This document shows, one piece after another, positions 1-64,000 of a stretch of DNA of 64,000 bases (within the stretch, counting starts at the first letter, position 1; every line of letters begins with the position of its first letter). The stretch is taken from assembly GCF_023896955.1 (NCBI RefSeq), contig NZ_JAMHIW010000001.1:186001-250000 (forward strand), in the 5' to 3' direction. The notes beneath the pieces were generated by a model. It saw only the letters and a list, made by a program, of their open reading frames with translations. It was not told the origin of the DNA and ran no database searches. Position numbers and translations under genes: made by a program. Origin of the DNA: Micromonospora sp. RHAY321 (lineage in GTDB: Bacteria > Actinomycetota > Actinomycetes > Mycobacteriales > Micromonosporaceae).

Positions 1-1
1 C

Positions 2-652
2 TTCGGTCGGACCGCCGCCCAGCTGCGCCAGTTCCTGGACGGCATCGGCATCAGTGCCAGCTCCAGCCACGACGGGATCAGCGGTACTGCCGCGGAGCTG
101 GAGCAGAAGGTCCAGAACGCGGTCACCCTGGGCCAGCAGTTCATGGTGGTGCCCTACCTGTACTCCGAGAGCACGGACGACTGGAAACGCTGGGCGGAGC
201 AGATGAACGTCGAGGCTGCCGCGGCGCGGGCGGCCGGCCTGCGCTACGGCTACCACAACCACGCCCACGAGTTCACCATCGACCTCGGTGGCGGCAAGCG
301 GCCGTGGGACGTGCTGACCGCCGAACTCGACCCGAAACTCGTGCACCTGGAGGTCGACCTCTACTGGGCGGTCACCGGCGGCATCAACTCCGGCGACGGC
401 GTCGCGGACCCCGAGGGCTTCACCCTCGACGTCATCCGCTCCGCGCCGCAGCGCGTCCTGCAGTACCACGTCAAGGACCGGGACGTTACCACCGGCGACA
501 TGGCCGACCTGGGTACAGGGACCATCGACTTCGCCCGGATCTTCCGCGAGCACTCGGTCCTGGAATACATCGTCGAGAACGACACTCCCGACGTGACACC
601 GCAGCAGACGGCCGAGATCGGCTACCGCTACCTGCGCAAGCTGCGGTTCTGA
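2..652 (+). CDS. sugar phosphate isomerase/epimerase (5'-truncated)
   Basis: The frame is open from the first bases of the window, so the gene starts upstream and only its last 216 codons are seen. It belongs to the xylose-isomerase-like TIM-barrel family (AP endonuclease 2 fold). Family marks are the YHNHAHEF strand, the LEVDLYWA strand with its metal-binding Glu/Asp, the YHVKDRD strand and a late GTIDFARIF-VEND stretch. Proteins of this family isomerise or epimerise sugars and use a divalent metal. It is a clear paralogue of the gene at 4500-5684, which repeats the same motifs. No signal peptide can be judged because the N-terminus is missing. The substrate is unknown. Confidence 0.85.
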   Translation, partial: FGRTAAQLRQFLDGIGISASSSHDGISGTAAELEQKVQNAVTLGQQFMVVPYLYSESTDDWKRWAEQMNVEAAAARAAGLRYGYHNHAHEFTIDLGGGKRPWDVLTAELDPKLVHLEVDLYWAVTGGINSGDGVADPEGFTLDVIRSAPQRVLQYHVKDRDVTTGDMADLGTGTIDFARIFREHSVLEYIVENDTPDVTPQQTAEIGYRYLRKLRF

Positions 653-678
653 GATACCTCCGAGAGGAGCGCTGACGG

Positions 679-712
679 ACACCGGGCCGGCCGGAATTGC
701 CGGCCCCGGTGT
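679..712 (+). terminator. GC-rich hairpin after isomerase gene
   Basis: ACACCGGG-CCGGC pairs with GCCGG-CCCCGGTGT with a single bulge, about 27 bp after the stop codon. There is no T tract. It probably ends the upstream transcript. Confidence 0.55.
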
Positions 713-737
713 CGGACCGACATTTCATTCAATTGAC

Positions 738-780
738 TGCCGATAACCACTCTCTCCGTTGGGGAGAGTGGTTATCGGCA
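738..780. terminator. 43-nt near-perfect hairpin
   Basis: Two 20-nt arms (738-757 and 761-780) are complementary except for one mismatch, with a 3-nt GTT loop. It follows the weaker hairpin at 679-712 and lies 130 bp before the next start codon. It could be a second terminator or a structured leader of the downstream gene. Confidence 0.6.
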
Positions 781-868
781 TGCCTTTAAACCGTCGCGTC
801 CGGCGACATGTGGGCGGCGCCGGAATATTGACCCTTCGGAATTGATCTCATAGGGTGCAGGAAACGTG

Positions 869-880
869 GAAAGCGCTTTC
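869..880. promoter_or_regulatory. LacI-family-type operator
   Basis: The perfect 12-bp palindrome GAAAGCGCTTTC lies 30 bp before the ATG at 911. Its central GCGC core and symmetry match operators bound by LacI/GalR-type sugar regulators in actinomycetes. The regulator itself is not in the window. Confidence 0.55.
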
Positions 881-910
881 TTACCACCGTCCCCGACAAG
901 GAGCGCGTGT

Positions 911-3900
911 ATGAGACGCCAACGCACGCTACTGTTCGCCCTGCTCGCGGCCGTCACACTCCTGTTGCCGAGCACCGCGGCGACCGCCACCGAATCCGCC
1001 ACCGACGCCAATTTCCGAGTGCTGGTCTTCTCCAAGGTCACGAACTTCTACCACGACTCCATCCCCGCCGGCGTCGCCGCCATCCGGCAGCTCGGCGACC
1101 AACAGGGATTCGCCGTCGAGGCGACCACCGACGCGGGCGCGTTCACCGACGCCAACCTCGCCCGCTTCGACGCTCTCGTGTTCAACAACACCAACTCCAC
1201 CCCCGCGTCCGGCGACCTCCTCGACGCCGACCAGCGGGCCGCGCTCCAGCGGTTCATCCGTAACGGCGGTGGCTGGGTCGGCCTGCACGCCGCGTCGGCG
1301 AGCGAGCGGAACTGGACCTGGTACGAGGGCCTGGTCGGGACCATCTTCGACCAGCACCCGGACTTCTCCGCCACGGGCGGCACCTTCCCGGGCCGGATCA
1401 AGGTCCTCGACCACGCCCACCCGTCCACGAAGGACCTGCCGGAGCTCTGGGAGCGCAGCGAGGAGTGGTACAACTGGCGGACCAACCCCACCGACAAGGT
1501 CCACACGCTCGCCCAGATCAAGGTGCGCGACGGCATTCCCGGGCTCGACGAGGGCACCGACCATGCCTACTCGTGGTGCCAGAACTACGACGGCGGGCGC
1601 TCCTGGTTCACCGCCGGCGGCCACAGCTCCTCGTCGTTTGAGGAGCCGGCCTTCCTCGCGCACCTGCTGGGCGGCATCAAGTGGGCCGCCGGCACCGCCC
1701 CCGGTGACTGCGGCGCCACCAGGACCACCAACTTCGAGCGGACCCCCCTGGTCAACCAGGACCTCTCCGACCCGTTCGAACTGGCGGTGGCGCCCGACCG
1801 CCGGGTCTTCTACATCGAGCGCACCGGCGCGCTGAAGGTCGTCAACCAGGACACCCTCGCGGTCACCACGCTGCTGGACTTCGCCTACACGCCGGCGCAG
1901 ACCAGTCAGTCCGACGGCCTGCTCGGCATGACTCTGGACCGACACTTCGCCCAGAACAACTGGCTCTATCTGCTCTGGTCCGACCGGGTGGAGAAGCAGC
2001 TGAACCTGTCCCGCTTCACCGTCGACGGCGACAGCGTCAGCCTCGCCTCGGAGAAGCGCCTGCTCACGATCCCGACCTGGCGCGGTGAGGCTCGCGCCAA
2101 CTCGCACATGGGCGGCTCGGTGACGATGGACCAGCAGGGCAACCTGTACGCCGCGATCGGCGACAACACCGACCCCTTCGAGTCCAGCGGCTTCACCCCG
2201 ATCGACGAGCGGACCGGCCGTCGCGCGTACGACGCCCAGGGCACCGCCGGCAACACCAACGACCTGCGCGGCAAGATTCTGCGGATCAAGCCCCTGCCCA
2301 ACGGCACGTACGCCATTCCCGACGGCAACCTGTTCGCCGCGGGCACGGCCCGCACCAAGCCCGAGATCTATGCGATGGGTATGCGGAACCCGTTCCGCAT
2401 CACCGTCGACTCGAAGACGAACGCGCTGCTCGTCGCCGACTACGGCCCGGACGCCCGGTCCGCCAACCCGGCCCGCGGACCGGAGGGCACGGTCGAGTTC
2501 AACCGGATCACCAGCGCCGGCAACTACGGCTGGCCCTACTGCATCGGCAACAACATCCCGTTCAACGACTACGACTTCGCCACCGCCACCTCGGGGCCGA
2601 CGTTCGACTGCGCCGCGCCGGTCAACGACTCCCCCAACAACACCGGCCTGACCAACCTCCCGGCAACCCGGCCGGCCCTGGTCTCGTACGCCTACTCGGC
2701 CTCCCCGCAGTTCCCGGAGCTGGGCACGGGCGGCGGCGGCCCTATGAGCGGGCCCGTCTACGACTACGACCCGTCCAACAAGCGGCTGACGAAGTTCCCC
2801 CAGTACTACGAGGGCAAGTGGATTGTCTACGAGCTGACCCGCAGGTGGTTCAAGACGCTGTCGATCCACGACACCGCCCAGACGTTCAGCGATCCCCGCT
2901 TCGGCCCCACCAACCCCGGTGACCTGCAGTCCATCAACGGGATTCTCGGCAACATGTCGTGGATCCAGCCGTTCGAGGCGGAGTTCGGGCCGGACGGCTC
3001 CCTCTACGTCATCGACTTCGGCGAGGGCAGCGGCAGCGGGCGGGGCGGCAGCAACGAGGGCGCCGGCATCTACCGCATCGACTACGTCGCCAACAGCCGG
3101 CCGCCGGTGGCCAAGCTGGCCGTCGACAAGGACAGCGGCCCGGCGCCACTGACCGTCGCCTTCTCCAGCGCCGGCTCAAGCGGGCCGGACGGCACCGCCA
3201 TCACCTACGCCTGGGACTTCGACGGCAACGGCAGCGTCGACTCCACCGCCGCCAACCCCAGCCACACCTACAGCACACCGGGGCGCTTCACCGCCCGGCT
3301 CACCGTCACCGCCACCAACGGGCAGACCGCCGTCGCCGTACAGGAGATCACGGCCGGCAACACGCGCCCGACGGTGACCCTCAGCGTCCCCGACGGGGCC
3401 TTCTTCGATTTCGGTGACCGCATCCCGTACACGGTGACGGTCACCGACCCGGAGGAGAGCACCATCGACTGCTCCAAGGTGGTCGTCCAGACCCAGCTTG
3501 GCCATGACTCACACGCCCACCCGCTGGACAACTACGTCGGGTGCGCCGGGGTGGCAGTGACCGAGAGCAACGGCGGCGACGGGCACGGCCCGGGACAGAA
3601 CCTCTACACGCTGCTCTCCGCGCAGTACACCGACGGCGGGGCAAACGGGGCACCGAACCTGGTCGGCTCGACCCGGGCCGAGCTGCAGACCAAGAGCAAG
3701 GAGGCCGAGCACTTCGACGGCCAGAGCGGCATCCAGGTCCTCGACCGCGCGACAGCGAGCGCCGGCAAGCGCATCGGTGACATCGACAACGGCGAGTGGA
3801 TCAACTTCGGCCCGGTCAACCTCCGCAACATCGACTCGGTCACCTTCGGAGTCGCCTCGGGCAGCAGCGGCGGCGACATCGAGATCAGGGCCGACTCCCC

Positions 3901-4363
3901 CGCCGGCCAGCTCCTCGGCCGGGCCACCATCGGCGGCACCGGCGGCTGGGACAACGTCGTCTCGCCCACCGTCGAGCTGACCGATCCGGGCCGCACGACC
4001 ACCCTCTACCTTGTCTTCCACAACCCGAACCAGACGGGTGGCACACCCGACCTGATGGCGCTGGACTGGCTGCGTTTCAACGGCGCCGGGGTACGCGAAC
4101 AGACCGACGCCACCGTTTCGGCCTCGGCCACGCCCACCACCGGCACCGCGCCGCTGGCGGTCGCCTTCGCCGGGACAGCCTCGCCGGCGGCCGGGCGCAC
4201 CATCACGGATCACGCGTGGGACTTCGGCGACAACTCAGCCGTCGTGCACGGGGCGTCGGCCAGTCACACGTACGCCCGTCGAGGCACGTACACGGCACGA
4301 CTGACCGTCACCGACAGCGTCGGGGCGACGACGTCCTCGATCGTGGTCGTGACGGTGAGCTGA
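911..4363 (+). CDS. secreted ThuA / PQQ-type sugar dehydrogenase / PKD / CBM6 protein
   Basis: A 1150-aa multidomain exported protein. The start at ATG 911 is preferred over an in-frame GTG at 866 because AAGGAG (898-903) sits 7 nt upstream and residues 1-28 then form a signal peptide ending near ATA. Domains in order: ThuA (trehalose-utilisation, class-I-amidotransferase-like fold) about 35-275, with the FNNTNSTP and GGGWVGLHAA strands; a glucose/sorbosone-dehydrogenase beta-propeller about 285-715 (DGLLGMTLD, AIGDNTDP, GMRNPFRI, NYGWPYC, FGPDGSLYVIDFG); a PKD domain about 726-815 (YAWDFDGNGS); an Ig-like segment; a CBM6-type module about 930-1060 (GEWINFGPVNL); and a C-terminal PKD domain (HAWDFGDNS). 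It likely oxidises or degrades sugars outside the cell while bound to polysaccharide. Two TIM-barrel genes flank it. The exact substrate is unknown. Confidence 0.88.
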   Translation: MRRQRTLLFALLAAVTLLLPSTAATATESATDANFRVLVFSKVTNFYHDSIPAGVAAIRQLGDQQGFAVEATTDAGAFTDANLARFDALVFNNTNSTPASGDLLDADQRAALQRFIRNGGGWVGLHAASASERNWTWYEGLVGTIFDQHPDFSATGGTFPGRIKVLDHAHPSTKDLPELWERSEEWYNWRTNPTDKVHTLAQIKVRDGIPGLDEGTDHAYSWCQNYDGGRSWFTAGGHSSSSFEEPAFLAHLLGGIKWAAGTAPGDCGATRTTNFERTPLVNQDLSDPFELAVAPDRRVFYIERTGALKVVNQDTLAVTTLLDFAYTPAQTSQSDGLLGMTLDRHFAQNNWLYLLWSDRVEKQLNLSRFTVDGDSVSLASEKRLLTIPTWRGEARANSHMGGSVTMDQQGNLYAAIGDNTDPFESSGFTPIDERTGRRAYDAQGTAGNTNDLRGKILRIKPLPNGTYAIPDGNLFAAGTARTKPEIYAMGMRNPFRITVDSKTNALLVADYGPDARSANPARGPEGTVEFNRITSAGNYGWPYCIGNNIPFNDYDFATATSGPTFDCAAPVNDSPNNTGLTNLPATRPALVSYAYSASPQFPELGTGGGGPMSGPVYDYDPSNKRLTKFPQYYEGKWIVYELTRRWFKTLSIHDTAQTFSDPRFGPTNPGDLQSINGILGNMSWIQPFEAEFGPDGSLYVIDFGEGSGSGRGGSNEGAGIYRIDYVANSRPPVAKLAVDKDSGPAPLTVAFSSAGSSGPDGTAITYAWDFDGNGSVDSTAANPSHTYSTPGRFTARLTVTATNGQTAVAVQEITAGNTRPTVTLSVPDGAFFDFGDRIPYTVTVTDPEESTIDCSKVVVQTQLGHDSHAHPLDNYVGCAGVAVTESNGGDGHGPGQNLYTLLSAQYTDGGANGAPNLVGSTRAELQTKSKEAEHFDGQSGIQVLDRATASAGKRIGDIDNGEWINFGPVNLRNIDSVTFGVASGSSGGDIEIRADSPAGQLLGRATIGGTGGWDNVVSPTVELTDPGRTTTLYLVFHNPNQTGGTPDLMALDWLRFNGAGVREQTDATVSASATPTTGTAPLAVAFAGTASPAAGRTITDHAWDFGDNSAVVHGASASHTYARRGTYTARLTVTDSVGATTSSIVVVTVS

Positions 4364-4371
4364 GCGTCACC

Positions 4372-4401
4372 GGTGGCGGGGCGGAACGCCGCCCCGCCAC
4401 C
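4372..4401 (+). terminator. 13-bp perfect hairpin terminator
   Basis: GGTGGCGGGGCGG pairs perfectly with CCGCCCCGCCACC around a 4-nt AACG loop, 8 bp after the stop codon of the sugar dehydrogenase gene. There is no T run, which is common in this GC range. Confidence 0.65.
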
Positions 4402-4499
4402 ACCGACCCGGGCGCGGCCCGACAGCCTCCAGCAACCGCCATCCGCGGCGCTGCACGCCGTGGCCTGACCACCTGCCCTCCGACTTCCGGGAGACAACG

Positions 4500-5684
4500 A
4501 TGAACTTCAGCTCCGCCCGCCCGTCCCACCATCGATCGCGAGCCCGTCACCTCGTCGTGTTGCTCGCAGCGGCACTCCTGCCGTTCACCGCGGCTCCGGC
4601 GTCGGCCGCCGAACCCGACACGTCCGCCGCGGAACAGGTCGCCGCCGACCTCTGCCCGTGGGGCTACACCACCTCGTCCACGGTCTTCTTCGGCCGCGGC
4701 GCCGACTCAGGCGTACCCAACCGCGACCTCGGCAACGGGTGCACCATCCTGGACGCCGTCTGGGCGAAGGCCCCGTTCGCCGACCACGGCAGCTTCGTGA
4801 GGACCGTCAGCGGCCTGACCAACACGCTCCGGCAGGACGACGTCATCACACGGCAGGAGAGGGCGAGCATCGTACGAGCGGCAGCCGGCTCCGAGATCGG
4901 CACACCGCAGCCGGCATCGGGGACCCGCGCGCTACCCGACGACCGCATCGGCCTCGTCCTCTACACGGTCCGGGCCACCATGTCGAGCGCACCCGAAGCC
5001 ACCCTCGGCGCGCTTGCCGCCTGCGGCTACCGCAACGCGGAACCCTCGGGCGCGGTCAACAACTTCTACGGCAGGACGGCCACCGCGCTCGCGCCCCTGG
5101 TGGCCGACGCCGGACTGTCCGTTCCCTCCATCGGGATCGGCCTCGGCGACCTCCAAAACAACCTCGACGGCGTCATCGCCAACGCCAAGGCGTTCGGCGC
5201 GAAGTACGTCCGCATCTCCGGATCGGGCTCCTGGACCCTCGCCGACTACTCCAGGGTGGCCGTGACCCTCAACACCGTCGGCGCCACGCTCAAGCAGGCC
5301 GGCATCACCGTCGCCTACCACAACCACGGCTTCGAGTTCACCGCCCAGAACGGCGTACGCGGCTACGACGTGCTGGTCCGCGAGACCGACCCGAACCTGG
5401 TGGCGATGGAGCTCGACCTCTACTGGGCGGCCAGCGTCGGCGTCGATCCGGTGGAGCTGATCAAGCAGTACCCGGGCCGGTTCTCGCTGTTCCATGTCAA
5501 GGACCTGGCCGCCGACGGCTCCTTCGCCGACGTGGGCGAGGGCACCATCGACTTCGCCCGCATCTTCGCCTACAGCCAGATGAGCGGCGTCGACCTCTAC
5601 CTGACCGAGAACGACAGCCCCCGCCCGGACGGCGTCTCGTCCGCCTGCGACAGCTACACAAACCTCCGCGCCCTGCGCTACTGA
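4500..5684 (+). CDS. secreted sugar phosphate isomerase/epimerase-like TIM barrel
   Basis: 394 aa. ATG 4500 follows a GGGAGA ribosome site. Residues 1-37 are an export signal (HLVVLLAAALLPFTAAPASAA). Residues about 45-130 form an extra N-terminal segment with two Cys (LCPWGY, GNGCTILD) that I do not recognise. Residues about 145-394 are the xylose-isomerase-like TIM barrel with YHNHGFEF, MELDLYWA, FHVKDL and GEGTIDFARIF, matching the paralogue at 2-652. An exported sugar isomerase beside an exported sugar dehydrogenase suggests joint extracellular sugar processing. The substrate cannot be told from sequence. Confidence 0.83.
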   Translation: MNFSSARPSHHRSRARHLVVLLAAALLPFTAAPASAAEPDTSAAEQVAADLCPWGYTTSSTVFFGRGADSGVPNRDLGNGCTILDAVWAKAPFADHGSFVRTVSGLTNTLRQDDVITRQERASIVRAAAGSEIGTPQPASGTRALPDDRIGLVLYTVRATMSSAPEATLGALAACGYRNAEPSGAVNNFYGRTATALAPLVADAGLSVPSIGIGLGDLQNNLDGVIANAKAFGAKYVRISGSGSWTLADYSRVAVTLNTVGATLKQAGITVAYHNHGFEFTAQNGVRGYDVLVRETDPNLVAMELDLYWAASVGVDPVELIKQYPGRFSLFHVKDLAADGSFADVGEGTIDFARIFAYSQMSGVDLYLTENDSPRPDGVSSACDSYTNLRALRY

Positions 5685-5696
5685 CAACTCCCACAG

Positions 5697-6060
5697 ATTC
5701 GCCCGCCCGCAGTCCTGTGGCATTTCGAGTCCGATGGCTGGCTGGTGGTGGGGACCGAGCATCTTGCCGGTCCCCACCCCGACCTGTCACCCGGCAGCGC
5801 GGATCTCGATCTGCTCGCAGTCACACTGAAGGCACTTCAGCAAACTCCGGCGCCCGGCGAACCGTGGTTCACCCCGGCAGCCCGGCTCGGGTTCGCGCAC
5901 CCGGCGATGGACGGCGAGACACTCATCCACTCCGACCTCAACCCGACCAACTTGATCGTGACCCCGCTCGGCCTACGGATCGTCGATTGGGCGTGGGCAA
6001 CCAGGCCGCCGCATGGGTCGAACTCGCGTTGCTCATCCAATGGCTGAAGCGCAGCAGGCT
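5697..6060 (+). pseudogene. aminoglycoside/choline phosphotransferase remnant
   Basis: The frame shows VLWHFESDGWLVVGTEHLAG, SPGSADLDLL and the kinase catalytic loop LIHSDLNPTNLIV with VDWAWAT (the brenner/APH HxDxxxxN and D-W motifs). Near 6004 the frame shifts by one base; the other frame then continues with AAAWVELALLIQWL, which is the expected next part of the family. The N-terminal nucleotide-binding lobe is absent and the fragment begins directly after the preceding stop. It is a decayed APH-family gene. Confidence 0.7.
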
Positions 6061-6298
6061 GTACTGCGTTGATCAGGTGCACTCATCTCGGCAGTTCAGC
6101 GAGGCCGGTGCTGTGCGGCCGGCGCGCCTCCGACGCCGCGACGGAGCGTGACACTCGGCTCGGAAGGCAGGGCGCGCGCTCGGCGGCATGTGCGGACTTT
6201 GGTGTTCTTGGGCCACCGGTGCTACCTCACCCGCCGGAGAGAGTTGGTTAGAGGAACGGCTCTGATGATTCAAGCTGACGGCGTGCCATGATCGGCTC

Positions 6299-6640
6299 GT
6301 GTCGCTGTGGGAGGTCGTCTGGCGCATCGGATTACCGCTGATCGTCGTCGTCGGCGTCGCAGCCGCTGTGTCCGTCGCATTCTTCGACCCGCCCGACAAA
6401 TTCTCCCGGCCACGCGGCTGGCAATGGGCGTGGGTGGGCCTATGGCTGATGACGGCCGGTGATGCGGCGTTCGGCAACGACCGATCGTGGTTCGAGCGCG
6501 CCTGGAAGGGTGCCATCGCAGTGCTCGTTGCCGTGGCCGTCACAGTCGCTCTGTGGCGCCACTACCGGTGGCGAAAGCGCGTCCGGCTTGCGGACGACTC
6601 GCCTCCGCTCGTCCCTCGGCCGCCTGGGTCGGACTCGTAG
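6299..6640 (+). CDS. small membrane protein, unknown function
   Basis: 113 aa from GTG 6299. It has hydrophobic segments at about 9-28 and 71-90 with a short exposed part between them and a charged RHYRWRKRVR tail. There is no recognised domain. The start is uncertain because no good ribosome site precedes it. It stands alone between the phosphotransferase remnant and the convergent reductase gene. Confidence 0.5.
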   Translation: MSLWEVVWRIGLPLIVVVGVAAAVSVAFFDPPDKFSRPRGWQWAWVGLWLMTAGDAAFGNDRSWFERAWKGAIAVLVAVAVTVALWRHYRWRKRVRLADDSPPLVPRPPGSDS

Positions 6641-6810
6641 CCTTCCCGCAGCTGCCTTCTGGCAGCCCTGCACCTGCAAACGGCCGGCAGAGCCGGGCAG
6701 GCAATCGCGACAGCAGACATTCGCTCATCGGCAAGTCCGCGAGCTTGCCGACTCGACATGCCGTGACGTTCTGTAATGAGCTGATCGCGGCAGATGTGCG
6801 CAGTCGCTGG

Positions 6811-7764
6811 TCAGTTTACGGTCACGATGACCTTTCCGAGGGCGCGTCCCTCTCCAACGTGGGCCAACGCCTCGGGCACCTCGTCGAGGGTGAAGGCTCG
6901 GTCGATGTGGATGGCGAGGTTGCCCGTGGCGCAGAGGTCGGCCACCGGTTCGAAGTGGGTCGGCCCTTCCTTGACGGCGAGCACGCCCAGCCGGCGGTGT
7001 GTGAGTCGGCCGGCCGCCGCGCCGATCGTCGTTATGCGCAGCAGCGCCGAGACCGATCCGCCGACGCACCGGTAACGGCCGCCGGGGGCCAGTGCCCGGC
7101 GGTAGGCGAACACCGACCGGTGCGCGACCAGATCGAGGATGAGGTCGTACGGGCCGCTGCGGGTGAAGTCCTGGCTGCGGTAGTCGATCACCTTGTCCGC
7201 GCCGACCGACCGCATGAAGTCGAGCTTGCTGGCGTTGTCGACGCCGGTCACCTGGGCGCCGAGTCGCTTGGCGAGCTGAATCGCAAATGAGCCCGATCCT
7301 CCGCCGGCACCGTTGATCAGGACGCGTTTCCCGGCTGCGGCGCCTTCGGTCCCCTGCCACGCGATTACGCCCGCCTGCGGGATCGCCGAGGCCTCGGCGA
7401 AGGTAAGGCCGGCGGGCTTGCGGGCCAGAACCGACTCGGGAGTGATCGCGTACTCGGCGAAACCGCCCTTGAGCATGAGGTTGTCGCCGTACACCTCGTC
7501 ACCGGGTCGGAACCGGGTGACGGTCGGGCCCACCGCCTCGACCCATCCGGCGATGTCCGAGCCGAGTGTCCGGCGTGCCGGTGAGCGCAGCCCACCGATG
7601 CGCGAATACAGTGGTGAGCCTTGCAGGGTCTCCCAATCGCTCAGGTTGACCGAGGTCGCCGCAATCTTGACGAGCACCTGCCGGGCAGTGGGAGACGGCT
7701 TGGGGACTTTCTCGATCCGCAACACATCCGGGGGCCCGTACCTGTCGTAGACGATCGCTCTCAT
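6811..7764 (-). CDS. NAD(P)-dependent MDR-family oxidoreductase (quinone reductase-like)
   Basis: 317 aa. The start is the ATG at 7764, where the medium-chain dehydrogenase/reductase fold begins (MRAIVYDRYGPPDVL). An N-terminal GroES-like domain spans about 1-125 and lacks the catalytic zinc Cys/His set. A Rossmann domain about 125-260 carries the nucleotide loop INGAGGGSGSFAIQLAK. The C-terminal KVIVTV strand is typical. Members reduce quinones, enones or similar carbonyls with NADPH. No partner gene is evident; the neighbouring FAD oxidase runs the same way but lies 315 bp upstream. Confidence 0.87.
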   Translation of the reverse strand: MRAIVYDRYGPPDVLRIEKVPKPSPTARQVLVKIAATSVNLSDWETLQGSPLYSRIGGLRSPARRTLGSDIAGWVEAVGPTVTRFRPGDEVYGDNLMLKGGFAEYAITPESVLARKPAGLTFAEASAIPQAGVIAWQGTEGAAAGKRVLINGAGGGSGSFAIQLAKRLGAQVTGVDNASKLDFMRSVGADKVIDYRSQDFTRSGPYDLILDLVAHRSVFAYRRALAPGGRYRCVGGSVSALLRITTIGAAAGRLTHRRLGVLAVKEGPTHFEPVADLCATGNLAIHIDRAFTLDEVPEALAHVGEGRALGKVIVTVN

Positions 7765-8079
7765 CCGCGTACCCCTAGCCCTTGGTGGAAATAGTCCAGC
7801 CGCAGTACGTCCAAGGCCAGCAGTCTCCGGCTTCTTGGTAGCACACAGGGACGAGCGACTGACCGACAAGGAAGCTGCCGGCGACGGCGGGGTAGGTGTG
7901 CGGGGGCTCGGGGTGGTGGTGGATCCAGGATGGGCGATGAGTTCCGGTGCCGAATAGAAGGCGCTGAGCGACGCTGAAGTCCTGATGGAAGCCCGTCGCC
8001 GGAGCGTCGCTTGCTGCCGATCCTCGACGGCGGGTGGGCCGCGTCCGAGGAGGAACGGACGCGGCCCGCAGCGCAACCG
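7765..8079. other. intergenic region, no gene seen
   Basis: 315 bp between two minus-strand genes. It should hold the promoter of the reductase gene. I see no convincing coding, repeat or strong hairpin signal. Confidence 0.4.
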
Positions 8080-9498
8080 TCAGGCGTTCGGCAGCGGCTC
8101 GATGTTCTGGTTCACCCGGAACAGGTTCTCCGGGTCGTAGCTGGCCTTGACCGCCCGCAGCCGCTCGTAGGTGGCGGTGGTGTAGGCGCCACGGACACCT
8201 TCGGCGGTGGCGTCGGTGGCGGTGAGGAAGTTGACGAAACGACGTCCGCTGTCCCACGGGGCCAGGTTCTGGAGCAGCTTCGCGGCGTACGTGTCGACCG
8301 CGGTCGCCTGGTCGGGGCCGGCGATGGCCACGGTGTAGAACAGGAACGGAAGTTGGTGGTGGTCGATCGCGCTCGGCGACCCGCCGGGACGCGCCAGGGC
8401 ACCGCCGAGGTGCCGGATCTCGACCAGCACCAGTGGAGAGTTGGCGCCCGATCCAGCCAGCTCGACGATGGCGTCCACCGCCTCGGCCGGGAACTCCCGC
8501 AGCAGCGCGGACCGGTCATACATGGGGATCGGCGCGGGCGGGTCGGCGTGGATCGAACCGACCGCCGCGTACGGCATCTCGGCGACCGTGTCGATGATGC
8601 TCGGGGCGGCCGCACGCAGCGGCTCGACCAACGGCTCCGCGTCGGCGGCGGTGCCCGCAAACGCGATGCGGACGTGCACGGTCAACCGTCCCCGCAGCGG
8701 CTCGGGCACCTCGGGCAGGGGCGGCAGCCGGAGCAACGCGACCGAGGAGGTCATCTCGTCCGGAACCGTCGCGACCCACTCCCGCCAGGCGTTCAGCACC
8801 TGCGGGGCGTACTCACCGGGGAAGAAGAGACCACCGCCGTAGAAATGCGGCAACGGTACGAGGTCGAACTCGAGGGCGATGACGACGCCGAAGTTCCCCT
8901 TCCCGCCGCGCAGTGCCCAGAACAGGTCCGGCTCGCTCGACGGGGTCACCTGGCGCAGCTCGCCGTCGGCGGTGACCAGGTCGATGGCGCGTACCCGGTC
9001 GGAGGCGTACCCGTACGCGCGGCCCAACGGGCCGAGCCCGCCACCGAGCGTGTAGCCGACCACCCCGACGGTCGGGGATGCACCGTTGAGCGGCGCCAGG
9101 CCGAACGGCGCCGCCGCCGCCACAACCTGCTCCCAGCGGGTGCCGGCCTGGACCCGGGCAACCCGGTTCACCTCGTCAATGGTGACGGCGTCCATCCGCC
9201 GGGTGGCGATCAGCACCGCCCCGTCCGAGGCCATCGGCGTTCCGTGGCCGGTGGCCAGGACGGCGACCGGTAGCCGCCGCCGCGCCGCGAACCGTACCGC
9301 CGCCTGCACGTCCGCGGCGGTGACCGCCCCCACCACCACGGCCGGGCGGTGCGGGTGGGCGAGGTTGTACGTGGCGCACTCCCCCTCGTAGCCGGCGTCG
9401 CCGGGCAGGAAGACGGTTCCGGTGACCTCGGCACCGAGTTCGTCCGCCTCGTGGCGCTGAATCTGGACCCCGTCAGGCCGGGAAGATGGCGTGGGCAT
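8080..9498 (-). CDS. FAD-binding (BBE-type) oxidoreductase
   Basis: 472 aa from ATG 9498, with TTGGAG just upstream. The FAD-binding PCMH fold is in the N-terminal half: RPAVVVGAVTAADVQAAVRFAARR, then GHGTP, where a bicovalent-flavin His would lie, then the SPTVGVVGYTLGGGLGPLGRAYG loop. The second half is the substrate domain with a C-terminal BBE segment (YERLRAVKASYDPENLFRVNQNI). This is the berberine-bridge/6-hydroxynicotine-oxidase superfamily, often in secondary metabolism or sugar oxidation. The reaction is not predictable. It lies downstream of, and on the same strand as, the AfsR-like regulator at 9643-11745, which may control it. Confidence 0.88.
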   Translation of the reverse strand: MPTPSSRPDGVQIQRHEADELGAEVTGTVFLPGDAGYEGECATYNLAHPHRPAVVVGAVTAADVQAAVRFAARRRLPVAVLATGHGTPMASDGAVLIATRRMDAVTIDEVNRVARVQAGTRWEQVVAAAAPFGLAPLNGASPTVGVVGYTLGGGLGPLGRAYGYASDRVRAIDLVTADGELRQVTPSSEPDLFWALRGGKGNFGVVIALEFDLVPLPHFYGGGLFFPGEYAPQVLNAWREWVATVPDEMTSSVALLRLPPLPEVPEPLRGRLTVHVRIAFAGTAADAEPLVEPLRAAAPSIIDTVAEMPYAAVGSIHADPPAPIPMYDRSALLREFPAEAVDAIVELAGSGANSPLVLVEIRHLGGALARPGGSPSAIDHHQLPFLFYTVAIAGPDQATAVDTYAAKLLQNLAPWDSGRRFVNFLTATDATAEGVRGAYTTATYERLRAVKASYDPENLFRVNQNIEPLPNA

Positions 9499-9642
9499 GT
9501 GCGCTCCAAGGTCGATCGGTTTCGCGTCGCGTGTAGGAATCCGGCGACCGGGCGATCGCACCATCGCGTGATCTACGACTGATGGACGACGCGTGGATAC
9601 GGCCGGCGGTGCCCCGGTGACTGGACCGCCCCCACCAGGCAG

Positions 9643-11745
9643 TCAGACGACAGCGCGTAGCGCCGCCGGGTCGGCGTGGAGCGCCTGCGCGACCATCGCC
9701 AGTTCCCGATGCAGTGCCCGCGCCACGGTCGGGTTCGCCTCGCCCTGGTCGATCGCGGTGAGCAGGTGCCGGCGGCGCTCCGACAGCCACCTCCCGGCGG
9801 CCTCCCGGTCGCGGAAGGTGAGGCCAGCGACGTCGAGCACTCGAACCCCCGACCGGACCACACCGGCCGTGTCCAGGGCGTTGCACGCGCTGGCCAACAG
9901 GAAACCGACATACCTGGCGACTGCCGCGTCACAGGCGGCGATGCCGTCCTGGGAAAACGCCCGCTGCCGCGCCCAGGGCCGGATCAGGCCGAGGTAGTGG
10001 TAACGGCGTGAGCCGTCGGGCTCGATCAGGTGCAGGTCGGCGAGGGACTCGAGGGCCTCCACCGCGGTGTTCGGTTCGACGTCGAGGATCGCCGCCGCCG
10101 ACATGATCGACACGTCCGGAGCATCGGCCAGGGCGATCAGCCGGAAGGCGCGGGCCAGCGTGTCGTCCAGCCGCCGGTACGCCCGCTCGATCGGGGCTGC
10201 GGCGATCCGGCAGTCCTCGAACATCGGCTGACCCGAATCACCGTTGAGGTACTTGTCCACGTACAGGTAGTGCTCGACGGCGGCCAGGCTGCCCCGGGGT
10301 CTGCTCGCGAGTCGCGCGGCCGCCATCCGCACCGGAAGCGGCAGGTACGAGAACTTCGCCGTCAGCCGGGTCACCACGTCGAGGTCGTCGCTCACCCGGT
10401 CGCGGCCGGCGACCCGCTCGAAGAGGGCCAACGCCTCGTCTGGCTCCAGTACGTCGAGCCGCAGCCAGTGTGAGCTGGGCAGGTCGACAAGTCGGCGCTG
10501 ACTGGTGATGACCACGGCGCACCCGGGCGACATCGCCAGCAGCTCACGAACCTGGGCACTGTGCTGGACGTCGTCCAGGACGACGAGTACCCGCCGGCCG
10601 CGAAGCATGCTCCGCCAGAGGGCCGCCCGCTGACCGACGAGGTCCGGCAGCTCACGGAGCGGGACGCCGAAAGCCTGGAGCAGGAATTCCAGCACCAGAC
10701 CCGGACCGATTGGCTGGCCGCCCTCGTCGGTCAGGTCGACGTAGACCTGCCCGTCGGGGAAGTGGTTTCGCACCGCGTGCGCCAGATGGACGGCGAAGGC
10801 GGTCTTGCCCACCCCGGCCAGCCCGTCAACGCCGAGCACCGTGGTCGCGTCGGGGCGGGTCAACAGGTGGACGGCGCGGGCGAGGAGGTCGGCGCGTCCT
10901 GTGAAGTCCGGCAGGTCCGGCGGAAGCTGGGACGGTGCCGAGAGCGGCTGGTCCAACGGCGGCCGATCGGCTGCCACGGCGTCCAACTCCCGGTCCGCCG
11001 CGAGGACCCGCTGGTAGAGGTCGCGCAGTGCCGGTCCCGGGTCGATGCCCAGCTCCTCGGCGAGGAGTCGCCGGGCGTCCTGGTAGACGTCTATCGCCTC
11101 GGCCTGTTGACCCGACCGGTACAGCGCCAGCATGAGCAGTTCGCGCAGCCGCTCACGAAGGGGGTGCTCCGCGACCAGCTCGGTCAACTCGAGGGCCACC
11201 TGTTCGTGGCGGCCGAGCTGGAGGTCGAGGTCGAACCGCCCCTCGATCGCGGCCAGTTGCAGCGACCGGAGGCCGGTGCGGCGACCGTCGGCGAAGGACC
11301 CCTTGATGCCCACAAGCGGCGTGCCCTGCCACAGGTCGAGGGCGTCGCGCAGCTCGGTCGCCGCCCGCGCCAGGTCACCGGCGCGTCGGGCCTCCCGGGC
11401 CTGCGCAAGCCGGTGGCGGAACATGCCGAGGTCGAGGACCTCGGCCGGAACGCGTACGACATAACCACCGGCGACCGATTCGATGACCAGGGGCGACCCG
11501 TCGCCGCCCAGCACCTTCCGGAGCCGGTAGACGTAGGTCCGTACGGTCCCGACTGCCGTACGCGGCGGGTCGTCTCCCCATACGCCGTCGACCAGTGTCT
11601 CGGACGAGACCTGCACACCATCGCTCAGCAGCAGGATCGCCAGGACCGCCCGCTGCTGTGGCGATCCGAGGTCTATCTCCCGTCCGTCCCACCAGGCCCG
11701 TACCGGACCCAGCACCGCGAGCCAAAGTCCTCGCTCAGCAGCCAC
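9643..11745 (-). CDS. AfsR/SARP-family transcriptional regulator with NB-ARC ATPase
   Basis: 700 aa. GTG 11745 is chosen because GGAGGGG lies 7 nt upstream and the DNA-binding domain begins at once (WLAVLGPVRAWWDG). Residues 1-95 are an OmpR-like winged helix, about 95-245 the bacterial transcriptional activation domain (LGIDPGPALRDLYQRVL), and from about 275 an NB-ARC ATPase with Walker A LAGVGKTAF and Walker B VLVVLDDV. The C-terminal part (about 500-700) has helical regulatory repeats but is shorter than in full AfsR proteins of about 1000 aa. Such proteins activate nearby pathway genes; the FAD oxidase is the obvious candidate target. Confidence 0.9.
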   Translation of the reverse strand: MAAERGLWLAVLGPVRAWWDGREIDLGSPQQRAVLAILLLSDGVQVSSETLVDGVWGDDPPRTAVGTVRTYVYRLRKVLGGDGSPLVIESVAGGYVVRVPAEVLDLGMFRHRLAQAREARRAGDLARAATELRDALDLWQGTPLVGIKGSFADGRRTGLRSLQLAAIEGRFDLDLQLGRHEQVALELTELVAEHPLRERLRELLMLALYRSGQQAEAIDVYQDARRLLAEELGIDPGPALRDLYQRVLAADRELDAVAADRPPLDQPLSAPSQLPPDLPDFTGRADLLARAVHLLTRPDATTVLGVDGLAGVGKTAFAVHLAHAVRNHFPDGQVYVDLTDEGGQPIGPGLVLEFLLQAFGVPLRELPDLVGQRAALWRSMLRGRRVLVVLDDVQHSAQVRELLAMSPGCAVVITSQRRLVDLPSSHWLRLDVLEPDEALALFERVAGRDRVSDDLDVVTRLTAKFSYLPLPVRMAAARLASRPRGSLAAVEHYLYVDKYLNGDSGQPMFEDCRIAAAPIERAYRRLDDTLARAFRLIALADAPDVSIMSAAAILDVEPNTAVEALESLADLHLIEPDGSRRYHYLGLIRPWARQRAFSQDGIAACDAAVARYVGFLLASACNALDTAGVVRSGVRVLDVAGLTFRDREAAGRWLSERRRHLLTAIDQGEANPTVARALHRELAMVAQALHADPAALRAVV

Positions 11746-11847
11746 GCTCGTACCCCTCCACCGCCTGTCGGGCAGCTCGCCGGAAAACTGCCACGCACGC
11801 CCCGCCGCCCGGCTGCTCCGCCGGTCGCGGTGACCGCTTCCCCCGCG

Positions 11848-11976
11848 CAGGTCGGACACACCCTGGCAAGGATGAAGTGCTTCAAGATCCTGCGCGACTA
11901 CCACCGCGCCGCCCGCACATTGACCGACACCGCTTCCGGCATCGCACACCTGCACAACATCATCCTGGCAGGCTGA
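11848..11976 (+). pseudogene. C-terminal remnant of an IS5-type transposase
   Basis: The frame reads MKCFKILRDYHRAARTL followed by TDTASGIAHLHNIILAG and a stop. This matches the last 35-40 residues of IS5-family DDE transposases. No catalytic part, inverted repeats or target duplication were seen. It marks an old insertion in the 340-bp gap upstream of the AfsR-like gene. Confidence 0.55.
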
Positions 11977-12086
11977 CCCCCAGCCCTTGCCAGGCAACGC
12001 CTCCACTCATACGAGACGTCCTTCAGCCCGGCAAACTGTTGCTGTAGCGCGTCCACAAACTGATGATCCAGAGATTCGCCCCCTCC

Positions 12087-12971
12087 TCAGATATTCCGCG
12101 TCATCTCGACAGGTTGCGCTGCAGCACTCGCCGACGCGTCCGGGTAGTCCGTGGAACGGCTGACATCGGCCCACTGCCGGGCCTCCGCGAGCCGTTTCTC
12201 GCCCGACTCCAGCGCGAGCCCCAGGGCGTCGCCGCCGAGCAGCAGCCGACGCGGCGGCTCCTTGGAGTCCACGACGTCGATGATCGCTCGGGCCATGCGG
12301 GCGGGGTCGCCCGGCTCGTTGCCGGCGTAGTCGGCGAACATGGTTCGCCACTGTCCGACGATCTGCTCGTAGTCGGCCTGGGTACTGCCGGAGGCCAGCG
12401 CCGCGCCCCCGGCCCAACCGGTACGGATGCCGCCCGGCTCCACGATGGTCACCTTGATGCCCAGCGGTGCCACCTCGTTCGCCAGGACCTCGGAGAAGCC
12501 CTCAACCCCGAACTTCGCGGTCTGGTACGCGCCGAGTCCGGGAGTGCCGCCGACGCGGCCGCCGATGGACGAGATCTGTACGAAGTGCCCCGAGCGCCGG
12601 CCTCGCAGGACTGGCAGCGCCGCCCGGGTCACGTTGATGACGCCGTACAGGTTTGTCTCAATCTGCGCACGCAACTCATCCTCCGGGAAGTCCTCCAACG
12701 AATTGCTGGTGGCGTAACCGGCGTTGTTCACGACCACGTCGAGGGAACCGAAACGCTCGACCGCCGCCGCGACCACGTTCCGGGCCTCGGAGGGTGACGT
12801 GACGTCCAGCGCCACGGTCTCCAGCCGCTCCGGGTGCTCGGCCTTCAGATCGGCCAGCACCTCCGGCCGACGCGAGGTCACCATGACCTGGTCACCCGCA
12901 GCCAGCACCGCAACCGTCAGCGCCTTCCCCAGTCCCTGGGAACCACCGGTGATCAACCAAGTCCGTCGCAT
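12087..12971 (-). CDS. short-chain dehydrogenase/reductase
   Basis: 294 aa from ATG 12971. Classical SDR: cofactor loop TGGSQGLG at about 8-15, NNAG at about 89-92, catalytic Ser (QISSIGG) and YxxxK (YQTAK) at about 155-159. The C-terminal EPGGIRTGWAG and LLLGGDAL segments match the subfamily also present at 14455-15294. It is transcribed divergently from the TetR regulator gene, with palindromes in between, so it is probably that regulator's target. Confidence 0.9.
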   Translation of the reverse strand: MRRTWLITGGSQGLGKALTVAVLAAGDQVMVTSRRPEVLADLKAEHPERLETVALDVTSPSEARNVVAAAVERFGSLDVVVNNAGYATSNSLEDFPEDELRAQIETNLYGVINVTRAALPVLRGRRSGHFVQISSIGGRVGGTPGLGAYQTAKFGVEGFSEVLANEVAPLGIKVTIVEPGGIRTGWAGGAALASGSTQADYEQIVGQWRTMFADYAGNEPGDPARMARAIIDVVDSKEPPRRLLLGGDALGLALESGEKRLAEARQWADVSRSTDYPDASASAAAQPVEMTRNI

Positions 12972-12987
12972 GGCGTACCACTCCTAT

Positions 12988-13005
12988 CTCATACGAACGT
13001 TTGAG
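12988..13005. promoter_or_regulatory. imperfect palindrome in SDR/TetR divergent spacer
   Basis: CTCATACGAACGTTTGAG is symmetric at 14 of 18 positions and lies 17 bp upstream of the SDR start codon. It is a candidate operator for the divergently encoded TetR protein. Confidence 0.4.
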
Positions 13006-13057
13006 TAACCGCCTCAGTAGAAGCGCTCTATCAATGTAGATGTTTGGGCTCCTAGGT

Positions 13058-13073
13058 GCCACATATGTGTGGC
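13058..13073. promoter_or_regulatory. GCCACA-N4-TGTGGC palindrome
   Basis: Six-bp arms around TATG, 75 bp upstream of the TetR gene. The core ACATATGT reappears in a palindrome at 19722-19742 upstream of the NmrA pair. Confidence 0.4.
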
Positions 13074-13147
13074 GTAGGCGGCCTCTATCACTTCGACTGA
13101 GTAGCCAATGGCATCCAAAACGCCGCAGTGCTAGGCTAGGGGAGACT

Positions 13148-13693
13148 ATGAGAGCTGATGCCGCACGCAATCTGTCGGCGGTCCTGCGCACGGGTGCCCG
13201 ACTGCTGGCTGAGGATCCGAGCACGTCCGTGGCAGCCATCGCCAACGCGGCGGGGGTGGACCGCACCACGGTCCATCGGCGCTTCGCCAGCCGGGAAGCC
13301 CTCCTCACAGCCGTATTCCAGGCGAAACTCGACTCCACCGAACAGGTCCTAGACGAGGCGCGACTCACGGAGGCGCCGGTGCCGGTCGCACTGCACCGCT
13401 ACGCGGAGGGCATCATCCCCGTCAGCCGTGAGTGGCCGGTCGACACGGCCCGCTTGATGCAGCAGAACCCTGACGCGCGCCAACGGCGTCAGGGCCAGAG
13501 CGAACGGCTGAATGACTTCCTCCAACGCGCCGTCGATGAAGGCTTCCTGCGCTCGGACGTACCCCTGGAATGGGTGCGGGCGGTCCTCGACCAGCTGGTG
13601 GCCAGTGCTGCCCATCAGTTCCCCGACCTGGCGCCCCCGCAGGCGGCCGACGTCGTCGTGGACACGTTCCTCAACGGCCTCGGCAGAGCCTGA
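13148..13693 (+). CDS. TetR-family transcriptional regulator
   Basis: 181 aa from ATG 13148 with GGGGAG just before it. The N-terminal helix-turn-helix (SVAAIANAAGVDRTTVHRRF, about 28-47) is typical TetR/AcrR; the rest is an all-helical ligand domain. It is divergent from the SDR gene at 12087-12971 across 176 bp with two palindromes, the usual layout of a repressor and its target. The ligand is unknown. Confidence 0.88.
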   Translation: MRADAARNLSAVLRTGARLLAEDPSTSVAAIANAAGVDRTTVHRRFASREALLTAVFQAKLDSTEQVLDEARLTEAPVPVALHRYAEGIIPVSREWPVDTARLMQQNPDARQRRQGQSERLNDFLQRAVDEGFLRSDVPLEWVRAVLDQLVASAAHQFPDLAPPQAADVVVDTFLNGLGRA

Positions 13694-14454
13694 CCCCTCG
13701 GCGGCGACCCGCCCCGACGCTGTTGGCGGCGGTGAACGCCAGGGCCCTGTCCCCGCAGGCGTTCTTGGCAAGGGGGTCGGCCCTGCGGATTCGAATTGGG
13801 CGTACGGCCCGTCGACCGTGTCGACGCCCAGGGCCCAGTTGCCTGGCACCACCAACCGTCGCGCATATGGCTGGCGCAGCCTTCGCGGGGGCCCGCCGGC
13901 CCGGTGTCCGGCATCAAGTTGATTGGCCGGCACGAACCGGAGTTCTCGATCGTCATGCCTCGCCCCTTGGCATCCTGAACCGTCCAGTGGCTGGCAAGAC
14001 AAATGCTCATCAAAGAGGTCTGCCGCGTCCAACACCCTTTTGCTGTCGCAGCCACAGTCTGATCCTGTTGTCGCTTTCCATTGCCATGAAATCGGCGCCT
14101 CGTCGAGGGCGCGTCAGGGTGAGGTGAGCGTGTCGATCGCCATGGGACTGCGGGTTGACCGACCTCGCCACGTACGGCTTGTCCCATGGTTGCGACGACC
14201 TGCTCGGCGCGATCCAGCGCTGCGGGCGTCGGGAACGGGCGGCACGCTGGGGGAATCACCAGGGCAGCCGCCCACATGAGACCTATTGCGCGTGCCAAGG
14301 CAAGAAAAGCAGCGCACTTTACCCAGCTCAGGGGGGTCACAGGAGCAGACTGTCACTGCTACAGGAAGCGAGTGTTGGACGATCCGCGCGCCGGTGGTGA
14401 GGATGGTTCTCGCAAGCAGTTACAGAGAACCGGCACCGATCAGGAAGCAAAGAC
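13694..14454. other. non-coding or decayed stretch
   Basis: 760 bp without a convincing gene. Open frames on both strands have irregular codon use and no recognisable motifs. It may be decayed sequence left by rearrangement. The end carries AGGAAG before the SDR gene at 14455. Confidence 0.4.
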
Positions 14455-15294
14455 ATGACAGATCAGACCCAGGGCCGCGTGTGGCTTATTACAGGATGCT
14501 CAAGCGGTTTCGGCCGTGAGATTGTGCGCGCCGCAGTGGCCGCGGGTGACCGGGTTATGGCGACAGCGCGCCGTCCCGAAACTCTTCAAGACCTTGCCGA
14601 TCTCGGCAACGGGCAGGTCAGCACCTGCGCTCTGGACGTCACTGATCCCGACTCCATTCAGGTCGCGGTAAAGTCGACGCTGGCACTATTCGGCCGGATC
14701 GACGTCCTTGTCAACAACGCCGGATTCCTCATGATGGGCGCCGTCGAGGAAATCACTATGCAACAGCTGCGCGAGCAGATGGAGGTTCTGTTCTTCGGCG
14801 CCGCCGAGACAACGAAGGCTGTACTGCCAAGTATGCGCGAGCGGGGTAGCGGAACGATCGTGCAGATGAGCTCGATGGGTGGACAAACAAGCTTCCATGC
14901 CTTCGGGGCCTACCATGCCGGGAAGTTCGCCCTGGAAGGCTTGTCACAGACACTGGCGGGAGAAGTCGCCCCACTTGGGGTGCGAGTCCTGATGGTGGAA
15001 CCGGGATCATTCCGCACCCAGATCAACAGCAACAAGACCGAGTCATCGGTCATCGACGCCTACAGTGGGACCGCCGGGGCGTTCCGCAGCTACGTCAACG
15101 CGATGCAAGGCTCCGAGGAAGGCGACCCCGCCAAGGCCGCAGCTGCCATTGTCACCGCGGTTGACAGCGACAATCCGCCCCTTCGACTCGCGCTGGGTGG
15201 TGACGCGGTCGACGGGCTCCGCGCCGAGCTCGAATCGCGTCTAGCCGACCTGACTGCTTGGGAAGAGCTGAGCCGATCGACCGCAGCGTCCTGA
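14455..15294 (+). CDS. short-chain dehydrogenase/reductase
   Basis: 279 aa from ATG 14455 with AGGAAG 7 nt upstream. TGCSSGFG at about 13-20, NNAG at about 88-91, QMSSMGG with the catalytic Ser, and YHAGK at about 154-158. It closely parallels the SDR at 12087-12971, including VEPGSFRTQ and LALGGDAV, so the two are paralogues of one subfamily. No co-transcribed partner. Confidence 0.9.
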   Translation: MTDQTQGRVWLITGCSSGFGREIVRAAVAAGDRVMATARRPETLQDLADLGNGQVSTCALDVTDPDSIQVAVKSTLALFGRIDVLVNNAGFLMMGAVEEITMQQLREQMEVLFFGAAETTKAVLPSMRERGSGTIVQMSSMGGQTSFHAFGAYHAGKFALEGLSQTLAGEVAPLGVRVLMVEPGSFRTQINSNKTESSVIDAYSGTAGAFRSYVNAMQGSEEGDPAKAAAAIVTAVDSDNPPLRLALGGDAVDGLRAELESRLADLTAWEELSRSTAAS

Positions 15295-15375
15295 CACGCT
15301 GTGCGTATGGCTGAGCCTGGCCGGCTTGATTCCTACTGCCGAGCCGGGGTTGTCGGACTCCCGGTCTAGGTTTCC

Positions 15376-15422
15376 GCGTTCCTTTGGCCGGACGTGCTCT
15401 GCACGTCCGGCCAAAGGAACGC
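15376..15422. terminator. perfect 22-bp inverted repeat
   Basis: Arms 15376-15397 and 15401-15422 are fully complementary with a 3-nt TCT loop, 82 bp after the SDR stop. It is long for a simple terminator and marks the border with the recombinase region. It could end the SDR transcript or be the relic of a mobile element end. Confidence 0.6.
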
Positions 15423-15662
15423 CGAGCGCGGCCATCGCCGACCGCCGTCGGCTCAGGTCCGTCACGTGTTGCCCGGGGTTGCTCTCGGCATCGCTGATCT
15501 TTATGCTTCCTGGGCGTCAAGAGTGGTCAGCGTCAAGCCTCCCGGCTTGCTGACCCGGCAACCGCGCCACCCGCGCACGGTGCCTCCGGGGGAAGACCAG
15601 GCCGGCCGCAAGCTGCGGTACGGCAAGAGCGGGTGCCTCGGGCACCGGAAGGCGAGTTCACC

Positions 15663-16265
15663 GTGCCATTCGAAGAGCCGGACCTGGCTGCTTTCGCGGT
15701 CTGCCTGACCTGCGGGACCCTCCGCGATGGCGCGCCGCGCGAGCAGCGGTGCCGCTGCCAGCCGCGTACGCCGGAGTGGGAGCAGCAGTGGCAGGGGCAG
15801 GACATCTCAAGTGACCTCGACCTGTGCGTGTTGTGCGTCCGAGACACGGTGACCACCCGAACCCGGTGGTCGTGGCTGGCCTGCGAAACCTGCCGACACG
15901 TCTCGCAGGTCGTCGGGGAACGGTACGGCCACCGCGCCGCACTGCCGCTAGGCCGGCACTCGATCATGAACGGCGACGTGGTCCAGCCGCAGACGGCCAC
16001 GACCACCGAGGTCGCCGCCTCGCTGGTGACCTCGGCGCGGCGTTGCAACGAGCTGCGCGAGTGGCAGCAGGTGGAGTTCGACCGGCTCGCCGAGCCACTA
16101 CGCGTGGTCGCTTCGAGCGTGCCGCTGACCGAGTGGCAGCGAAGATGGCCGCCCTCGCTCGGAGCGAGCGTCGACGCTTTCGACCGCTACGGCGTCATGC
16201 CCGTACCCCACGACCTCAGCAGCCTCCGGCAGGCCCAGACCGAATTCCTGTCCACCGCTCGTTGA
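15663..16265 (+). CDS. four-CxxC zinc-ribbon protein, unknown
   Basis: 200 aa from GTG 15663 (GGAAGG about 10 nt upstream; an in-frame GTG at 15633 is the alternative). Four Cys pairs are visible in the first 80 residues (CLTC, CRC, CVLC, CETC), suggesting two zinc ribbons. The C-terminal half is helical, with a VASSVPLTEWQRRW segment. I do not recognise the family. It lies directly upstream of the recombinase trio, in the same direction, so it may take part in integration or its control. Confidence 0.6.
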   Translation: MPFEEPDLAAFAVCLTCGTLRDGAPREQRCRCQPRTPEWEQQWQGQDISSDLDLCVLCVRDTVTTRTRWSWLACETCRHVSQVVGERYGHRAALPLGRHSIMNGDVVQPQTATTTEVAASLVTSARRCNELREWQQVEFDRLAEPLRVVASSVPLTEWQRRWPPSLGASVDAFDRYGVMPVPHDLSSLRQAQTEFLSTAR

Positions 16266-16392
16266 TCGCCGGTCCGGGCAGTCCGACATCGCTTGAGTTC
16301 GCGGTGTTGGTCGAGGTTGTAGGGATGCTTGAGCTTGTTGATCTCGCCATGCGAGCTAGTGATTGCAAACTGAATCCTCTTCAGAAAAGCTG

Positions 16393-16423
16393 AAGCCACA
16401 TCGGGCGAGCCGATGTGGCTTCG
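16393..16423. terminator. perfect 13-bp hairpin before recombinase
   Basis: GAAGCCACATCGG pairs with CCGATGTGGCTTC around GCGAG. It lies between the zinc-ribbon gene and the recombinase remnant. It could be a terminator or a recombinase-binding arm. Confidence 0.5.
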
Positions 16424-17511
16424 GATGGCATGAAGGCAGGTATCTCGGGTTGGGGCTGGCAGTTGTCCGTGATCTCCGCGACCGGCGGGCGCCGGCGACG
16501 GACGAGGAGCTCGAAGACTTCGAGGTAGATGTCCTGGCCGGGTTCGTGTTGGCACGCGCCTCGGCGGGGTTGACCGACGGGACCGTGCGCGGCGACGTGA
16601 GCCAGTTGGAGCAGATCCGCGACTGGTTCGGCCGACCGCTGTGGGAGATGGAGCCGACCGACGCGGACGCATACTTCGGCCGAGTACTACGCGGCGCGCC
16701 CTCCGGCACGCGGCTCGCGAGGTCGCAGGCACTGCGGACCTACTTCGCGTTCCTGGAACTGCGGTCCAAGCGCAGCTGCACACGCTGACTGGGCGGGTCG
16801 TGACCTGCCCGATCGACGAGGTCAACCGGCCGCGCGGGCGCAAGGACGCCATGCTGCGGATCCCGCCGGACGAGGGCGAGATCAGGACCTTCTTCTCTGG
16901 GTGGGCGGCCGGGCTCGCGACCTGCCGCAAGTTCGCGCCGACGGCACGCAACTACACGGCCGCCCGGTTGATGGCCGATGTCGGGCTGCGAGTCAACGAG
17001 GTCCGCAACCTAGATCTCGACGACATCAGGTGGGGCCTCGGCCCGTTCGGCAAACTCCACGTCCGCGTCGGGAAGGGCTCAAACGGCTCTGGCCCGCGCG
17101 AACGTATGGTGCCGCTGATTAACGACGCCGGGCGCACGCTGCGCTGGTACGTCGAGGACGTATGGGCCCACTTCGGCGGCGACTACCGCTCGCCGAAGGC
17201 CCCGCTGTTCCCGTCCGAGCGACAACCGCTCGGACGCGTCGGCTATGACGCTTTGCGCGCCGGCCTAGCGACCGCAGTCGCCGCGTATCTGCCGAAGTGG
17301 ACCGAAAAGCTGACACCCCACGTCCTGCGGCACTACTGCGCGTCACAGATGTATATGAACGGGAGTCGATCTGATCGCGATCCAGGAGCTGCTCGGCCAC
17401 GCCTGGGTCGCCACGACGATGAAGTACGTTCACGTGCACCGCACCCGCATCGAGCAGGCGTGGCTCGACGGGCAACGCCGCGCCGCGCGACGACTGGAAG
17501 GGCTCGCCTGA
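16424..17511 (+). pseudogene. tyrosine recombinase/integrase with two frameshifts
   Basis: Phage-integrase family. The N-terminal SAM-like DNA-binding domain (EELEDFEVDVLAGFVLARAS, RLARSQALRTYFAFLELR) is in one frame; about 16770 a missing base shifts it to a second frame carrying the catalytic domain with GLRVNEVRNLDLDDI (first catalytic Arg) and TPHVLRHYCASQMYMNG (His-x-x-Arg). About 17362 an extra base shifts it again to a frame with DLIAIQELLGHAWVATTMKYVHVHRTR (second His and nucleophile Tyr). All catalytic residues survive but in three frames, so the gene is probably dead unless these are sequencing errors. No clear start codon is seen. It is followed 1 bp later by the HTH gene. Confidence 0.8.
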
Positions 17512-17512
17512 A

Positions 17513-17845
17513 ATGCGCTGGAACATGCGCCTGGTCGCGGCGCAGCGCGGCATCTGGAAAGCGTCCGACCTGCTCCGGCTGTTCGCCGAGCACGGCCTGG
17601 TCATCTCTGCCGGAAAGATGTCCGGCCTGTGGTCCGGCAAGCCGGTCACGATCAAGCTCGCCGACCTCGACGTCATCTGCGTCGCGCTCGACTGCCAGGT
17701 CGGTGACCTGCTCATTCCCGAACCCGAAACGGTGACCCGCTTTGGCCAGGAGACCGCCAAACCGGCCGCCGACGCCACCAGACCCACCGACATCCAGGCC
17801 GTGATACCCCGGCGGCGTGACGGCCGCTCGTTGCCGCCTCTCTGA
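17513..17845 (+). CDS. small helix-turn-helix protein of recombinase module
   Basis: 110 aa from ATG 17513. Residues about 1-70 resemble a Cro/C1-type HTH (IWKASDLLRLFAEHGLVISAGKMSGLW, then LADLDVICVALDCQVGDLLIPEP). The tail is Arg/Pro rich. It starts one base after the recombinase stop and ends 3 bp before the next recombinase, so the three are one transcript. This order (recombinase, HTH, zinc-ribbon recombinase) recurs in actinobacteria. It may direct or regulate recombination. Confidence 0.8.
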   Translation: MRWNMRLVAAQRGIWKASDLLRLFAEHGLVISAGKMSGLWSGKPVTIKLADLDVICVALDCQVGDLLIPEPETVTRFGQETAKPAADATRPTDIQAVIPRRRDGRSLPPL

Positions 17846-17848
17846 CCG

Positions 17849-19465
17849 ATGGGCGCTCGCGACCACGACGGCACCTGGACGCCGCGCACCGTGACCAGCT
17901 GCGCGGGCTGCCTGGCCTGGGGCCTGACCTACGCCCAAGGCGTCTGCCTGGCCTGCTACAACTTCGCCGCCCCGAGCAGGCACCACCCGATCGGGGTGTG
18001 CGCGGCCTGCGACCGGGTGACCAGGCTGAAGAAGAGCTACTGCCGGCTGTGCTGGTGCCAAGCCCGCGACGAGCGCGAACGGTTAGCCGTCGACGCCCGG
18101 TCCGCGGTCCTACTGGCGCCCTACCTCGACGGGATCCGCTGGCAGCAACTGTTCCTGAGCATCAGCGATCGCCGATTGCCACCGCCGCGCACGGCCCCAC
18201 GCCGCTACGGCACCAAGGGGCGCCCGCTGAAGCAGGCTCCACCTCCCGCCTCTCGACCGGTCAGCACCTGGCTGCAACCGGCGCTGGTACCGCCGGGACC
18301 ACGCGACTACCTGAACGCCGCCGTCGACCTGCGCACCGCACCACCGCCGGACAAGCCCTGGCTAGCCTGGGCACTGCACCTGGCACACACCAACGCCGAG
18401 ACACGCGGCTGGAGACCAACCGCGCAACGCGCCATGCAACGAGTCCTCGTCCGGCTGTTCTCCGACCACCGCGAACCGGACCGCATCCGGGCTAGCGACC
18501 TCGGCGCCCTAACCGCCCAGTACTTCATCAACCTCGACCGTGTCGTCGAGATCCTCGCCGCGATGGACGTCCTCGACGACGACAGGCCGGCCGCCCTGGA
18601 GAACCTGATGGCCGTCAAAGTGGCCGACCTGCCGGACGCCTGGCGCCACAACCTGCTCACCTGGGCGCGCTTGCTGCGTGACGGTGGCCCCCGCAGCCGA
18701 CCCCGCGACGAACAGACCGTCCGCGCCTACCTCGGCGTCGCCGCGGACGCCGCCGCGAACTGGCCACAACGCGGCCACCTGCTCGAAGTCACCCGCGACG
18801 ATGTCCTCGCCTACCTGTGCACGCTGCAGGGAACACGCCGGGAAATCGCCGCCACCGCACTACGAGCACTGTTCCGGTGGGCCAAACGACACAAGTTGAT
18901 CTTCCGGAACCCGACCCACGCGATCTCGATCCCGAAAGTGCCAGACCCGATCTGGCAGCCGCTACGTCCGGACGAGATCACCGCCAGCGTCACTGCCGCG
19001 ACCACCCCGCAGGCCAGGCTCTGCGTGACCCTCGCGGCCGTCCACGCCGCCCGACCGGGCCAGATCCGTGCCCTACACCTCGACGACCTCGATCTCGCCA
19101 AACGGCGGATCACCATCGCCGGTAACAGCCGCCCGCTCGACGATCTCACCACCCACGCATTGCTCGACTGGCTGGCCTACCGCCGCGAGCGATGGCCCGG
19201 CACCGCCAACCCGCACCTGCTGGTCAGCACCACGAGCGCGCTGGGCCATGCGCCGGTCAGCGCCACCTGGATCCTGAACCTGCGTGGCCTGCCCGGCACC
19301 CTCGAACGACTGCGCATAGACCGCCAACTCGAGGAAGCCATCACAGCCGGCGCGGACCCGCTGCACCTGGCAGCCGTCTTCGGCTTCAGCGAAGGCACCG
19401 CGATCCGCTGGGCCACCAACGCGCGGCAGCTACTCACCAACCCCCTCGCCGACACCCCGAAGTAG
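17849..19465 (+). CDS. zinc-ribbon tyrosine-recombinase-like protein
   Basis: 538 aa from ATG 17849. An N-terminal zinc-binding region has C18/C21, C33/C36, C51/C54 and C65/C68/C70. Residues about 165-340 are a core-binding helical domain. The C-terminal catalytic-like domain has an Arg in HAARPGQIRAL (about 395-405) and ends in ADPLHLAAVFGFSEGTAIRWATNARQLL. I cannot find a proper HxxR pair, and where a nucleophile Tyr might be expected there is Trp (IRWA). It may be a structural partner rather than a strand-cutting enzyme. It is translationally close to the HTH gene. Compare the multi-recombinase modules of Tn554 and RIT elements. Confidence 0.75.
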   Translation: MGARDHDGTWTPRTVTSCAGCLAWGLTYAQGVCLACYNFAAPSRHHPIGVCAACDRVTRLKKSYCRLCWCQARDERERLAVDARSAVLLAPYLDGIRWQQLFLSISDRRLPPPRTAPRRYGTKGRPLKQAPPPASRPVSTWLQPALVPPGPRDYLNAAVDLRTAPPPDKPWLAWALHLAHTNAETRGWRPTAQRAMQRVLVRLFSDHREPDRIRASDLGALTAQYFINLDRVVEILAAMDVLDDDRPAALENLMAVKVADLPDAWRHNLLTWARLLRDGGPRSRPRDEQTVRAYLGVAADAAANWPQRGHLLEVTRDDVLAYLCTLQGTRREIAATALRALFRWAKRHKLIFRNPTHAISIPKVPDPIWQPLRPDEITASVTAATTPQARLCVTLAAVHAARPGQIRALHLDDLDLAKRRITIAGNSRPLDDLTTHALLDWLAYRRERWPGTANPHLLVSTTSALGHAPVSATWILNLRGLPGTLERLRIDRQLEEAITAGADPLHLAAVFGFSEGTAIRWATNARQLLTNPLADTPK

Positions 19466-19850
19466 GCTGCGAGCCCAGACTGCTGAAGTACGCCGCCGCT
19501 CGGATCGCGGCAGATCCGGATACTCACTGGGCTTGAGTCGGGCAGGGTGTTGGGCGGTCAGGTGTTCTCGGCCAGCGGTTGTCTCCTTCCCAGGCGTCGA
19601 GGTTGAGCGGCCGGGTGGCGTCGACGCCGGCGGCGAGCGGCGCACCGGCGGCAACGGCGTGCGTCGGGGTGCCCGCGCCATCCGGAACACCGGCGCGACC
19701 GAACTGCGAAGACGGCGTACTCGCACATATGTACGATGTGCGGCTTTCGGGATTTCGACCTAGCCTGCGTGGTGACCGCCGCCGCGCCATTGGCCGTGGA
19801 TTCGCGGCGGCGGTCTATTGCCCCACTCCAGGTATTCGAGAAGGAGCAAC
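19466..19850. promoter_or_regulatory. spacer with 21-bp palindrome before NmrA pair
   Basis: 385 bp with no gene. It contains CGCACAT-N7-ATGTGCG at 19722-19742, a perfect 7-bp inverted repeat, about 110 bp before the first NmrA gene. AAGGAG at 19841-19846 is the ribosome site. The palindrome includes ACATATGT, as does the site near the TetR gene. Confidence 0.45.
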
Positions 19851-20744
19851 GTGACAATCCTAGTAACCGGAGCGACCGGAAACGTGGGTCGCCAGGTGGT
19901 GGCCCAACTGGTCCGGGCCGGGCAACCGGTGCGGGCGATGACCCGCCGGCCGCAGACAGGCCGGCTGCCGGACAGTGCCGAGGTGGTCCAGGGAGACTTC
20001 GAACGTCCCGACACCTGGCCGGAGGCGCTGGACGGAGTGCAGTCGGTGTACCTGTTCCCCTTCGTGTACGCCGCGCCCGACCATGGGTTCGTCGATGAGG
20101 CGGTCAAGGTCGGCGTCACCCGGTTCGTCGTGCACTCCGCGGCGGCGGCCGGGTTCGCACCCGGAACCGGAGGTGACGGCGCCCTCGGGCGGCACCTGAC
20201 CGAAGAGCGGGAAGCGCACCGCGGGTCGGAACTGGTGGTGGAGGCCTCCGGCGCTGAATGGACCCATGTGCGGCCGGGCCTGTTGGCCGCCAACGCTCTG
20301 CAGTGGGCCGACCAGATCCGGGCCGGACGGGTGGTGCGCGGGCCGTACGCGTCCGCTGGCTATCCGGTGGTCCACGAGGCTGACGTCGCCGATGTGGCGG
20401 TCGCGGCGCTGCTGACCGACGACCATGTCGGTGCCGCGTACACCGTCACCGGCCCGGTGAAGGTCTCGCAGGCGGAGCAGGTCACCGCGATCGGTGCCGC
20501 CATCGGCGTTCAGGTGGGATTCGAGGAGCTCGATCCGGCCGAGGCGCGCAGGCACTGGCTGCGCGACGGCGTCGATGACGAGACCGCCGACTGGATGATC
20601 GCGCTGCTCGCCGACGCGGTCGACGGGACCGGTGCGCTGCCGCCAACGGACACCTATCTGCAGGTGACGGGACGACCACCGCGCACGTTCGCCCAGTGGG
20701 CCAACGACCATGCCGCCGACTTCCGCCCGGAGGTGACGCGATGA
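19851..20744 (+). CDS. NmrA-family NAD(P)-binding protein
   Basis: 297 aa. GTG 19851 is chosen since AAGGAG ends 4 nt before it and the Rossmann strand TILVTGATGNVGRQVV follows directly. It is an atypical SDR of the NmrA/HSCARG type: NAD(P)-binding GATGxxG at the start, HSAAAAG strand, WTHVRPGLLAAN, and a C-terminal TGRPPRTFAQWANDH motif. Members are redox sensors or reductases. Its last 4 nt overlap the start of its paralogue (ATGA), so the two are co-translated. Confidence 0.88.
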   Translation: MTILVTGATGNVGRQVVAQLVRAGQPVRAMTRRPQTGRLPDSAEVVQGDFERPDTWPEALDGVQSVYLFPFVYAAPDHGFVDEAVKVGVTRFVVHSAAAAGFAPGTGGDGALGRHLTEEREAHRGSELVVEASGAEWTHVRPGLLAANALQWADQIRAGRVVRGPYASAGYPVVHEADVADVAVAALLTDDHVGAAYTVTGPVKVSQAEQVTAIGAAIGVQVGFEELDPAEARRHWLRDGVDDETADWMIALLADAVDGTGALPPTDTYLQVTGRPPRTFAQWANDHAADFRPEVTR

Positions 20745-21577
20745 CGATTCTGGTCACGGGTGCCACCGGCATGGTGGGCCGACACGTCGTCGCCGAACTG
20801 GTGAAGACCGGCCATCGGGTCCGCGCACTCACGCGGACGCCGTCGGCGTCGAGCCTTCCGGACGGGGTGGAGGTCGTCGGCGGCGACCTGACGGACCCGC
20901 CGTCCCTGGAGCCGTCGTTGAACGGCGTCGAGAGGATGTACCTGTTCTCGGTCGGACGGACGGCGCGTGACGTTGTCGCTGCTGCGAAGTGGGCCGGCGT
21001 GCGGCGCATCGTCGTGCTGTCCGGGGCGCTGGCCGACACCGACGACAGCGAGGACGGGTACCTGGCGGTCGAGCGTGCGGTCGAGGACTCCGGACTGGAG
21101 TGGACGCACGTCCGGCCCGGGGAGTTCGCCGCGAACTGGCTGGACTGGGCCCCGGCCATCAAGAAAGGTCGGGCGGTTCGCCGCCCATACGGGGCTGCGG
21201 TCACCCAACCCACCCATGAGGCGGACATCGCCGCGGTCGCCGCGACGGTGCTCGTCGAGGACGGCCACGCCGGCCGGACCTACACCTTCGCCGGCCCCGA
21301 GGCGCTCACCACCGTCGCGCAGGTCGACGCGATCGGCACGGCGATCGGTGCCACGGTGCGATTCGACGAACTCGATCCGGCCCAGGCCCGAGCCGAGTGG
21401 ATCAGCAACGGCTATCCGGAGGCGTTCGTCGACTGGATCTTCGCCATGTGGGCGGAATCCGCGCGTGCCCCCGCCCCGACGAACCAGGAGTGGGCAGACA
21501 TCGTCCCGCGCCTGACCGGCCGACCCGCGCGGACATTCGCGCAATGGGCCACCGACCACGCGACCGACCTCCGGTAG
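20741..21577 (+). CDS. NmrA-family NAD(P)-binding protein (tandem paralogue)
   Basis: 278 aa from ATG 20741, which overlaps the upstream stop as ATGA. Same fold and order of motifs as its neighbour: TILVTGATGMVGRHVV, VLSGALADTD, WTHVRPGEFAANW, EADIAAVAATVL and the C-terminal TGRPARTFAQWATDHA. The pair arose by tandem duplication and may form a heterodimer (inference). A hairpin follows the stop. Confidence 0.88.
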   Translation: MTILVTGATGMVGRHVVAELVKTGHRVRALTRTPSASSLPDGVEVVGGDLTDPPSLEPSLNGVERMYLFSVGRTARDVVAAAKWAGVRRIVVLSGALADTDDSEDGYLAVERAVEDSGLEWTHVRPGEFAANWLDWAPAIKKGRAVRRPYGAAVTQPTHEADIAAVAATVLVEDGHAGRTYTFAGPEALTTVAQVDAIGTAIGATVRFDELDPAQARAEWISNGYPEAFVDWIFAMWAESARAPAPTNQEWADIVPRLTGRPARTFAQWATDHATDLR

Positions 21578-21587
21578 ACCGTTCATC

Positions 21588-21625
21588 GTGGGGCATGGCG
21601 ACCCGTCCGGGCCACCGTGCCCCAC
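21588..21625 (+). terminator. hairpin after NmrA pair; rest of gap empty
   Basis: GTGGGGCA-TGGC pairs with GCCA-(CCG)-TGCCCCAC. It ends the NmrA transcript. From 21626 to 21990 I see no gene. Confidence 0.6.
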
Positions 21626-21990
21626 ACGACCGTCAACCCAGCACGACGCGCGACGAACGCTCCGCGCAAACATCCTCATCTCGGCAGATCCGCGCGTCGG
21701 CTCGTGGAGGTTGGCCGTCAAGATGGGTATTGAGAGACGCCACCGTATCGGCGTGGCACTCAACAAGCTTCGCCCAGTCGCTGATTGACCATGGGGCGAC
21801 GACATATGCGCCGCCGCCCTCCCGCCAGGCGATCGTTGCCCACAGCTCATCTGAACCAAGCGGTCCGATCGAAGGAAGCCGCGAGCCCTGCGCAGTGCGA
21901 GCCTCCGCGTAGTCACCGAGCGCTAGGGTGAGTCCGAACCCGAGTGTCCGGATGGCATGACGAGCCCACCGGACACCCGCATTCGCCGCG

Positions 21991-22977
21991 TCAACACTTG
22001 GGTTCGTTGGAACTCGCGGAGATTAGGACCTTTGTGAAGATCAGGACATCCTCGTGGGTGATCAGGTGCAGCGGGCTACCGGCAGCGCGTGCCTTCCGCA
22101 CGGCTTGGAGTTGGAAGAACGACGGTCGGGCAACGAGCTGCCCGTCGCGGACTGCCGCCAGGAGGGCCACGCACCGCTCGGTCGGTACCAGGCCCGCGCG
22201 GACGCCGGCGGCGATGACGGCGGAGGGCAGGTCGACAAGCTGGCCGTTTTTGCGCCACGGCCGGGCGGTGACCACCACGATGCCGCCGGGGCGCAGCAGG
22301 TCGGCGCAGCCGGCGAGGATCTGCGCGAACCCGTCGGTGAGGCCGGTGAGGTCGCGGTACGCGAGGTTGCCCTTGTCGGTGCCGTCGTTGTAGGCGTTGT
22401 CGAACTTCGCCACCCCGTCGATGCCGGGCCGGACAAGGCCGTGGACGGTAGGCCCGTACGGCGGTGAGGTGACCACGAGGGCGACCCGTCCGGTGAGTGC
22501 GGCCGGTAGCAGGGACCGCAGCCGGGTGGCGTCACCGCGAAGGACGGAGCCGCGGCCGGTGGCGCCCTGGGTGTGGGCGTGGCTGATGTTCGCATCAGCG
22601 ATGTCGGACCAGCGAGATTCGTACTCCACGCCGATGGCGTCGCGGCCGGCGTGCACGGTCTCGACGAGGGTCGTGCCGATCCCGCACATTGGGTCGAGCA
22701 CGAGGTCGCCGGGCTGGGTGTAGGCGTGCACGGCGTGGGCGGCGATCGCTGGGAGCATCCGGGCAGGGTGCTTGACGGACTCGGCCACGTACCGGCCGCG
22801 GCGTTGCACCGGACCTGTCTGTTGGGCGGTGGCCCACACCGACAGACCGTCAATGTGCCGTTCGCCGTCGGCTCGGTGGCGGCCCTCGTAGGTGCGATGC
22901 TGTCCGCTGGCGGCGCCGGTCGGGATCGGCTCGTCCGGGCCGGAGTGGTGGGCATACTCAGCCACGGTTGCCACCAC
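21991..22977 (-). CDS. DNA methyltransferase (N4/N6 type, orphan)
   Basis: 328 aa from GTG 22977. SAM-binding motif I is LDPMCGIGTT (about 94-103) and catalytic motif IV is TSPPYG (170-175); motif I precedes IV with a conserved KHPARMLP upstream. This matches amino-methyltransferases acting on DNA (adenine N6 or cytosine N4). No restriction enzyme gene is near, so it is an orphan methylase, possibly protecting the element on entry or marking its DNA. Its start overlaps the end of the upstream degenerate gene by 20 bp, so both are one transcript. Confidence 0.83.
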   Translation of the reverse strand: MVATVAEYAHHSGPDEPIPTGAASGQHRTYEGRHRADGERHIDGLSVWATAQQTGPVQRRGRYVAESVKHPARMLPAIAAHAVHAYTQPGDLVLDPMCGIGTTLVETVHAGRDAIGVEYESRWSDIADANISHAHTQGATGRGSVLRGDATRLRSLLPAALTGRVALVVTSPPYGPTVHGLVRPGIDGVAKFDNAYNDGTDKGNLAYRDLTGLTDGFAQILAGCADLLRPGGIVVVTARPWRKNGQLVDLPSAVIAAGVRAGLVPTERCVALLAAVRDGQLVARPSFFQLQAVRKARAAGSPLHLITHEDVLIFTKVLISASSNEPKC

Positions 22978-23836
22978 CCTTCCGCCGTGCGTGGGGTGCG
23001 GAGATGTGGTGCTGGCTGAAGACGAGCAGGTCGGCGTGCACCCGCAGGTGCGACACCGCCCAATGCTGCTCGCCGGCCTGCTGGGCGAGGGTGAGCAGTT
23101 CCTCGTCGGTGAGGTGGTAGACGAACGCGTCGCCGTCGGTGTCCGCGGCGACGGCGACGATGTGCTGGAGGTAGCCCAGGCCGACCGACGCGGCGGCGGT
23201 GGCGACCGAAGTGAAGTCCTCGGGCTGGGAACTGGTGGAGGGGACGGTGACGACGAGGACGAGGCAGCCGCCGGGGCACAGCAGCTTGGCGCAGGCGGTC
23301 AGTAGCCACGCCAGCCGGATCCGGTTGGTCGTGTCGGTGGGGTCGAGGGGCCAGCTGGCTACGACCAGGCTGGTCGCCTCAGCCAGGGATGCGGAATTGG
23401 GTGCGGTGGCGCTGGGCAGGTCGGTGTCGGTGAGGTCGTCACCGAACCAGGCGCTCATGTCCGGCAGGTCGCCATCGTGGGAGAGGGTGGCTGGGTCGGG
23501 GCGGCCTGGAGGAGTGGCGGGTCCAATGATCAGGCTGGACGCGTCGGTGAACCAGGCCGGGTGGTGCCGGCGGCCGCCCGTGCTGCAGACGGCTGCCAGG
23601 GCGTGGTCGCCGGTGAGGTCGACGACCACCTCACCGGGGCGGCTGTAGGCGGCCACGAGCCGGTAGGCCAGTCGGGCGCCGATGCTGCGGCCGGCGTCGG
23701 TTTCGGTGCGGGCGGTGCGCCACACGGTGACCGGCACCGGCGGGTCGCCGGCGACCAGGTCGATCAGGGTCGGGTCGACGTGGTGCGGGTCGACCGGGTG
23801 GGCAGGGTCGGGGTGGTGCGGCGTGTGCTCGCTCAT
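22958..23836 (-). CDS. degenerate methyltransferase-like protein
   Basis: 292 aa from ATG 23836 (GGAG 10-11 nt upstream; in-frame starts up to 23881 exist). The central part has the shape of a Rossmann methyltransferase: RPGEVVVDLTGDHALAAV at the place of motif I and LCPGGCLVLVV as a later strand. The glycines of motif I are lost and motif IV reads SWPLDP rather than xPPY, so it is probably inactive. It precedes and overlaps the active methylase at 21991-22977, which suggests a partner or specificity subunit. Its promoter lies in the motif-rich spacer 23837-24554. Confidence 0.65.
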   Translation of the reverse strand: MSEHTPHHPDPAHPVDPHHVDPTLIDLVAGDPPVPVTVWRTARTETDAGRSIGARLAYRLVAAYSRPGEVVVDLTGDHALAAVCSTGGRRHHPAWFTDASSLIIGPATPPGRPDPATLSHDGDLPDMSAWFGDDLTDTDLPSATAPNSASLAEATSLVVASWPLDPTDTTNRIRLAWLLTACAKLLCPGGCLVLVVTVPSTSSQPEDFTSVATAAASVGLGYLQHIVAVAADTDGDAFVYHLTDEELLTLAQQAGEQHWAVSHLRVHADLLVFSQHHISAPHARRKGGGNRG

Positions 23837-23890
23837 GTGGTGTCGGCTCCGCGCCGCGCCGTGGTGCGCTGACATCCTCAAACCGGCGAT

Positions 23891-24542
23891 TGTCAGCTCA
23901 GGCGGAGACCCCTGGATCTGACAGAGGACTGACAGTGCCGTCTGCGGAGCACTGTCGCGGTCCGCGACGTCGGTCGCCCCGGTGTGTCAGAGCGGCGCCG
24001 CACCGGCGTGGCCGGCACTGACAGAGCGTGGCCCGCTCCGTGACAGATGCCCGCGCGGCGCGCGGGCTGTCATGCCATGTCGGCGAGGACAGCGCCGCGG
24101 CGTCGTGTCATCCGGGACGGTGCCACTGCCCGCCGCGGTCCGTGGCCGGGTTGTCGCCGTGACCGACAGGGCTGCTACCGCTTCGCTATCCGACCGAGGC
24201 TGTCTGACAGTGGGCAGCTGTCAGGGGCGGCCGCAGTGGCCAGCGCGGGCCGTCAGGCCACTGTCAGACGCCCAGGGCGAGCTTGGCCGGGTTGCCGGGC
24301 CCGACGACACGGGGCCTGTCATCAGCAACACGTGGGTATCTACTCGCAGGTCAGCGACGGTTTGTCAGACCGCTGTCAAAGCCGGCAGCGGATGTCGTCA
24401 GGTGGTCGGGCCAGCGCGCAGACAGGGCGTCGCCGAGATTGTGGCCTCCGTTGTCAGAGGGCTGTGAGGTTGTCGTGGCGCAATCGGTGCCATCACGCCT
24501 AGGCGATTCCGCCCAGCGGGTCCTCGACGACTTTCTCTGACA
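23891..24542. repeat. array of TGTCAG/CTGACA motifs
   Basis: The divergent spacer 23837-24554 holds at least 16 copies of TGTCA/TGACA, most extended to CTGTCAG or CTGACAG: 23891, 23918, 23929, 23985, 24018, 24041, 24067, 24106, 24204, 24218, 24261, 24316, 24363, 24373, 24452 and 24537. Two at 23918 and 23929 are 11 bp apart in the same orientation. It lies between the methylase pair and the sigma-like gene at the head of the transfer region. It may be an operator array, an iteron-type origin or part of a transfer origin. Confidence 0.7.
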
Positions 24543-24554
24543 TGGAGTGTGGAC

Positions 24555-25424
24555 ATGAGCGTGTCCGAACAGGACTGGCCCGATTCCCCGCTGGATGCTG
24601 TCGACGCCGCCTTCACGGCGCTGACCACCGGCCCCGACCCGATGACACTTGACATGGACGCTCTCGGACCCGACACCGGCCTTCCGGGCGGTGTCATGAC
24701 ACTCCCGGCGCTGCGTGACTGGCTCCTGGATCGTCCCCGTGCCTACGCGGCGCGGGACGCGGTGTGGCGGGATCTCGTGCGCCGCGCCCGCCTCGACGGC
24801 CCGTCCTGGGTGGTTGTGGCGGTGGCGATGGCGATGCCCGCGCTGCGGCGTCACGCCGGTCGCCTTCATTCTGGTTGGTCCGGTGACGGCGCCGACCTCG
24901 ACGCGGAGATCCTCACCGGTTTCCTCACCGCGCTGCGCGACCGCGTCGACCTGGCCAAGCCCGCCCCGTACGCGGCGTTGTGCATGGCAGCCTGGCGGGC
25001 CGGGCACGAGCTGCGCCAGCGCGCCGGTACCGCGGTGCCCGTCGAGGACGTCGAGCACGTCACCGGACCCCGCACCCCGCACGTCCCGTACGGCCACCCT
25101 GACCTCCTCGTGCGCCGCGCCGCGCGACTCGGGCTGCTCGAGCACACCGACCTTGAGCCGTACATCGATCTGCGGTTGGGCCGACGGGCGATCGAACCCA
25201 TCGCCGCGCGGCTGGGCATTACTGTCGACGCCCTCCGCAAGCGCATGAACGGCATCGACGAACGCCTCGCCGACGCCCTCGCGAAGGGGCTACTCACTAG
25301 CGTCGTGTCTCCGAAGGCACGCGAGTACCTGCAAAGCCGGTCCATACACCGCACGAAGACTCGCACCGGCCTCGCCACCGCCTCCCAGAGGCGGACGGAG
25401 GCGGCGAGAGCCGCAGCTGCCTGA
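24555..25424 (+). CDS. sigma-factor-like HTH protein, transfer region regulator
   Basis: 289 aa from ATG 24555 with GGAG 7 nt upstream; the last spacer motif (CTGACATGG) lies just before that site. The centre (DAEILTGFLTALRDRVDL, PYAALCMAAWRAGHELRQR) looks like a sigma region 2 helical bundle, and DLRLGRRAIEPIAARLGITVDALRKRMNGID (about 195-235) like a region-4 type HTH. The tail is basic. No full sigma signature is present, so sigma-like is the most I can claim. It may activate the transfer genes that follow and act on the CTGTCAG sites. Confidence 0.65.
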   Translation: MSVSEQDWPDSPLDAVDAAFTALTTGPDPMTLDMDALGPDTGLPGGVMTLPALRDWLLDRPRAYAARDAVWRDLVRRARLDGPSWVVVAVAMAMPALRRHAGRLHSGWSGDGADLDAEILTGFLTALRDRVDLAKPAPYAALCMAAWRAGHELRQRAGTAVPVEDVEHVTGPRTPHVPYGHPDLLVRRAARLGLLEHTDLEPYIDLRLGRRAIEPIAARLGITVDALRKRMNGIDERLADALAKGLLTSVVSPKAREYLQSRSIHRTKTRTGLATASQRRTEAARAAAA

Positions 25425-25430
25425 CCTGCG

Positions 25431-25947
25431 TGACATCCCGCAGTGGCGGGGTCTGACCTTCGTGGTCGGACCCCGCCATTGCGTTGCCCGCCTCTTGGCA
25501 GGGGTGGCGGAAAGCACCGCGACGCGGTCGCGTACCACCTCGGCGGTGAGATCGTGGCGGCGCTATGCGAGACCCGATAGGTCAGCACCGACGTCGGTGT
25601 CTTACCGCGGATGTCATGGGTTACCGGGCCAGGAGATACCTGCCGCATTTGACCAGGTACCACCGGTCCGCTGTCCGAACCTGACGGCTGATGGTGGGCC
25701 GTGTCAGAAGCACACCACGCATGTCACGACATCGTCGTCTGAGCCGCGGTTCCGGGGACGTAGCTCGGCTGTCAGACCCGTGTCAGGGCCGAAGGTGTCC
25801 ACCAGAGCTGACAAGCGCCGGTTTGAGGGTGCGGAACATCCTCCGGCGCACAAGTCGCCTGCGGGGTTCCGCCCGCCGCCGGGCCCTGAGGTTGGGGCCG
25901 ACCGCGAGCCGGGCGCCTCGGGTGCCGCGCCGTTTGGTGCGCTGACA
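25431..25947. promoter_or_regulatory. spacer with CTGTCAG motifs before transfer operon
   Basis: The 688-bp gap before the pilin gene has no convincing gene. It has motif copies at 25431 (TGACA), 25612 (TGTCA), 25702 (TGTCAGA), 25721-25732 (ATGTC-AC-GACAT), 25769 (CTGTCAG), 25781 (TGTCAG), 25808 and 25942 (CTGACA). It likely holds the promoter of the transfer operon under the same control as the 23.9-kb array. Confidence 0.6.
25444..25478 (+). terminator. 15-bp hairpin after sigma-like gene
   Basis: Arms 25444-25458 and 25464-25478 pair with one G-T wobble around TTCGT, followed by TTGCGTTG. It separates the regulator gene from the transfer operon. Confidence 0.65.
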
Positions 25948-26112
25948 CCTCACCGAAACCCGCCACACCCGACAGGGAGGACGCGCTCCTCCCGAGGACA
26001 TGTCGCGGCTCGACCACGCCCTGCCTTCCGCGCCCGGCGGCGGCCCCCTATCCGCCGATTCGACGCCCCACCCTTGCCGCTTGCCGGGGTGGGGCCGGAG
26101 GTGACCATCCCC

Positions 26113-26496
26113 ATGTTCCGCATCCCGGCACGTTGTCGTGCCCTCACCTACTCCCCTACCGTCCGCGTGGTCAGCGGCACTGCCGTCGTCGCCGCAACCG
26201 GCTTGTTGTTCCTGTCGGTGCCTGCGCCCGCGTACGCCGAGGCCGGTCAACCGGTGCTGGCGGCGAACTCTCTGCCGGTTGTCATCGCGAATCTGCAGGC
26301 CTGGCTGATCGGCATCCTCGCCGCGGTGGCCACCCTGTTCCTTGTCCTGGCCGGTGTGTACTGGGCGACCGCGGGCGGTGACCCGGCGCAGGTCGAGCGG
26401 GCCAAGGGCGCGCTGAAGAACGCCTTGGTCGGCTATGGCCTGGCGGTGCTCGCGCCGATCCTGTTGCAGGTCGTCCAGGGCATCGTCGGAGGCTGA
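26113..26496 (+). CDS. VirB2/TrbC-like pilin
   Basis: 127 aa from ATG 26113; GGAGG ends 11 nt upstream (GTG 26101 would overlap it). A signal segment (about 17-43, ending PAPAYA) is followed by two hydrophobic helices at about 55-80 (LQAWLIGILAAVATLFLVLAGVY) and 100-122. This is the layout of VirB2/TrbC major pilins or small channel proteins of type IV secretion. It is the first gene of the transfer operon, followed 2 bp later by the TrbL-like gene. Confidence 0.78.
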   Translation: MFRIPARCRALTYSPTVRVVSGTAVVAATGLLFLSVPAPAYAEAGQPVLAANSLPVVIANLQAWLIGILAAVATLFLVLAGVYWATAGGDPAQVERAKGALKNALVGYGLAVLAPILLQVVQGIVGG

Positions 26497-26498
26497 TC

Positions 26499-27416
26499 AT
26501 GGGTTGGCTGCTCGATCAGATCCTCGACTGGCTGACGGCGGCGATCCTCGCGACCTTGGACGCGCTGATCGGGGTGATCAGCAGCGCGCTGCTGATCACC
26601 CCGGACGTCACCGCCCTGCCGCAGGTGCAGGCCCTGACCGGCCGTTCGGTCCTCGTCGTCGACGCCGTCTTCGTCCTCGCCTTTGTTGCCGCCGGCGTGC
26701 TCACCATGAGCGCCGGCGGCAGTGAAACCTCCCACTACACCGTCAAGGACCTCGTGCCGAGGTTGATCGTGGGGTTTATTGCCGCGCATTTCTCGCAGCT
26801 GTGGTGCGGCATGCTCATCAGCCTCGCCAACGCTCTCACCGGCGCGCTCACCACGCCCGACGGGGACAGCGACCGCGCGCTGCGGGCGATCAAGACGCAC
26901 GTGGCCGCCGGCCAGGACAAGACAGCGGTGCTGCTCTTCGTGGTCTGCGTGGCGATCATCGCGGTGCTACTCGCGTCCACCGCGTTCAGCGTGATCGTCC
27001 GCTTCGCCGTCGTACTCGTCCTGACCGCGTTCGCGCCGCTGGCTCTGGCGTGTCACGCGCTGCCCCACACCGACCCGATCGCCCGGATGTGGTGGAAGGC
27101 CTACGCCGGCACTCTCGCGGTGCCGGTGGTGCAGGGCTTCACCCTCTACGCGGGGCAGTGGATGCTCACCGACCCTGCGCACCTGCTGCCAGTGCTCGGA
27201 CTGCCGGTGGACCCGGGCGGGGTGATCAACCTGTTCGTGGTGATGGTCATGCTCTGGACCACCCTGCGCGTTCCGGCGATGATGAGCCGCTTCGTGTCCA
27301 CCGGCAACGGCCGCGGCGCGAACATGATCGGCGCCGCGGCGCGGGTCATCGTGGTGCAGCAGGTCACCCGGTCGATTCCCGGCCTCGGCCGCGGGCTGCG
27401 GGCGGTGAGCCGATGA
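26499..27416 (+). CDS. TrbL/VirB6-like membrane channel protein
   Basis: 305 aa from ATG 26499. About six hydrophobic segments: near 15-35, 45-70 (SVLVVDAVFVLAFVAAGVL), 85-110, 140-190 (VLLFVVCVAIIAVLLASTAF), 210-230 and 245-265. The layout and operon place fit VirB6/TrbL proteins, which form the inner membrane channel of conjugation machines. It overlaps the PrgI-like gene by ATGA. Confidence 0.78.
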   Translation: MGWLLDQILDWLTAAILATLDALIGVISSALLITPDVTALPQVQALTGRSVLVVDAVFVLAFVAAGVLTMSAGGSETSHYTVKDLVPRLIVGFIAAHFSQLWCGMLISLANALTGALTTPDGDSDRALRAIKTHVAAGQDKTAVLLFVVCVAIIAVLLASTAFSVIVRFAVVLVLTAFAPLALACHALPHTDPIARMWWKAYAGTLAVPVVQGFTLYAGQWMLTDPAHLLPVLGLPVDPGGVINLFVVMVMLWTTLRVPAMMSRFVSTGNGRGANMIGAAARVIVVQQVTRSIPGLGRGLRAVSR

Positions 27417-28372
27417 CCGCCGACGGCCGCAGCGAGCAGGGGCGGACGCGGATGCCCGCCGACGTCGACGCCCCCGACAAGGTCCTCTACGGACTGACGT
27501 TCCGGCAGCTGGCCATCCTCGCTGTCGCCGCCCTGGCCTTCTACGGCGCGTGGCGCGCCCTGCATCAGCTCCTTCCCGCGCCGGTGTTCGTCGGCGGCGC
27601 CGTCATCGTCGGCGGGCTTGTCTTCGGCATCGCGGTTGGCCGCCGTGACGGACTGCCCTTGGACGTGTGGCTGCTCGCCGCCGTGCGCTACTGCCGGCTC
27701 CCCCGCGCGCTGTCGACCACTGACACCACGTCGGGGACACCCGACTGGGTGCAGATGCCGCGGACAACCGTGACGCTGCCGGCGCCGCTCAAGCTGCCCG
27801 CCGACGCCATCGACGACCGCGGGGAAATCCGCCTCGGCGCGACGCGGGCGGCGATGGTCGCCGCGACGAACGTCAACCTTGCCCTGCGCACTCCCGATGA
27901 GCAGGCGGCTCTCGTCGACACCTTCGGCCGGTGGCTGAACTCCCTGTCGACGCCGACGCAGATCGTGGTGTCGGCGCAACCGGTGGACCTGCGCTCGCAC
28001 GCCCGCACCATCGGGGCGGCAGCCGGCGCGTTGGCGCACCCAGCGCTGACCGACGCGGCAACCGATCACGCTCGGTTCCTCGATGACCTCGCGACACGGC
28101 GGGATCCGCTGCGCCGTCAGGTCCTCATCGTCACCCGCGCCAGCGCCGGTGAGCGGGGCGAGCACGCCGCGCGGCGCCGAGCCGGCGACACCGCCCGCGC
28201 CCTGTCCGGCCTTGGCGTGACCACCCGCGCGCTGGACGGCGCAGCGGTCACCGCGGCTATCGCCGCCGCCGCCGACCCCTATCGGCCAGCCCGCCCGGGT
28301 GGGCTGGCCGCCCCCGACACGGTCATCACCGGACCGGATCTCCCCACCGGCACAAGAAAGCGGCCCTCATGA
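27413..28372 (+). CDS. PrgI-family / VirB3-like conjugation protein
   Basis: 319 aa from ATG 27413, overlapping the TrbL-like stop. Residues about 20-75 carry DKVLYGLTFRQLAILAVAALAFYGAW and a second helix, the PrgI-type two-helix membrane module. The remaining 240 residues are cytosolic and contain LRTPDEQAALVDTFGRWLNSL, similar to the N-terminal part of VirB4 proteins. It probably anchors the VirB4 ATPase, whose gene overlaps it (ATGA). Confidence 0.8.
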   Translation: MTADGRSEQGRTRMPADVDAPDKVLYGLTFRQLAILAVAALAFYGAWRALHQLLPAPVFVGGAVIVGGLVFGIAVGRRDGLPLDVWLLAAVRYCRLPRALSTTDTTSGTPDWVQMPRTTVTLPAPLKLPADAIDDRGEIRLGATRAAMVAATNVNLALRTPDEQAALVDTFGRWLNSLSTPTQIVVSAQPVDLRSHARTIGAAAGALAHPALTDAATDHARFLDDLATRRDPLRRQVLIVTRASAGERGEHAARRRAGDTARALSGLGVTTRALDGAAVTAAIAAAADPYRPARPGGLAAPDTVITGPDLPTGTRKRPS

Positions 28373-30159
28373 AAGTCCTCACTCGTTTCCGCACGCCCGC
28401 CAACGGTGACCGCCAGCCCTCTTCGCTGGCGGCCACCGTCGCCCCCGCCTCGATCGAGGTAACTCCGCGGATGCTGCGCGTCGGCGACGGCTACGCCGCG
28501 ACCCTTGTGGTCACGGGCTACCCGGCCGAGGTCGGGCCCGCCTGGCTGGAACCCCTGCTCAGTTGGGCCGGCCGCCTCGACCTCGCCCTGCACATCGAGC
28601 CGCTGCCCGCCCCGGTCGCGGCAGCACGGCTGCGCAACCAGCGGGCGCGTTTCGAGTCCTCCCGCCGCAGCGACGCCGAGCGCGGCAAGCTGTCCGACCC
28701 CCACGTCGACGCCGCCGCCGACGACGCCGAAGACCTCGCCCAGCGCCTCGCTCGCGGCGCGGCCAAGCTGTTCCGCGTCGGGCTCTACCTCACGGTGCAT
28801 GCCCGCACCGAGGACGAACTCCTGGACGCCTGCGCCCAGGTGAGAGCCGCGGCCGCGTCGACGCTGATCGAGGTGCAGCCCGCCACGTGGCGGCACCTCG
28901 CCGGGTGGACCACCACTCTGCCCCTCGCGACTGACTCCCTGCAGATGCTGCGGACCATGGACACCGCCGCGTTGGCCGCAGCCTTTCCCCTGGCCTCGGC
29001 GGACCTGGCCGCTCCGCTGCCCGGCGACCCATCCGCCGAGGGCGGCATCCTGTATGGGATCAACCCCGACTCCGGCGGCATTGTCTGGTGGGACCGGTGG
29101 GCGCAGGAGAACCACAACTCCGTCGTCCTGGCCCGCTCCGGCGCCGGCAAGTCCTACTTCGTGAAGCTGGAGATCCTGCGCAACCTTTACCAGCAGGTGC
29201 AGGTCGCCGTCATCGACCCCGAAGACGAGTACCTGCGCCTGGCCGACGCCGTCGGCGGGGCCGTGGTCCGCCTCGGCCTGGCCGGGGTGAAGATCAATCC
29301 GTTCGACCTGCCGGCCGGGGACACCCGCCCCGACGTGCTGACCCGGCGCGCGCTGTTCCTACACACCTTGATCGCGGTGCTGCTCGGCGAGCAGCCTCCA
29401 CCGGCGGAACGGGCCGCTCTGGACCGGGCGATCCTCGCCGTCTACCGCACTGCGGGCATCACCTCAGATCCCGCCACCCACCATCGGCCCGCCCCACTGT
29501 TGCGCGACTTCGCCAACTGCCTGCGCGCCGACACCGACCCCGCCGCGGCACAGGTGACCGCCCGCCTCGCACCGTGGGTGCACGGCTCGTTCTCGGACTT
29601 GTTCGACGGACCCACCACCACCCGTCCCGACGGGCACCTGGTCGTATGGTCGCTGCGGCACCTGCCCGACGAGCTGCGCCCCGTCGGGACCCTTTTGGCG
29701 CTGGACGCCATCTGGCGGCAGGTCGACGCCCCCGGCCGGCTAGCCACCCGACGGCTCGTCGTGGTCGACGAGGCGTGGCTGCTGATGCGTGACGGCGAGG
29801 GCGCCCGGTTCCTGTTCCGCATGTCCAAGGCCGCCCGCAAACGCCACGCCGGTCTGGCGGTCATCACCCAGGACGTCGCCGATGTCCTGGGCACCGACCT
29901 CGGCCAGGCCGTCGTCGCGAACGCCGCCACCCAGGTCCTGCTCAAGCAGGCACCGCAGGCCATCGACGCCCTCGGCGACGCGTTCGGCCTCACCGCAGGC
30001 GAGCGCCGCCTGCTTCTCACCGCCCGCGTCGGCACCGGACTGTTGATCTCCGGCACCAACCGGACCAGCGTCGAAGCCATCGCCTCCCAAGCAGAGCACC
30101 ACCTGTGCACGACCCGTCCCAGCGAGCTCGCCGGCTTGGACGAGGGAGACGACCTGTGA
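28369..30159 (+). CDS. VirB4-like conjugation ATPase
   Basis: 596 aa from ATG 28369. An N-terminal TraC/VirB4-type domain of about 220 residues is followed by a P-loop ATPase: Walker A ARSGAGKSY (about 253-261), DPEDEY strand, Walker B LVVVDEAWLLM (about 463-473) and SKAARKRHAGLAVITQDVADVL, the usual VirB4 motif. The C-terminal TRPSELAGL is also typical. It powers pilus/channel assembly at the membrane. It is linked to both neighbours by ATGA/GTGA overlaps, so it is co-translated. Confidence 0.92.
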   Translation: MKVLTRFRTPANGDRQPSSLAATVAPASIEVTPRMLRVGDGYAATLVVTGYPAEVGPAWLEPLLSWAGRLDLALHIEPLPAPVAAARLRNQRARFESSRRSDAERGKLSDPHVDAAADDAEDLAQRLARGAAKLFRVGLYLTVHARTEDELLDACAQVRAAAASTLIEVQPATWRHLAGWTTTLPLATDSLQMLRTMDTAALAAAFPLASADLAAPLPGDPSAEGGILYGINPDSGGIVWWDRWAQENHNSVVLARSGAGKSYFVKLEILRNLYQQVQVAVIDPEDEYLRLADAVGGAVVRLGLAGVKINPFDLPAGDTRPDVLTRRALFLHTLIAVLLGEQPPPAERAALDRAILAVYRTAGITSDPATHHRPAPLLRDFANCLRADTDPAAAQVTARLAPWVHGSFSDLFDGPTTTRPDGHLVVWSLRHLPDELRPVGTLLALDAIWRQVDAPGRLATRRLVVVDEAWLLMRDGEGARFLFRMSKAARKRHAGLAVITQDVADVLGTDLGQAVVANAATQVLLKQAPQAIDALGDAFGLTAGERRLLLTARVGTGLLISGTNRTSVEAIASQAEHHLCTTRPSELAGLDEGDDL

Positions 30160-32657
30160 CCCCACCCGCCACCGCTTCGGCTCTCCTACCGCCCACGCCC
30201 GCGCCTGACCCGTCGGGGCCGGGCGCGGGCGTCGTCCTACCCCCGACCGGGCTCACCCGCTGGCTCATCGACGCTGCGGCCTGGGCGGGACAGCGGCCGT
30301 GGCTGCTCGCCGTGGTCGCCGCCGCGCTGATCGCCAGCGTCGCCGGGCGCAACCTGCTCGCGCGGTGGCGGCACCGGTGGCACGCCGACGGCGCCCGCCT
30401 CGTGACGATCGCCCCGCCACCCGAGATCGACCCGCACAGCGCGCAGGTGCTGTGGGCGAACCTCGCTGGCACCCTCGCCCCGTCGCGTCGACGAAGGTGG
30501 CTTCACGGAAGCCCGCACGTGGTCTGGCAGTACACCTGGACCGGCCGGCGGCTGCTCATCGGCGTGTGGGTGCCCGGCACCGTGCCATCCGGCGCGGTGG
30601 AGGCCGCCGTGCGCGCCGCGTGGCCCGGCGCGGCGTGCAGCACCGAGGACACCGCTGCGCCGCCGATACCGGTGGACGTGGCGGCGGCGGTGGGCGGGCA
30701 GCTGCTGCCCACCGCCGCCGAATGGCTTCCCTTCCACACCGACCACGACGCCGACCCGCTGCGGGCACTGATGTCCGCCGGCTCCCAGCTGCGCGCCGAC
30801 GAGTACGCGTGCGTGCAGGTCCTGGCCCGCCCGGCCGCACCCCGCCGGGCGCTGCGCGCCCGCCGCGCGGCCATCAGGTTGCGCGACGGCAAAACCGCCA
30901 TCCCCGCCATCAACCCGGCAGCGCCGCTGCTGTGGCTCATCGAGGTGTTCCTACCCGGTGGTCCCGCTGGCCCCGCACGGCCCGCTGCCGCAGGCCGGCG
31001 GGACCCGGGCGTGGAGCGCGACGTGCGGGCCATCCTGGACAAGAGCGCCCACCCCCTGTGGGAGACCGCCGTGCGCTACGCCGTCGGCAAGGACAACCGG
31101 CGTTCGAGCACCGACCAGCGGCCCCGCCTGCGCGGCATCGCCGACACCATCGCCTCCTCGTTCGCCGTCTACTCCGGCCGCAACCGCCTCACCCGCCGCA
31201 CCCGCCTGCCGGCGCCCGCCGCCGTCATGGCATCGCGGCGCCTCGGCGCCGGGTTCCTCACCTGCACCCCGGAACTGGCCGCTCTCGCCGCCCTACCCCG
31301 CGACCTGGCCGTGCCCGGCCTGGACCGGGCTCGGGCGAAGTCCATGCCGGCCCCGGTCGCCGTGCCCACCGGTGGGCGCGGCACGAAGACGATCGGCGAC
31401 GCGCAGGTCGGCGGCCACGGCGTCGCCCTGGCCGTCCCGGACGCCCGCTACCACCTACACGTCGTCGGATCCACCGGCTCCGGGAAGACCACCCTGCTGG
31501 TGAACATGGCCGTCGACGACATCACCGCCGGCCGCGGCACCGTTGTCATCGACCCCCACGGCGACATGGTCCTCGACATCCTCGACCGGCTTCCCGCCTC
31601 CGTCGCGGATCGGGTGGTGCTGTTCGACCCCGACCAACCCAACCCGCCCACCCTCAACCCGCTGTCCGGCGACGACCCGGACCTGGTGGTGGACAACCTC
31701 GTGTCGATCTTCGGGAACATCTTCGCCAAGGCGTGGGGGCCGAGGATGGACGACGTGATGCGGGTGGCGTGCCTGACCCTGCTGCGCCACGCCAACGTCA
31801 CCCTGCAGCACATCCCGCCGCTGCTGAACTCCGCGCAGTTCCGGTCGGCGATGACCGTCGACCTCGACGACCCGGCCGGGTTGTCCGGGTTCTGGCAGTG
31901 GTACGACGAGCTCAACCCCGCCCTGCGCTCCCAGGTCATCGGCCCCGTCCTCGCCCGCCTGCGGGCGTTCCTGTTGCGCGACTTCGTCAAGCGCACGATG
32001 CGCTACCCGAAGTCGAGCTTCGACATGGGCAAGGTCCTTGACGGCGGCGCGCTGCTCGTCCGGATCCCGAAGGGCCAGCTCGGGGAGGACACCAGCAAAC
32101 TCCTGGGTTCCCTCGTGCTGGCGCAGGTGTGGCAGGCAGCGACCGCCCGCGCGAAGACCGCCCCGGACAAGCGCCGCGACGCCACCCTGATCATCGACGA
32201 GGCGCAAAATTTCCTCACTCTGGCCAACAGTCTCGACACGATGCTCGCCGAGGCCCGTAAGTACCGGCTGTCGCTGGTCCTGTCCCACCAGGACCTCGCG
32301 CAGTTCCCCAAAGACCTCCTCGCCGCCGCGTCCGCGAACGCCCGCAACAAGATCTACTTCTCGTGCGCGCCCGAGGACGCCCGCGTGCTCGCCCGCCACA
32401 CCCTGCCGGAGCTCGACGAGCACGACCTGACCCACCTCGACGCCTACACCGCCGCCACGCGCCTGGTCGTGGACGGCCGGCAGACCCCGGCGTTCACGAT
32501 GCGCACCCGCGCACCGAAGCCCGTCGTCGGGGAGGCGACCGCCATTCGACAGGTCGCGGCGGCCCATGTGGCATCGCAGGACACCAGCGGTATCGACGAG
32601 CTGGTCGAGCAGTACTCCCGGCGCGGGGACAAGGCGACCAAGGGCCGCCGACGGTAG
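30156..32657 (+). CDS. TraG/VirD4-like coupling ATPase
   Basis: 833 aa from GTG 30156, which overlaps the VirB4 stop (GTGA). A membrane helix lies at about 47-65 (PWLLAVVAAALIASVAG). Residues 75-400 are a long N-terminal domain. The ATPase domain has Walker A GSTGSGKTTLL (about 437-447), DPHGD, LLNSAQFR, LVRIPKGQLGEDTSKLLGSL, Walker B LIIDEAQNFL (about 674-683) and SLVLSHQDLAQFP. This matches type IV coupling proteins that feed the DNA-protein complex into the channel. It ends the core transfer operon. Confidence 0.92.
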   Translation: MTPPATASALLPPTPAPDPSGPGAGVVLPPTGLTRWLIDAAAWAGQRPWLLAVVAAALIASVAGRNLLARWRHRWHADGARLVTIAPPPEIDPHSAQVLWANLAGTLAPSRRRRWLHGSPHVVWQYTWTGRRLLIGVWVPGTVPSGAVEAAVRAAWPGAACSTEDTAAPPIPVDVAAAVGGQLLPTAAEWLPFHTDHDADPLRALMSAGSQLRADEYACVQVLARPAAPRRALRARRAAIRLRDGKTAIPAINPAAPLLWLIEVFLPGGPAGPARPAAAGRRDPGVERDVRAILDKSAHPLWETAVRYAVGKDNRRSSTDQRPRLRGIADTIASSFAVYSGRNRLTRRTRLPAPAAVMASRRLGAGFLTCTPELAALAALPRDLAVPGLDRARAKSMPAPVAVPTGGRGTKTIGDAQVGGHGVALAVPDARYHLHVVGSTGSGKTTLLVNMAVDDITAGRGTVVIDPHGDMVLDILDRLPASVADRVVLFDPDQPNPPTLNPLSGDDPDLVVDNLVSIFGNIFAKAWGPRMDDVMRVACLTLLRHANVTLQHIPPLLNSAQFRSAMTVDLDDPAGLSGFWQWYDELNPALRSQVIGPVLARLRAFLLRDFVKRTMRYPKSSFDMGKVLDGGALLVRIPKGQLGEDTSKLLGSLVLAQVWQAATARAKTAPDKRRDATLIIDEAQNFLTLANSLDTMLAEARKYRLSLVLSHQDLAQFPKDLLAAASANARNKIYFSCAPEDARVLARHTLPELDEHDLTHLDAYTAATRLVVDGRQTPAFTMRTRAPKPVVGEATAIRQVAAAHVASQDTSGIDELVEQYSRRGDKATKGRRR

Positions 32658-32848
32658 GCCGGGCCCGTCGCGGCAGGCTCATCCGCCGAGACGCCTGCGG
32701 GATCGGCGTCGAGGTGGGGCTTCCGGGCCCTCTTCCGTGAGGGCTTCAGCCGCCCTTCACCACCGCCCACCCGCCGCACCGACGACCGGCCCCGTCACGG
32801 GGACCGTCCCTGCAGCACACGAGGCCTGAATGCCCATGGCCGTCGTCA

Positions 32849-32855
32849 CTGTCAG
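32849..32855. promoter_or_regulatory. single CTGTCAG motif before replication-relaxation gene
   Basis: One CTGTCAG in the 255-bp gap 32658-32912, 58 bp before the start of the next gene. It matches the motif array at 23.9 kb. The rest of the gap shows no gene. Confidence 0.4.
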
Positions 32856-32912
32856 TTCCCGACACCCTCCCCACAGGAGGGTTCATTCCTTCCACCCCCT
32901 AGGAGATGCCTC

Positions 32913-33779
32913 GTGTCCCGCTCCCTCATGCGTGACCGTCTCGATCACCTGCGCCGGCTCACCCTGCGCGATCGTCAACTCCTGGCCTGGCTGGCCGAGC
33001 ACTATGTGCTGTCGGCCGGTCAGATCACCCAGGCCCTGTTCCCGTCAGAGCGCTCGGCCCGGCTTCGGCTGGCGACCCTGCACACGATCGAGGCCCTCAG
33101 TCGATTCGTGGATGTCACGACCGGCGACCGGCAGCACCTCTACGCTCTCGGCCCGCTCGGCATGCTCGTGCACCCCACCACCTTCCACGACCCGGACCAT
33201 CCCGACGCCCGCACCCCGCACACCAGCTTCGAGCGCGTCGCGCGGATCGTCGGCAGCCGCAACCTGCGGCATCTGCTCGGCACGAACCAGCTGTTCATCG
33301 ACCTGATCGCGCACACCCGCACCCACCCTGACGCGCAGCTGCGGCGGTGGTGGTCCGAACAACACGCCACCGGCGCCTACGCCATCGCCGGCATCCGACC
33401 CGACGGGCACGGCATCTGGTCGGTCGACGGCCACACGGTGGGGTTCTTCCTCGAACACGACAACGCCACCGAACCTCTGGCCACCGTGCTGGCGAAGCTG
33501 CGCTCCTACAGCCGCCTCGCCGAGTTCGGGCCCCGCTACCCGGTCCTGCTGCGCGTGCCCAGCCGTCGCCGCGAAGCGCACCTCCTCGACGCGCTGGCCG
33601 GCCTGACCACCGCCATGCCCGTGGCCGTGGGCGTTCATGGCGAGCATCCCGCAGGACCCGTGTGGACGCTGGCAGCGGACCCGGCGGTGCGCCGCTGCCT
33701 GCATGAGCTGCCCAGCGACCACGGACCCGCCAATCCCGCGACCAACCCCCACCGCTACATCGAGGACGCCGACGCCTGA
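32913..33779 (+). CDS. replication-relaxation family protein
   Basis: 288 aa from GTG 32913 with AGGAG 7 nt upstream. Residues about 8-65 are a winged-helix-like domain (LTLRDRQLLAWLAEHYVLSA, then ITQALFPSERSARLRL). Later parts contain FERVARIVGSRNLRHLLGTNQLFIDL and FFLEHDNATEPLATVLAKL, which are Replic_Relax family (PF13814) features. Some relatives are needed for plasmid replication or relaxation, so this may be the replication or nicking-related protein of the element. The stop codon lies within a CTGACAG copy, and the palindrome at 33900-33924 follows. Confidence 0.82.
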   Translation: MSRSLMRDRLDHLRRLTLRDRQLLAWLAEHYVLSAGQITQALFPSERSARLRLATLHTIEALSRFVDVTTGDRQHLYALGPLGMLVHPTTFHDPDHPDARTPHTSFERVARIVGSRNLRHLLGTNQLFIDLIAHTRTHPDAQLRRWWSEQHATGAYAIAGIRPDGHGIWSVDGHTVGFFLEHDNATEPLATVLAKLRSYSRLAEFGPRYPVLLRVPSRRREAHLLDALAGLTTAMPVAVGVHGEHPAGPVWTLAADPAVRRCLHELPSDHGPANPATNPHRYIEDADA

Positions 33780-34023
33780 CAGCCCTGTTCTGCGCCGTCA
33801 ACCGCTCCGGCCGGCTAGCAGCGCAGACATCCCACCAGGTCGGGTAGCCGCGCTCGTCTCGGTCGTCGTCGATGCGCGACTGTCAACCGCCGGGCCGGCC
33901 TGTCAGACCGGACCGGTCTGACAGAGCAAGCGCCGCAGCGCTCCCGTGGCGGTGAGAAGACCATCTGACAGGGCAGCTCATGGCCGCTTTCGATGGCCGT
34001 GGCGACCCCGGTCGCGCTGACAG
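33776..34023. promoter_or_regulatory. CTGTCAG cluster with perfect 25-bp palindrome
   Basis: The 509-bp gap 33780-34288 holds CTGTCAGACCGG (33900-33911), a central A, and CCGGTCTGACAG (33913-33924): a perfect dyad. Single copies lie at 33776, 33880 (CTGTCA), 33965 and 34017. There is no gene. It is a strong candidate for a regulator site, replication origin or transfer origin. The last 250 bp lead to GAGGAGG before the next gene. Confidence 0.75.
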
Positions 34024-34288
34024 GCCGCGCCGCTACCGTTCTCGGTACCACCACACCCCATCGCTGCACCCGGTTCGGTCCCACCTCAGGGATTGTCCGC
34101 CGCACCCACCGGTGCGCCAGGCCCACCCGCCGCTTCGGCCGGTCGGCAAGCGCCCCGCGCGGCGAACCCCGAGGTCGCACCAACCCACCCGCACGAGTTC
34201 TTTCCTGTCTCCCTGACCCGACCCATGCATCCCGTGGGCCGGTCACTCCTGCGCGCCTATCGCGCACCACTCCGAGGAGGAAACTGCC

Positions 34289-35098
34289 ATGGCCGACAAC
34301 CTGAACGGCACGGTGCTGACCCGTCACGGCAGCCGTGTGCCCGCCCTTCCGCCCCGGACTGTCACCTCGACCAGCAGGTCTGCCCCTACCCGGCCCGCCG
34401 CTGCCGCCCCGCAGCAGAGCGTCACGCCGGCGCCGAGCATCCACACGATGATCGTGTGCCTGCCCGACGCATTGCCGGCCGACGCGCTCAACGCGCACCA
34501 ACTCGACAAGCACTTCGGGGTCACCGGCACCCTCACGCCCCGGTTCTGGGCCGTCCCTCGGCTACGGCTGTGGCAGCGCCACCACATGATCGGCCTGCGC
34601 AAGGGCCGCCCCGCAGCGTGCGCAGGAGGACCGCTCATGCTGCTGGACCTGTCGGGCACGCGCCACGCCGCCGGTGTCGGCGCCGGGATCCGCCACCAGA
34701 TCTGGCAGCAGGTCGTGCACGGCACCCGTCCGGCTATTCCGTGGCCGGTGTTCGAGGCCCGCCACCTCGCCGATCCACAGAAGTACCCCTTCGAGCAGGC
34801 AGCCGCGGACTTCCACGCGCAGCCGCGCGTCAACGCGATGCGGATGCACGCCGCCGCTACACCCGGTGCGGGGCAGCCCGGCGTCGGTGAGCTGGAGATG
34901 TACCAGGCAGGACTGATGGCCTACCAGCACTACAGCGCCAGCTCCGCCATCGTCGGTGACGCGATGCTCACCGTCGACGGTCGCACTCTTGCCCCGGCCA
35001 GTGACGCCCTCACCCACCGGGTGACCTACCTCGATCAGGCGCTGCGCTACCTCGACACCGTCGAGCCCCGCCAGCGGCTGCTCGCGGTCGCCCTCTAA
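34289..35098 (+). CDS. hypothetical element protein
   Basis: 269 aa from ATG 34289 with GAGGAGG 6 nt upstream. Residues 1-50 are Pro/Ala/Thr rich; the rest is a compact mixed fold (IHTMIVCLPDALPADALNAH, RHHMIGLRKGRPAACAGGPL, EMYQAGLMAYQHYSASSA). No signal peptide or known domain. It is the first gene of the uncharacterised run downstream of the transfer genes. Confidence 0.65.
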   Translation: MADNLNGTVLTRHGSRVPALPPRTVTSTSRSAPTRPAAAAPQQSVTPAPSIHTMIVCLPDALPADALNAHQLDKHFGVTGTLTPRFWAVPRLRLWQRHHMIGLRKGRPAACAGGPLMLLDLSGTRHAAGVGAGIRHQIWQQVVHGTRPAIPWPVFEARHLADPQKYPFEQAAADFHAQPRVNAMRMHAAATPGAGQPGVGELEMYQAGLMAYQHYSASSAIVGDAMLTVDGRTLAPASDALTHRVTYLDQALRYLDTVEPRQRLLAVAL

Positions 35099-35105
35099 CC
35101 ACCAC

Positions 35106-35177
35106 ACGACCGGCCGGCCGGCGCGCCCTGATCCCTGCCCAGGGACACCAGAGGGCGTCGCCTGGCCGGTCGGCGTC
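35106..35177 (+). terminator. long imperfect hairpin
   Basis: CGACCGGCCGGC and CCCTG-ATCCCTG pair with CAGGGA and GCCTGGCCGGTCGGCG with gaps and bulges. It fills the gap between 35098 and the ribosome site of the next gene. Confidence 0.45.
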
Positions 35178-35210
35178 CACCACTGCGCACCAACGAAGGA
35201 GGCATCACTG

Positions 35211-35783
35211 ATGAGGTCACGACACCGCGCCGCCGCCATCGGGGCGGCGCTCACCGCCGTCGAACACGACGCCAACAGCCGAGGCTGGGACGCCCTGCCC
35301 GCGCTGCTCGGCCTGTTCGACGCCACCACCGACCGCCACCAGCCGCACATCGCCATCGACGTGCTCGGCGTCGACCCGGCCTTCTGGTGGCTGCACGAGC
35401 AAACCGTCCCCGGCATGCGACTGCCCTACGGGGTGGGCCTGAAGACCCTCACCGCCCACCTCGTCGGACCCGACGCGCCGGCGACGCTGGCACGGTGGGC
35501 CGGGCAGCGGCGCCTGGCCGGGATGGCCTTCCTCGCCGAAGGCCTGGATACCAGCGACGCCGGCCGACGCGATGCTGCCGCCCACGGCCTGTGCGCCGGC
35601 CCCGACGGCGTGCCGGTGCGTGTGCTGACGGCCTGCGACGTCGACGGGCGGCACTATCAGATCCTGCGCGTTCGCGGCGCGGCCACCACCAGGACCACCA
35701 TCCTGGACGACCCGCCGGCGCGGGTGCGGGCCAGCGTCATCCCGGCCTGCCTGCACCGCCTGCTCGCCGCAGCACGCCCGTAA
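35211..35783 (+). CDS. hypothetical element protein
   Basis: 190 aa from ATG 35211 with GAAGGAGG 8 nt upstream. Soluble, no Cys pairs. The C-terminal part (ACDVDGRHYQILRVRG, then IPACLHRLLAAA) resembles the end of the product of 39022-39597 (AVDTDGRGYRLTRLRG, then YPGLVALLSAT), so the two look distantly related. Function unknown. Confidence 0.65.
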   Translation: MRSRHRAAAIGAALTAVEHDANSRGWDALPALLGLFDATTDRHQPHIAIDVLGVDPAFWWLHEQTVPGMRLPYGVGLKTLTAHLVGPDAPATLARWAGQRRLAGMAFLAEGLDTSDAGRRDAAAHGLCAGPDGVPVRVLTACDVDGRHYQILRVRGAATTRTTILDDPPARVRASVIPACLHRLLAAARP

Positions 35784-36147
35784 CCGCCGGACCCGACGCG
35801 GCGCGGGCGGACGCGCCCATCCGGCGCTGGAAGCAGGCAGATCGGCCGACTGCACCTGCGATGTCACCCGCGCTAACCGGCAATCGGCTGGCACGCCGTT
35901 TCTGGTCAGCGCACAGCTGTGGAGCTGAGCCGGCCTCAACCACCTACCGCCTGCCGCTGCAGTCGACAACACCGCTCTGCTCTCGCAGCCGCGACCAGTC
36001 AAACCCTTTGGTGGCAGGCCAACGGACGGTGTGCTCCGCGGGCCGCCGGGCGCCCCGGGCTGGGGCATCCAGCCATGCCCAGGCCTGCAACAGGCCACCC
36101 TTCCCCTCTTCCGGCCATCCCCCTATCGACCTGGAGGCACACCTGTC
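35784..36147. other. spacer, no gene seen
   Basis: 364 bp without convincing coding signal. GGAGG at 36133-36137 serves the next gene, and CTGTCA at 36143-36148 runs into its ATG. Confidence 0.4.
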
Positions 36148-37065
36148 ATGGCCGATCGCATGTGGTTCCGCGTCGAGGACGTGCTGCCGCTGGCAGAACA
36201 CGCCCTCGCCTGTCCCACCCACCGCCTCACCCGCGCGCAGGTCGCCGCTGGCGAGCGCAACGGTCCGGCACTGACTTTGAGCCGCACCGGCACCAGCGGC
36301 GTCTTGCGGTCCAACGGCATCCCCGCCTGGCACACCGCGCAGGGCGAGGAGCAGGCCGCCCGCAGCATCTCGTGGCGCCCCTCCCGTGCCAGCAGCGCCG
36401 AGGCGCAGGAGAGCGTGTACCTGTCCCTCGGCCAGCCGGGTTCCGGCCAGCGTCGGCTGATCGATGTCCTGCGCGCCGGCCGCGCCCTCGAGTGCCTTTG
36501 GCTCGCCATTACCGCCGACACCTCGCCCGGGATGGCTTTGGACGTCACCTGTGTGCGGGTCCTCGACAGGCGGGAGGACATCGCTCCGCCTGGCGTCCGC
36601 TGGCATCCTCTGATGGTCACCTCACCGCAGGTCGCCAACAGGTCCTACCCCGCGCTCGTGGCCGACGGGTACACCACCGACGCCGGCGGGCTTATCTGCC
36701 GCTTCGACCCTGGCACCGCGCGGCTCATCGCCGCCGACCTCGACGGCCCGTGGCGGCTGGGCACCATGCCCGGGGAGTACCCGCTGCTGCGCTTCGACGG
36801 CGACACCCTCACCCTGCTCGAAGAACACGACACCGGTGACGACACCGCCCTCGACGTCGACGACCGGTGCTACCCCGACCCAGACGGCTACTACAGCGTC
36901 GGCGCCTACCGGTGGCTCTGGCACACCGACGCCACCACCCCGATGCCGCTGCGCACGCGGATACGGCTCAGCGTGACCGCTCTTGCCGCACGTGCACGCG
37001 AGAGCGCCGCCGAACGCCGGCAGCCCCGCCAGGCACCTCCCGCCAACGTCGAGTGTTTGTTCTAG
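36148..37065 (+). CDS. hypothetical element protein
   Basis: 305 aa from ATG 36148 (GGAGG 10 nt upstream). Soluble and rich in beta segments: MWFRVEDVLPLAEHALACPTH at the start, RLIDVLRAGRALECLWLAI, and DGPWRLGTMPGEYPLLRFDGDTL. The tail is basic (ARARESAAERRQPRQ). No known domain. A CTGTCATG motif covers the start codon, which hints at control by the motif system. Confidence 0.62.
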   Translation: MADRMWFRVEDVLPLAEHALACPTHRLTRAQVAAGERNGPALTLSRTGTSGVLRSNGIPAWHTAQGEEQAARSISWRPSRASSAEAQESVYLSLGQPGSGQRRLIDVLRAGRALECLWLAITADTSPGMALDVTCVRVLDRREDIAPPGVRWHPLMVTSPQVANRSYPALVADGYTTDAGGLICRFDPGTARLIAADLDGPWRLGTMPGEYPLLRFDGDTLTLLEEHDTGDDTALDVDDRCYPDPDGYYSVGAYRWLWHTDATTPMPLRTRIRLSVTALAARARESAAERRQPRQAPPANVECLF

Positions 37066-37390
37066 CGCGCGTCCCGGCGCACCCACCCGCTCATCGCCTG
37101 CGCCTCAGCAGCGCGGGAGCTGACCGATGCGCGGCAACCCGCGCCACACGCTCCCGGCCAGGCAGACAAGTCGTTCCCGCAGGTGCCCATCCCTGGGTTA
37201 CCTCGACGGTTACCCGCGGCCCCGCCCAGGTGATGGGCCGTCGCGTCGCCGCCGTCCGGGACCGGCGAAAACCCCGCGCTACGCCGCCTGGGCCCACCGC
37301 ACCCGCACGGGGCCTCTGCCCGCGCTGGCGATGAGGCCCCCGCTAGTCCCGAGATGCGGTCCGTGCACTTGATCAGCGCCGCCATCTCAG

Positions 37391-37426
37391 CGTGGATCAG
37401 TGCGTGGATCTCGACGCAGATCAATC
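37391..37426. repeat. three tandem 12-bp units
   Basis: CGTGGATCAGTG, CGTGGATCTCGA and CGCAGATCAATC are consecutive 12-mers sharing CGnnGATC. They lie in the 384-bp gap 37066-37449, just before AAAGGA (37435-37440) of the next gene. No gene is seen in the rest of the gap. Confidence 0.5.
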
Positions 37427-37449
37427 CCACCAGGAAAGGACGCCTTCGC

Positions 37450-38205
37450 ATGACCGACACGTCCGACGAGACCCCACCGGCGCAGAGCGCGGGCAAGGTC
37501 CTCGCGGCGCTGGCCGACCTCGGCGAGGCCACGGCCTCCGCGGTGGCCGAGCACGCTGGACTGGGCTACTCCACCACCACCCCGAAGCTGCGTGCCTGGG
37601 AAGGGTCCGGGCAGGCCGAGCGGGTTCGCGCCGGTGACGGCCGCACGCTGTGGCGGCTCACCGACGCCGGCCGCGCCACCACCGCGCAACCGGGAGTGAC
37701 AGCAGATAAGCCCGTGCCGGCCGGCTCTGCGGCCGCAGAGAAGCAGAACCGGAGCGGCGTTGCGTCTCCGCCCGCTTCGGCAGCAGCGGACACGCCGGCC
37801 GACGGCGCTGTCCCGCAGCCGCTACGCGAGGCGGACGCGCCAGAGCCGAACCCTGCTGTCGACGCCGGTGGCACACCCGCCGACTCGTTGTCCGAGGCAC
37901 CGCAGGACGGCTCGGAGGTTGACGAGGCATCCGGCGGGGAGGGCCGCCCGGGCGCGGCGCGCCGTACTGGTGGGTCGCTGCGCGGCGCGGTCCTGGACAT
38001 CCTGGAAGCCCACCCCGAGCGGCAGTACAGGACGAGTGAGTTGTGCAAGCTCGTCGACGCCGCGAATGCCGGTACCGGCGCGGCCAAGGCCAGTGCCGGG
38101 GCGGTCGCCAACGCCGTGACCAAGCTCGTCGCCGCCGGGACGGCGGTGCAGACGGTGGAGCGCCCGGCCACCTATCAACTCGCCCCCGTCACCGGCGGCC
38201 GGTAG
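37450..38205 (+). CDS. double winged-helix DNA-binding protein
   Basis: 251 aa from ATG 37450 (AAAGGA 9 nt upstream). N-terminal winged helix about 12-75 (KVLAALADLGEATASAVAEHAG, then STTTPKLRAWEGSGQAERV, DGRTLWRLTDAGR). A low-complexity Ala/Pro/Glu linker spans about 80-175. A second winged-helix-like unit lies at about 178-245 (RGAVLDILEAHPERQYRTSEL, then AVANAVTKLVAAGTAVQTV). This is like DNA-bridging or regulatory proteins. It could act on the tandem 12-bp sites directly upstream or the CTGTCAG motifs (inference). Confidence 0.7.
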   Translation: MTDTSDETPPAQSAGKVLAALADLGEATASAVAEHAGLGYSTTTPKLRAWEGSGQAERVRAGDGRTLWRLTDAGRATTAQPGVTADKPVPAGSAAAEKQNRSGVASPPASAAADTPADGAVPQPLREADAPEPNPAVDAGGTPADSLSEAPQDGSEVDEASGGEGRPGAARRTGGSLRGAVLDILEAHPERQYRTSELCKLVDAANAGTGAAKASAGAVANAVTKLVAAGTAVQTVERPATYQLAPVTGGR

Positions 38206-38220
38206 CCCCATTGAGCCCGA

Positions 38221-38255
38221 GGGCGGGCGTCGAAGTTGGCGCCTCACGCCCGCCC
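38221..38255 (+). terminator. 10-bp hairpin between wHTH and GGDEF genes
   Basis: GGGCGGGCGT pairs with ACGCCCGCCC across a 15-nt loop. The AAGGAG of the next gene begins 20 bp later. Confidence 0.55.
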
Positions 38256-38289
38256 CCGGTGCTCCTTCATCCACAAGGAGCGTCCTCGA

Positions 38290-38928
38290 GTGTCTCCCAT
38301 CCTGCACACGATCGCTATCGCCGCTGGCGGGATCCTCGCCGGCCTCGCCCTCGCCGGAGCTCTGCTCTGGCGCCAGCAGCAAGCGCTTGACGTGGCCCGC
38401 TATCAGGCCAGCCACGACGACATCACCGGCCTGCCGAATCGGCGGCTGTTCCTCGACCGGCTGCGCGCCGCGCTCGCCGACAACGCGCCGGTCGGGGTGG
38501 TGCTGCTCGACCTCGACCGGTTCAAGACGGTCAACGACACCCTCGGCCACGACAGCGGCAACGTCCTGCTCGACCAGATCGGCCGGCTGTTGACCAGCCT
38601 GCCCACGCCGGTGCAGGTCGTGGCGCGGCTCTCCGGCGATGAGTTCGCCGTGCTCGTCTGCGGCGACCGCGACGACACCGCCGCAGCGGCCGAAGAAGCC
38701 TGGCGGGTCATCGACGCCGCTGCGATCCGGGTGATTAACGGTGACGTCCGGGTGAGCGCGTCGGTCGGCTACACCCACATTCACGGGCCGCACGCCAGTC
38801 CTCGGCAGTTGCTCGCCGAAGCCGACACCGCCATGTATCAGGCCAAACGCTTAGGCCTTGGTGTGTGCGACTACCGCCCCCACAGCACGCCCGACTCGGG
38901 CCGCAGCCGGGACCGCCATTACCGCTGA
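38290..38928 (+). CDS. membrane GGDEF-domain protein (SGDEF motif)
   Basis: 212 aa from GTG 38290 with AAGGAG 9 nt upstream. One membrane helix at about 5-28 (ILHTIAIAAGGILAGLALAGALLW), then a GGDEF domain: DDITGLPNRRLFLDRL, VVLLDLDRFKTVNDTLGH, ARLSGDEFAVLV (active loop near 113-118) and MYQAKRLG. The signature is SGDEF rather than GGDEF; the first Gly is replaced but such variants can retain activity. It would make or sense cyclic di-GMP at the membrane. A diguanylate cyclase in a transfer element may affect surface attachment of donor cells (inference). Confidence 0.88.
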   Translation: MSPILHTIAIAAGGILAGLALAGALLWRQQQALDVARYQASHDDITGLPNRRLFLDRLRAALADNAPVGVVLLDLDRFKTVNDTLGHDSGNVLLDQIGRLLTSLPTPVQVVARLSGDEFAVLVCGDRDDTAAAAEEAWRVIDAAAIRVINGDVRVSASVGYTHIHGPHASPRQLLAEADTAMYQAKRLGLGVCDYRPHSTPDSGRSRDRHYR

Positions 38929-38953
38929 CCCGCCCGACGACCCTTGCACCCCA

Positions 38954-38990
38954 GGAAGGACCCCGCAGCCGCCGGCTGCGGGGTCCTTCC
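38954..38990 (+). terminator. Rho-independent terminator, 17-bp stem
   Basis: Arms 38954-38970 and 38974-38990 are perfectly complementary with a GCC loop, followed by CCCTTTT. It ends the GGDEF transcript. Confidence 0.85.
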
Positions 38991-39021
38991 CCCTTTTGCC
39001 GCCCTGACAAGGGAGAAGCCC

Positions 39022-39597
39022 GTGTTGTCCTTCCGTACCGTCCACACCCTCGCCGGCTGTCTCCTGGCCGCCGACGCCGACGCCGAGCTGCTGGGCTGGG
39101 GCCAGCCCGCGACGCTGCTGCTCATCCACGACCGGGCCCTGGACTGCGCCGCTCCGGCGCGGATGCGCGAGCTGCGCAGCCTGGAGTTCCCGCTGCACCG
39201 CGACGATCTGCTCACCGACCCTGCCGGCCTGCCCGCGCTGCTGCACCGCCTCGCCGCCGGCCTCGACCCGGATGCGCCGACGCCCTACCAGGCCACCCTG
39301 CACACCATCCTCGGGCTGATCCGATCTACCGCACCCGACGCGCGGCTGCTGGCCTGGGCCACCTGCTACGACGCCATCGACACCACGGGCGGGCAGCCCC
39401 GGCAAGCCCGCCGCATCGACGCCGTCGACACCGACGGCCGCGGCTACCGCCTCACCCGCCTGCGCGGTGAGGACCACCCGCTGCTGCTCGTCAACGACAC
39501 CAGCGAGGCCAGCGACATTCCCGCCACCTACCCCGGGCTGGTCGCCCTGCTGTCAGCCACCGCCCGCTACAGCCACGCCAGCGCGAACACGCCGTGA
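39022..39597 (+). CDS. hypothetical element protein
   Basis: 191 aa from GTG 39022 with GGGAG 6 nt upstream; a CTGACA copy (39004-39009) directly precedes that site. Soluble. The C-terminal half (ARRIDAVDTDGRGYRLTRLRG, LLLVNDTSEASDIPATYPGL) resembles the product of 35211-35783. It overlaps the next gene by GTGA. Confidence 0.65.
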   Translation: MLSFRTVHTLAGCLLAADADAELLGWGQPATLLLIHDRALDCAAPARMRELRSLEFPLHRDDLLTDPAGLPALLHRLAAGLDPDAPTPYQATLHTILGLIRSTAPDARLLAWATCYDAIDTTGGQPRQARRIDAVDTDGRGYRLTRLRGEDHPLLLVNDTSEASDIPATYPGLVALLSATARYSHASANTP

Positions 39598-39860
39598 CCG
39601 GCCCGCAGCTGCCAGCCCATACCGAACCCGACGATCCGATCTTCGCCGTGTGTGGGCCCGATGGTGCGTCCCTTCGCTGCCGGGTCTGCGGCGCGGTCGA
39701 CGAGATCGTCGCCGACGAGGTGCCGTCCATGGCCGGCTACGGCGAGGACACCTGCACCCGCTGCACCCGCTGCGGCTCGGTCGAGACCACCGACCCGATC
39801 TTCGGCTGGCGCGCCAAGCCCGCCACCTGGCCGCCCGCCCCTGAGCACGACCAGCCATGA
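39594..39860 (+). CDS. small zinc-ribbon protein
   Basis: 88 aa from GTG 39594, overlapping the upstream stop (GTGA). CRVC at about 29-32 and CTRCTRC at about 54-60 form a treble-clef or ribbon type zinc site. There is no catalytic motif. It is probably a nucleic-acid or protein-binding adaptor of unknown role, co-translated with the upstream gene. Confidence 0.65.
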   Translation: MTGPQLPAHTEPDDPIFAVCGPDGASLRCRVCGAVDEIVADEVPSMAGYGEDTCTRCTRCGSVETTDPIFGWRAKPATWPPAPEHDQP

Positions 39861-39907
39861 CGACCGTCCGCAGCCGCATGCGGCTCTCCTTGGAGGAGAC
39901 CTGTTCC

Positions 39908-40420
39908 GTGAGCACCCACTGCTATATCGGCGCCACCGATCCCTCGCGCCCGCACCTGGTACACGCCCGGTTCGTGCTCTTCGACGGGCACCCCAGCCAT
40001 GTGCTGCCCGCCCTGGCCGCGATCTGGGCCGGCAGCGCCCGCTACCACACGCGCGCGCTGATCGCCGCGATCCTCGCCTGCGACTGGGAGTACCTCGACG
40101 CGCACATCACCGCCACTACCCGCTCCGGGTTCGCCGGGCAACGTCCTGTGCCGGGTGTCGGTATGACCCTGGCTTCCACCACTGACGGCGTCATCGACGC
40201 GCCGGAACCAGTCACCGTCTTCCCGCTGTGCCACGCCGGTCACCTCGACGCCGAATGGATCTACCTCATCGACCCCGGCACCGCCACGACCGCCGTGCAC
40301 ACCGGCGACGGCACCCCTGCGGCCTCCTATCGGCTCGCCGGCTGCCTGACCCCGACCGGCGTGGACCGCCGCCCCCAGCAGCCCTGTGGGTCGCAGCCGG
40401 CCGTGGGAACGACGCGGTGA
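39908..40420 (+). CDS. hypothetical element protein
   Basis: 170 aa from GTG 39908, chosen because GGAGGA lies about 9 nt upstream and the fold seems to begin at VSTHCYIGATDP. ATG 39857 is an alternative that would overlap the zinc-ribbon stop by ATGA. It contains HLVHARFVLFDGHPSHVLPAL, ACDWEYLDAH and AEWIYLIDPGT. No known domain. It overlaps the lytic enzyme gene by GTGA, so it is part of that transcript. Confidence 0.6.
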   Translation: MSTHCYIGATDPSRPHLVHARFVLFDGHPSHVLPALAAIWAGSARYHTRALIAAILACDWEYLDAHITATTRSGFAGQRPVPGVGMTLASTTDGVIDAPEPVTVFPLCHAGHLDAEWIYLIDPGTATTAVHTGDGTPAASYRLAGCLTPTGVDRRPQQPCGSQPAVGTTR

Positions 40421-41526
40421 CCGCCCGCGCCCTCGCCGCGATCAGCGCCGGGGTGATCGCCATGCTGGTGCTGTGCGCGGGCGGGATTGGCGCCCTGTTC
40501 ACCGGCGGCGGCACCGCCTCAGCCGCCTGCTACGGCGCCGCCGCCGCGAACGGGCAGCCGCTACCACCCACCATCACCGTGTCCCCACCAGGCAGCGGCG
40601 ACGCCGGCGGGTGGACCAGCGAACAGACGGCCAACGCCGCCGCCATCGTCGCCGTCGGCGTACAGCTGCAGGTTCCGCCGCGGGGTTGGGTCATCGCGGT
40701 GGCGACCGCAATGCAGGAGTCCAGTCTGCGCAACCTGCCCGGCGGGGACCGCGACTCCGTCGGGTTGTTCCAGCAACGCCCCTCCCAGGGCTGGGGAACC
40801 CCTGCCCAACTGCAGGAACCCCGCTACGCCGCCGGGAAGTTCTACACCGCGCTGCTGGCCGTCGACGGCTGGGAGGCCATGACACTGACCGACGCCGCAC
40901 AAACTGTGCAGCGATCCGCCTACCCCGGCGCGTACGCGAAATGGGAAGACGACGCGATCGCCCTGATCCGGATCCTGACCGGCGGCACCGCGGCCGGCCC
41001 GGTCGCCGGGGACCTGGAGCAGGCGATGAGCAACCCGCTGTGCCTATTCGACGGCGGCGACGGGCAGCTCGGCGCCGACCAGGTGCCCCTCCCCACCGGA
41101 TTCACGGTGGCGCCGGGAACACCTCTGCCGGTCGTCACCGCCATCGGCTGGGCCCTGGCGCAGCTCGGTACCCCCTACACCTTCGGCGGGGACTGCACCG
41201 CCGCACACTCCGGCATCCCGGCGCGCCAGTGCGACTGCTCATCACTCATCCAGCAGGCCTACCGGGCCGCCGGTATCGGCATTCCCCGCACCACCAGCGA
41301 CCAGGTCCACGCCGGCACCGCCGTCGGCGACTACCGGGACCTGCGACCGGGTGACCTGCTGTTCATCCCCGGCAGCCGCGGCAGCGCCGCCCGGCCCGGC
41401 CACGTCGGCCTGTACCTCGGCCAAGGGCTGATCGTGCAGGCCCCGCACAGCGGCGACGTCGTCAAGATCAGCCGCCTGCCGGCGTGGGCCGGTCAGCTGG
41501 CCGCCGTTCGCCGCATCGTCGCCTGA
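40417..41526 (+). CDS. VirB1-like lytic enzyme: transglycosylase-like plus NlpC/P60
   Basis: 369 aa from GTG 40417 (overlap GTGA). A membrane/signal helix lies at about 5-35. Residues about 60-190 resemble a lysozyme-like fold (AVATAMQESSLRNLPGGDRDSVGLFQQRP, with Glu as candidate acid). Residues about 245-365 are an NlpC/P60 (C40) peptidase with catalytic Cys in CDCSSLIQQAY (about 272-274), His in GHVGLYL (about 328-330), and a third polar residue in APHSGDV. It cuts peptidoglycan strands and stem peptides to let the conjugation channel pass the wall. Related two-domain hydrolases occur in most Gram-positive transfer systems. Confidence 0.88.
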   Translation: MTARALAAISAGVIAMLVLCAGGIGALFTGGGTASAACYGAAAANGQPLPPTITVSPPGSGDAGGWTSEQTANAAAIVAVGVQLQVPPRGWVIAVATAMQESSLRNLPGGDRDSVGLFQQRPSQGWGTPAQLQEPRYAAGKFYTALLAVDGWEAMTLTDAAQTVQRSAYPGAYAKWEDDAIALIRILTGGTAAGPVAGDLEQAMSNPLCLFDGGDGQLGADQVPLPTGFTVAPGTPLPVVTAIGWALAQLGTPYTFGGDCTAAHSGIPARQCDCSSLIQQAYRAAGIGIPRTTSDQVHAGTAVGDYRDLRPGDLLFIPGSRGSAARPGHVGLYLGQGLIVQAPHSGDVVKISRLPAWAGQLAAVRRIVA

Positions 41527-42091
41527 ACCGGCGATAGAGGTTTCCAGCGCCTACGACGCTTTCTCACGATCGTGTCGCCGTCAGTAAGCCGCTTCATCGT
41601 GATCATGACAGGTTGAGCAGGCAGTAGGTGGGAATGGCGTGCCGCCGCTCCAGGTAGGACGAGGCTCCCGACCGAACAACAGTCGACCCAAAACGACCCT
41701 CCAGCACCAGAGCTTCGTTGCTGACCTAGCTGCCAGCATCCCGCTGTCCACACGCAGCCCGACCCGACTGACCGACCTGATCCGCGCCCGCCGACGGGCT
41801 CGCCAGTCGGCGGGCGCGGACTGCCAGCACAGCAGCAGGCGCCGATGGCCCTGACCCACTCGCGCAGGCCGGCTGGTCTGGGCCTCACCCGCTCTGCCCA
41901 GGGCGGACCCATGACCTGACCGCAGCCCGAACCCACGGCTTGGTCGCCGCCGCGCAGCCGGCGTACGGCTGGTCAAGCAGGTTAGCGAAAAGGCGGGGAG
42001 GGTGCCGCGTGGACGTGGCGGGATTCGGTGGGCGTCTGCGCACGGGGCCTCGCCGAGCGGGCCGATCGCCACCTCGCCTGGCTGTCGCGGG
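41527..42091. other. gap with 15-bp inverted repeat
   Basis: 565 bp with no convincing gene. A perfect 15-bp inverted repeat (41781-41795 and 41806-41820, 10-nt loop) probably terminates transcription from one or both sides. It may mark the left edge of the insertion that carries LtrA. Confidence 0.5.
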
Positions 42092-43273
42092 TCAGTCGCC
42101 GCCTTGCCACGGTCGCAGCCCTGGCGTGGTCTCCCGGTCTCCGCCGGGGACCAGGATATGACCGGCCAGCCCGAGCGCCACGATCGCGGCGACCAGCAGC
42201 GGCGGCCAACCGCCGGCCCACGGCAGCACCAGCAGTGGCATGAGCTGCCAGGCCACTCGCCGCCACGGCACGACCGCGGACACCAGCAGGGTGAACAGGA
42301 CGCGACCGAGCACGAACAGCGCAGGGCCGCCGATGATCAGCACCAGCCACCGCGCCGGCGTCGTTCCGGTCGGATGGTGGACGACCAACTCGAACGAGGC
42401 CGCCGTGACGACCACACCGGCCAGCAGCACCAGATGCGTGTACGGGGCCAGCCGCGGCGGCCGGCCCGCATTGGCCCCGGCCGCCTGCAACAACTCGCTG
42501 GCCCGGTAGGCGTAGATCTGCCAGAGCAGCAGCATGGTGGCGAACGCGCAGAGCAGGGCGGTGAGCCGGAGAAGGTCGAGGCCGCCCCTGCTGACCTGCA
42601 GGGTCGGCAACAGGATGATGTCGCCGAGGGCCAGGATGACGAACTGCTGGTACCGCTCGCCCAAGTGCTCGGTGGTCCGCTCGTATTGGGCGACAGGAAC
42701 CCTGCCCAGCCGGGGCGTCGGATAGCGGGCCGCCGCGGCGACCAGGTCGATCGTGATGGCGACGGTCCAGAGCGCCCAGTTCGGACTGTGTGGCAGCGCG
42801 CCGGCGACCCAGAAGACGCCGGACACGGTGAACCAGAACAGAAACCGGGTGGCGCGCTCCAATGCCGTCCGGTGCCCCTGCCGGTACAGGGCCGTGACCA
42901 GGATGATGCAGCGAAGCAGGTGCGTGCCGACGTACGCGATCACGAAGACCAGCCGGTGCGCGGTGGTGACCATCGGCAGCGCTACCGCCATCCCCACCGA
43001 ACCGACCATGGCGATCATCAGGATGGCCTGGATCGGGCGCTGCTGCGGGTCGTAGAACTCGGTCGTGGTCGCGGTGATCGACCAGGTCCACCAAATGGCC
43101 GTCAGCATCAGCAGCACCTTGGCGCTGCCGGACCAGGAGTGCTCTTCGGTCAACAGTGTCGAGATCAGCGCGAGGGCGGCCACGAAGACCACGTCGAAGA
43201 GGAGCTCCAGCAGCGTGGCCCGGGCCGCCCCCTCCATCCGGCGTACCAGCGCCGTACTTCCTCCGGTGGTCAT
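42092..43273 (-). CDS. LtrA-family membrane protein
   Basis: 393 aa from ATG 43273. Low-temperature-requirement A family: starts with ATLLELLFDVVFVAALALIS, has WWTWSITATTTEFYDP, then about ten more hydrophobic segments and FVILALGDIILLPT in the middle. The role in bacteria is not established; these are polytopic membrane proteins. It is on the opposite strand to the neighbouring element genes and looks like an insertion into the element. Confidence 0.87.
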   Translation of the reverse strand: MTTGGSTALVRRMEGAARATLLELLFDVVFVAALALISTLLTEEHSWSGSAKVLLMLTAIWWTWSITATTTEFYDPQQRPIQAILMIAMVGSVGMAVALPMVTTAHRLVFVIAYVGTHLLRCIILVTALYRQGHRTALERATRFLFWFTVSGVFWVAGALPHSPNWALWTVAITIDLVAAAARYPTPRLGRVPVAQYERTTEHLGERYQQFVILALGDIILLPTLQVSRGGLDLLRLTALLCAFATMLLLWQIYAYRASELLQAAGANAGRPPRLAPYTHLVLLAGVVVTAASFELVVHHPTGTTPARWLVLIIGGPALFVLGRVLFTLLVSAVVPWRRVAWQLMPLLVLPWAGGWPPLLVAAIVALGLAGHILVPGGDRETTPGLRPWQGGD

Positions 43274-43440
43274 GCCCGGCCTCCCGCCGCATCCTTCCAG
43301 GATTATCGGCGGCGCCGGCGGGGCCCGTCTCCGGATCGGCGATTCCCCCCGACCGGCGTGGCAGGAGACAGCAGCGGCGCAACACGGGCTGACGCTGGCG
43401 TTTGGACGACCTGACGTGGCTCTGACTCGCCTCTGCCACC

Positions 43441-43510
43441 AGGGATTATGAGATCCAGATGGGGGACCCGCCGAGCTGCCCGGATGGCCTTCTAGCAGCG
43501 GAGATACCTC
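43441..43510. repeat. 70-nt dispersed repeat, copy A
   Basis: AGGGATTATGAGATCCAGAT begins a 70-nt stretch that matches 62827-62896 at about 53 of 70 positions, strongest in the first 25 nt and the TCTAGCAGC near the end. It lies in the 339-bp gap 43274-43612, which has no other gene signal. Confidence 0.6.
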
Positions 43511-43612
43511 TCGGCATCTCTCAGCACTCCCCCGCTGTCCGTCGCCCTCTTGCGGACTAGATGCGGACTGCGCCGCCTGGACTCACTCCCCTGCCACTCA
43601 TAGGCTCGCCTG

Positions 43613-43789
43613 GTGGTGTCGATGGTTGCGACGGCGGGGCTTGTGTTCGTCATCGCGATGACGCTCACCCTCCTGGCGCTCATGGTGATCAGTCTGTTCA
43701 GGCCACGAGACCCCCGGTCCAACGACGGGCCGCTTGACCACATGCATCACCCTCCGCCGGATGGGGGCGCGGGTGGCGGTGGAGACTAG
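43613..43789 (+). CDS. 58-aa single-helix membrane protein
   Basis: A short open frame from GTG 43613 (also GTG 43616 or ATG 43622) to TAG 43787-43789. It encodes one strong hydrophobic helix (GLVFVIAMTLTLLALMVISLF) followed by a polar Gly/Pro/His tail. The stop codon lies in the first leader repeat of the duplicated cassette. No family is recognised. Confidence 0.45.
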   Translation: MVSMVATAGLVFVIAMTLTLLALMVISLFRPRDPRSNDGPLDHMHHPPPDGGAGGGGD

Positions 43790-43900
43790 AAGATCAGGGA
43801 TGGCTGGCCAGTGCCGGCTCCTGCTGGTCAGCCCGTCGGTGGTTGTCGGGCAGCGTCGGCGGGCGCGGGCACTCTTGGCTGTACGGATGGCTGTACGGCC
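43788..43900. repeat. cassette leader repeat, copy 1
   Basis: Two conserved blocks: AGAAGATCAGGGATGGCTG (43788-43806) and a 28-nt block at 43873-43900 (TCTTGGCTGTACGG then ATGGCTGTACGGCC). Both recur in the same order at 44471-44489 and 44553-44580. Confidence 0.65.
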
Positions 43901-43930
43901 AAACGGGGCCGTGGGCTTGTCCGGCTCGCG

Positions 43931-44335
43931 ATGGGATCATCTCGGAAACCGGGACAGTTGTCCCGAGGTCGGCTGCCATCGGACACGGAGGAGATCATCA
44001 TCAGCGCCGAGCCGGGCATCCCAAACCTCGCCGAGTTGCGCGAGGCAATCGAACGAGATCGGGTTCTGCTCGGATCGCTGACCCCGGGATCCGACGAATA
44101 TCGGCGGCTTCGGCGAAAGATCACCCGCAACACGGCGAAGCTGCATGAGTACGAAGAACTCGGTGACCGGCGTCGCGTCGAAGTCGGGTACACGGGACTG
44201 CTTTTCGTCCTGGTCGGCGGCATCGTCACCTGGGCCGGCTGGGGCTCATGGTGGGTTCTACTCGGGTTCGGCATGCTGTTGCTCGGGGTTTATTGGGCCG
44301 ATCGGCTACGGCCTAGTCGCGACAGCCGGCTCTGA
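43931..44335 (+). CDS. small membrane protein (cassette gene 1)
   Basis: 134 aa from ATG 43931; a later start near the GGAGGAG at 43987-43993 cannot be excluded. A charged helical part (LAELREAIERDRVLLGSL, YRRLRRKITRNTAKLHEYEEL) that may form a coiled coil is followed by two hydrophobic segments at about 88-128. No known domain. Leader and trailer repeats shared with the next gene surround it. Confidence 0.55.
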   Translation: MGSSRKPGQLSRGRLPSDTEEIIISAEPGIPNLAELREAIERDRVLLGSLTPGSDEYRRLRRKITRNTAKLHEYEELGDRRRVEVGYTGLLFVLVGGIVTWAGWGSWWVLLGFGMLLLGVYWADRLRPSRDSRL

Positions 44336-44344
44336 CGCTGCTGC

Positions 44345-44412
44345 GCGGATCTCCTCGTCGGGCAGTCGTAGACCGTCCAGCCTCCACGGACGGGGACAAG
44401 GTGGAGCGCCCT
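44345..44412. repeat. 68-bp direct repeat, copy 1 (cassette trailer)
   Basis: Identical to 45224-45291 except for one base. It starts 9 bp after the upstream stop codon. An internal CCGTCC-N9-GGACGG hairpin (44373-44393) could act as terminator. Confidence 0.8.
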
Positions 44413-44470
44413 GCCGGACGAGTCTCAATGGCGGCTGTCAAGCGTTGGTATAAACGGCCTGCGGGTTAGA

Positions 44471-44580
44471 AGAAGATCAGGGATGGCTGTTCAGGGGTCG
44501 CATCTCTGGTTAGCACGTCTGCTTTGCGGACAGCGCTGGCGTCTGCCAGTGGTCTTGGCTGTGCGGATGGCTGTACGGCC
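44471..44580. repeat. cassette leader repeat, copy 2
   Basis: Second copy of the two leader blocks (44471-44489 and 44553-44580; one mismatch in the latter), with almost the same spacing as copy 1. It probably carries the promoter of the next gene. Confidence 0.65.
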
Positions 44581-44618
44581 GGCCAACGCGCGGTCAGGGA
44601 GAACCCTAGGCTGACGCC

Positions 44619-45218
44619 ATGTCGGCGGAGCGCGAAGTGATTGACCTGAACGAGCACGATCACGAGCCAGCGGAGCCCGGCGGCGCCACCCCCGAGGGCC
44701 TCATGGCCAGACGGAAGATGAATGTATGGCTCGTCGCTGCCTTCGTGGTCGGCGTTGTGCTTGGCGGTGTCGGTGTCAGCGAGCTGCGAGACTCGCGGGA
44801 GGAGCGGGAGCGGAACGCTTCGGTCTCACTCGTGGCCTTCCCTGCATCCATCAGTAGCGGGGGTTCGGACGCCACGGGCGTCCTCCAGATGGACGGGCAA
44901 CTGGCAGTGATCAACGCTGGCCCCGCGCCGATCACGGTTCGTGCGGCTACCGGTCAACGACCCGGCGTCCAGGTCCATGACACCGGCCAGACTCGGCTGC
45001 TGCGCCCCGGCGGTACCGCCTGGATCGATGTCAAGCTGCGCATTGAGTGCTCTATCGCGTTCGGGAGCGAGCCGTTGTCGATACGGTTCTCCGTCGAGAC
45101 CGCCGACCAACAGATCAGAGAGGTCAGCTACCCCGCCGCCGTAGTGGGGAGCGCCTGGCACCGTGAGGCCGAGCAGCCATGCGCGCACCTCGCTGACTTG
45201 GCCAAGCGTGGCAGCTAA
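44619..45218 (+). CDS. single-pass membrane protein (cassette gene 2)
   Basis: 199 aa from ATG 44619. One membrane helix at about 34-54 (NVWLVAAFVVGVVLGGVGVSEL) with a short Glu/His-rich inner part and a beta-rich outer domain holding two Cys in the last 70 residues. No known family. The sequence is unrelated to cassette gene 1 despite the common flanks. Confidence 0.6.
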   Translation: MSAEREVIDLNEHDHEPAEPGGATPEGLMARRKMNVWLVAAFVVGVVLGGVGVSELRDSREERERNASVSLVAFPASISSGGSDATGVLQMDGQLAVINAGPAPITVRAATGQRPGVQVHDTGQTRLLRPGGTAWIDVKLRIECSIAFGSEPLSIRFSVETADQQIREVSYPAAVVGSAWHREAEQPCAHLADLAKRGS

Positions 45219-45223
45219 CGCTC

Positions 45224-45291
45224 AAGCGGATCTCCTCGTCGGGCAGTCGTAGACCGTCCAGCCTCCCCGGACGGGGACAAGGTGGAGCGCC
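45224..45291. repeat. 68-bp direct repeat, copy 2 (cassette trailer)
   Basis: Matches 44345-44412 with one mismatch; begins 5 bp after the stop codon at 45218 and includes the same small hairpin (45252-45272). Confidence 0.8.
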
Positions 45292-45491
45292 CTACTGGAA
45301 CGACCTTGGCCCCGACCGGGGACTGGTAGCCCTTATGGTGCCCGATGAGGTGATCCGCGGGCGGCATCTCTGAGACCTCCCACAGGGGTGTGTGTCAACC
45401 GGCGGCTCCTTGGAGGGCCGGGGTGTGGGGCAGAGCCCAGGGTTGGCGCGGAGCGGGACGGTTGTTACCGGGCTTTGCATCGTCGGCTCTG

Positions 45492-45825
45492 CCGGTCCCA
45501 GTGCCGGAAAGGCTCTGGTCTCGTCGTAGGGCTGGCCGGCGGTCAGGCAGTGGTGGATGCCGAGCATCCGGTTGAACAGGTTGCGTTGAGCGGCGGCGTG
45601 CCAGTCGCCGCGGTCCCGTCGTCGGCGGTAGTGGGCCAGTGCGCCGGGTGAGGTGGTCAGGGCGCAGAACGCCCACTGGTAGCCGACCGAGGCCAGACGC
45701 TGGTTTTTGGCTTGCGGTTGAAGACAACGCGGCTCTTGCCGGAGGCACGAGTGACCGGTGCGGCACCGGCGTAGGCCTTCACGCGCGGGCGGTGGGGAAC
45801 CTCGCCGGGATCGACGACGTTGACC
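45492..45825 (-). pseudogene. IS110-family transposase C-terminal remnant
   Basis: Read leftward: VKAYAGAAPVTRASGKSRVV, then a one-base frameshift near 45712, then SVGYQWAFCALTTSPGALAHY, RRRRDRGDWHAAAQRNLFNRM and GIHHCLTAGQPYDETRAFPAL. These are the last 100 or so residues of IS110 transposases. The DEDD catalytic N-terminus is missing. It shows that this part of the element has been hit by insertion and decay. Confidence 0.75.
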
Positions 45826-45910
45826 CGCCGGTCCTCGACGGGCTTCCCGCCGCCGACCGGTATGGCCTGGCTGCGACCGCTACGCCGAGCGCGCTCCACC
45901 GGGCGCACCC

Positions 45911-46575
45911 GTGTGGGCGAAGTTGACCGCGAGGCAGTGCGACCAGACTCGGTGGGCGTGGTGCAACGGGTACGACGAGGCCGTCGAAGACGAGGCGGCC
46001 CGCCACTGCCGCAGGGTCCTGCACCCCAACGGCGACGATCGGGACGTCAGCCACCTGCACCCCGACCGGGTGCGCCTGGGCGGGCAGGGCGTGTTCGCAC
46101 GGGACTGGGCGTGGACGCCCAACCCGGACGGAGACCTCCGAATTCCGGTCGGCTTCGCCGGCACCCTGGTTGACCGGTGGAACGGGTGGGCGGTGTTCAC
46201 CTGCACTCGGGAGGTGGCCGAGGCGATCGTCGCCGACCAGCAGGAGGCCTGCGGTCGCTACCGGCGGCAGCTCGCGGCTGACGGCATCGGCGAGCGCGGC
46301 GAGCAGATGGTGGACGACTCCTGGCGCGGCTGCGGTTCGACGGTGACGTCCTCGTCGTCGACGAGACGCGGGTGCACGACGACCCGGGCGCCGTCGACCG
46401 CATCATCCCGGACGGGCAGGGCCGCTGCATCGTGATGGGCCGCGCCTGGACGTGGACGGCGGTGCACCCCTACGACTGCGACCGCATTGCCGGCAGCATC
46501 CCCGATCCGCCCTTACCCGAGGCCGGACCCTCGTCCGACACCAACACGGAAAGGAGGCCTGGCGATGCGCGATGA
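45911..46575 (+). pseudogene. frameshifted hypothetical gene
   Basis: The first frame from GTG 45911 (RWAWCNGYDEAVEDEAARH, FARDWAWTPNPDGDLRIPVG) runs to about 46325, where one base seems missing; the next frame continues with RLRFDGDVLVVDETRVHD and RCIVMGRAWTWTAVHPYDCD to the stop at 46575. Repeated AWTW-type motifs suggest two similar halves. The 5' end abuts the IS110 remnant and may be truncated. Function unknown. Its end overlaps the next gene by 11 bp. Confidence 0.6.
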
Positions 46576-46864
46576 CGGCGACGAGTTCGGCGAGTACGCC
46601 CACGAAGAGATCCTGCAGGCCCTCGTGACGCGCCTGCTCACCAGCGGTGACCTGGACCAGCTCTGCGATGACACCGACCTGCCTCACCTGGTGCACGGCG
46701 ACGGCAGCCCCGTGACCATCACGTCCGCCCGCGTCTACCGAGACGCCGGGGTGCTGACCCTCGACCGGGGCGTGTGGCTCGAGCTGTCCGACGGCAACGT
46801 GTTCGGCCTGACCGTGCAGATCTCCGGCCGCCCCTGCGGTGAGGTCACCCTGCACCGCCTGTAG
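46565..46864 (+). CDS. small hypothetical element protein
   Basis: 99 aa from ATG 46565 with AAGGAGG 7 nt upstream. Acidic, soluble: EEILQALVTRLLTSGDLDQL, then beta segments VTITSARVYRDAGVLTLDRG. No known domain. A hairpin follows the stop. Confidence 0.62.
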   Translation: MRDDGDEFGEYAHEEILQALVTRLLTSGDLDQLCDDTDLPHLVHGDGSPVTITSARVYRDAGVLTLDRGVWLELSDGNVFGLTVQISGRPCGEVTLHRL

Positions 46865-46872
46865 CCCCGGCA

Positions 46873-46963
46873 GCGGATCGACTTGATCGATCCGCCGCCC
46901 GGTGCGTTCCTTGTCGTCGCCCGCCAGCGGCGGCACCTGATCGGCAGCCCTTGTGGGCTGCCG
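46873..46963 (+). terminator. two consecutive hairpins
   Basis: GCGGATCGA/TCGATCCGC (46873-46895, loop CTTGA) and CGGCAGCCC/GGGCTGCCG (46942-46963, loop TTGT, then TTGCTGT). They separate the small gene from the MoxR/VWA pair. Confidence 0.65.
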
Positions 46964-47104
46964 TTGCTGTGAGCACCTCACGGTGGTCGGCCGACCCTGC
47001 CGCAGGGCGCGCCCGCCACCGCCCGTCTCCGCCGCGCGGACACCGCACCACGTTGCCCGCGCACCGCAGACGGGTGCGCGGGCCCCTATGACAGGAGGAC
47101 CCAC

Positions 47105-48232
47105 ATGGACCCCGCGACCCCGCCCGCCACCGCCGACACTCCGCCCGACTTGGGTCACGGACGCCGGCCCGGCTACCTCTACCGGCAGGTCGCCGCCTAC
47201 CTGGCCAGCCAGCCGGACCAGTGGTTGAAGGTCGGCCAGGTCACCACCGCGATCGCCGCCCGCTCGAGCGGCGCCGTGTTCGAGGCGTTGAAGAAGATGG
47301 CCGCCGCCGGCTACGCCACCCACTACCCCGGTCCGCACCGCTTTCACATCACCCAGGCGGGCATCGACGCCGCCGGCGCGATGCCCCCACCCGCGCCCCG
47401 CGCGCCCGCCAGCGGTGGCGGCGGGCGGTCGGCGCGGCGGCAGCCGGTCGCCCGGCCGAACGGGGACCTGTACTTCCCGCGCAAGCTCGCCGGCGCGACC
47501 GATGTGGACGTGCTGCGCCGGCTGCGGGACAAGCGCATCCCTGTGCTGCTCTACGGCCCGCCGGGCACCGGGAAGACCGCCCTCGTCGAGGCCGCCTTCG
47601 CAGATCTGCTGACCGTCGCCGGGACCGGCGACACCGTGGTGGAGGACTTCCTCGGCAACTTCATCCCCCTGCCGGACGGCGGGTTCGAGTTCGTCTACGG
47701 GCCGCTCGTGGTCGCGATGCGCGAGGGCCGGGCGTTGCTGGTCGACGACGCCACCCTGATCCCGCCGAAGGTCCTCGCCGTGCTGTACCCGGCGATGGAC
47801 GGCCGCCGGGTGATCACCATTCCCGGCTACCGCAACGAACGCGTCGAGGCCGTCGACGGGTTCTACGTCATCGCCGGACATAACCCTGGTGTGCACGGGG
47901 CGATCCTCACCGAGGCCTTGGCGTCGCGGTTCGACGTGCACATCGAGGTCACCACCGACTGGGACCTCGCCCGCCACCTCGGCGTCCCCTCCCCCGCCAT
48001 CCGGGCTGCCATCGCGTTGAACGCCGACCTGGCCGCCGGGCGCGTCAGTTGGGCGCCGCAGCTGCGCGAGCTGCTCGGCTTCGCCCGCGTCCGCAAGACC
48101 CTCGGCCTGCCCGCGGCGGTGGCGAACCTCGCCGGCCGCGCCCCCGAAGACGACCGCGAGCACGTCCTCGCCGTCCTGCGGCAGCACTTCGGCGCCGACA
48201 CCTCGGCCCTGACCCTCGGCAAGCAACGCTGA
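47105..48232 (+). CDS. MoxR-family AAA+ ATPase with N-terminal winged helix
   Basis: 375 aa from ATG 47105 with AGGAGG just upstream. Residues about 20-85 form a winged-helix-like unit (YRQVAAYLASQPDQWLKVGQV, ALKKMAAAGYATHYPG). After a Pro/Arg linker comes the MoxR-type AAA+ domain: Walker A YGPPGTGKTA (about 151-160), Walker B GRALLVDDATLIPP (about 210-223), sensor 1 in YVIAGHNPG and arginine region ALASRFDVHIEV. MoxR ATPases act as chaperones with VWA proteins, here encoded next at 48247. Role in transfer or stress not known. Confidence 0.88.
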   Translation: MDPATPPATADTPPDLGHGRRPGYLYRQVAAYLASQPDQWLKVGQVTTAIAARSSGAVFEALKKMAAAGYATHYPGPHRFHITQAGIDAAGAMPPPAPRAPASGGGGRSARRQPVARPNGDLYFPRKLAGATDVDVLRRLRDKRIPVLLYGPPGTGKTALVEAAFADLLTVAGTGDTVVEDFLGNFIPLPDGGFEFVYGPLVVAMREGRALLVDDATLIPPKVLAVLYPAMDGRRVITIPGYRNERVEAVDGFYVIAGHNPGVHGAILTEALASRFDVHIEVTTDWDLARHLGVPSPAIRAAIALNADLAAGRVSWAPQLRELLGFARVRKTLGLPAAVANLAGRAPEDDREHVLAVLRQHFGADTSALTLGKQR

Positions 48233-48246
48233 AACGGAGACATCTC

Positions 48247-49845
48247 ATGCCCCTGAGCAGCACTCACGTGCGTACCAGCCATCCCAGCACGACGGGCGGC
48301 GACCCGGACTGGCAGCCGTGGAGCGACGCCTGGACCCGCCACATCCCGGTCCTGACCGACCGACGCGACCTGCAGGTCACCGTCGCGCCCGGCGCCGGCG
48401 GCGACGCGCCGGCCTGCTTCTACCCCGACGCCCGCCGCATCGAGGTCGACGCCACCCACATCGGGGCACCCACCATCACCGACCCGCGCCGCCCCGGCCA
48501 CAAACGCCTCGTGCCCACCGCCTACGGGCTGCTCGTGCACGAAGCCGCCCACGCCACCCACAGCCTGTGGCGCACACCGCCGGGCACCCCACCGGTCGTC
48601 GCCGCCGTCGCGGACCTGCTGGAGGAGTCCCGGGCCGAGAACCGGCAGCGCGGCAGGCGGCGAGCCGACCGGCGGTGGCTGCGCCACGCCGTCACCCACC
48701 TGCTCAACCCCGACGGGGCGCCCGTCGACGACCCGTGGCACGCCGGGCAACTCGCCGCGCTGCTCCTCGCCCGGGTTGACGCCCGCATCATCACCGCCAA
48801 AGACATCACAGGAGTGCGGGCCGCCGTCACCGCCGTCATCGGCCGCCCACGTCTGCGGCAGCTGCGCGACGTGTGGCGGCACGCCCACACCGTGGGTGAC
48901 AGCGAAGGCGAGCAGATGATCGACCTGGCGTGGCGGTGGTGCCGGATCCTCGGCATCGACCCCCACCAGCAACCCGCCCCACCGCGGCCGGATCTTGGGG
49001 TGTTCGCCGGGCAGCTCGCCCAAGCCCTCACCGACTACCTCGCCCACACCGCCGGAGTGACTCCCGCCGAGTACACCGCGCAGCAGGTCGCGGACCGGCA
49101 TGGGCCGCCGGCGACGTGGACGCGCCGCGACCCCACCGACGCCGAACGGGCCGCCGCCCGCCACCTCGCCGCCCGGCTGCGCCGCGCGCGCACCCACCAA
49201 CCCGAACCCGACACCCGGCCCAGCCCGATACCGCCCGGACGGCTCCGCACCCGCCACGCCATCACCGCCAAGGCCCAAGCCGCCGCCGGCACCACGCCCA
49301 CCGCCACACCGTGGCAACGCCGGACCACCCTGCCGCCGCCGAAGCCGGCCCTGCACCTGGCCGTGCTCGTCGACACCTCCGGCTCCATGCGCGCCTACGC
49401 GGCGCCGATGTCCGCCGCCGGGTGGATCCTCGCCCACGCCGCACGCACCAACCAGGCCACCACCGCCATGATCGGGTTCGGCAGCCGCGCCACGGTGCTC
49501 GTGCCGCCACGCCAGCAGCCGGCGAAGGTCCTGCAGATCGCGGCGGTCGGCGGGACCACCGCGTTCATCGAGGCGGTGAAGCTCGCCGACCAGCTGCTGG
49601 GCCTACGCCAGCCAGGGCGGCTGCGGATGCTCGCCGTCGTCTCCGACGGCGACCTACCCGACATCGAACCCGCCCAACGGCTGATCACCACCCTGCACCA
49701 GGCCGGCTGCGCCGTGCTGTGGCTGCGCCCCGCCGACCTCGCCGGACACACATTCCGCCACACCACGACTCTGCTGGCCGCCGATCCCGTGCAGGCCGTC
49801 GACGCCATCGCCGACGCCGCCGTCACCGCCCTCGAACGCGCCTGA
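48247..49845 (+). CDS. VWA-domain protein with HExxH motif
   Basis: 532 aa from ATG 48247, 14 bp after the MoxR stop, with ACGGAGA just upstream. Residues about 90-130 hold LLVHEAAHATHSLW (HExxH, zinc metallopeptidase-like) and EESRAENRQRGRRR. A long helical middle follows. The C-terminal von Willebrand A domain (about 365-530) has the MIDAS motif DTSGSM and VVSDGD. This resembles VWA/CobT-type partners of MoxR ATPases, with an extra peptidase-like part. Whether HEAAH is active is not known; a third zinc ligand is not obvious (candidate Glu in EESRAEN). The pair may remodel or cleave a protein target. Confidence 0.82.
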   Translation: MPLSSTHVRTSHPSTTGGDPDWQPWSDAWTRHIPVLTDRRDLQVTVAPGAGGDAPACFYPDARRIEVDATHIGAPTITDPRRPGHKRLVPTAYGLLVHEAAHATHSLWRTPPGTPPVVAAVADLLEESRAENRQRGRRRADRRWLRHAVTHLLNPDGAPVDDPWHAGQLAALLLARVDARIITAKDITGVRAAVTAVIGRPRLRQLRDVWRHAHTVGDSEGEQMIDLAWRWCRILGIDPHQQPAPPRPDLGVFAGQLAQALTDYLAHTAGVTPAEYTAQQVADRHGPPATWTRRDPTDAERAAARHLAARLRRARTHQPEPDTRPSPIPPGRLRTRHAITAKAQAAAGTTPTATPWQRRTTLPPPKPALHLAVLVDTSGSMRAYAAPMSAAGWILAHAARTNQATTAMIGFGSRATVLVPPRQQPAKVLQIAAVGGTTAFIEAVKLADQLLGLRQPGRLRMLAVVSDGDLPDIEPAQRLITTLHQAGCAVLWLRPADLAGHTFRHTTTLLAADPVQAVDAIADAAVTALERA

Positions 49846-50150
49846 GCAGCACCTGACCCGACGCCGGTCGGACACCGAGCCACCACCTCCCAGCCAACCG
49901 CGTCGCCGACCGGGTCGCGTCCTCGCCGAGCACCAGCGCCGCGGCGGACTTCGCCGCGGCCGCCGGGGCTGGAAACGCCGCCACCGGCATACCGCCGTCG
50001 CTGCCGCACCGCGTCCCGGCCACCATGCCCGCCTCAGCGTTCACAGCCGACCGGCACTCGAGCACCCGACTGTCGTTCGGGTGCCACCGGCGCGAGCAGC
50101 GCCGCCCCTGCCCCCTCTAACAGTCAGCCCTCACAAGGGCACGCCGACAC

Positions 50151-50195
50151 CGCCGTGAGGCCCCGCAGCCGAGCCCGCTGCGGGGCCTCACGGCG
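50151..50195 (+). terminator. 19-bp perfect hairpin upstream of DUF4192 gene
   Basis: Arms 50151-50169 and 50177-50195 are fully complementary with a 7-nt loop, followed by TTGC. The rest of the 387-bp gap 49846-50232 shows no gene. GAAGGAG of the next gene begins about 22 bp later. Confidence 0.75.
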
Positions 50196-50232
50196 TTGCA
50201 CCCCATCTCTCGAACCGAAGGAGTTGTCCCCT

Positions 50233-51258
50233 ATGGCCCACGAGCATCTATCCCGCCTGACCTTGACCGCGGTCGGTGACCTGCTCGCCGTCGTGCCGTA
50301 CCTGTTCGGCTTCCACCCCGGCGACAGTCTCGTCATCGTCGGACTCCGCGCGAACACGATCGCTGTGGCGGGCCGCGTCGACCTGCCCCACCGCGACGAG
50401 ATCCCCGAATGGGTCGACGGTGCCGGCCCACAGCAGCTCACCCTGCTGCGCAACGTCGGCGCCATCGCAGCGATCATCATCGGCTACGGGCCCGCTACCC
50501 ACGTCACCCCCATCATCGACGCTCTCACCTCACAGGTGCGCGACGCGGGCGTCACCGTGCTCGACGCGCTGCGGGTCACCGACGGCCGCTACTACTCCTA
50601 CCTCTGCCAGGAACCAGACTGCTGTCCCGTCGACGGGGTTCCGTTCGACGCCGTCGGCAGTGTCGCCGCCGTCTGGGCGATCGTCGCCGGTCAGAGCGCG
50701 CTGCCCGACCGGGCCGCTCTCGTCGCCAGCCTCGCCCCCACGACCGGCGTCGCCCGCGACGCCGTCACCGCGGCCACCCGGCGCGCACAGAAGCGACGCA
50801 TCACCGCGTTCACCGCAGGCGGCCGCGCGGCGGTCATCCGGGCCGGGCAGAAGGCGGTACGCGAGACGTTCGCCCGCTACGCGGGAGACAGCGTGCTCAC
50901 CGACGACGAGGTGGCCTGGCTGTCCGTGCTGCTGGTCGACACCACGGTCCGCGACGCCGCCTGGCTCGCCACCGACACCGACCCGTCGCACATGGCTCTG
51001 TGGACCGACCTCACCCGCCGCGTCGAACCGGCCCTCGCCGCACCACCGGCGACCCTGCTCGCCTTGACCGCCTGGCGAGGCGGGCTCGGCGCCCTCGCCT
51101 GCGTCGCCCTGGACCGGGCCCTGGCCGCCGACCCCACCTACTTCCTCGCCCAGCTGCTCGACCGCGCGCTGCGCGACGGCCTCCCGCCCACCGTCCTCGA
51201 CGGCTGGCCCGCCACCGACAACCCCACCCCTAGGCCGCCGGGCCCCGGGCAGAAATGA
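50233..51258 (+). CDS. DUF4192 domain protein
   Basis: 341 aa from ATG 50233 with GAAGGAG upstream. DUF4192 signature at the start: AVGDLLAVVPYLFGFHPGDSLVIVGL, then VVGxGP-like GYGPATHVTPIIDAL and DALRVTDGRYYSYLC with CCPVDGVPFD. The C-terminal half is helical (ALTAWRGGLGALACVALDRAL). DUF4192 proteins are common in actinobacteria, biochemical role unknown. It overlaps the next gene by ATGA. Confidence 0.88.
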   Translation: MAHEHLSRLTLTAVGDLLAVVPYLFGFHPGDSLVIVGLRANTIAVAGRVDLPHRDEIPEWVDGAGPQQLTLLRNVGAIAAIIIGYGPATHVTPIIDALTSQVRDAGVTVLDALRVTDGRYYSYLCQEPDCCPVDGVPFDAVGSVAAVWAIVAGQSALPDRAALVASLAPTTGVARDAVTAATRRAQKRRITAFTAGGRAAVIRAGQKAVRETFARYAGDSVLTDDEVAWLSVLLVDTTVRDAAWLATDTDPSHMALWTDLTRRVEPALAAPPATLLALTAWRGGLGALACVALDRALAADPTYFLAQLLDRALRDGLPPTVLDGWPATDNPTPRPPGPGQK

Positions 51259-51590
51259 GCCCTCTCATGGCACTGCACCTCTTCTTTGACCTGACCGCCG
51301 CGCTGCGACTGGCCGAGCACGCCGTCGCCGCACGCGAGCACGGCCCGTCGTTCAGCGAACACGACGACGGCATCGCCTGCCCGGGCGCGCTGGTCTGGGT
51401 CCACGACCACGGCGTCTACCTCATGTCCAGCGGCCTGCCCCGCCTCGACGACCCGGACCGTCCCGGCTCCAGCCTCGTCGTCTACGCCGACGGCTGGAAC
51501 CCCGACACCGACGGGCACCGCCGCGACGCGGACCTCGGCGGCGACGACTTCGCCGATCACCTGCACCTCAGCGACGCACCCACCCACTGA
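51255..51590 (+). CDS. hypothetical element protein
   Basis: 111 aa from ATG 51255, overlapping the DUF4192 stop (ATGA), so co-translated with it. Small, acidic, with HGVYLMSSGLPRLDDPDR and SSLVVYADGWNPDTDG. No known domain. Confidence 0.62.
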   Translation: MSPLMALHLFFDLTAALRLAEHAVAAREHGPSFSEHDDGIACPGALVWVHDHGVYLMSSGLPRLDDPDRPGSSLVVYADGWNPDTDGHRRDADLGGDDFADHLHLSDAPTH

Positions 51591-51700
51591 TCACCGTCCT
51601 GCGCGCCGCCCAGGCCGACGGCTACCCGTGGCTGCACCTGAGCGTCACCGGCGACGCCTACGAGGTGCGAGTCGCTCGCACCCGACACCACCAGCCCTGA
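51587..51700 (+). CDS. possible 37-aa peptide or decayed gene end
   Basis: A short frame (LITVLRAAQADGYPWLHLSV, then TGDAYEVRVARTR) with normal codon use but no standard start; CTG 51587 would overlap the upstream stop. It could be a 3' remnant or a real short gene. Confidence 0.25.
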   Translation: MITVLRAAQADGYPWLHLSVTGDAYEVRVARTRHHQP

Positions 51701-51710
51701 CCAACCACCC

Positions 51711-51752
51711 GCGCGTCTGCCCCGCCGCCCATCTGCCGCGGGGCAGACGCGC
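51711..51752 (+). terminator. Rho-independent terminator, 15-bp stem
   Basis: GCGCGTCTGCCCCGC (51711-51725) pairs perfectly with 51738-51752 and is followed by CCTTTT. The next gene starts 22 bp later. Confidence 0.85.
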
Positions 51753-51774
51753 CCTTTTGAGCACCGGAGACCTG

Positions 51775-52293
51775 ATGAGCACGCCCGACGCGGCCACGCC
51801 GCCACCACCGACCCTGGAATCCGTCCTGCGCGATGCCTGGGCCGCATTCACGCCGACCGAGCCCGCCCCGCTGGGATGGCTCACCCACACCACCGCCCAG
51901 ATCCGCGCCTACCTGCGCGAGCACCACAGCCCGCCCGCGCCACTGCTCCCGGCCGCCGACGCTGGGGCGCGGCTGCGCCGCGAGGTGTGGCGGGCGCTGT
52001 ACGAGGCGGCCAGCACGCACGACATCGATGGTGACGCCGCAGACCGGGTGCTGTGCGCGCTCGACCTGCCGCCGCTGCCCCGGCGCTGGCAGGTACGCCT
52101 CACCCTCCCCGTCCTCATCGAGGTCACCGCCGCCGGCCGTGAGAACGCCTTCGACACCGCCGAAGCCTGCATCGAGACCGCCCTCACCGGCGCGGACCTT
52201 GTCGTGCGGTTCGAGTGGGACGGCGCCGAACGCGACGACGCCAACCCGGGCGACCTCGACGCCACCGCCGCCGAACCAGCCGAGCTGACGTGA
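51775..52293 (+). CDS. hypothetical element protein
   Basis: 172 aa from ATG 51775 with GGAGA 4 nt upstream. The N-terminal part is helical (LESVLRDAWAAFTPTEPAPLGWL, RLRREVWRALYEAASTHDID); the second half is beta rich (RWQVRLTLPVLIEVTAAGRENAF). No known domain. Confidence 0.62.
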   Translation: MSTPDAATPPPPTLESVLRDAWAAFTPTEPAPLGWLTHTTAQIRAYLREHHSPPAPLLPAADAGARLRREVWRALYEAASTHDIDGDAADRVLCALDLPPLPRRWQVRLTLPVLIEVTAAGRENAFDTAEACIETALTGADLVVRFEWDGAERDDANPGDLDATAAEPAELT

Positions 52294-52346
52294 CCGTCGC
52301 CCGCACGCCATCCGCCCGCCCGCCCGAACTCTGAGGAGTCTTCCCC

Positions 52347-53159
52347 GTGACACTGCACCTCATCGGTAAGTACACCGGCCACGACATCCCCGACGACACC
52401 CTCGCCGCCCGCACGCGCGGAGGCGCGCCGGCCGTGCTCGCGGCCGCGCTCGCCGATGCCTGCCATGCCCTCACCGGCACCGAAACGGACCTCGCCCGCT
52501 GCGCCGACACTATCGCCGCCCGCCTCGACGACGTCCGCCGCGCCCTCGCCGCCAGGCCCGGTGAGCCGGCACCCACCATCAACCCGACCGGTGTGCTGCA
52601 AGCTGACGGACCGCGCCTCGATGCGCTGAGCGCGCAACGCGCCGCCCAGATCAGTCATCTCCGGGCCCTGGTCCGTATCTGGCGGGCCCAGCACCAACCT
52701 CACCAGCCGCCGACCGGGGACTCCGCCGACCAGGTCCGGCGCTTCGCCGAGCGCATCGTCGCCGAGATCGACGACGACATCAGCGAAGGGATCGTGCCCG
52801 CCGGCGTCGGCTCGTTCACCGACCTGCACCGCTACCTCGACGCCAACGACTACCTGATCTGCGCCGGCGTCCCCTACGACGGCACCCCGGCCAGCATCGA
52901 CCTCACCCGCTCGGTGCAGGACCTGGTCGTCGCCCGGCTCCGCACACCCGGCCGCCGGTTCTGCACCCACGGCACGTGCACCTTCGCCGCGCACGACCAC
53001 ACCAACGCGCACGGCCCGGACGGCACCGACCTCGACGCGGCCGTGCCCCTGCGCTGCCGGCACTGCGGCCAACCCGCTCACTACGACGCCCGACTGGAGG
53101 ACTACCGCCACGACGACCCCGCCGTACGCGACTGCTTCCTCATCCATCGCGACGACTAA
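52347..53159 (+). CDS. hypothetical protein with Cys/His cluster
   Basis: 270 aa from GTG 52347 with GAGGAG 9 nt upstream. The first 130 residues are helical (LAAALADACHALTGTETDL, LARCADTIAARLDDVRRAL). The C-terminus has CTHGTC and CRHCGQPAHYD, with several His, suggesting a zinc site. Function unknown. Confidence 0.62.
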   Translation: MTLHLIGKYTGHDIPDDTLAARTRGGAPAVLAAALADACHALTGTETDLARCADTIAARLDDVRRALAARPGEPAPTINPTGVLQADGPRLDALSAQRAAQISHLRALVRIWRAQHQPHQPPTGDSADQVRRFAERIVAEIDDDISEGIVPAGVGSFTDLHRYLDANDYLICAGVPYDGTPASIDLTRSVQDLVVARLRTPGRRFCTHGTCTFAAHDHTNAHGPDGTDLDAAVPLRCRHCGQPAHYDARLEDYRHDDPAVRDCFLIHRDD

Positions 53160-53325
53160 CCCGGCCCTCGGGTCGCGACGGACGGGCGACGACTTGATCA
53201 ATGGGGAAAGTCGAGCGTCACTGGACCCGGTCGCCACCCGGGGCGGACCCGACAGCGGCATCCCCACACCGCTGGCCCGGGGTGGCGGCCACCCACGCTG
53301 ACACCCAATCCGGAAGGCGCCACCG

Positions 53326-53661
53326 ATGACCCCACCGCACCGTCGCGCCGTACCGCGCACTGTCACCGATGTCCCGCTGTGGCTGCTCGCCGCAGACGTC
53401 GCCGCCGCCCACCTTCCCGAACCGGACCGCCCGGACCGCTGCGCGAACCTGCGCTGCGCTGGCGAGGCGTACCCGTGCCCACCAGCACGCGACGCCCAAC
53501 GGGCCTGCCGCGCCGCCACCCGACCCACACTGCTCGCCCGACGCCGAGCGCAGGTCCTCGGCCCGGCCACAGCTGCGGCGGACCGATTCGCCGGCTGGTT
53601 CCGGCCCAACCCACCAAGCCAGCCGCAGCAGTGGCACATGCTGTCGTCCCAGGCCGCATGA
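53326..53661 (+). CDS. small Cys-rich protein
   Basis: 111 aa from ATG 53326 with GGAAGG upstream; CTGACA (53298-53303) precedes. Four Cys in a 35-residue stretch (CANLRCAGEAYPCPPARDAQRAC) may bind zinc or an iron-sulfur cluster. The tail is Arg/Pro rich. No family recognised; compare the WhiB-type spacing before concluding anything. Confidence 0.55.
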   Translation: MTPPHRRAVPRTVTDVPLWLLAADVAAAHLPEPDRPDRCANLRCAGEAYPCPPARDAQRACRAATRPTLLARRRAQVLGPATAAADRFAGWFRPNPPSQPQQWHMLSSQAA

Positions 53662-53967
53662 CCCAGGCCCCATCGGGGTTGCGCCCATCCAGCCTGCGCC
53701 AGCGGCCGGTCGGAGGCACTGGACCTCACCGCACCGCGAGGGACCGACACGGCACAGCTGTTCTTCGGCGAGACCTCACCGTCCTCGCCAGCTAGATGGC
53801 GGCCTGCGGCGGCTAATCCTTCATGCCGCACCCGTGACGTCCCCGAGGGGGATGTCCAACCAGTTGCCTTTGAGGACCGCGCACCACCTTTGACACCTGC
53901 ATAAACACCGGGGCGAGGCGCCCTGCCCTCCCGGCGGCGCCCTCGCCTCCTCGCAGATGGAGACACC
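53662..53967. other. spacer, no gene seen
   Basis: 306 bp between two small Cys-rich genes with no convincing gene or strong hairpin. Confidence 0.35.
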
Positions 53968-54354
53968 GTGAAACCCGTACCCGACGCCAACTCCGACGAC
54001 GAGTCCACTGACGCCACCGCAGGGGCCACGCTCAGCGTCGGCGACCCTGAGCTCGGCAAGTCGCGACTGATGTCGCGGCAGTGCCAGACCTGCATCTTCG
54101 CCCCCGGCAACCGGATGCGCCTCGCCGCCGGCCGGCTGCGGGACCTCGTCACCGAAGCCCGCCAGCGGGAGTCGTTCATCATCTGCCATGACACGCTCCC
54201 GTACTACCAGCACCCCGAGGCCAAGCCGGCGATCTGCCGGGGTTTCGCCGACCGTTACCGCACACAGGCGCTGCAGCTCATCGAACGGCTCTTCGGCTTC
54301 GTCGAGGTCGATCCACCGCAGCCGACAGATACGACCGCAGGGCATGGCCGGTGA
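53968..54354 (+). CDS. Cys-containing small protein (CxxC-C-C)
   Basis: 128 aa from GTG 53968 with GGAGA 4 nt upstream. The conserved core is RQCQTCIFAPGNRMRLAAGR, LRDLVTEARQ, FIICHD and AICRGFADRY: four Cys in a spacing seen in small actinobacterial plasmid and phage proteins. Likely metal-binding. Role unknown. It appears to be the last gene of the element run; sequence downstream is decayed. Confidence 0.65.
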   Translation: MKPVPDANSDDESTDATAGATLSVGDPELGKSRLMSRQCQTCIFAPGNRMRLAAGRLRDLVTEARQRESFIICHDTLPYYQHPEAKPAICRGFADRYRTQALQLIERLFGFVEVDPPQPTDTTAGHGR

Positions 54355-54802
54355 CCGCACCCGACGACTGCCTGCCCCCGCCAAGCCGAGAGGTCCAGCG
54401 GGTCGGCTCTTCTGTCACGCTCGTCGGAGCTGTCAACGACGACCCCGACTGTGGGGTTCGTTCCCCTCGGCACCGAGTTCCTGAGCAGCGCGGCTCGTTC
54501 GTCGCTCCATTCACGCCGGCACCGCGCACGGCGGCAGGCCGCGATGACCGATGTTGACCGCTGTATCGAGCACGCCTCACAGTCATGCTGAGGCTCTGGC
54601 CATCCACGCATCGTCTCGGAATCTGAACTTCGATCCGATCGACCGATCGAGGAGTTCGACCTCGCCGGCCTCGTTGTCACCGTCCGACCGTCGCCGACGT
54701 CAGTCGTTTGGCGACGCCGAGTCATAGCAAGGGGCTGCGCCGTCACACGTCGTCGCCGACCTGCCCGGCGTAGCGGAACGTTGGCGGGTCGGTCTCGTTG
54801 CC
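54355..54802. other. decayed stretch
   Basis: 448 bp without a supported gene. A frame from GTG 54351 (to 54557) overlaps the upstream stop but shows no motif. Two CTGTCA copies lie near 54412 and 54430. Confidence 0.35.
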
Positions 54803-55171
54803 ATGGCGGACGTAGCGGTAGTGGGCGGGCGGGCCTGGGTCGTCGCTGGCACCCGGCTCGGGGACCGACCCGCCGGCGGTACGGCCACCGTGGCCGACCT
54901 CGCCACGTTCCGCGCCGCCGACCCGACGCGCGGTGAGCTGCCCGCACTGATGTGGGGCACCGTGCCCGCGTCGGTTGCCGGACGGCACCAGGCTCGCCGT
55001 CGCTGTCAACGGGACGGTCGGCGCGGTCGTGCTCGTCGTGCCGCCGGACAAAGGTGGCCGGCGGTTCGCGCACTCCTGCCCGACAACCCGATCTTCACCG
55101 CCGCGGCCAACCGATTGGACCTCTACCAGGTGGGCGCCGACGGCGGGCTGCGCCGCCTGACCCTGTCGTGA
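54803..55171 (+). pseudogene. hypothetical gene with two compensating frameshifts
   Basis: One frame reads VADLATFRAADPTRGELPALMWGTVP; a second continues with MPDGTRLAVAVNGTVGAVVLVVPPDK; the first resumes with ALLPDNPIFTAAANRLDLYQ and VGADGGLRRLTLS. The pieces read as one protein only if bases were lost or gained near 54965 and 55065. Family not recognised. Confidence 0.35.
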
Positions 55172-55268
55172 CTGGCCGCCGGGTACAGCGGCGCGGGGGG
55201 TGATGCCTGATGACGGAAGCCCCGCGTGTGGGGACGACCTGGATGTGGTGGGTGGGCAGGGACAGCCC

Positions 55269-55318
55269 GAGCGAAGGCCCCGGGCGTGCAGGCCAGCATG
55301 CCCGGGGGGTCTTCGCTC
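55269..55318 (+). terminator. imperfect long hairpin
   Basis: GAGCGAAG-CCCCGGGC-TGC pairs with GCA-GCCCGGGG-CTTCGCTC with a few bulges. It lies before the methyltransferase promoter. Confidence 0.55.
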
Positions 55319-55394
55319 AGATCGGCTGATCGGAGCCTGCGGGTATGCCGACACTGCCCATCGCGTAGGAAGGCGCCCCGCGGGCTCCGGCAGG

Positions 55395-55406
55395 TACCCT
55401 TGGTCG
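55395..55406 (+). promoter_or_regulatory. candidate -10 box for leaderless mRNA
   Basis: TACCCT (55395-55400) ends 6 nt before GTG 55407 and no ribosome site is present, the arrangement of leaderless transcripts in actinobacteria. Confidence 0.35.
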
Positions 55407-56186
55407 GTGTTTTCGCCTCAGGGTCCGTCTCTGCGTGAACTCTGCATCCAGGCGTTGTCCTCGGTCGAGCGCGGCTATGACCTGCTAGCTCCGAAGTTTG
55501 ACCACACGCCCTTTCGCACGCCGGATAGCTTTCTCGGCGCGACCGCCGACGCGCTGTCCGAACTCGGGCCGTTCGATCATGGGCTGGACGTGTGCTGCGG
55601 TACCGGCGCGGGCATGCTGGTTCTCAGGTCTGTGTGCCAAGGAGGCATCACGGGCGTGGACTTCAGCGCTGGCATGCTCGCGCAGGCGCGCAGCGCTCAC
55701 CCGGACGCCACGTGGGCTCGGGCCGACGCTCGGGCCCTGCCATTCACTGAGTACTTCAACCTCGCCGTCAGCTTCGGAGCGCTCGGGCACTTTCTGCCAA
55801 CCGAGCGACCGGCACTCTTCGAGGGGGTGTACCGCGCGCTGCGGCCCGGCGGGCTCTTCGCCTTGCCGATCGGCGCACCGCCGCCCCTGGCCTCGGTCTC
55901 GCACTTGGCCACGCTCGGATTCGACCTGGCCATGCGGGTACGTAATGCCATATGGCGACCGCCGTTCGTCATGTACTACCGCACCAGCCCGCTGGCCGCA
56001 GTCCGCGACAATCTGACAGCGGCTGGCTTCACCGTGACGGCCGTCGCCTTGACCGTCCTGGGCCAGCGCCGGGACGGCAGCTCACGGTGCACGCTGATCC
56101 TCGCGCGTAAGCCGGCAGACCTCACGGATGCCCACTCGCGGACCATGTCGCCGCCTTTGGTCCGGGATTGCGTCACATCCACCTAA
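55407..56186 (+). CDS. class I SAM-dependent methyltransferase
   Basis: 259 aa from GTG 55407, where the fold starts (SLRELCIQALSSVERGYDLLA). SAM motif I is LDVCCGTGAGML (about 58-69), followed by GVDFSAGMLAQARSAHP, ADARALPF and RALRPGGLFALPIG: the ubiquinone/menaquinone-type (Methyltransf_11/25) family. The substrate, a small molecule, is not predictable. Probably host cargo rather than part of the transfer machinery. Confidence 0.85.
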   Translation: MFSPQGPSLRELCIQALSSVERGYDLLAPKFDHTPFRTPDSFLGATADALSELGPFDHGLDVCCGTGAGMLVLRSVCQGGITGVDFSAGMLAQARSAHPDATWARADARALPFTEYFNLAVSFGALGHFLPTERPALFEGVYRALRPGGLFALPIGAPPPLASVSHLATLGFDLAMRVRNAIWRPPFVMYYRTSPLAAVRDNLTAAGFTVTAVALTVLGQRRDGSSRCTLILARKPADLTDAHSRTMSPPLVRDCVTST

Positions 56187-56672
56187 CCGACGGCCGTCCA
56201 GATTAACAGACATCCACTCATGTCGATGACAGCGCAGTGTGCGTGAGCGCGCTTTCCAATCGGCCGATGCGGCTTCGTTAGTCAGCGCGGGCAAGCCGCC
56301 CGTCGGTGCGCCTCACTGGTCGTTGTCGCCGCGCTTGCTCTGAGTCATCGCCAACGACACCGAGAGCCTCGCGCCGACCTCCACGGTTTCGTCGCCCGCC
56401 GGATCCCGGCCGACCCCGTGCCAAAGCCCCGTTCACCCTCGCGTGCCAGCCGGGGCAGGTACCAGCAGGACCTCGCAACCAGCAGTGGAGCCAAACAGGC
56501 AGAACGCGCGAATCGGCCTTCGGGGCAAGGTATGGTCCCGAAGAGACTGAGCGATTGTGCAACGAATCGCGCGTATCGTGCTAGTTGATCAAGGCTCCGC
56601 GGGCTTGACTGGTAGAGCACAGCGGGCGGCTCGTCCCGCCATCTCGTACCTCTATCAAACTCGGAGTTCCTG
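56187..56672. other. intergenic region, no gene seen
   Basis: 486 bp. It holds the promoter and GGAG (56663-56666) of the aldo/keto reductase gene. A tRNA-like D-arm string near 56611 lacks any T-arm. Confidence 0.4.
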
Positions 56673-57755
56673 ATGTCGCTCGATTCCTACGTCACGCTCG
56701 GCCGTTCGGGCCTGCGCGTCAGCCCCTTCACGCTGGGCACGATGACCTTCGGCGAGGATTTCGGTTGGGGAAGCAGCCCTGCGGAATCCAAGAACATCCT
56801 CGCCGCCTACCTGGACCGGGGCGGCAACTCGATCGACACGGCCAACATCTACACGAACGGCCACTCCGAGAAGATCATCGGCGACTACTTCGCCGGCCAG
56901 CGCGCACTGCGTGACCGGGTGGTGATCGGTACCAAGTTCTTCGGCAACCTCTACCAGAACGACCCCAACGGCGGTGGACCCGGCCGTAAGGCGATCGTGC
57001 AGCAGCTGGAGAACTCACTGCGGCGCCTGCAAACCGACTACGTCGACATCTACTGGTTGCACAACTTCGACCCGTCCACCCCGGTCGAGGAGACCCTCCG
57101 GACGCTGGATGACCTGATCAGCGACGGCAAGGTCCGCTACCTCGGATTCTCCGACATCCCGGCGTGGGCGACGGCCGAGGCCGCCACCATCGCGCGCTTC
57201 CGCGGGTGGGCGCCGATCATCGCCCTGCAGTTGGAGTACTCCCTACTCGAACGCACCTCGGAGGGAGAGTTGATCCCTATGGCTCAGGCCCTGGGCATGG
57301 GCGCAATGCCATGGGGACCGCTGAAGAGCGGATTCTTGTCCGGCAAGTACTCCAGCGCCACCACTGGCCCAGTCGACACCACACGCGCGCAGATGGTCGG
57401 CGTCCCTAGCGAAGCCGACTACGTCGTGATCGACGCGCTCAACACCGTCGCCCGCGAGGTGGGCGCCAGTCCCGCCGCGGTGGCCCTGGCTTGGGTGCAA
57501 GGCCGCCCCGGAATTACCTCCACCCTCATCGGCGCCCGCCGCATGGACCAGCTCGACGCCAACCTGAATGCCCTGAACGTCACTCTCACCGAGGCCCACC
57601 GCGCCACACTGGATGACGTGTCCGCTCCCGCGCTGAACTTCCCCGCCAACAACAACAAAATGTTGGCGCGGATGTTGCAGTTCGCCGGAGCCACCGTGGA
57701 CGGGCAACTGTCAACGGTCTCCCCGCGACTGCAATCCAGCAGCGCCCGCTACTGA
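56673..57755 (+). CDS. aldo/keto reductase
   Basis: 360 aa from ATG 56673 with GGAG 6 nt upstream. AKR (beta/alpha)8 barrel: LGTMTFGEDFGW, DTANIYTNGHSEKIIG with catalytic Tyr, VVIGTKFF with Lys, DIYWLHNFD with His, and a C-terminal ALAWVQGRPGITSTLIGARRMDQL cofactor segment. It reduces aldehydes or ketones with NADPH; many relatives act on sugars or xenobiotics. It stands alone between the methyltransferase and the LysM-BTAD operon. Confidence 0.92.
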   Translation: MSLDSYVTLGRSGLRVSPFTLGTMTFGEDFGWGSSPAESKNILAAYLDRGGNSIDTANIYTNGHSEKIIGDYFAGQRALRDRVVIGTKFFGNLYQNDPNGGGPGRKAIVQQLENSLRRLQTDYVDIYWLHNFDPSTPVEETLRTLDDLISDGKVRYLGFSDIPAWATAEAATIARFRGWAPIIALQLEYSLLERTSEGELIPMAQALGMGAMPWGPLKSGFLSGKYSSATTGPVDTTRAQMVGVPSEADYVVIDALNTVAREVGASPAAVALAWVQGRPGITSTLIGARRMDQLDANLNALNVTLTEAHRATLDDVSAPALNFPANNNKMLARMLQFAGATVDGQLSTVSPRLQSSSARY

Positions 57756-58217
57756 CCAACACCCAGACACTCGTTCCGACGGCCCGCCTCATGATCCTGG
57801 CCCGTCGATCCGTGGTGTCCTCAAGCCGGCAGGCTGGTCGCCGAGCGTGGTGGTGACGCGATTGCTGACCAGCCGGCGGAACTGGCGGGCTGCAGCCCGG
57901 CGAACGGAAAGATCCACTCCGGGCTGGCCGCCGGAGTCACTTGCACCCCGACATGATCCGCCACGGACCAACCACAGATATACGAGACATCCCTTAAGCG
58001 GCAAGCCACCGAGTTAGCGCACACAGACATTGTGATCGGGCCTCGCACCTGTCCCCCGGCAAGTACGCAACCACATGTGGCGTTACGCCCGGACCGCAAA
58101 GTCATGCGGGGAGGGATTCGCCTTACGGCCTGACGCCAGGAGCTGGGCCGGCATGATTCCCGTGCAGGTCATTCCCAGAAAGTGCCAACCTCGTCCCGGT
58201 CGGTACCGCGCCGCTCG
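57756..58217. other. intergenic region, no gene seen
   Basis: 462 bp between convergent genes. GGCTGGTC (57830 region) can pair with GACCAGCC about 27 nt later, a possible shared terminator. Nothing else is supported. Confidence 0.35.
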
Positions 58218-59045
58218 TCAGGGGCGGCGGTTGCCGACGAGACTGCCGGCCTTGTCTGCGCTGGTCGGAGCGCTGGCACCGGGGGGTGGCCAGTATCGAC
58301 GGACGGTCCGTTCGGAGCGTCCGATGCGTGCGGCGATGTCCGCGGGGTGCAGGTGGGGGTCCCGCCGGTACCAGTAGGTCACCGCTGCTGCCGTATCTCT
58401 GGGTACCGGCGCTCCGTCATCGGCGACGGCGTCGGGCCTGTTCGGCTCGGTCGCCGGTCCGTCATGCGGCCTTCTGAGGGGCGTCTGGCCGGAGTTCGGC
58501 GCGGGCCGGGCTGGTGGTGGCGCGGGCGCGGAGACGACGGGATTGGCGTCGGCGGGAGGCGGCGAGTGAGCGGAGCTGGCCAGGGTTGCTGAGAGGGATC
58601 GGGGGGCGGCACGGAGACGGCCGGTGATTTCGACGAGGCTGACGCTGGCGACAACGACGAGTCCGTCGACGGACAAGGGAAGCAGGTAGGCGGCGGCAGC
58701 CTCGGTTTCGCCGTATCGGGCGGCGACGCCCACCATGTGCCAGTAGCTCACCCACGCCGCGATGCCGGCGATCGGGGCGGCGGCGATCAGTCGCAGCACC
58801 GCCAGCATCCGCTGGTGGGTGGGAACGCGGGAGATGAGTTCGACGGTGAGCATCAACGCCAGCGGCGGCCACGCGGAGATGACCTGGCTGACCGGGTTGG
58901 GTCGGGCGTGGAGCACGTTCGCGGCGATCGACGCGGCGACACCGAGGGCGAGGACGCCGCGCACCGCCCACCGCAGGCGCCGCAAGTGGCGCAGCTCCGC
59001 CTCCCTGATAGTCATGTCCGTGACGGGTGTGCGCGTGGCGTTCAT
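58218..59045 (-). CDS. DUF2637 membrane protein with C-terminal HTH
   Basis: 275 aa from ATG 59045, overlapping the upstream LysM-BTAD stop (ATGA). Four hydrophobic segments at about 28-48, 58-75, 82-105 and 118-142 match DUF2637, a family found in actinobacterial plasmids and conjugative elements. The tail has a Pro-rich linker and a helix-turn-helix (HPADIAARIGRSERTVRRYW). It may connect membrane state with gene control or spread of the element (inference). Confidence 0.8.
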   Translation of the reverse strand: MNATRTPVTDMTIREAELRHLRRLRWAVRGVLALGVAASIAANVLHARPNPVSQVISAWPPLALMLTVELISRVPTHQRMLAVLRLIAAAPIAGIAAWVSYWHMVGVAARYGETEAAAAYLLPLSVDGLVVVASVSLVEITGRLRAAPRSLSATLASSAHSPPPADANPVVSAPAPPPARPAPNSGQTPLRRPHDGPATEPNRPDAVADDGAPVPRDTAAAVTYWYRRDPHLHPADIAARIGRSERTVRRYWPPPGASAPTSADKAGSLVGNRRP

Positions 59046-62000
59046 GTCGAGATCTCGCCATCACCGCGGGTGCTTGTGGGGTTGGGCCGCGCGGTGTGGT
59101 GGATCTGCGCGGTGAGCCGGTCGGCGAGGGCGAGGGTGTCGTCGCTGGGTTCGGCGTCGATCTCGGCGAGTGCCCGGGTCAGCTGGCGGCGGAGGGCGCG
59201 GATCGCGTCGAGGTGCCCGAGCTCGGCGCGGGCGCGCATCGCCTGCTGGTAGAGGGCTTCGCAATGTGGGTGGTGGGTGATGGCGGTGTCGAGGACCGCG
59301 ACCTGTTGCGCGGGGTTGCCGGCGAGGGTGTCGGCGAGGGCGAGGTGGGCGTCGAGGGCGTCCTGGCGGATCGCTTCGCGGTAGGACTCGACCCACTCGT
59401 AGTCGCAGCCCTCGGCCAGGGGCCCGGTGTAGGCGTCAACGGCGCGGCGCAGCGCCGCAGTGCGCGCCTGCGGGTCGGTGGCCCGCGCGGCCTCGCGGAT
59501 CGCCACCCGCATCCGCCACAGGTCGACATCGAGGCAGTCGCGGTGCAGCAGGTAGCGGTGGTCGGGATGGATGACGTAGCTGCCGGGCCCGCCGTTGTGC
59601 CGCAGGACGGCGCGCAGCCCAGAGACGTAGGTGTAGAGCCTGCCCGGGGCTTTGCTAGTCGGGGCGTCGGGCAGCAGGTCGTCGAGGATCGCCTCCGTTG
59701 AGGCGGCGCCGTCGTGTACCGCCAGGTACACCAGCAGTTCCAGGGACTTGGCGCGCAGGCTGCGCTGCGGGTCGGCGTTGACGACGCCGGGGCGGCCCAA
59801 CACCCGCACCCGCAACGGGCGCTGCTGGGGCTGGCGGTCCTGCACGCCTGCCGTCCGCTGCGCGTCCACCGTTTCACCAGCGCCTGCAAGGGTCTTTCCC
59901 TGTCCGTCGCGCTGCTCGATGTCAGGCGTCGCGGCGGCGGCGGTGCTGATGTCGCCCGCTGGCCTTGCGGTGCTGCCGCGCACATCGTCGGCCTCGCTGC
60001 CACCCCCGACCGTCACATCCGGCACGCCCCGGTCAGCGAAGATGGTGGGAGATGGCATGCGTTCGTCGTTGCTGCCACCGGCGGGTGAGGCGGGGGCGTC
60101 GACCTGGGCCTGGGCCGTGGATGCCGAGGGCTGCGGCTGCCCGGTGTGGGACTCGGCAAGCGTGACAAGCAGGCCGCTGGTCTCGACGGGATCGAGGACG
60201 GCGAGGCGGCCAACGTCGGCAGCGTGCCTGCCGCGGGAGGTGGTGCCATCGTTGGCCGGGGTGGTGGTGCCGTCGGCGGCGACGGTGATCGTGTCGCCGT
60301 CGGGCCACTCGCCGAGCAGCACGCCGTGGATGTCCAAGCGTTGACCCTGAGCCAGCAGCGCGGCGACTTGCGCGCGTTCGTGGCGGCTGGCGGCGCTGGC
60401 GATCAGCATGACCGGCGGCAGGGGTTCGGCGAACGGATCGGCGCGGCGCAGCTCGGCGACGGTGTCGACCTCGCGCTGGTAGGTCAGCCGCGTGCGGTGC
60501 AGCGTTTGCGCCTCGAGGAGGTCCAGGGCTTCGTCGAGGCCGGCGGTGACGGTCAGCCGGGGTGTGCGGGGCAGGGTGACCGCGGCGGCGCCGAGTAGCG
60601 TCGCCGCGGCCGTCGACGGGATGACAACCTCTGTGCGCCCATCGGGATGGTCCACACCGCCGGCGGCCAAGGCGGCGATGAGGAGCCCACGGGCGGCCGC
60701 GTGCGCGCCAGGCCCAGTCAGGCCCAGGCCGGCCGATAACCACCGCGTCGACAACGGACTATCCAGCGCCGGCGCGACCGGCAGCGGGTCGCCGTCCTCC
60801 ACGCCGCCCTGGCCCCCACGGAAGTTGTCGCCGCCGTCAGGGACCTGGTCGTCGCCGGTGCATTCGGCGTCGTGACTGCCGCTGTTCGCATCCGCGCGGA
60901 CACGCACCATTTCGTCATCGAGGTCGCCCCCTTCGTGGTGGTCACCATCTCGCAGGCTGGCGGACTCATCGCGGGCGGGAGGGCTGGCGGTGGCCCGGTG
61001 CAGGCCGCGGCGGATGTGCCCGACCACGCGGGGCATGGAAGCGAGGTCGGGGGCGTCGAGGCGGCGTGCGATCGAGGGTGTGCGGGGAACGTAGCGGCGG
61101 CGGCGGTGCGCCCACACGAGAGCCGCCGCGGCGGTGATGGCCAGAGCAAGACCCACATCGACCCAGCTGCCACCGGGTAGGGACACTCCTCCGGTGGCCG
61201 GCCCGGGCGTAGTGGTGTCACCAGGTTGATCCGCCGGGGTGCCGGCGGCTTCCGGTGGCGCGGTGTCCGGTTCGGATGTCGCGGTGGCGGGCGTTGCAGG
61301 AGCAGTCGGTGTTGTGCCTGCCGGTGTTGGCGCTGGTGCTGTCGCTCCCGGGTTGGGGCTGGTGGTGTCAGGATCATCGCCCTCGGCGGACGGCGTGGCG
61401 GGAGCCGCTGACGGGGGCGGCCCAGGGGCCGCCGTTGTGGGGAGGCGGAGGGCCCAGCCGGGGTAGATCACGTCGGGGTCGCGCAATGTGCCACCGGTGC
61501 TCGGGAAGTGGGTGCCCCTGTTGAGGGCGAAGATGTCGGGCCAGCGGTCGGCGTCGCCCAGGCACCGCTGGGCAATGTCGGAGAGGGTGTCGCCGCGCCG
61601 GACGGTGTACGTGGCGGGCTCGTGGGCGGCGACCTGCGTGAGTGCGGGGGCCCCAGCGGTGTGGACAGTGAGGGTGGGTGTGATGTGCCGCGGGTCGGGG
61701 CTCGGGTACTGGGTGTCGCCAGCAGCAGCGGTGGTTGATGCTGCGGCGTGGGCGGGCATGCCGGCTGTGGCGGTGGTGACGGCGGTCGCGCCCAGCAGCG
61801 CAGCGGTCAATCCGCGCATGGGCCCGGGGAGCTGTAGGGCTGGTAGCCAGCGCCGAGTGTGGGCGAGGCGGGTATAGACGCGTGCGACGGTGACGGCGGC
61901 CAAGACTGCCCAGACCAGCCAGGCGCCAGCCTGCAGGCATACCGTAAGGAACCCGGTGGTTAGGGGGTCCCGGATCCACTCCTGCATGGTGGTTGTCGAG

Positions 62001-62134
62001 GGGATGCTTGGCGTCAGCCACGCGTTGAGACGCAGCAGCGCGGCAGGTACGGCGTAGAGCAGCAGAACCAGTGGGATGGCGGCGGCTATAGAAGCTGACC
62101 GGCGTCGCATGGCTGCCACCTGCCTCGTCGTCAT
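59042..62134 (-). CDS. membrane LysM-BTAD fusion protein
   Basis: 1030 aa from ATG 62134, preceded by a strong GGGGGAGGG ribosome site. Two to three N-terminal membrane helices (about 12-35, 60-85, 105-125), a LysM peptidoglycan-binding domain at about 174-225 (YTVRRGDTLSDIAQRCLGD), a Pro/Thr-rich wall-spanning linker, another helix at about 325-345 (VDVGLALAITAAAALVWA) and a long cytosolic part. The end (about 780-1020) is a winged helix plus BTAD (VRVLGRPGVV, LYTYVSGLRAVLRHNGG, LAEIDAEPSDDTLALADRL) as in SARP/AfsR proteins. A wall-sensing head joined to a DNA-binding-type tail suggests a wall or mating signal transducer. It forms an operon with the DUF2637 gene. Confidence 0.87.
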   Translation of the reverse strand: MTTRQVAAMRRRSASIAAAIPLVLLLYAVPAALLRLNAWLTPSIPSTTTMQEWIRDPLTTGFLTVCLQAGAWLVWAVLAAVTVARVYTRLAHTRRWLPALQLPGPMRGLTAALLGATAVTTATAGMPAHAAASTTAAAGDTQYPSPDPRHITPTLTVHTAGAPALTQVAAHEPATYTVRRGDTLSDIAQRCLGDADRWPDIFALNRGTHFPSTGGTLRDPDVIYPGWALRLPTTAAPGPPPSAAPATPSAEGDDPDTTSPNPGATAPAPTPAGTTPTAPATPATATSEPDTAPPEAAGTPADQPGDTTTPGPATGGVSLPGGSWVDVGLALAITAAAALVWAHRRRRYVPRTPSIARRLDAPDLASMPRVVGHIRRGLHRATASPPARDESASLRDGDHHEGGDLDDEMVRVRADANSGSHDAECTGDDQVPDGGDNFRGGQGGVEDGDPLPVAPALDSPLSTRWLSAGLGLTGPGAHAAARGLLIAALAAGGVDHPDGRTEVVIPSTAAATLLGAAAVTLPRTPRLTVTAGLDEALDLLEAQTLHRTRLTYQREVDTVAELRRADPFAEPLPPVMLIASAASRHERAQVAALLAQGQRLDIHGVLLGEWPDGDTITVAADGTTTPANDGTTSRGRHAADVGRLAVLDPVETSGLLVTLAESHTGQPQPSASTAQAQVDAPASPAGGSNDERMPSPTIFADRGVPDVTVGGGSEADDVRGSTARPAGDISTAAAATPDIEQRDGQGKTLAGAGETVDAQRTAGVQDRQPQQRPLRVRVLGRPGVVNADPQRSLRAKSLELLVYLAVHDGAASTEAILDDLLPDAPTSKAPGRLYTYVSGLRAVLRHNGGPGSYVIHPDHRYLLHRDCLDVDLWRMRVAIREAARATDPQARTAALRRAVDAYTGPLAEGCDYEWVESYREAIRQDALDAHLALADTLAGNPAQQVAVLDTAITHHPHCEALYQQAMRARAELGHLDAIRALRRQLTRALAEIDAEPSDDTLALADRLTAQIHHTARPNPTSTRGDGEIST

Positions 62135-62426
62135 GGTCGGCCCTCCCCCGTCAGACAAGGACGGAACAGCAGCCAACGCTGGCAGTCGGTAACCGACTGG
62201 GAGGGATGCTGCTGGTGACGCCGACGGTATGGCGTGTCGCTCTGCCGGCGGGCGCGTTAGAGGCTGACACAACCTCACAACACCTGACGGCGCCTCACAC
62301 CTGCGGGCCAGTGGCCTCTTGATGGACCCGGCCGGTCAAGGCTTCGCTCTCGCATCCGCCGATTTCAAGCCTCGGCGGGAGTGTCGGCTCGGTGCAAGGG
62401 ACTCCACAACTGCTGGTGGCGACGCT

Positions 62427-62663
62427 CTACTCGTCCGTTGCAGCGTCGGCCCGTCCAGCGCTGTTGCTGTCACCGGCGTTGCCGTCACTACCAGCTCGGC
62501 AAGCAGCTCCTGCAGGGGCGCAGGGCGCGAGCAGGCTCAGCACGTATTCCTGACGCTGCTCCTCGCTGAGGTCCTGCCACGCCTTGCCCGCATCAGCCAG
62601 GTGGGCACGGACAGCCTCGATGCGGAGCGGATGGCCCTCGATACGCACCGCCTCAACATCCAC
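62427..62663 (-). CDS. small hypothetical protein
   Basis: 78 aa from GTG 62663. The first 45 residues (VEAVRIEGHPLRIEAVRAHL, WQDLSEEQRQEYVLSLLA) look like a real helical domain; the rest is Ala/Gly rich. It lies upstream of the LysM-BTAD gene on the same strand. The gap 62135-62426 has one CTGACA (62264) and no gene. Confidence 0.4.
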   Translation of the reverse strand: MDVEAVRIEGHPLRIEAVRAHLADAGKAWQDLSEEQRQEYVLSLLAPCAPAGAACRAGSDGNAGDSNSAGRADAATDE

Positions 62664-62826
62664 CCGTCAAGAGTGCACCGAGCGGCAAGCGGTTTAGGAG
62701 TGTGGACACGGCCGCTATCCGCGCGGTACTGACCTGGCTCGCCATGCCGGCCGCCACGTCCAGGAGCTGATCGCCGTTGACCCTCGGCTTCCGGGCCAAC
62801 GGGCACGCGATGGGGCACGGCGACCG

Positions 62827-62896
62827 AGGGACTATGAGATCAAGATGGGCGATCGGCTGACCTGGGCACGTGGCGGTCTAGCAGCCGAAACACCTC
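62827..62896. repeat. 70-nt dispersed repeat, copy B
   Basis: AGGGACTATGAGATCAAGAT begins a 70-nt stretch matching 43441-43510. Here it ends exactly at the base before the ATG of the next gene, so it may be a promoter/leader element. Confidence 0.6.
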
Positions 62897-63223
62897 ATGC
62901 TGGCGCTCCCCGACCCGACCGACCACAACCTGCGCCGCTGGAACACCTGGGAACCTAGGCAGTTAGCGCAACTCGGTTCGGTGCTACTGCAAAAACGGCT
63001 GCTCGTCGAAGTCGTGCGCCCGTCGGCCGGACGTAGGTACTTCATCCCCGGGCCCTGGCTTGAACGGAGATTCGTGCCGGCATTCGATGCATGGAAGTCT
63101 GTCCTGTACGGGTTCGCCCCAGACCAGGATCCTCCGTACCGATGGACTCTTGTCAGCCGCCCGGTTGCCGAACTGTTCCAGGACGCGGCCGACCGTGTGA
63201 CCTCGGGCGACCTCCCGCACTGA
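62897..63223 (+). CDS. small hypothetical protein
   Basis: 108 aa from ATG 62897. Soluble, basic: PRQLAQLGSVLLQKRLLVEV, GRRYFIPGPWLERRFVPAFD, PPYRWTLVSRPVAELF. No ribosome site is clear. The dispersed 70-nt repeat abuts its start. No known domain. Confidence 0.5.
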   Translation: MLALPDPTDHNLRRWNTWEPRQLAQLGSVLLQKRLLVEVVRPSAGRRYFIPGPWLERRFVPAFDAWKSVLYGFAPDQDPPYRWTLVSRPVAELFQDAADRVTSGDLPH

Positions 63224-63363
63224 ACGCTGCCGCACGAGAGGCTGCCCGGACTGGGTTAGCAACAGAAAGGCTCGACTGGCGGAACTCATCCGCCCGTGCC
63301 GCGAACAGCGCATCCGCGAACTTGCCCAAGGCGCGACTCGCGGCATGTGTGCGTGCACCGGTC

Positions 63364-63939
63364 CTATGCTGCTGGCGCCTCCGTCCACACACAGCGCGGA
63401 TACTCGTCCATCGGCAGCCACAGCTCCGGCTGCGCATCATAGGTACCGTGCTCACGCTCTGGGTCCCCTGGGTACCGGCCGGACGTGTCAGGCCACAGGA
63501 GTTGGACCACCGGGAACGGTGGGCGCTGATAGTAGTCAATGGCGGCGCCGAACAATCGCTCGTACCAACTGCTGTGCACCGGGGCGAGGCGGAGTTCGCA
63601 CTCAATGACGCCCGCCAGTTTGAGATCCGGCGTCAGCGTGAGCCCGTCACGTATCCGTTGGCCGACCGCGTTGACGATGACCATAGCTTGCTGTTGGGGG
63701 ACGCCGAGTAGGCAGACCTCAACGCTGCCGTAGCTGTGCCACAGGCCGATCGAGTACGCCCAGTCGGGCATGGTTGTGCCGCGGACGCCGGTCACGCCCC
63801 ACCCGTACTCACGGACCAGCCGTGCGTTGCGGCGCTCGCGATCTGGCCAAGACCATTCGGCCGACCGCCACCAGCGCCTCGGCCTGCCGTCGCCCTCGCA
63901 GAGCAGGCAATGACACTCGCGGTTGAGCGGTTCAGGCAT
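63364..63939 (-). CDS. DUF4262 domain protein
   Basis: 191 aa from ATG 63939; an in-frame GTG at 63972 is the alternative. A CHCLLC pair at the start, then VTGVRGTTMPDWAYSIGLWH, YGSVEVCLLGVPQQQAMVIV and NAVGQRIRDG, the core of DUF4262. Role unknown; such proteins are scattered in actinobacteria. TACGAT 6 nt upstream suggests a leaderless transcript. Confidence 0.82.
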   Translation of the reverse strand: MPEPLNRECHCLLCEGDGRPRRWWRSAEWSWPDRERRNARLVREYGWGVTGVRGTTMPDWAYSIGLWHSYGSVEVCLLGVPQQQAMVIVNAVGQRIRDGLTLTPDLKLAGVIECELRLAPVHSSWYERLFGAAIDYYQRPPFPVVQLLWPDTSGRYPGDPEREHGTYDAQPELWLPMDEYPRCVWTEAPAA

Positions 63940-63945
63940 CGGCGA

Positions 63946-63951
63946 ATCGTA
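63946..63951 (-). promoter_or_regulatory. -10 box TACGAT, leaderless start
   Basis: TACGAT on the minus strand ends 6 nt before ATG 63939, with no ribosome site between, which supports a leaderless mRNA and that start codon. Confidence 0.4.
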
Positions 63952-64000
63952 CCGAGCGAACTTCGGTGTCACGTAGGCGGTGAGTCCCTTAGCATCCGCT

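Follow-up and report, generated by a model that had tools for sequence, protein, structure and literature searches.

A phased motif array as a putative multi-site operator for a sigma-fold regulator in a conjugative element of Micromonospora

Results and Discussion

A dense array of short asymmetric sites

The window analyzed here (a 64-kb stretch of Micromonospora DNA) contains a 718-bp spacer between divergent methylase and sigma-fold genes that holds 17 copies of TGTCA/TGACA, counted on both strands. We propose, with a probability of roughly 0.6 and on the basis of sequence comparison, that this array is a multi-site operator through which a sigma-fold protein encoded by the element regulates excision and transfer, and that the product of the adjacent gene (hereafter sig) is its likeliest binder. 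Judging by its gene content, the element is a T4SS-type ICE (Table 1).

Table 1. Features of the element and of a compact relative; positions refer to the window unless a locus is named.
Feature	Position	Strand	Description
mt2	21991..22977	-	N6/N4 DNA methylase, PF01555
mt1	22958..23836	-	methylase-like partner, without Pfam match
Array A	23837..24554	.	17 TGTCA (12 TGTCAG), between divergent methylase and sigma-fold genes
Inverted repeat left arm, 63 nt	23873..23935	-	putative outward promoter/operator module towards methylase operon
Putative sig promoter module	24452..24486	+	TGTCAG 24452 and TGTGAG 24463, 11 bp apart
sig	24555..25424	+	ECF-sigma-like protein; best candidate binder of array
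Array B	25425..26112	.	8 TGTCA (25431-25947), between sig and T4SS pilin
Inverted repeat right arm, 63 nt	25769..25831	+	putative outward promoter/operator module towards T4SS operon
T4SS pilin	26113..26496	+	PF18895; first gene of transfer operon
T4SS core	26499..32657	+	TrbL-like, PrgI, VirB4/TraG P-loop, TraD-like coupling protein
Replic_Relax, MobC-type relaxase	32913..33779	+	PF13814, E=9.8e-52
Array C	33777..34022	.	6 TGTCA at and after relaxase gene 3' end, upstream of 34289-35098
Compact T4SS-less element	L061:6183-13803		int, AlpA-like xis, array, sig, two Replic_Relax; queC-like gene adjoins

An earlier note on this DNA had reported at least 16 TGTCA/TGACA copies in about 700 bp, which agrees with our count; 12 of the 17 copies extend to TGTCAG/CTGACA. 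An order-1 Markov simulation of the spacer gave a mean of 1.63 copies and a maximum of 7 in 5,000 runs, and a chance origin of array A was therefore rejected. The earlier note was right to place the density far above expectation. We also rejected TGTCA as a host-wide motif: 400 kb of the same contig, used as host background, contains 0.54 copies per 718 bp (five or fewer in any background window), and a non-coding proxy of the host contig contains 0.69. Equal density in host intergenic DNA, the result that had been named as fatal to the observation, is thus not what we found. Since the total for the whole window is ordinary (96 copies versus 84 ± 9 expected), the signal is one of local clustering. 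This clustering is real but wider than first described, as it also includes the 5' end of sig and the spacers that we call arrays B and C. The copies inside sig are four in number (24643-24701) and fall within the first 150 bp of its coding sequence.

Organization of the arrays and their putative promoters

Both motif orientations are mixed in array A and the spacing is irregular. Same-orientation copies follow an 11.1-bp period (power 23.5 versus a maximum of 12.9 in 1,000 jitter controls), and the 11-bp spacing previously noted for a single pair is found in two pairs of array A (23919/23930 and 24363/24374). A 63-nt inverted repeat with 79% identity links the outer ends of arrays A and B. 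In the loci whose arms were aligned, each arm read outward has two direct motif copies, a conserved core (GTTCGCCA), an inverted copy, and then CCGGTTTG-GGGTG; the direct copies of the left arm in the window are 11 bp apart. The region before sig has a similar layout, with two direct copies 10-11 bp apart adjoining GTGGCG-AATCG in 29 loci. In the window, the conserved core GTGGCGCAATCG (24475-24486) lies there beside the motif pair, and its pattern was matched in 29 of 104 loci. Array C contains the palindrome CTGTCAGACCGGACCGGTCTGACAG. Position and conservation are what mark the conserved cores as putative promoters.

This organization suggests how a switch could be built. Short asymmetric sites (here CTGTCAG) would be bound by an element protein, most likely that encoded by sig, and same-facing sites placed whole helical turns apart could let protomers build up cooperatively along the same side of the helix. 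Paired sites would abut putative promoter cores firing outward, on the methylase side and towards the T4SS operon, while a third pair would abut the putative promoter of sig itself and array C may cover the operon after the relaxase gene. The sig protein would thereby act as the on/off control of excision and transfer, and also of its own gene. The inverted copy between the apparent promoter halves favors repression over activation, and the paired copies upstream would be compatible with both modes.

Inverted repeats flank the sig cassette in 46 of 83 loci, each with a sequence specific to its locus. Since a control for direct repeats also scored 21 loci as positive, some of this signal reflects shared motifs. 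The cassette is flipped relative to the methylase or T4SS genes in L035, L071, L073, L075 and L119, and separately in L134, and its two ends thus appear interchangeable. These flips seem to fall in two lineages. DNA inversion as a form of phase variation was considered and rejected, as the flipped cassettes look like old inverted-repeat events.

Conservation of the array and concerted change of its word

Relatives of sig are present in 197 of the 355 genomes of the family, and 64 more loci were obtained from named genomes that include Micromonospora, Actinoplanes, Salinispora, Dactylosporangium, Catellatospora, Asanoa and Frankia. No relative of sig (P0001) was found in the phage collection. 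An array within 800 bp upstream of sig was detected in 35 of 52 distinct loci at p ≤ 0.0034, compared with 1 of the 39 coding segments that served as controls. At the looser level of p < 0.05 the count rises to 46 of 52, with 10 of 39 controls also positive; that level is therefore not clean, whereas the strict one is. Among the most divergent loci, some (such as L099, L101, L104 and L109) gave no array in this test. In most relatives, the methylase pair is transcribed divergently from the array.

The commonest word among the relatives is CTGTCAG, but divergent relatives have a different word at the corresponding position. CTGTGAG is used by elements lacking a T4SS (L057, L060-L062, L070, L091, L120) and also by L049, TGTCCA by L046, L088 and L092, and TCTAAC by L047 and L090, while single loci have TGGCAG (L048), TGTTGG (L050) or TTGAAC (L100). 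A separate word TCTCAC for L049 was dropped, the word of this locus being CTGTGAGA.

Among 11 loci picked for a clear word, spacers B and C repeat the word found in array A of the same element (87 copies of that word versus 38 when labels were permuted, p = 0.00005). Array C taken alone, which is about 8 kb from sig, also carries its own word (p = 0.0001, label permutation). For example, TGTCCA occurs 9, 4 and 6 times in spacers A, B and C of L088, and TCTAAC 7, 4 and 4 times in those of L090. All three spacers switch word together only in the best cases: spacer B has no own-word copies in L050 and L100, and many CTGTCAG elements have merely 2-3 copies each in B and C. Concerted change at separated spacers points to a common trans-acting reader.

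TGTCA and TGTGA are mixed in the arrays of L041, L059 and L072 and in the arms of L054. In L059, L054 and L072, TGTCA is found in the array and TGTGAG in the promoter arms of one and the same element. Mixed words in one element suggest dual specificity or two binders, the latter being possible given that mixing is seen in many elements.

The sigma-fold protein and its association with the word

The gene to the right of the spacer had been called sigma-like from its translation, and its predicted fold bears this out. In a Foldseek search with the AlphaFold (AF2) model of sig (pLDDT 87.5), almost all matches were sigma factors, many of them ECF (probability up to 1.0). E-values of only ~0.01 and low TM-scores indicate a resemblance at the level of the fold, in which the domains may be arranged differently. 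The sigma2 and sigma4 domains expected of an ECF factor are predicted by Foldseek, with Pfam giving no match above threshold. One sigma2 helix contains a cluster of several invariant residues, a hint of possible core RNA polymerase binding. A per-residue test of sig against the word gave no particular prominence to the recognition helix of sigma4.

To relate the word to individual genes, we used regression on distance matrices (MRM) of motif similarity against gene similarity. Among T4SS elements, sig predicts motif similarity with a beta of 0.78-0.84 beside VirB4 or the relaxase, neither of which is predictive, and with a beta of 0.57-0.69 when mt1 and mt2 (about -0.1 to 0.1) are in the model. 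The beta of sig was 0.52 (p = 0.067) with TraD added, and a five-gene model gave 0.68 for TraD and 0.30 for sig. When T4SS-less elements were included, relaxase and sig contributed equally (0.42 each). The relaxase as sole determinant was rejected, since its early partial Mantel effect disappeared among T4SS elements in a larger set and came back only with T4SS-less elements. Array A adjoins sig, and linkage alone could thus make the word track this gene; however, mt1 adjoins the other side of array A and shows no such tracking, and array C is 8 kb from sig.

The T4SS-less element L061 keeps an integrase, an HTH_17/AlpA-like excisionase, the array, sig and two Replic_Relax genes. In its array, a run of five copies and another of four have a spacing of exactly 10 bp, and its left arm faces the xis-int genes while its right arm faces the Replic_Relax genes. 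In such relatives, the two arms would act on excision and integration genes on one side and on two relaxase-like genes on the other. Elements of the L061 type are possibly an undescribed family of mobilizable elements. Taken together, the tracking of the word and the set of genes kept by L061 make sig the first and Replic_Relax the second candidate reader.

Alternative roles of the array

The earlier note had offered an operator, an iteron origin and a transfer origin as readings of the array. The operator fits best with its occurrence in three spacers, the phased pairs at the cores and the co-diversification of word and sig. That array A is or contains oriT, on which sig and the MobC-type relaxase would form a relaxosome while B and C would have a secondary regulatory function, strikes us as unlikely. 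In favor of such a role, mobilizable T4SS-less elements keep the array, sig, two Replic_Relax genes and little else. It would also account for the middle of array A, a point against the operator reading in that the promoters appear to require fewer sites, and for the correlation between relaxase similarity and the motif that is seen on inclusion of T4SS-less elements. The protein at 32913-33779 has the Replic_Relax domain (PF13814), classed as the MobC relaxase family (PMC5357655), and consists of a winged HTH and a probable restriction-nuclease-like domain; conserved D, E, D, E and K residues in the alignment hint at possible nic cleavage. On the other hand, the same word recurs at several operon promoters and not at one locus, the relaxase adds nothing beyond sig among T4SS elements, the copies run in both orientations, and we identified no nic-like conserved unique site. 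A broader proposal joins the two roles: an ECF-sigma-like protein would have become, or would double as, a master regulator that binds the array cooperatively, the 700-bp phased platform would be both the operator of the excision and transfer genes and the transfer origin, and ICEs and their mobilizable relatives would have split into orthogonal groups through joint change of word and protein. We regard this broader reading as less likely than not.

It is also conceivable, although doubtful, that another element protein binds the sites (the relaxase through its winged HTH, a TraD-associated factor, or the product of 37450-38205) and that sig is a true sigma factor reading the invariant cores. 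Such cores (GTTCGCCA...GGTTTG) do stand beside variable words, and both the ECF-like fold and the invariant sigma2 residues would fit. Yet the relaxase is not predictive among T4SS elements, and 37450-38205, named in the earlier note as a second candidate binder, has no counterpart among the minimal T4SS-less element genes. A replication origin and a methylation target are less likely roles. In an iteron-type origin or a partition site, sig would be the initiator or would bind the centromere. The position of sig next to the array would fit, as would the helical phasing of direct copies, which in T4SS-less relatives reach five in succession at 10-bp intervals. We consider this very improbable, given irregular spacing, both orientations and three spacers with promoter-like cores where regular direct repeats would be expected, and because the scanned proteins include no Rep or ParA-like one and the plasmid collection no relative of sig. 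Finally, the position of the N6/N4 methylase pair, divergent from the array in most relatives, could suggest that the word is its recognition site, clustered as a methylation-sensitive switch. This was rejected and seems barely credible, because neither mt1 nor mt2 predicts the motif in models that contain sig, and arrays are also present at loci for which no neighboring mt2 was found (L046, L050, and the T4SS-less elements).

Comparison with known systems

An operator bound by the sig protein would resemble the stoperators of cluster A mycobacteriophages (L5, Bxb1), in which 20-30 asymmetric sites, some in promoters, serve one element-encoded immunity repressor and distances between motifs and between repressors correlate across genomes (PMC6550527, PMC9283540). 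Both systems have many asymmetric sites, here across three spacers, and a word that diverges together with its (candidate) protein. However, stoperators are 13-bp sites spread genome-wide and mostly in one orientation, whereas the words described here are 6-7 bp long, helically phased, clustered in a few spacers and, as in array A, of mixed orientation. The stoperator repressor has an L5-type HTH and Stoperator domain, whereas the candidate here is ECF-like and the element conjugative.

A second parallel is SetCD of the SXT/R391 ICEs, which has sites directly upstream of -35 boxes at excision and transfer operons, and matching sites at the excision genes of their satellites, the MGIs (PMC4344509). 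In both cases one ICE regulator, here a candidate, would have sites at excision and transfer promoters. SetCD is FlhCD-like, with one or two boxes per peak and no 17-copy array in the sections of the source drawn on here, and its satellites carry sites for the ICE regulator, whereas the satellite-like elements here encode their own sig and word. The system is thus a member of neither class, differing in orientation, site length, clustering and protein fold. The 17 actinobacterial T4SS-type ICEs reported by Ghinet et al. (2011) are similar in integrase, VirB4, coupling protein and hosts, and the portion of that report considered here describes neither an array of this kind nor a sigma-fold regulator nor a MobC-type relaxase (PMC3218068). 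We found no description of this array and sig switch in the open-access literature searched.

If the operator reading is correct, a large group of conjugative elements in actinobacteria would be controlled by a switch made up of the array and sig. Lineages would have diverged by joint change of word and protein, and the matched series would provide a natural test of how regulators change specificity, as well as orthogonal switches for actinomycete engineering. The T4SS-less elements would show how own control of excision and mobilization may be kept.

Further features of the element and its genome

The frame of the tyrosine integrase (16461-17735) seems to shift near 16790 and 17355, as judged by eye from the translation, and this gene thus looks broken or mis-sequenced. 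The element also encodes a GGDEF diguanylate cyclase (38236-38928, PF00990, E=2e-35). A second copy of sig in the same genome (G000:C2:39731-40585, 68% identical) has its own array and T4SS. The surrounding region (G000:C2:28001-62000, loci L031 and L032) is a second related ICE, with a Replic_Relax protein 38% identical and a slightly different word.
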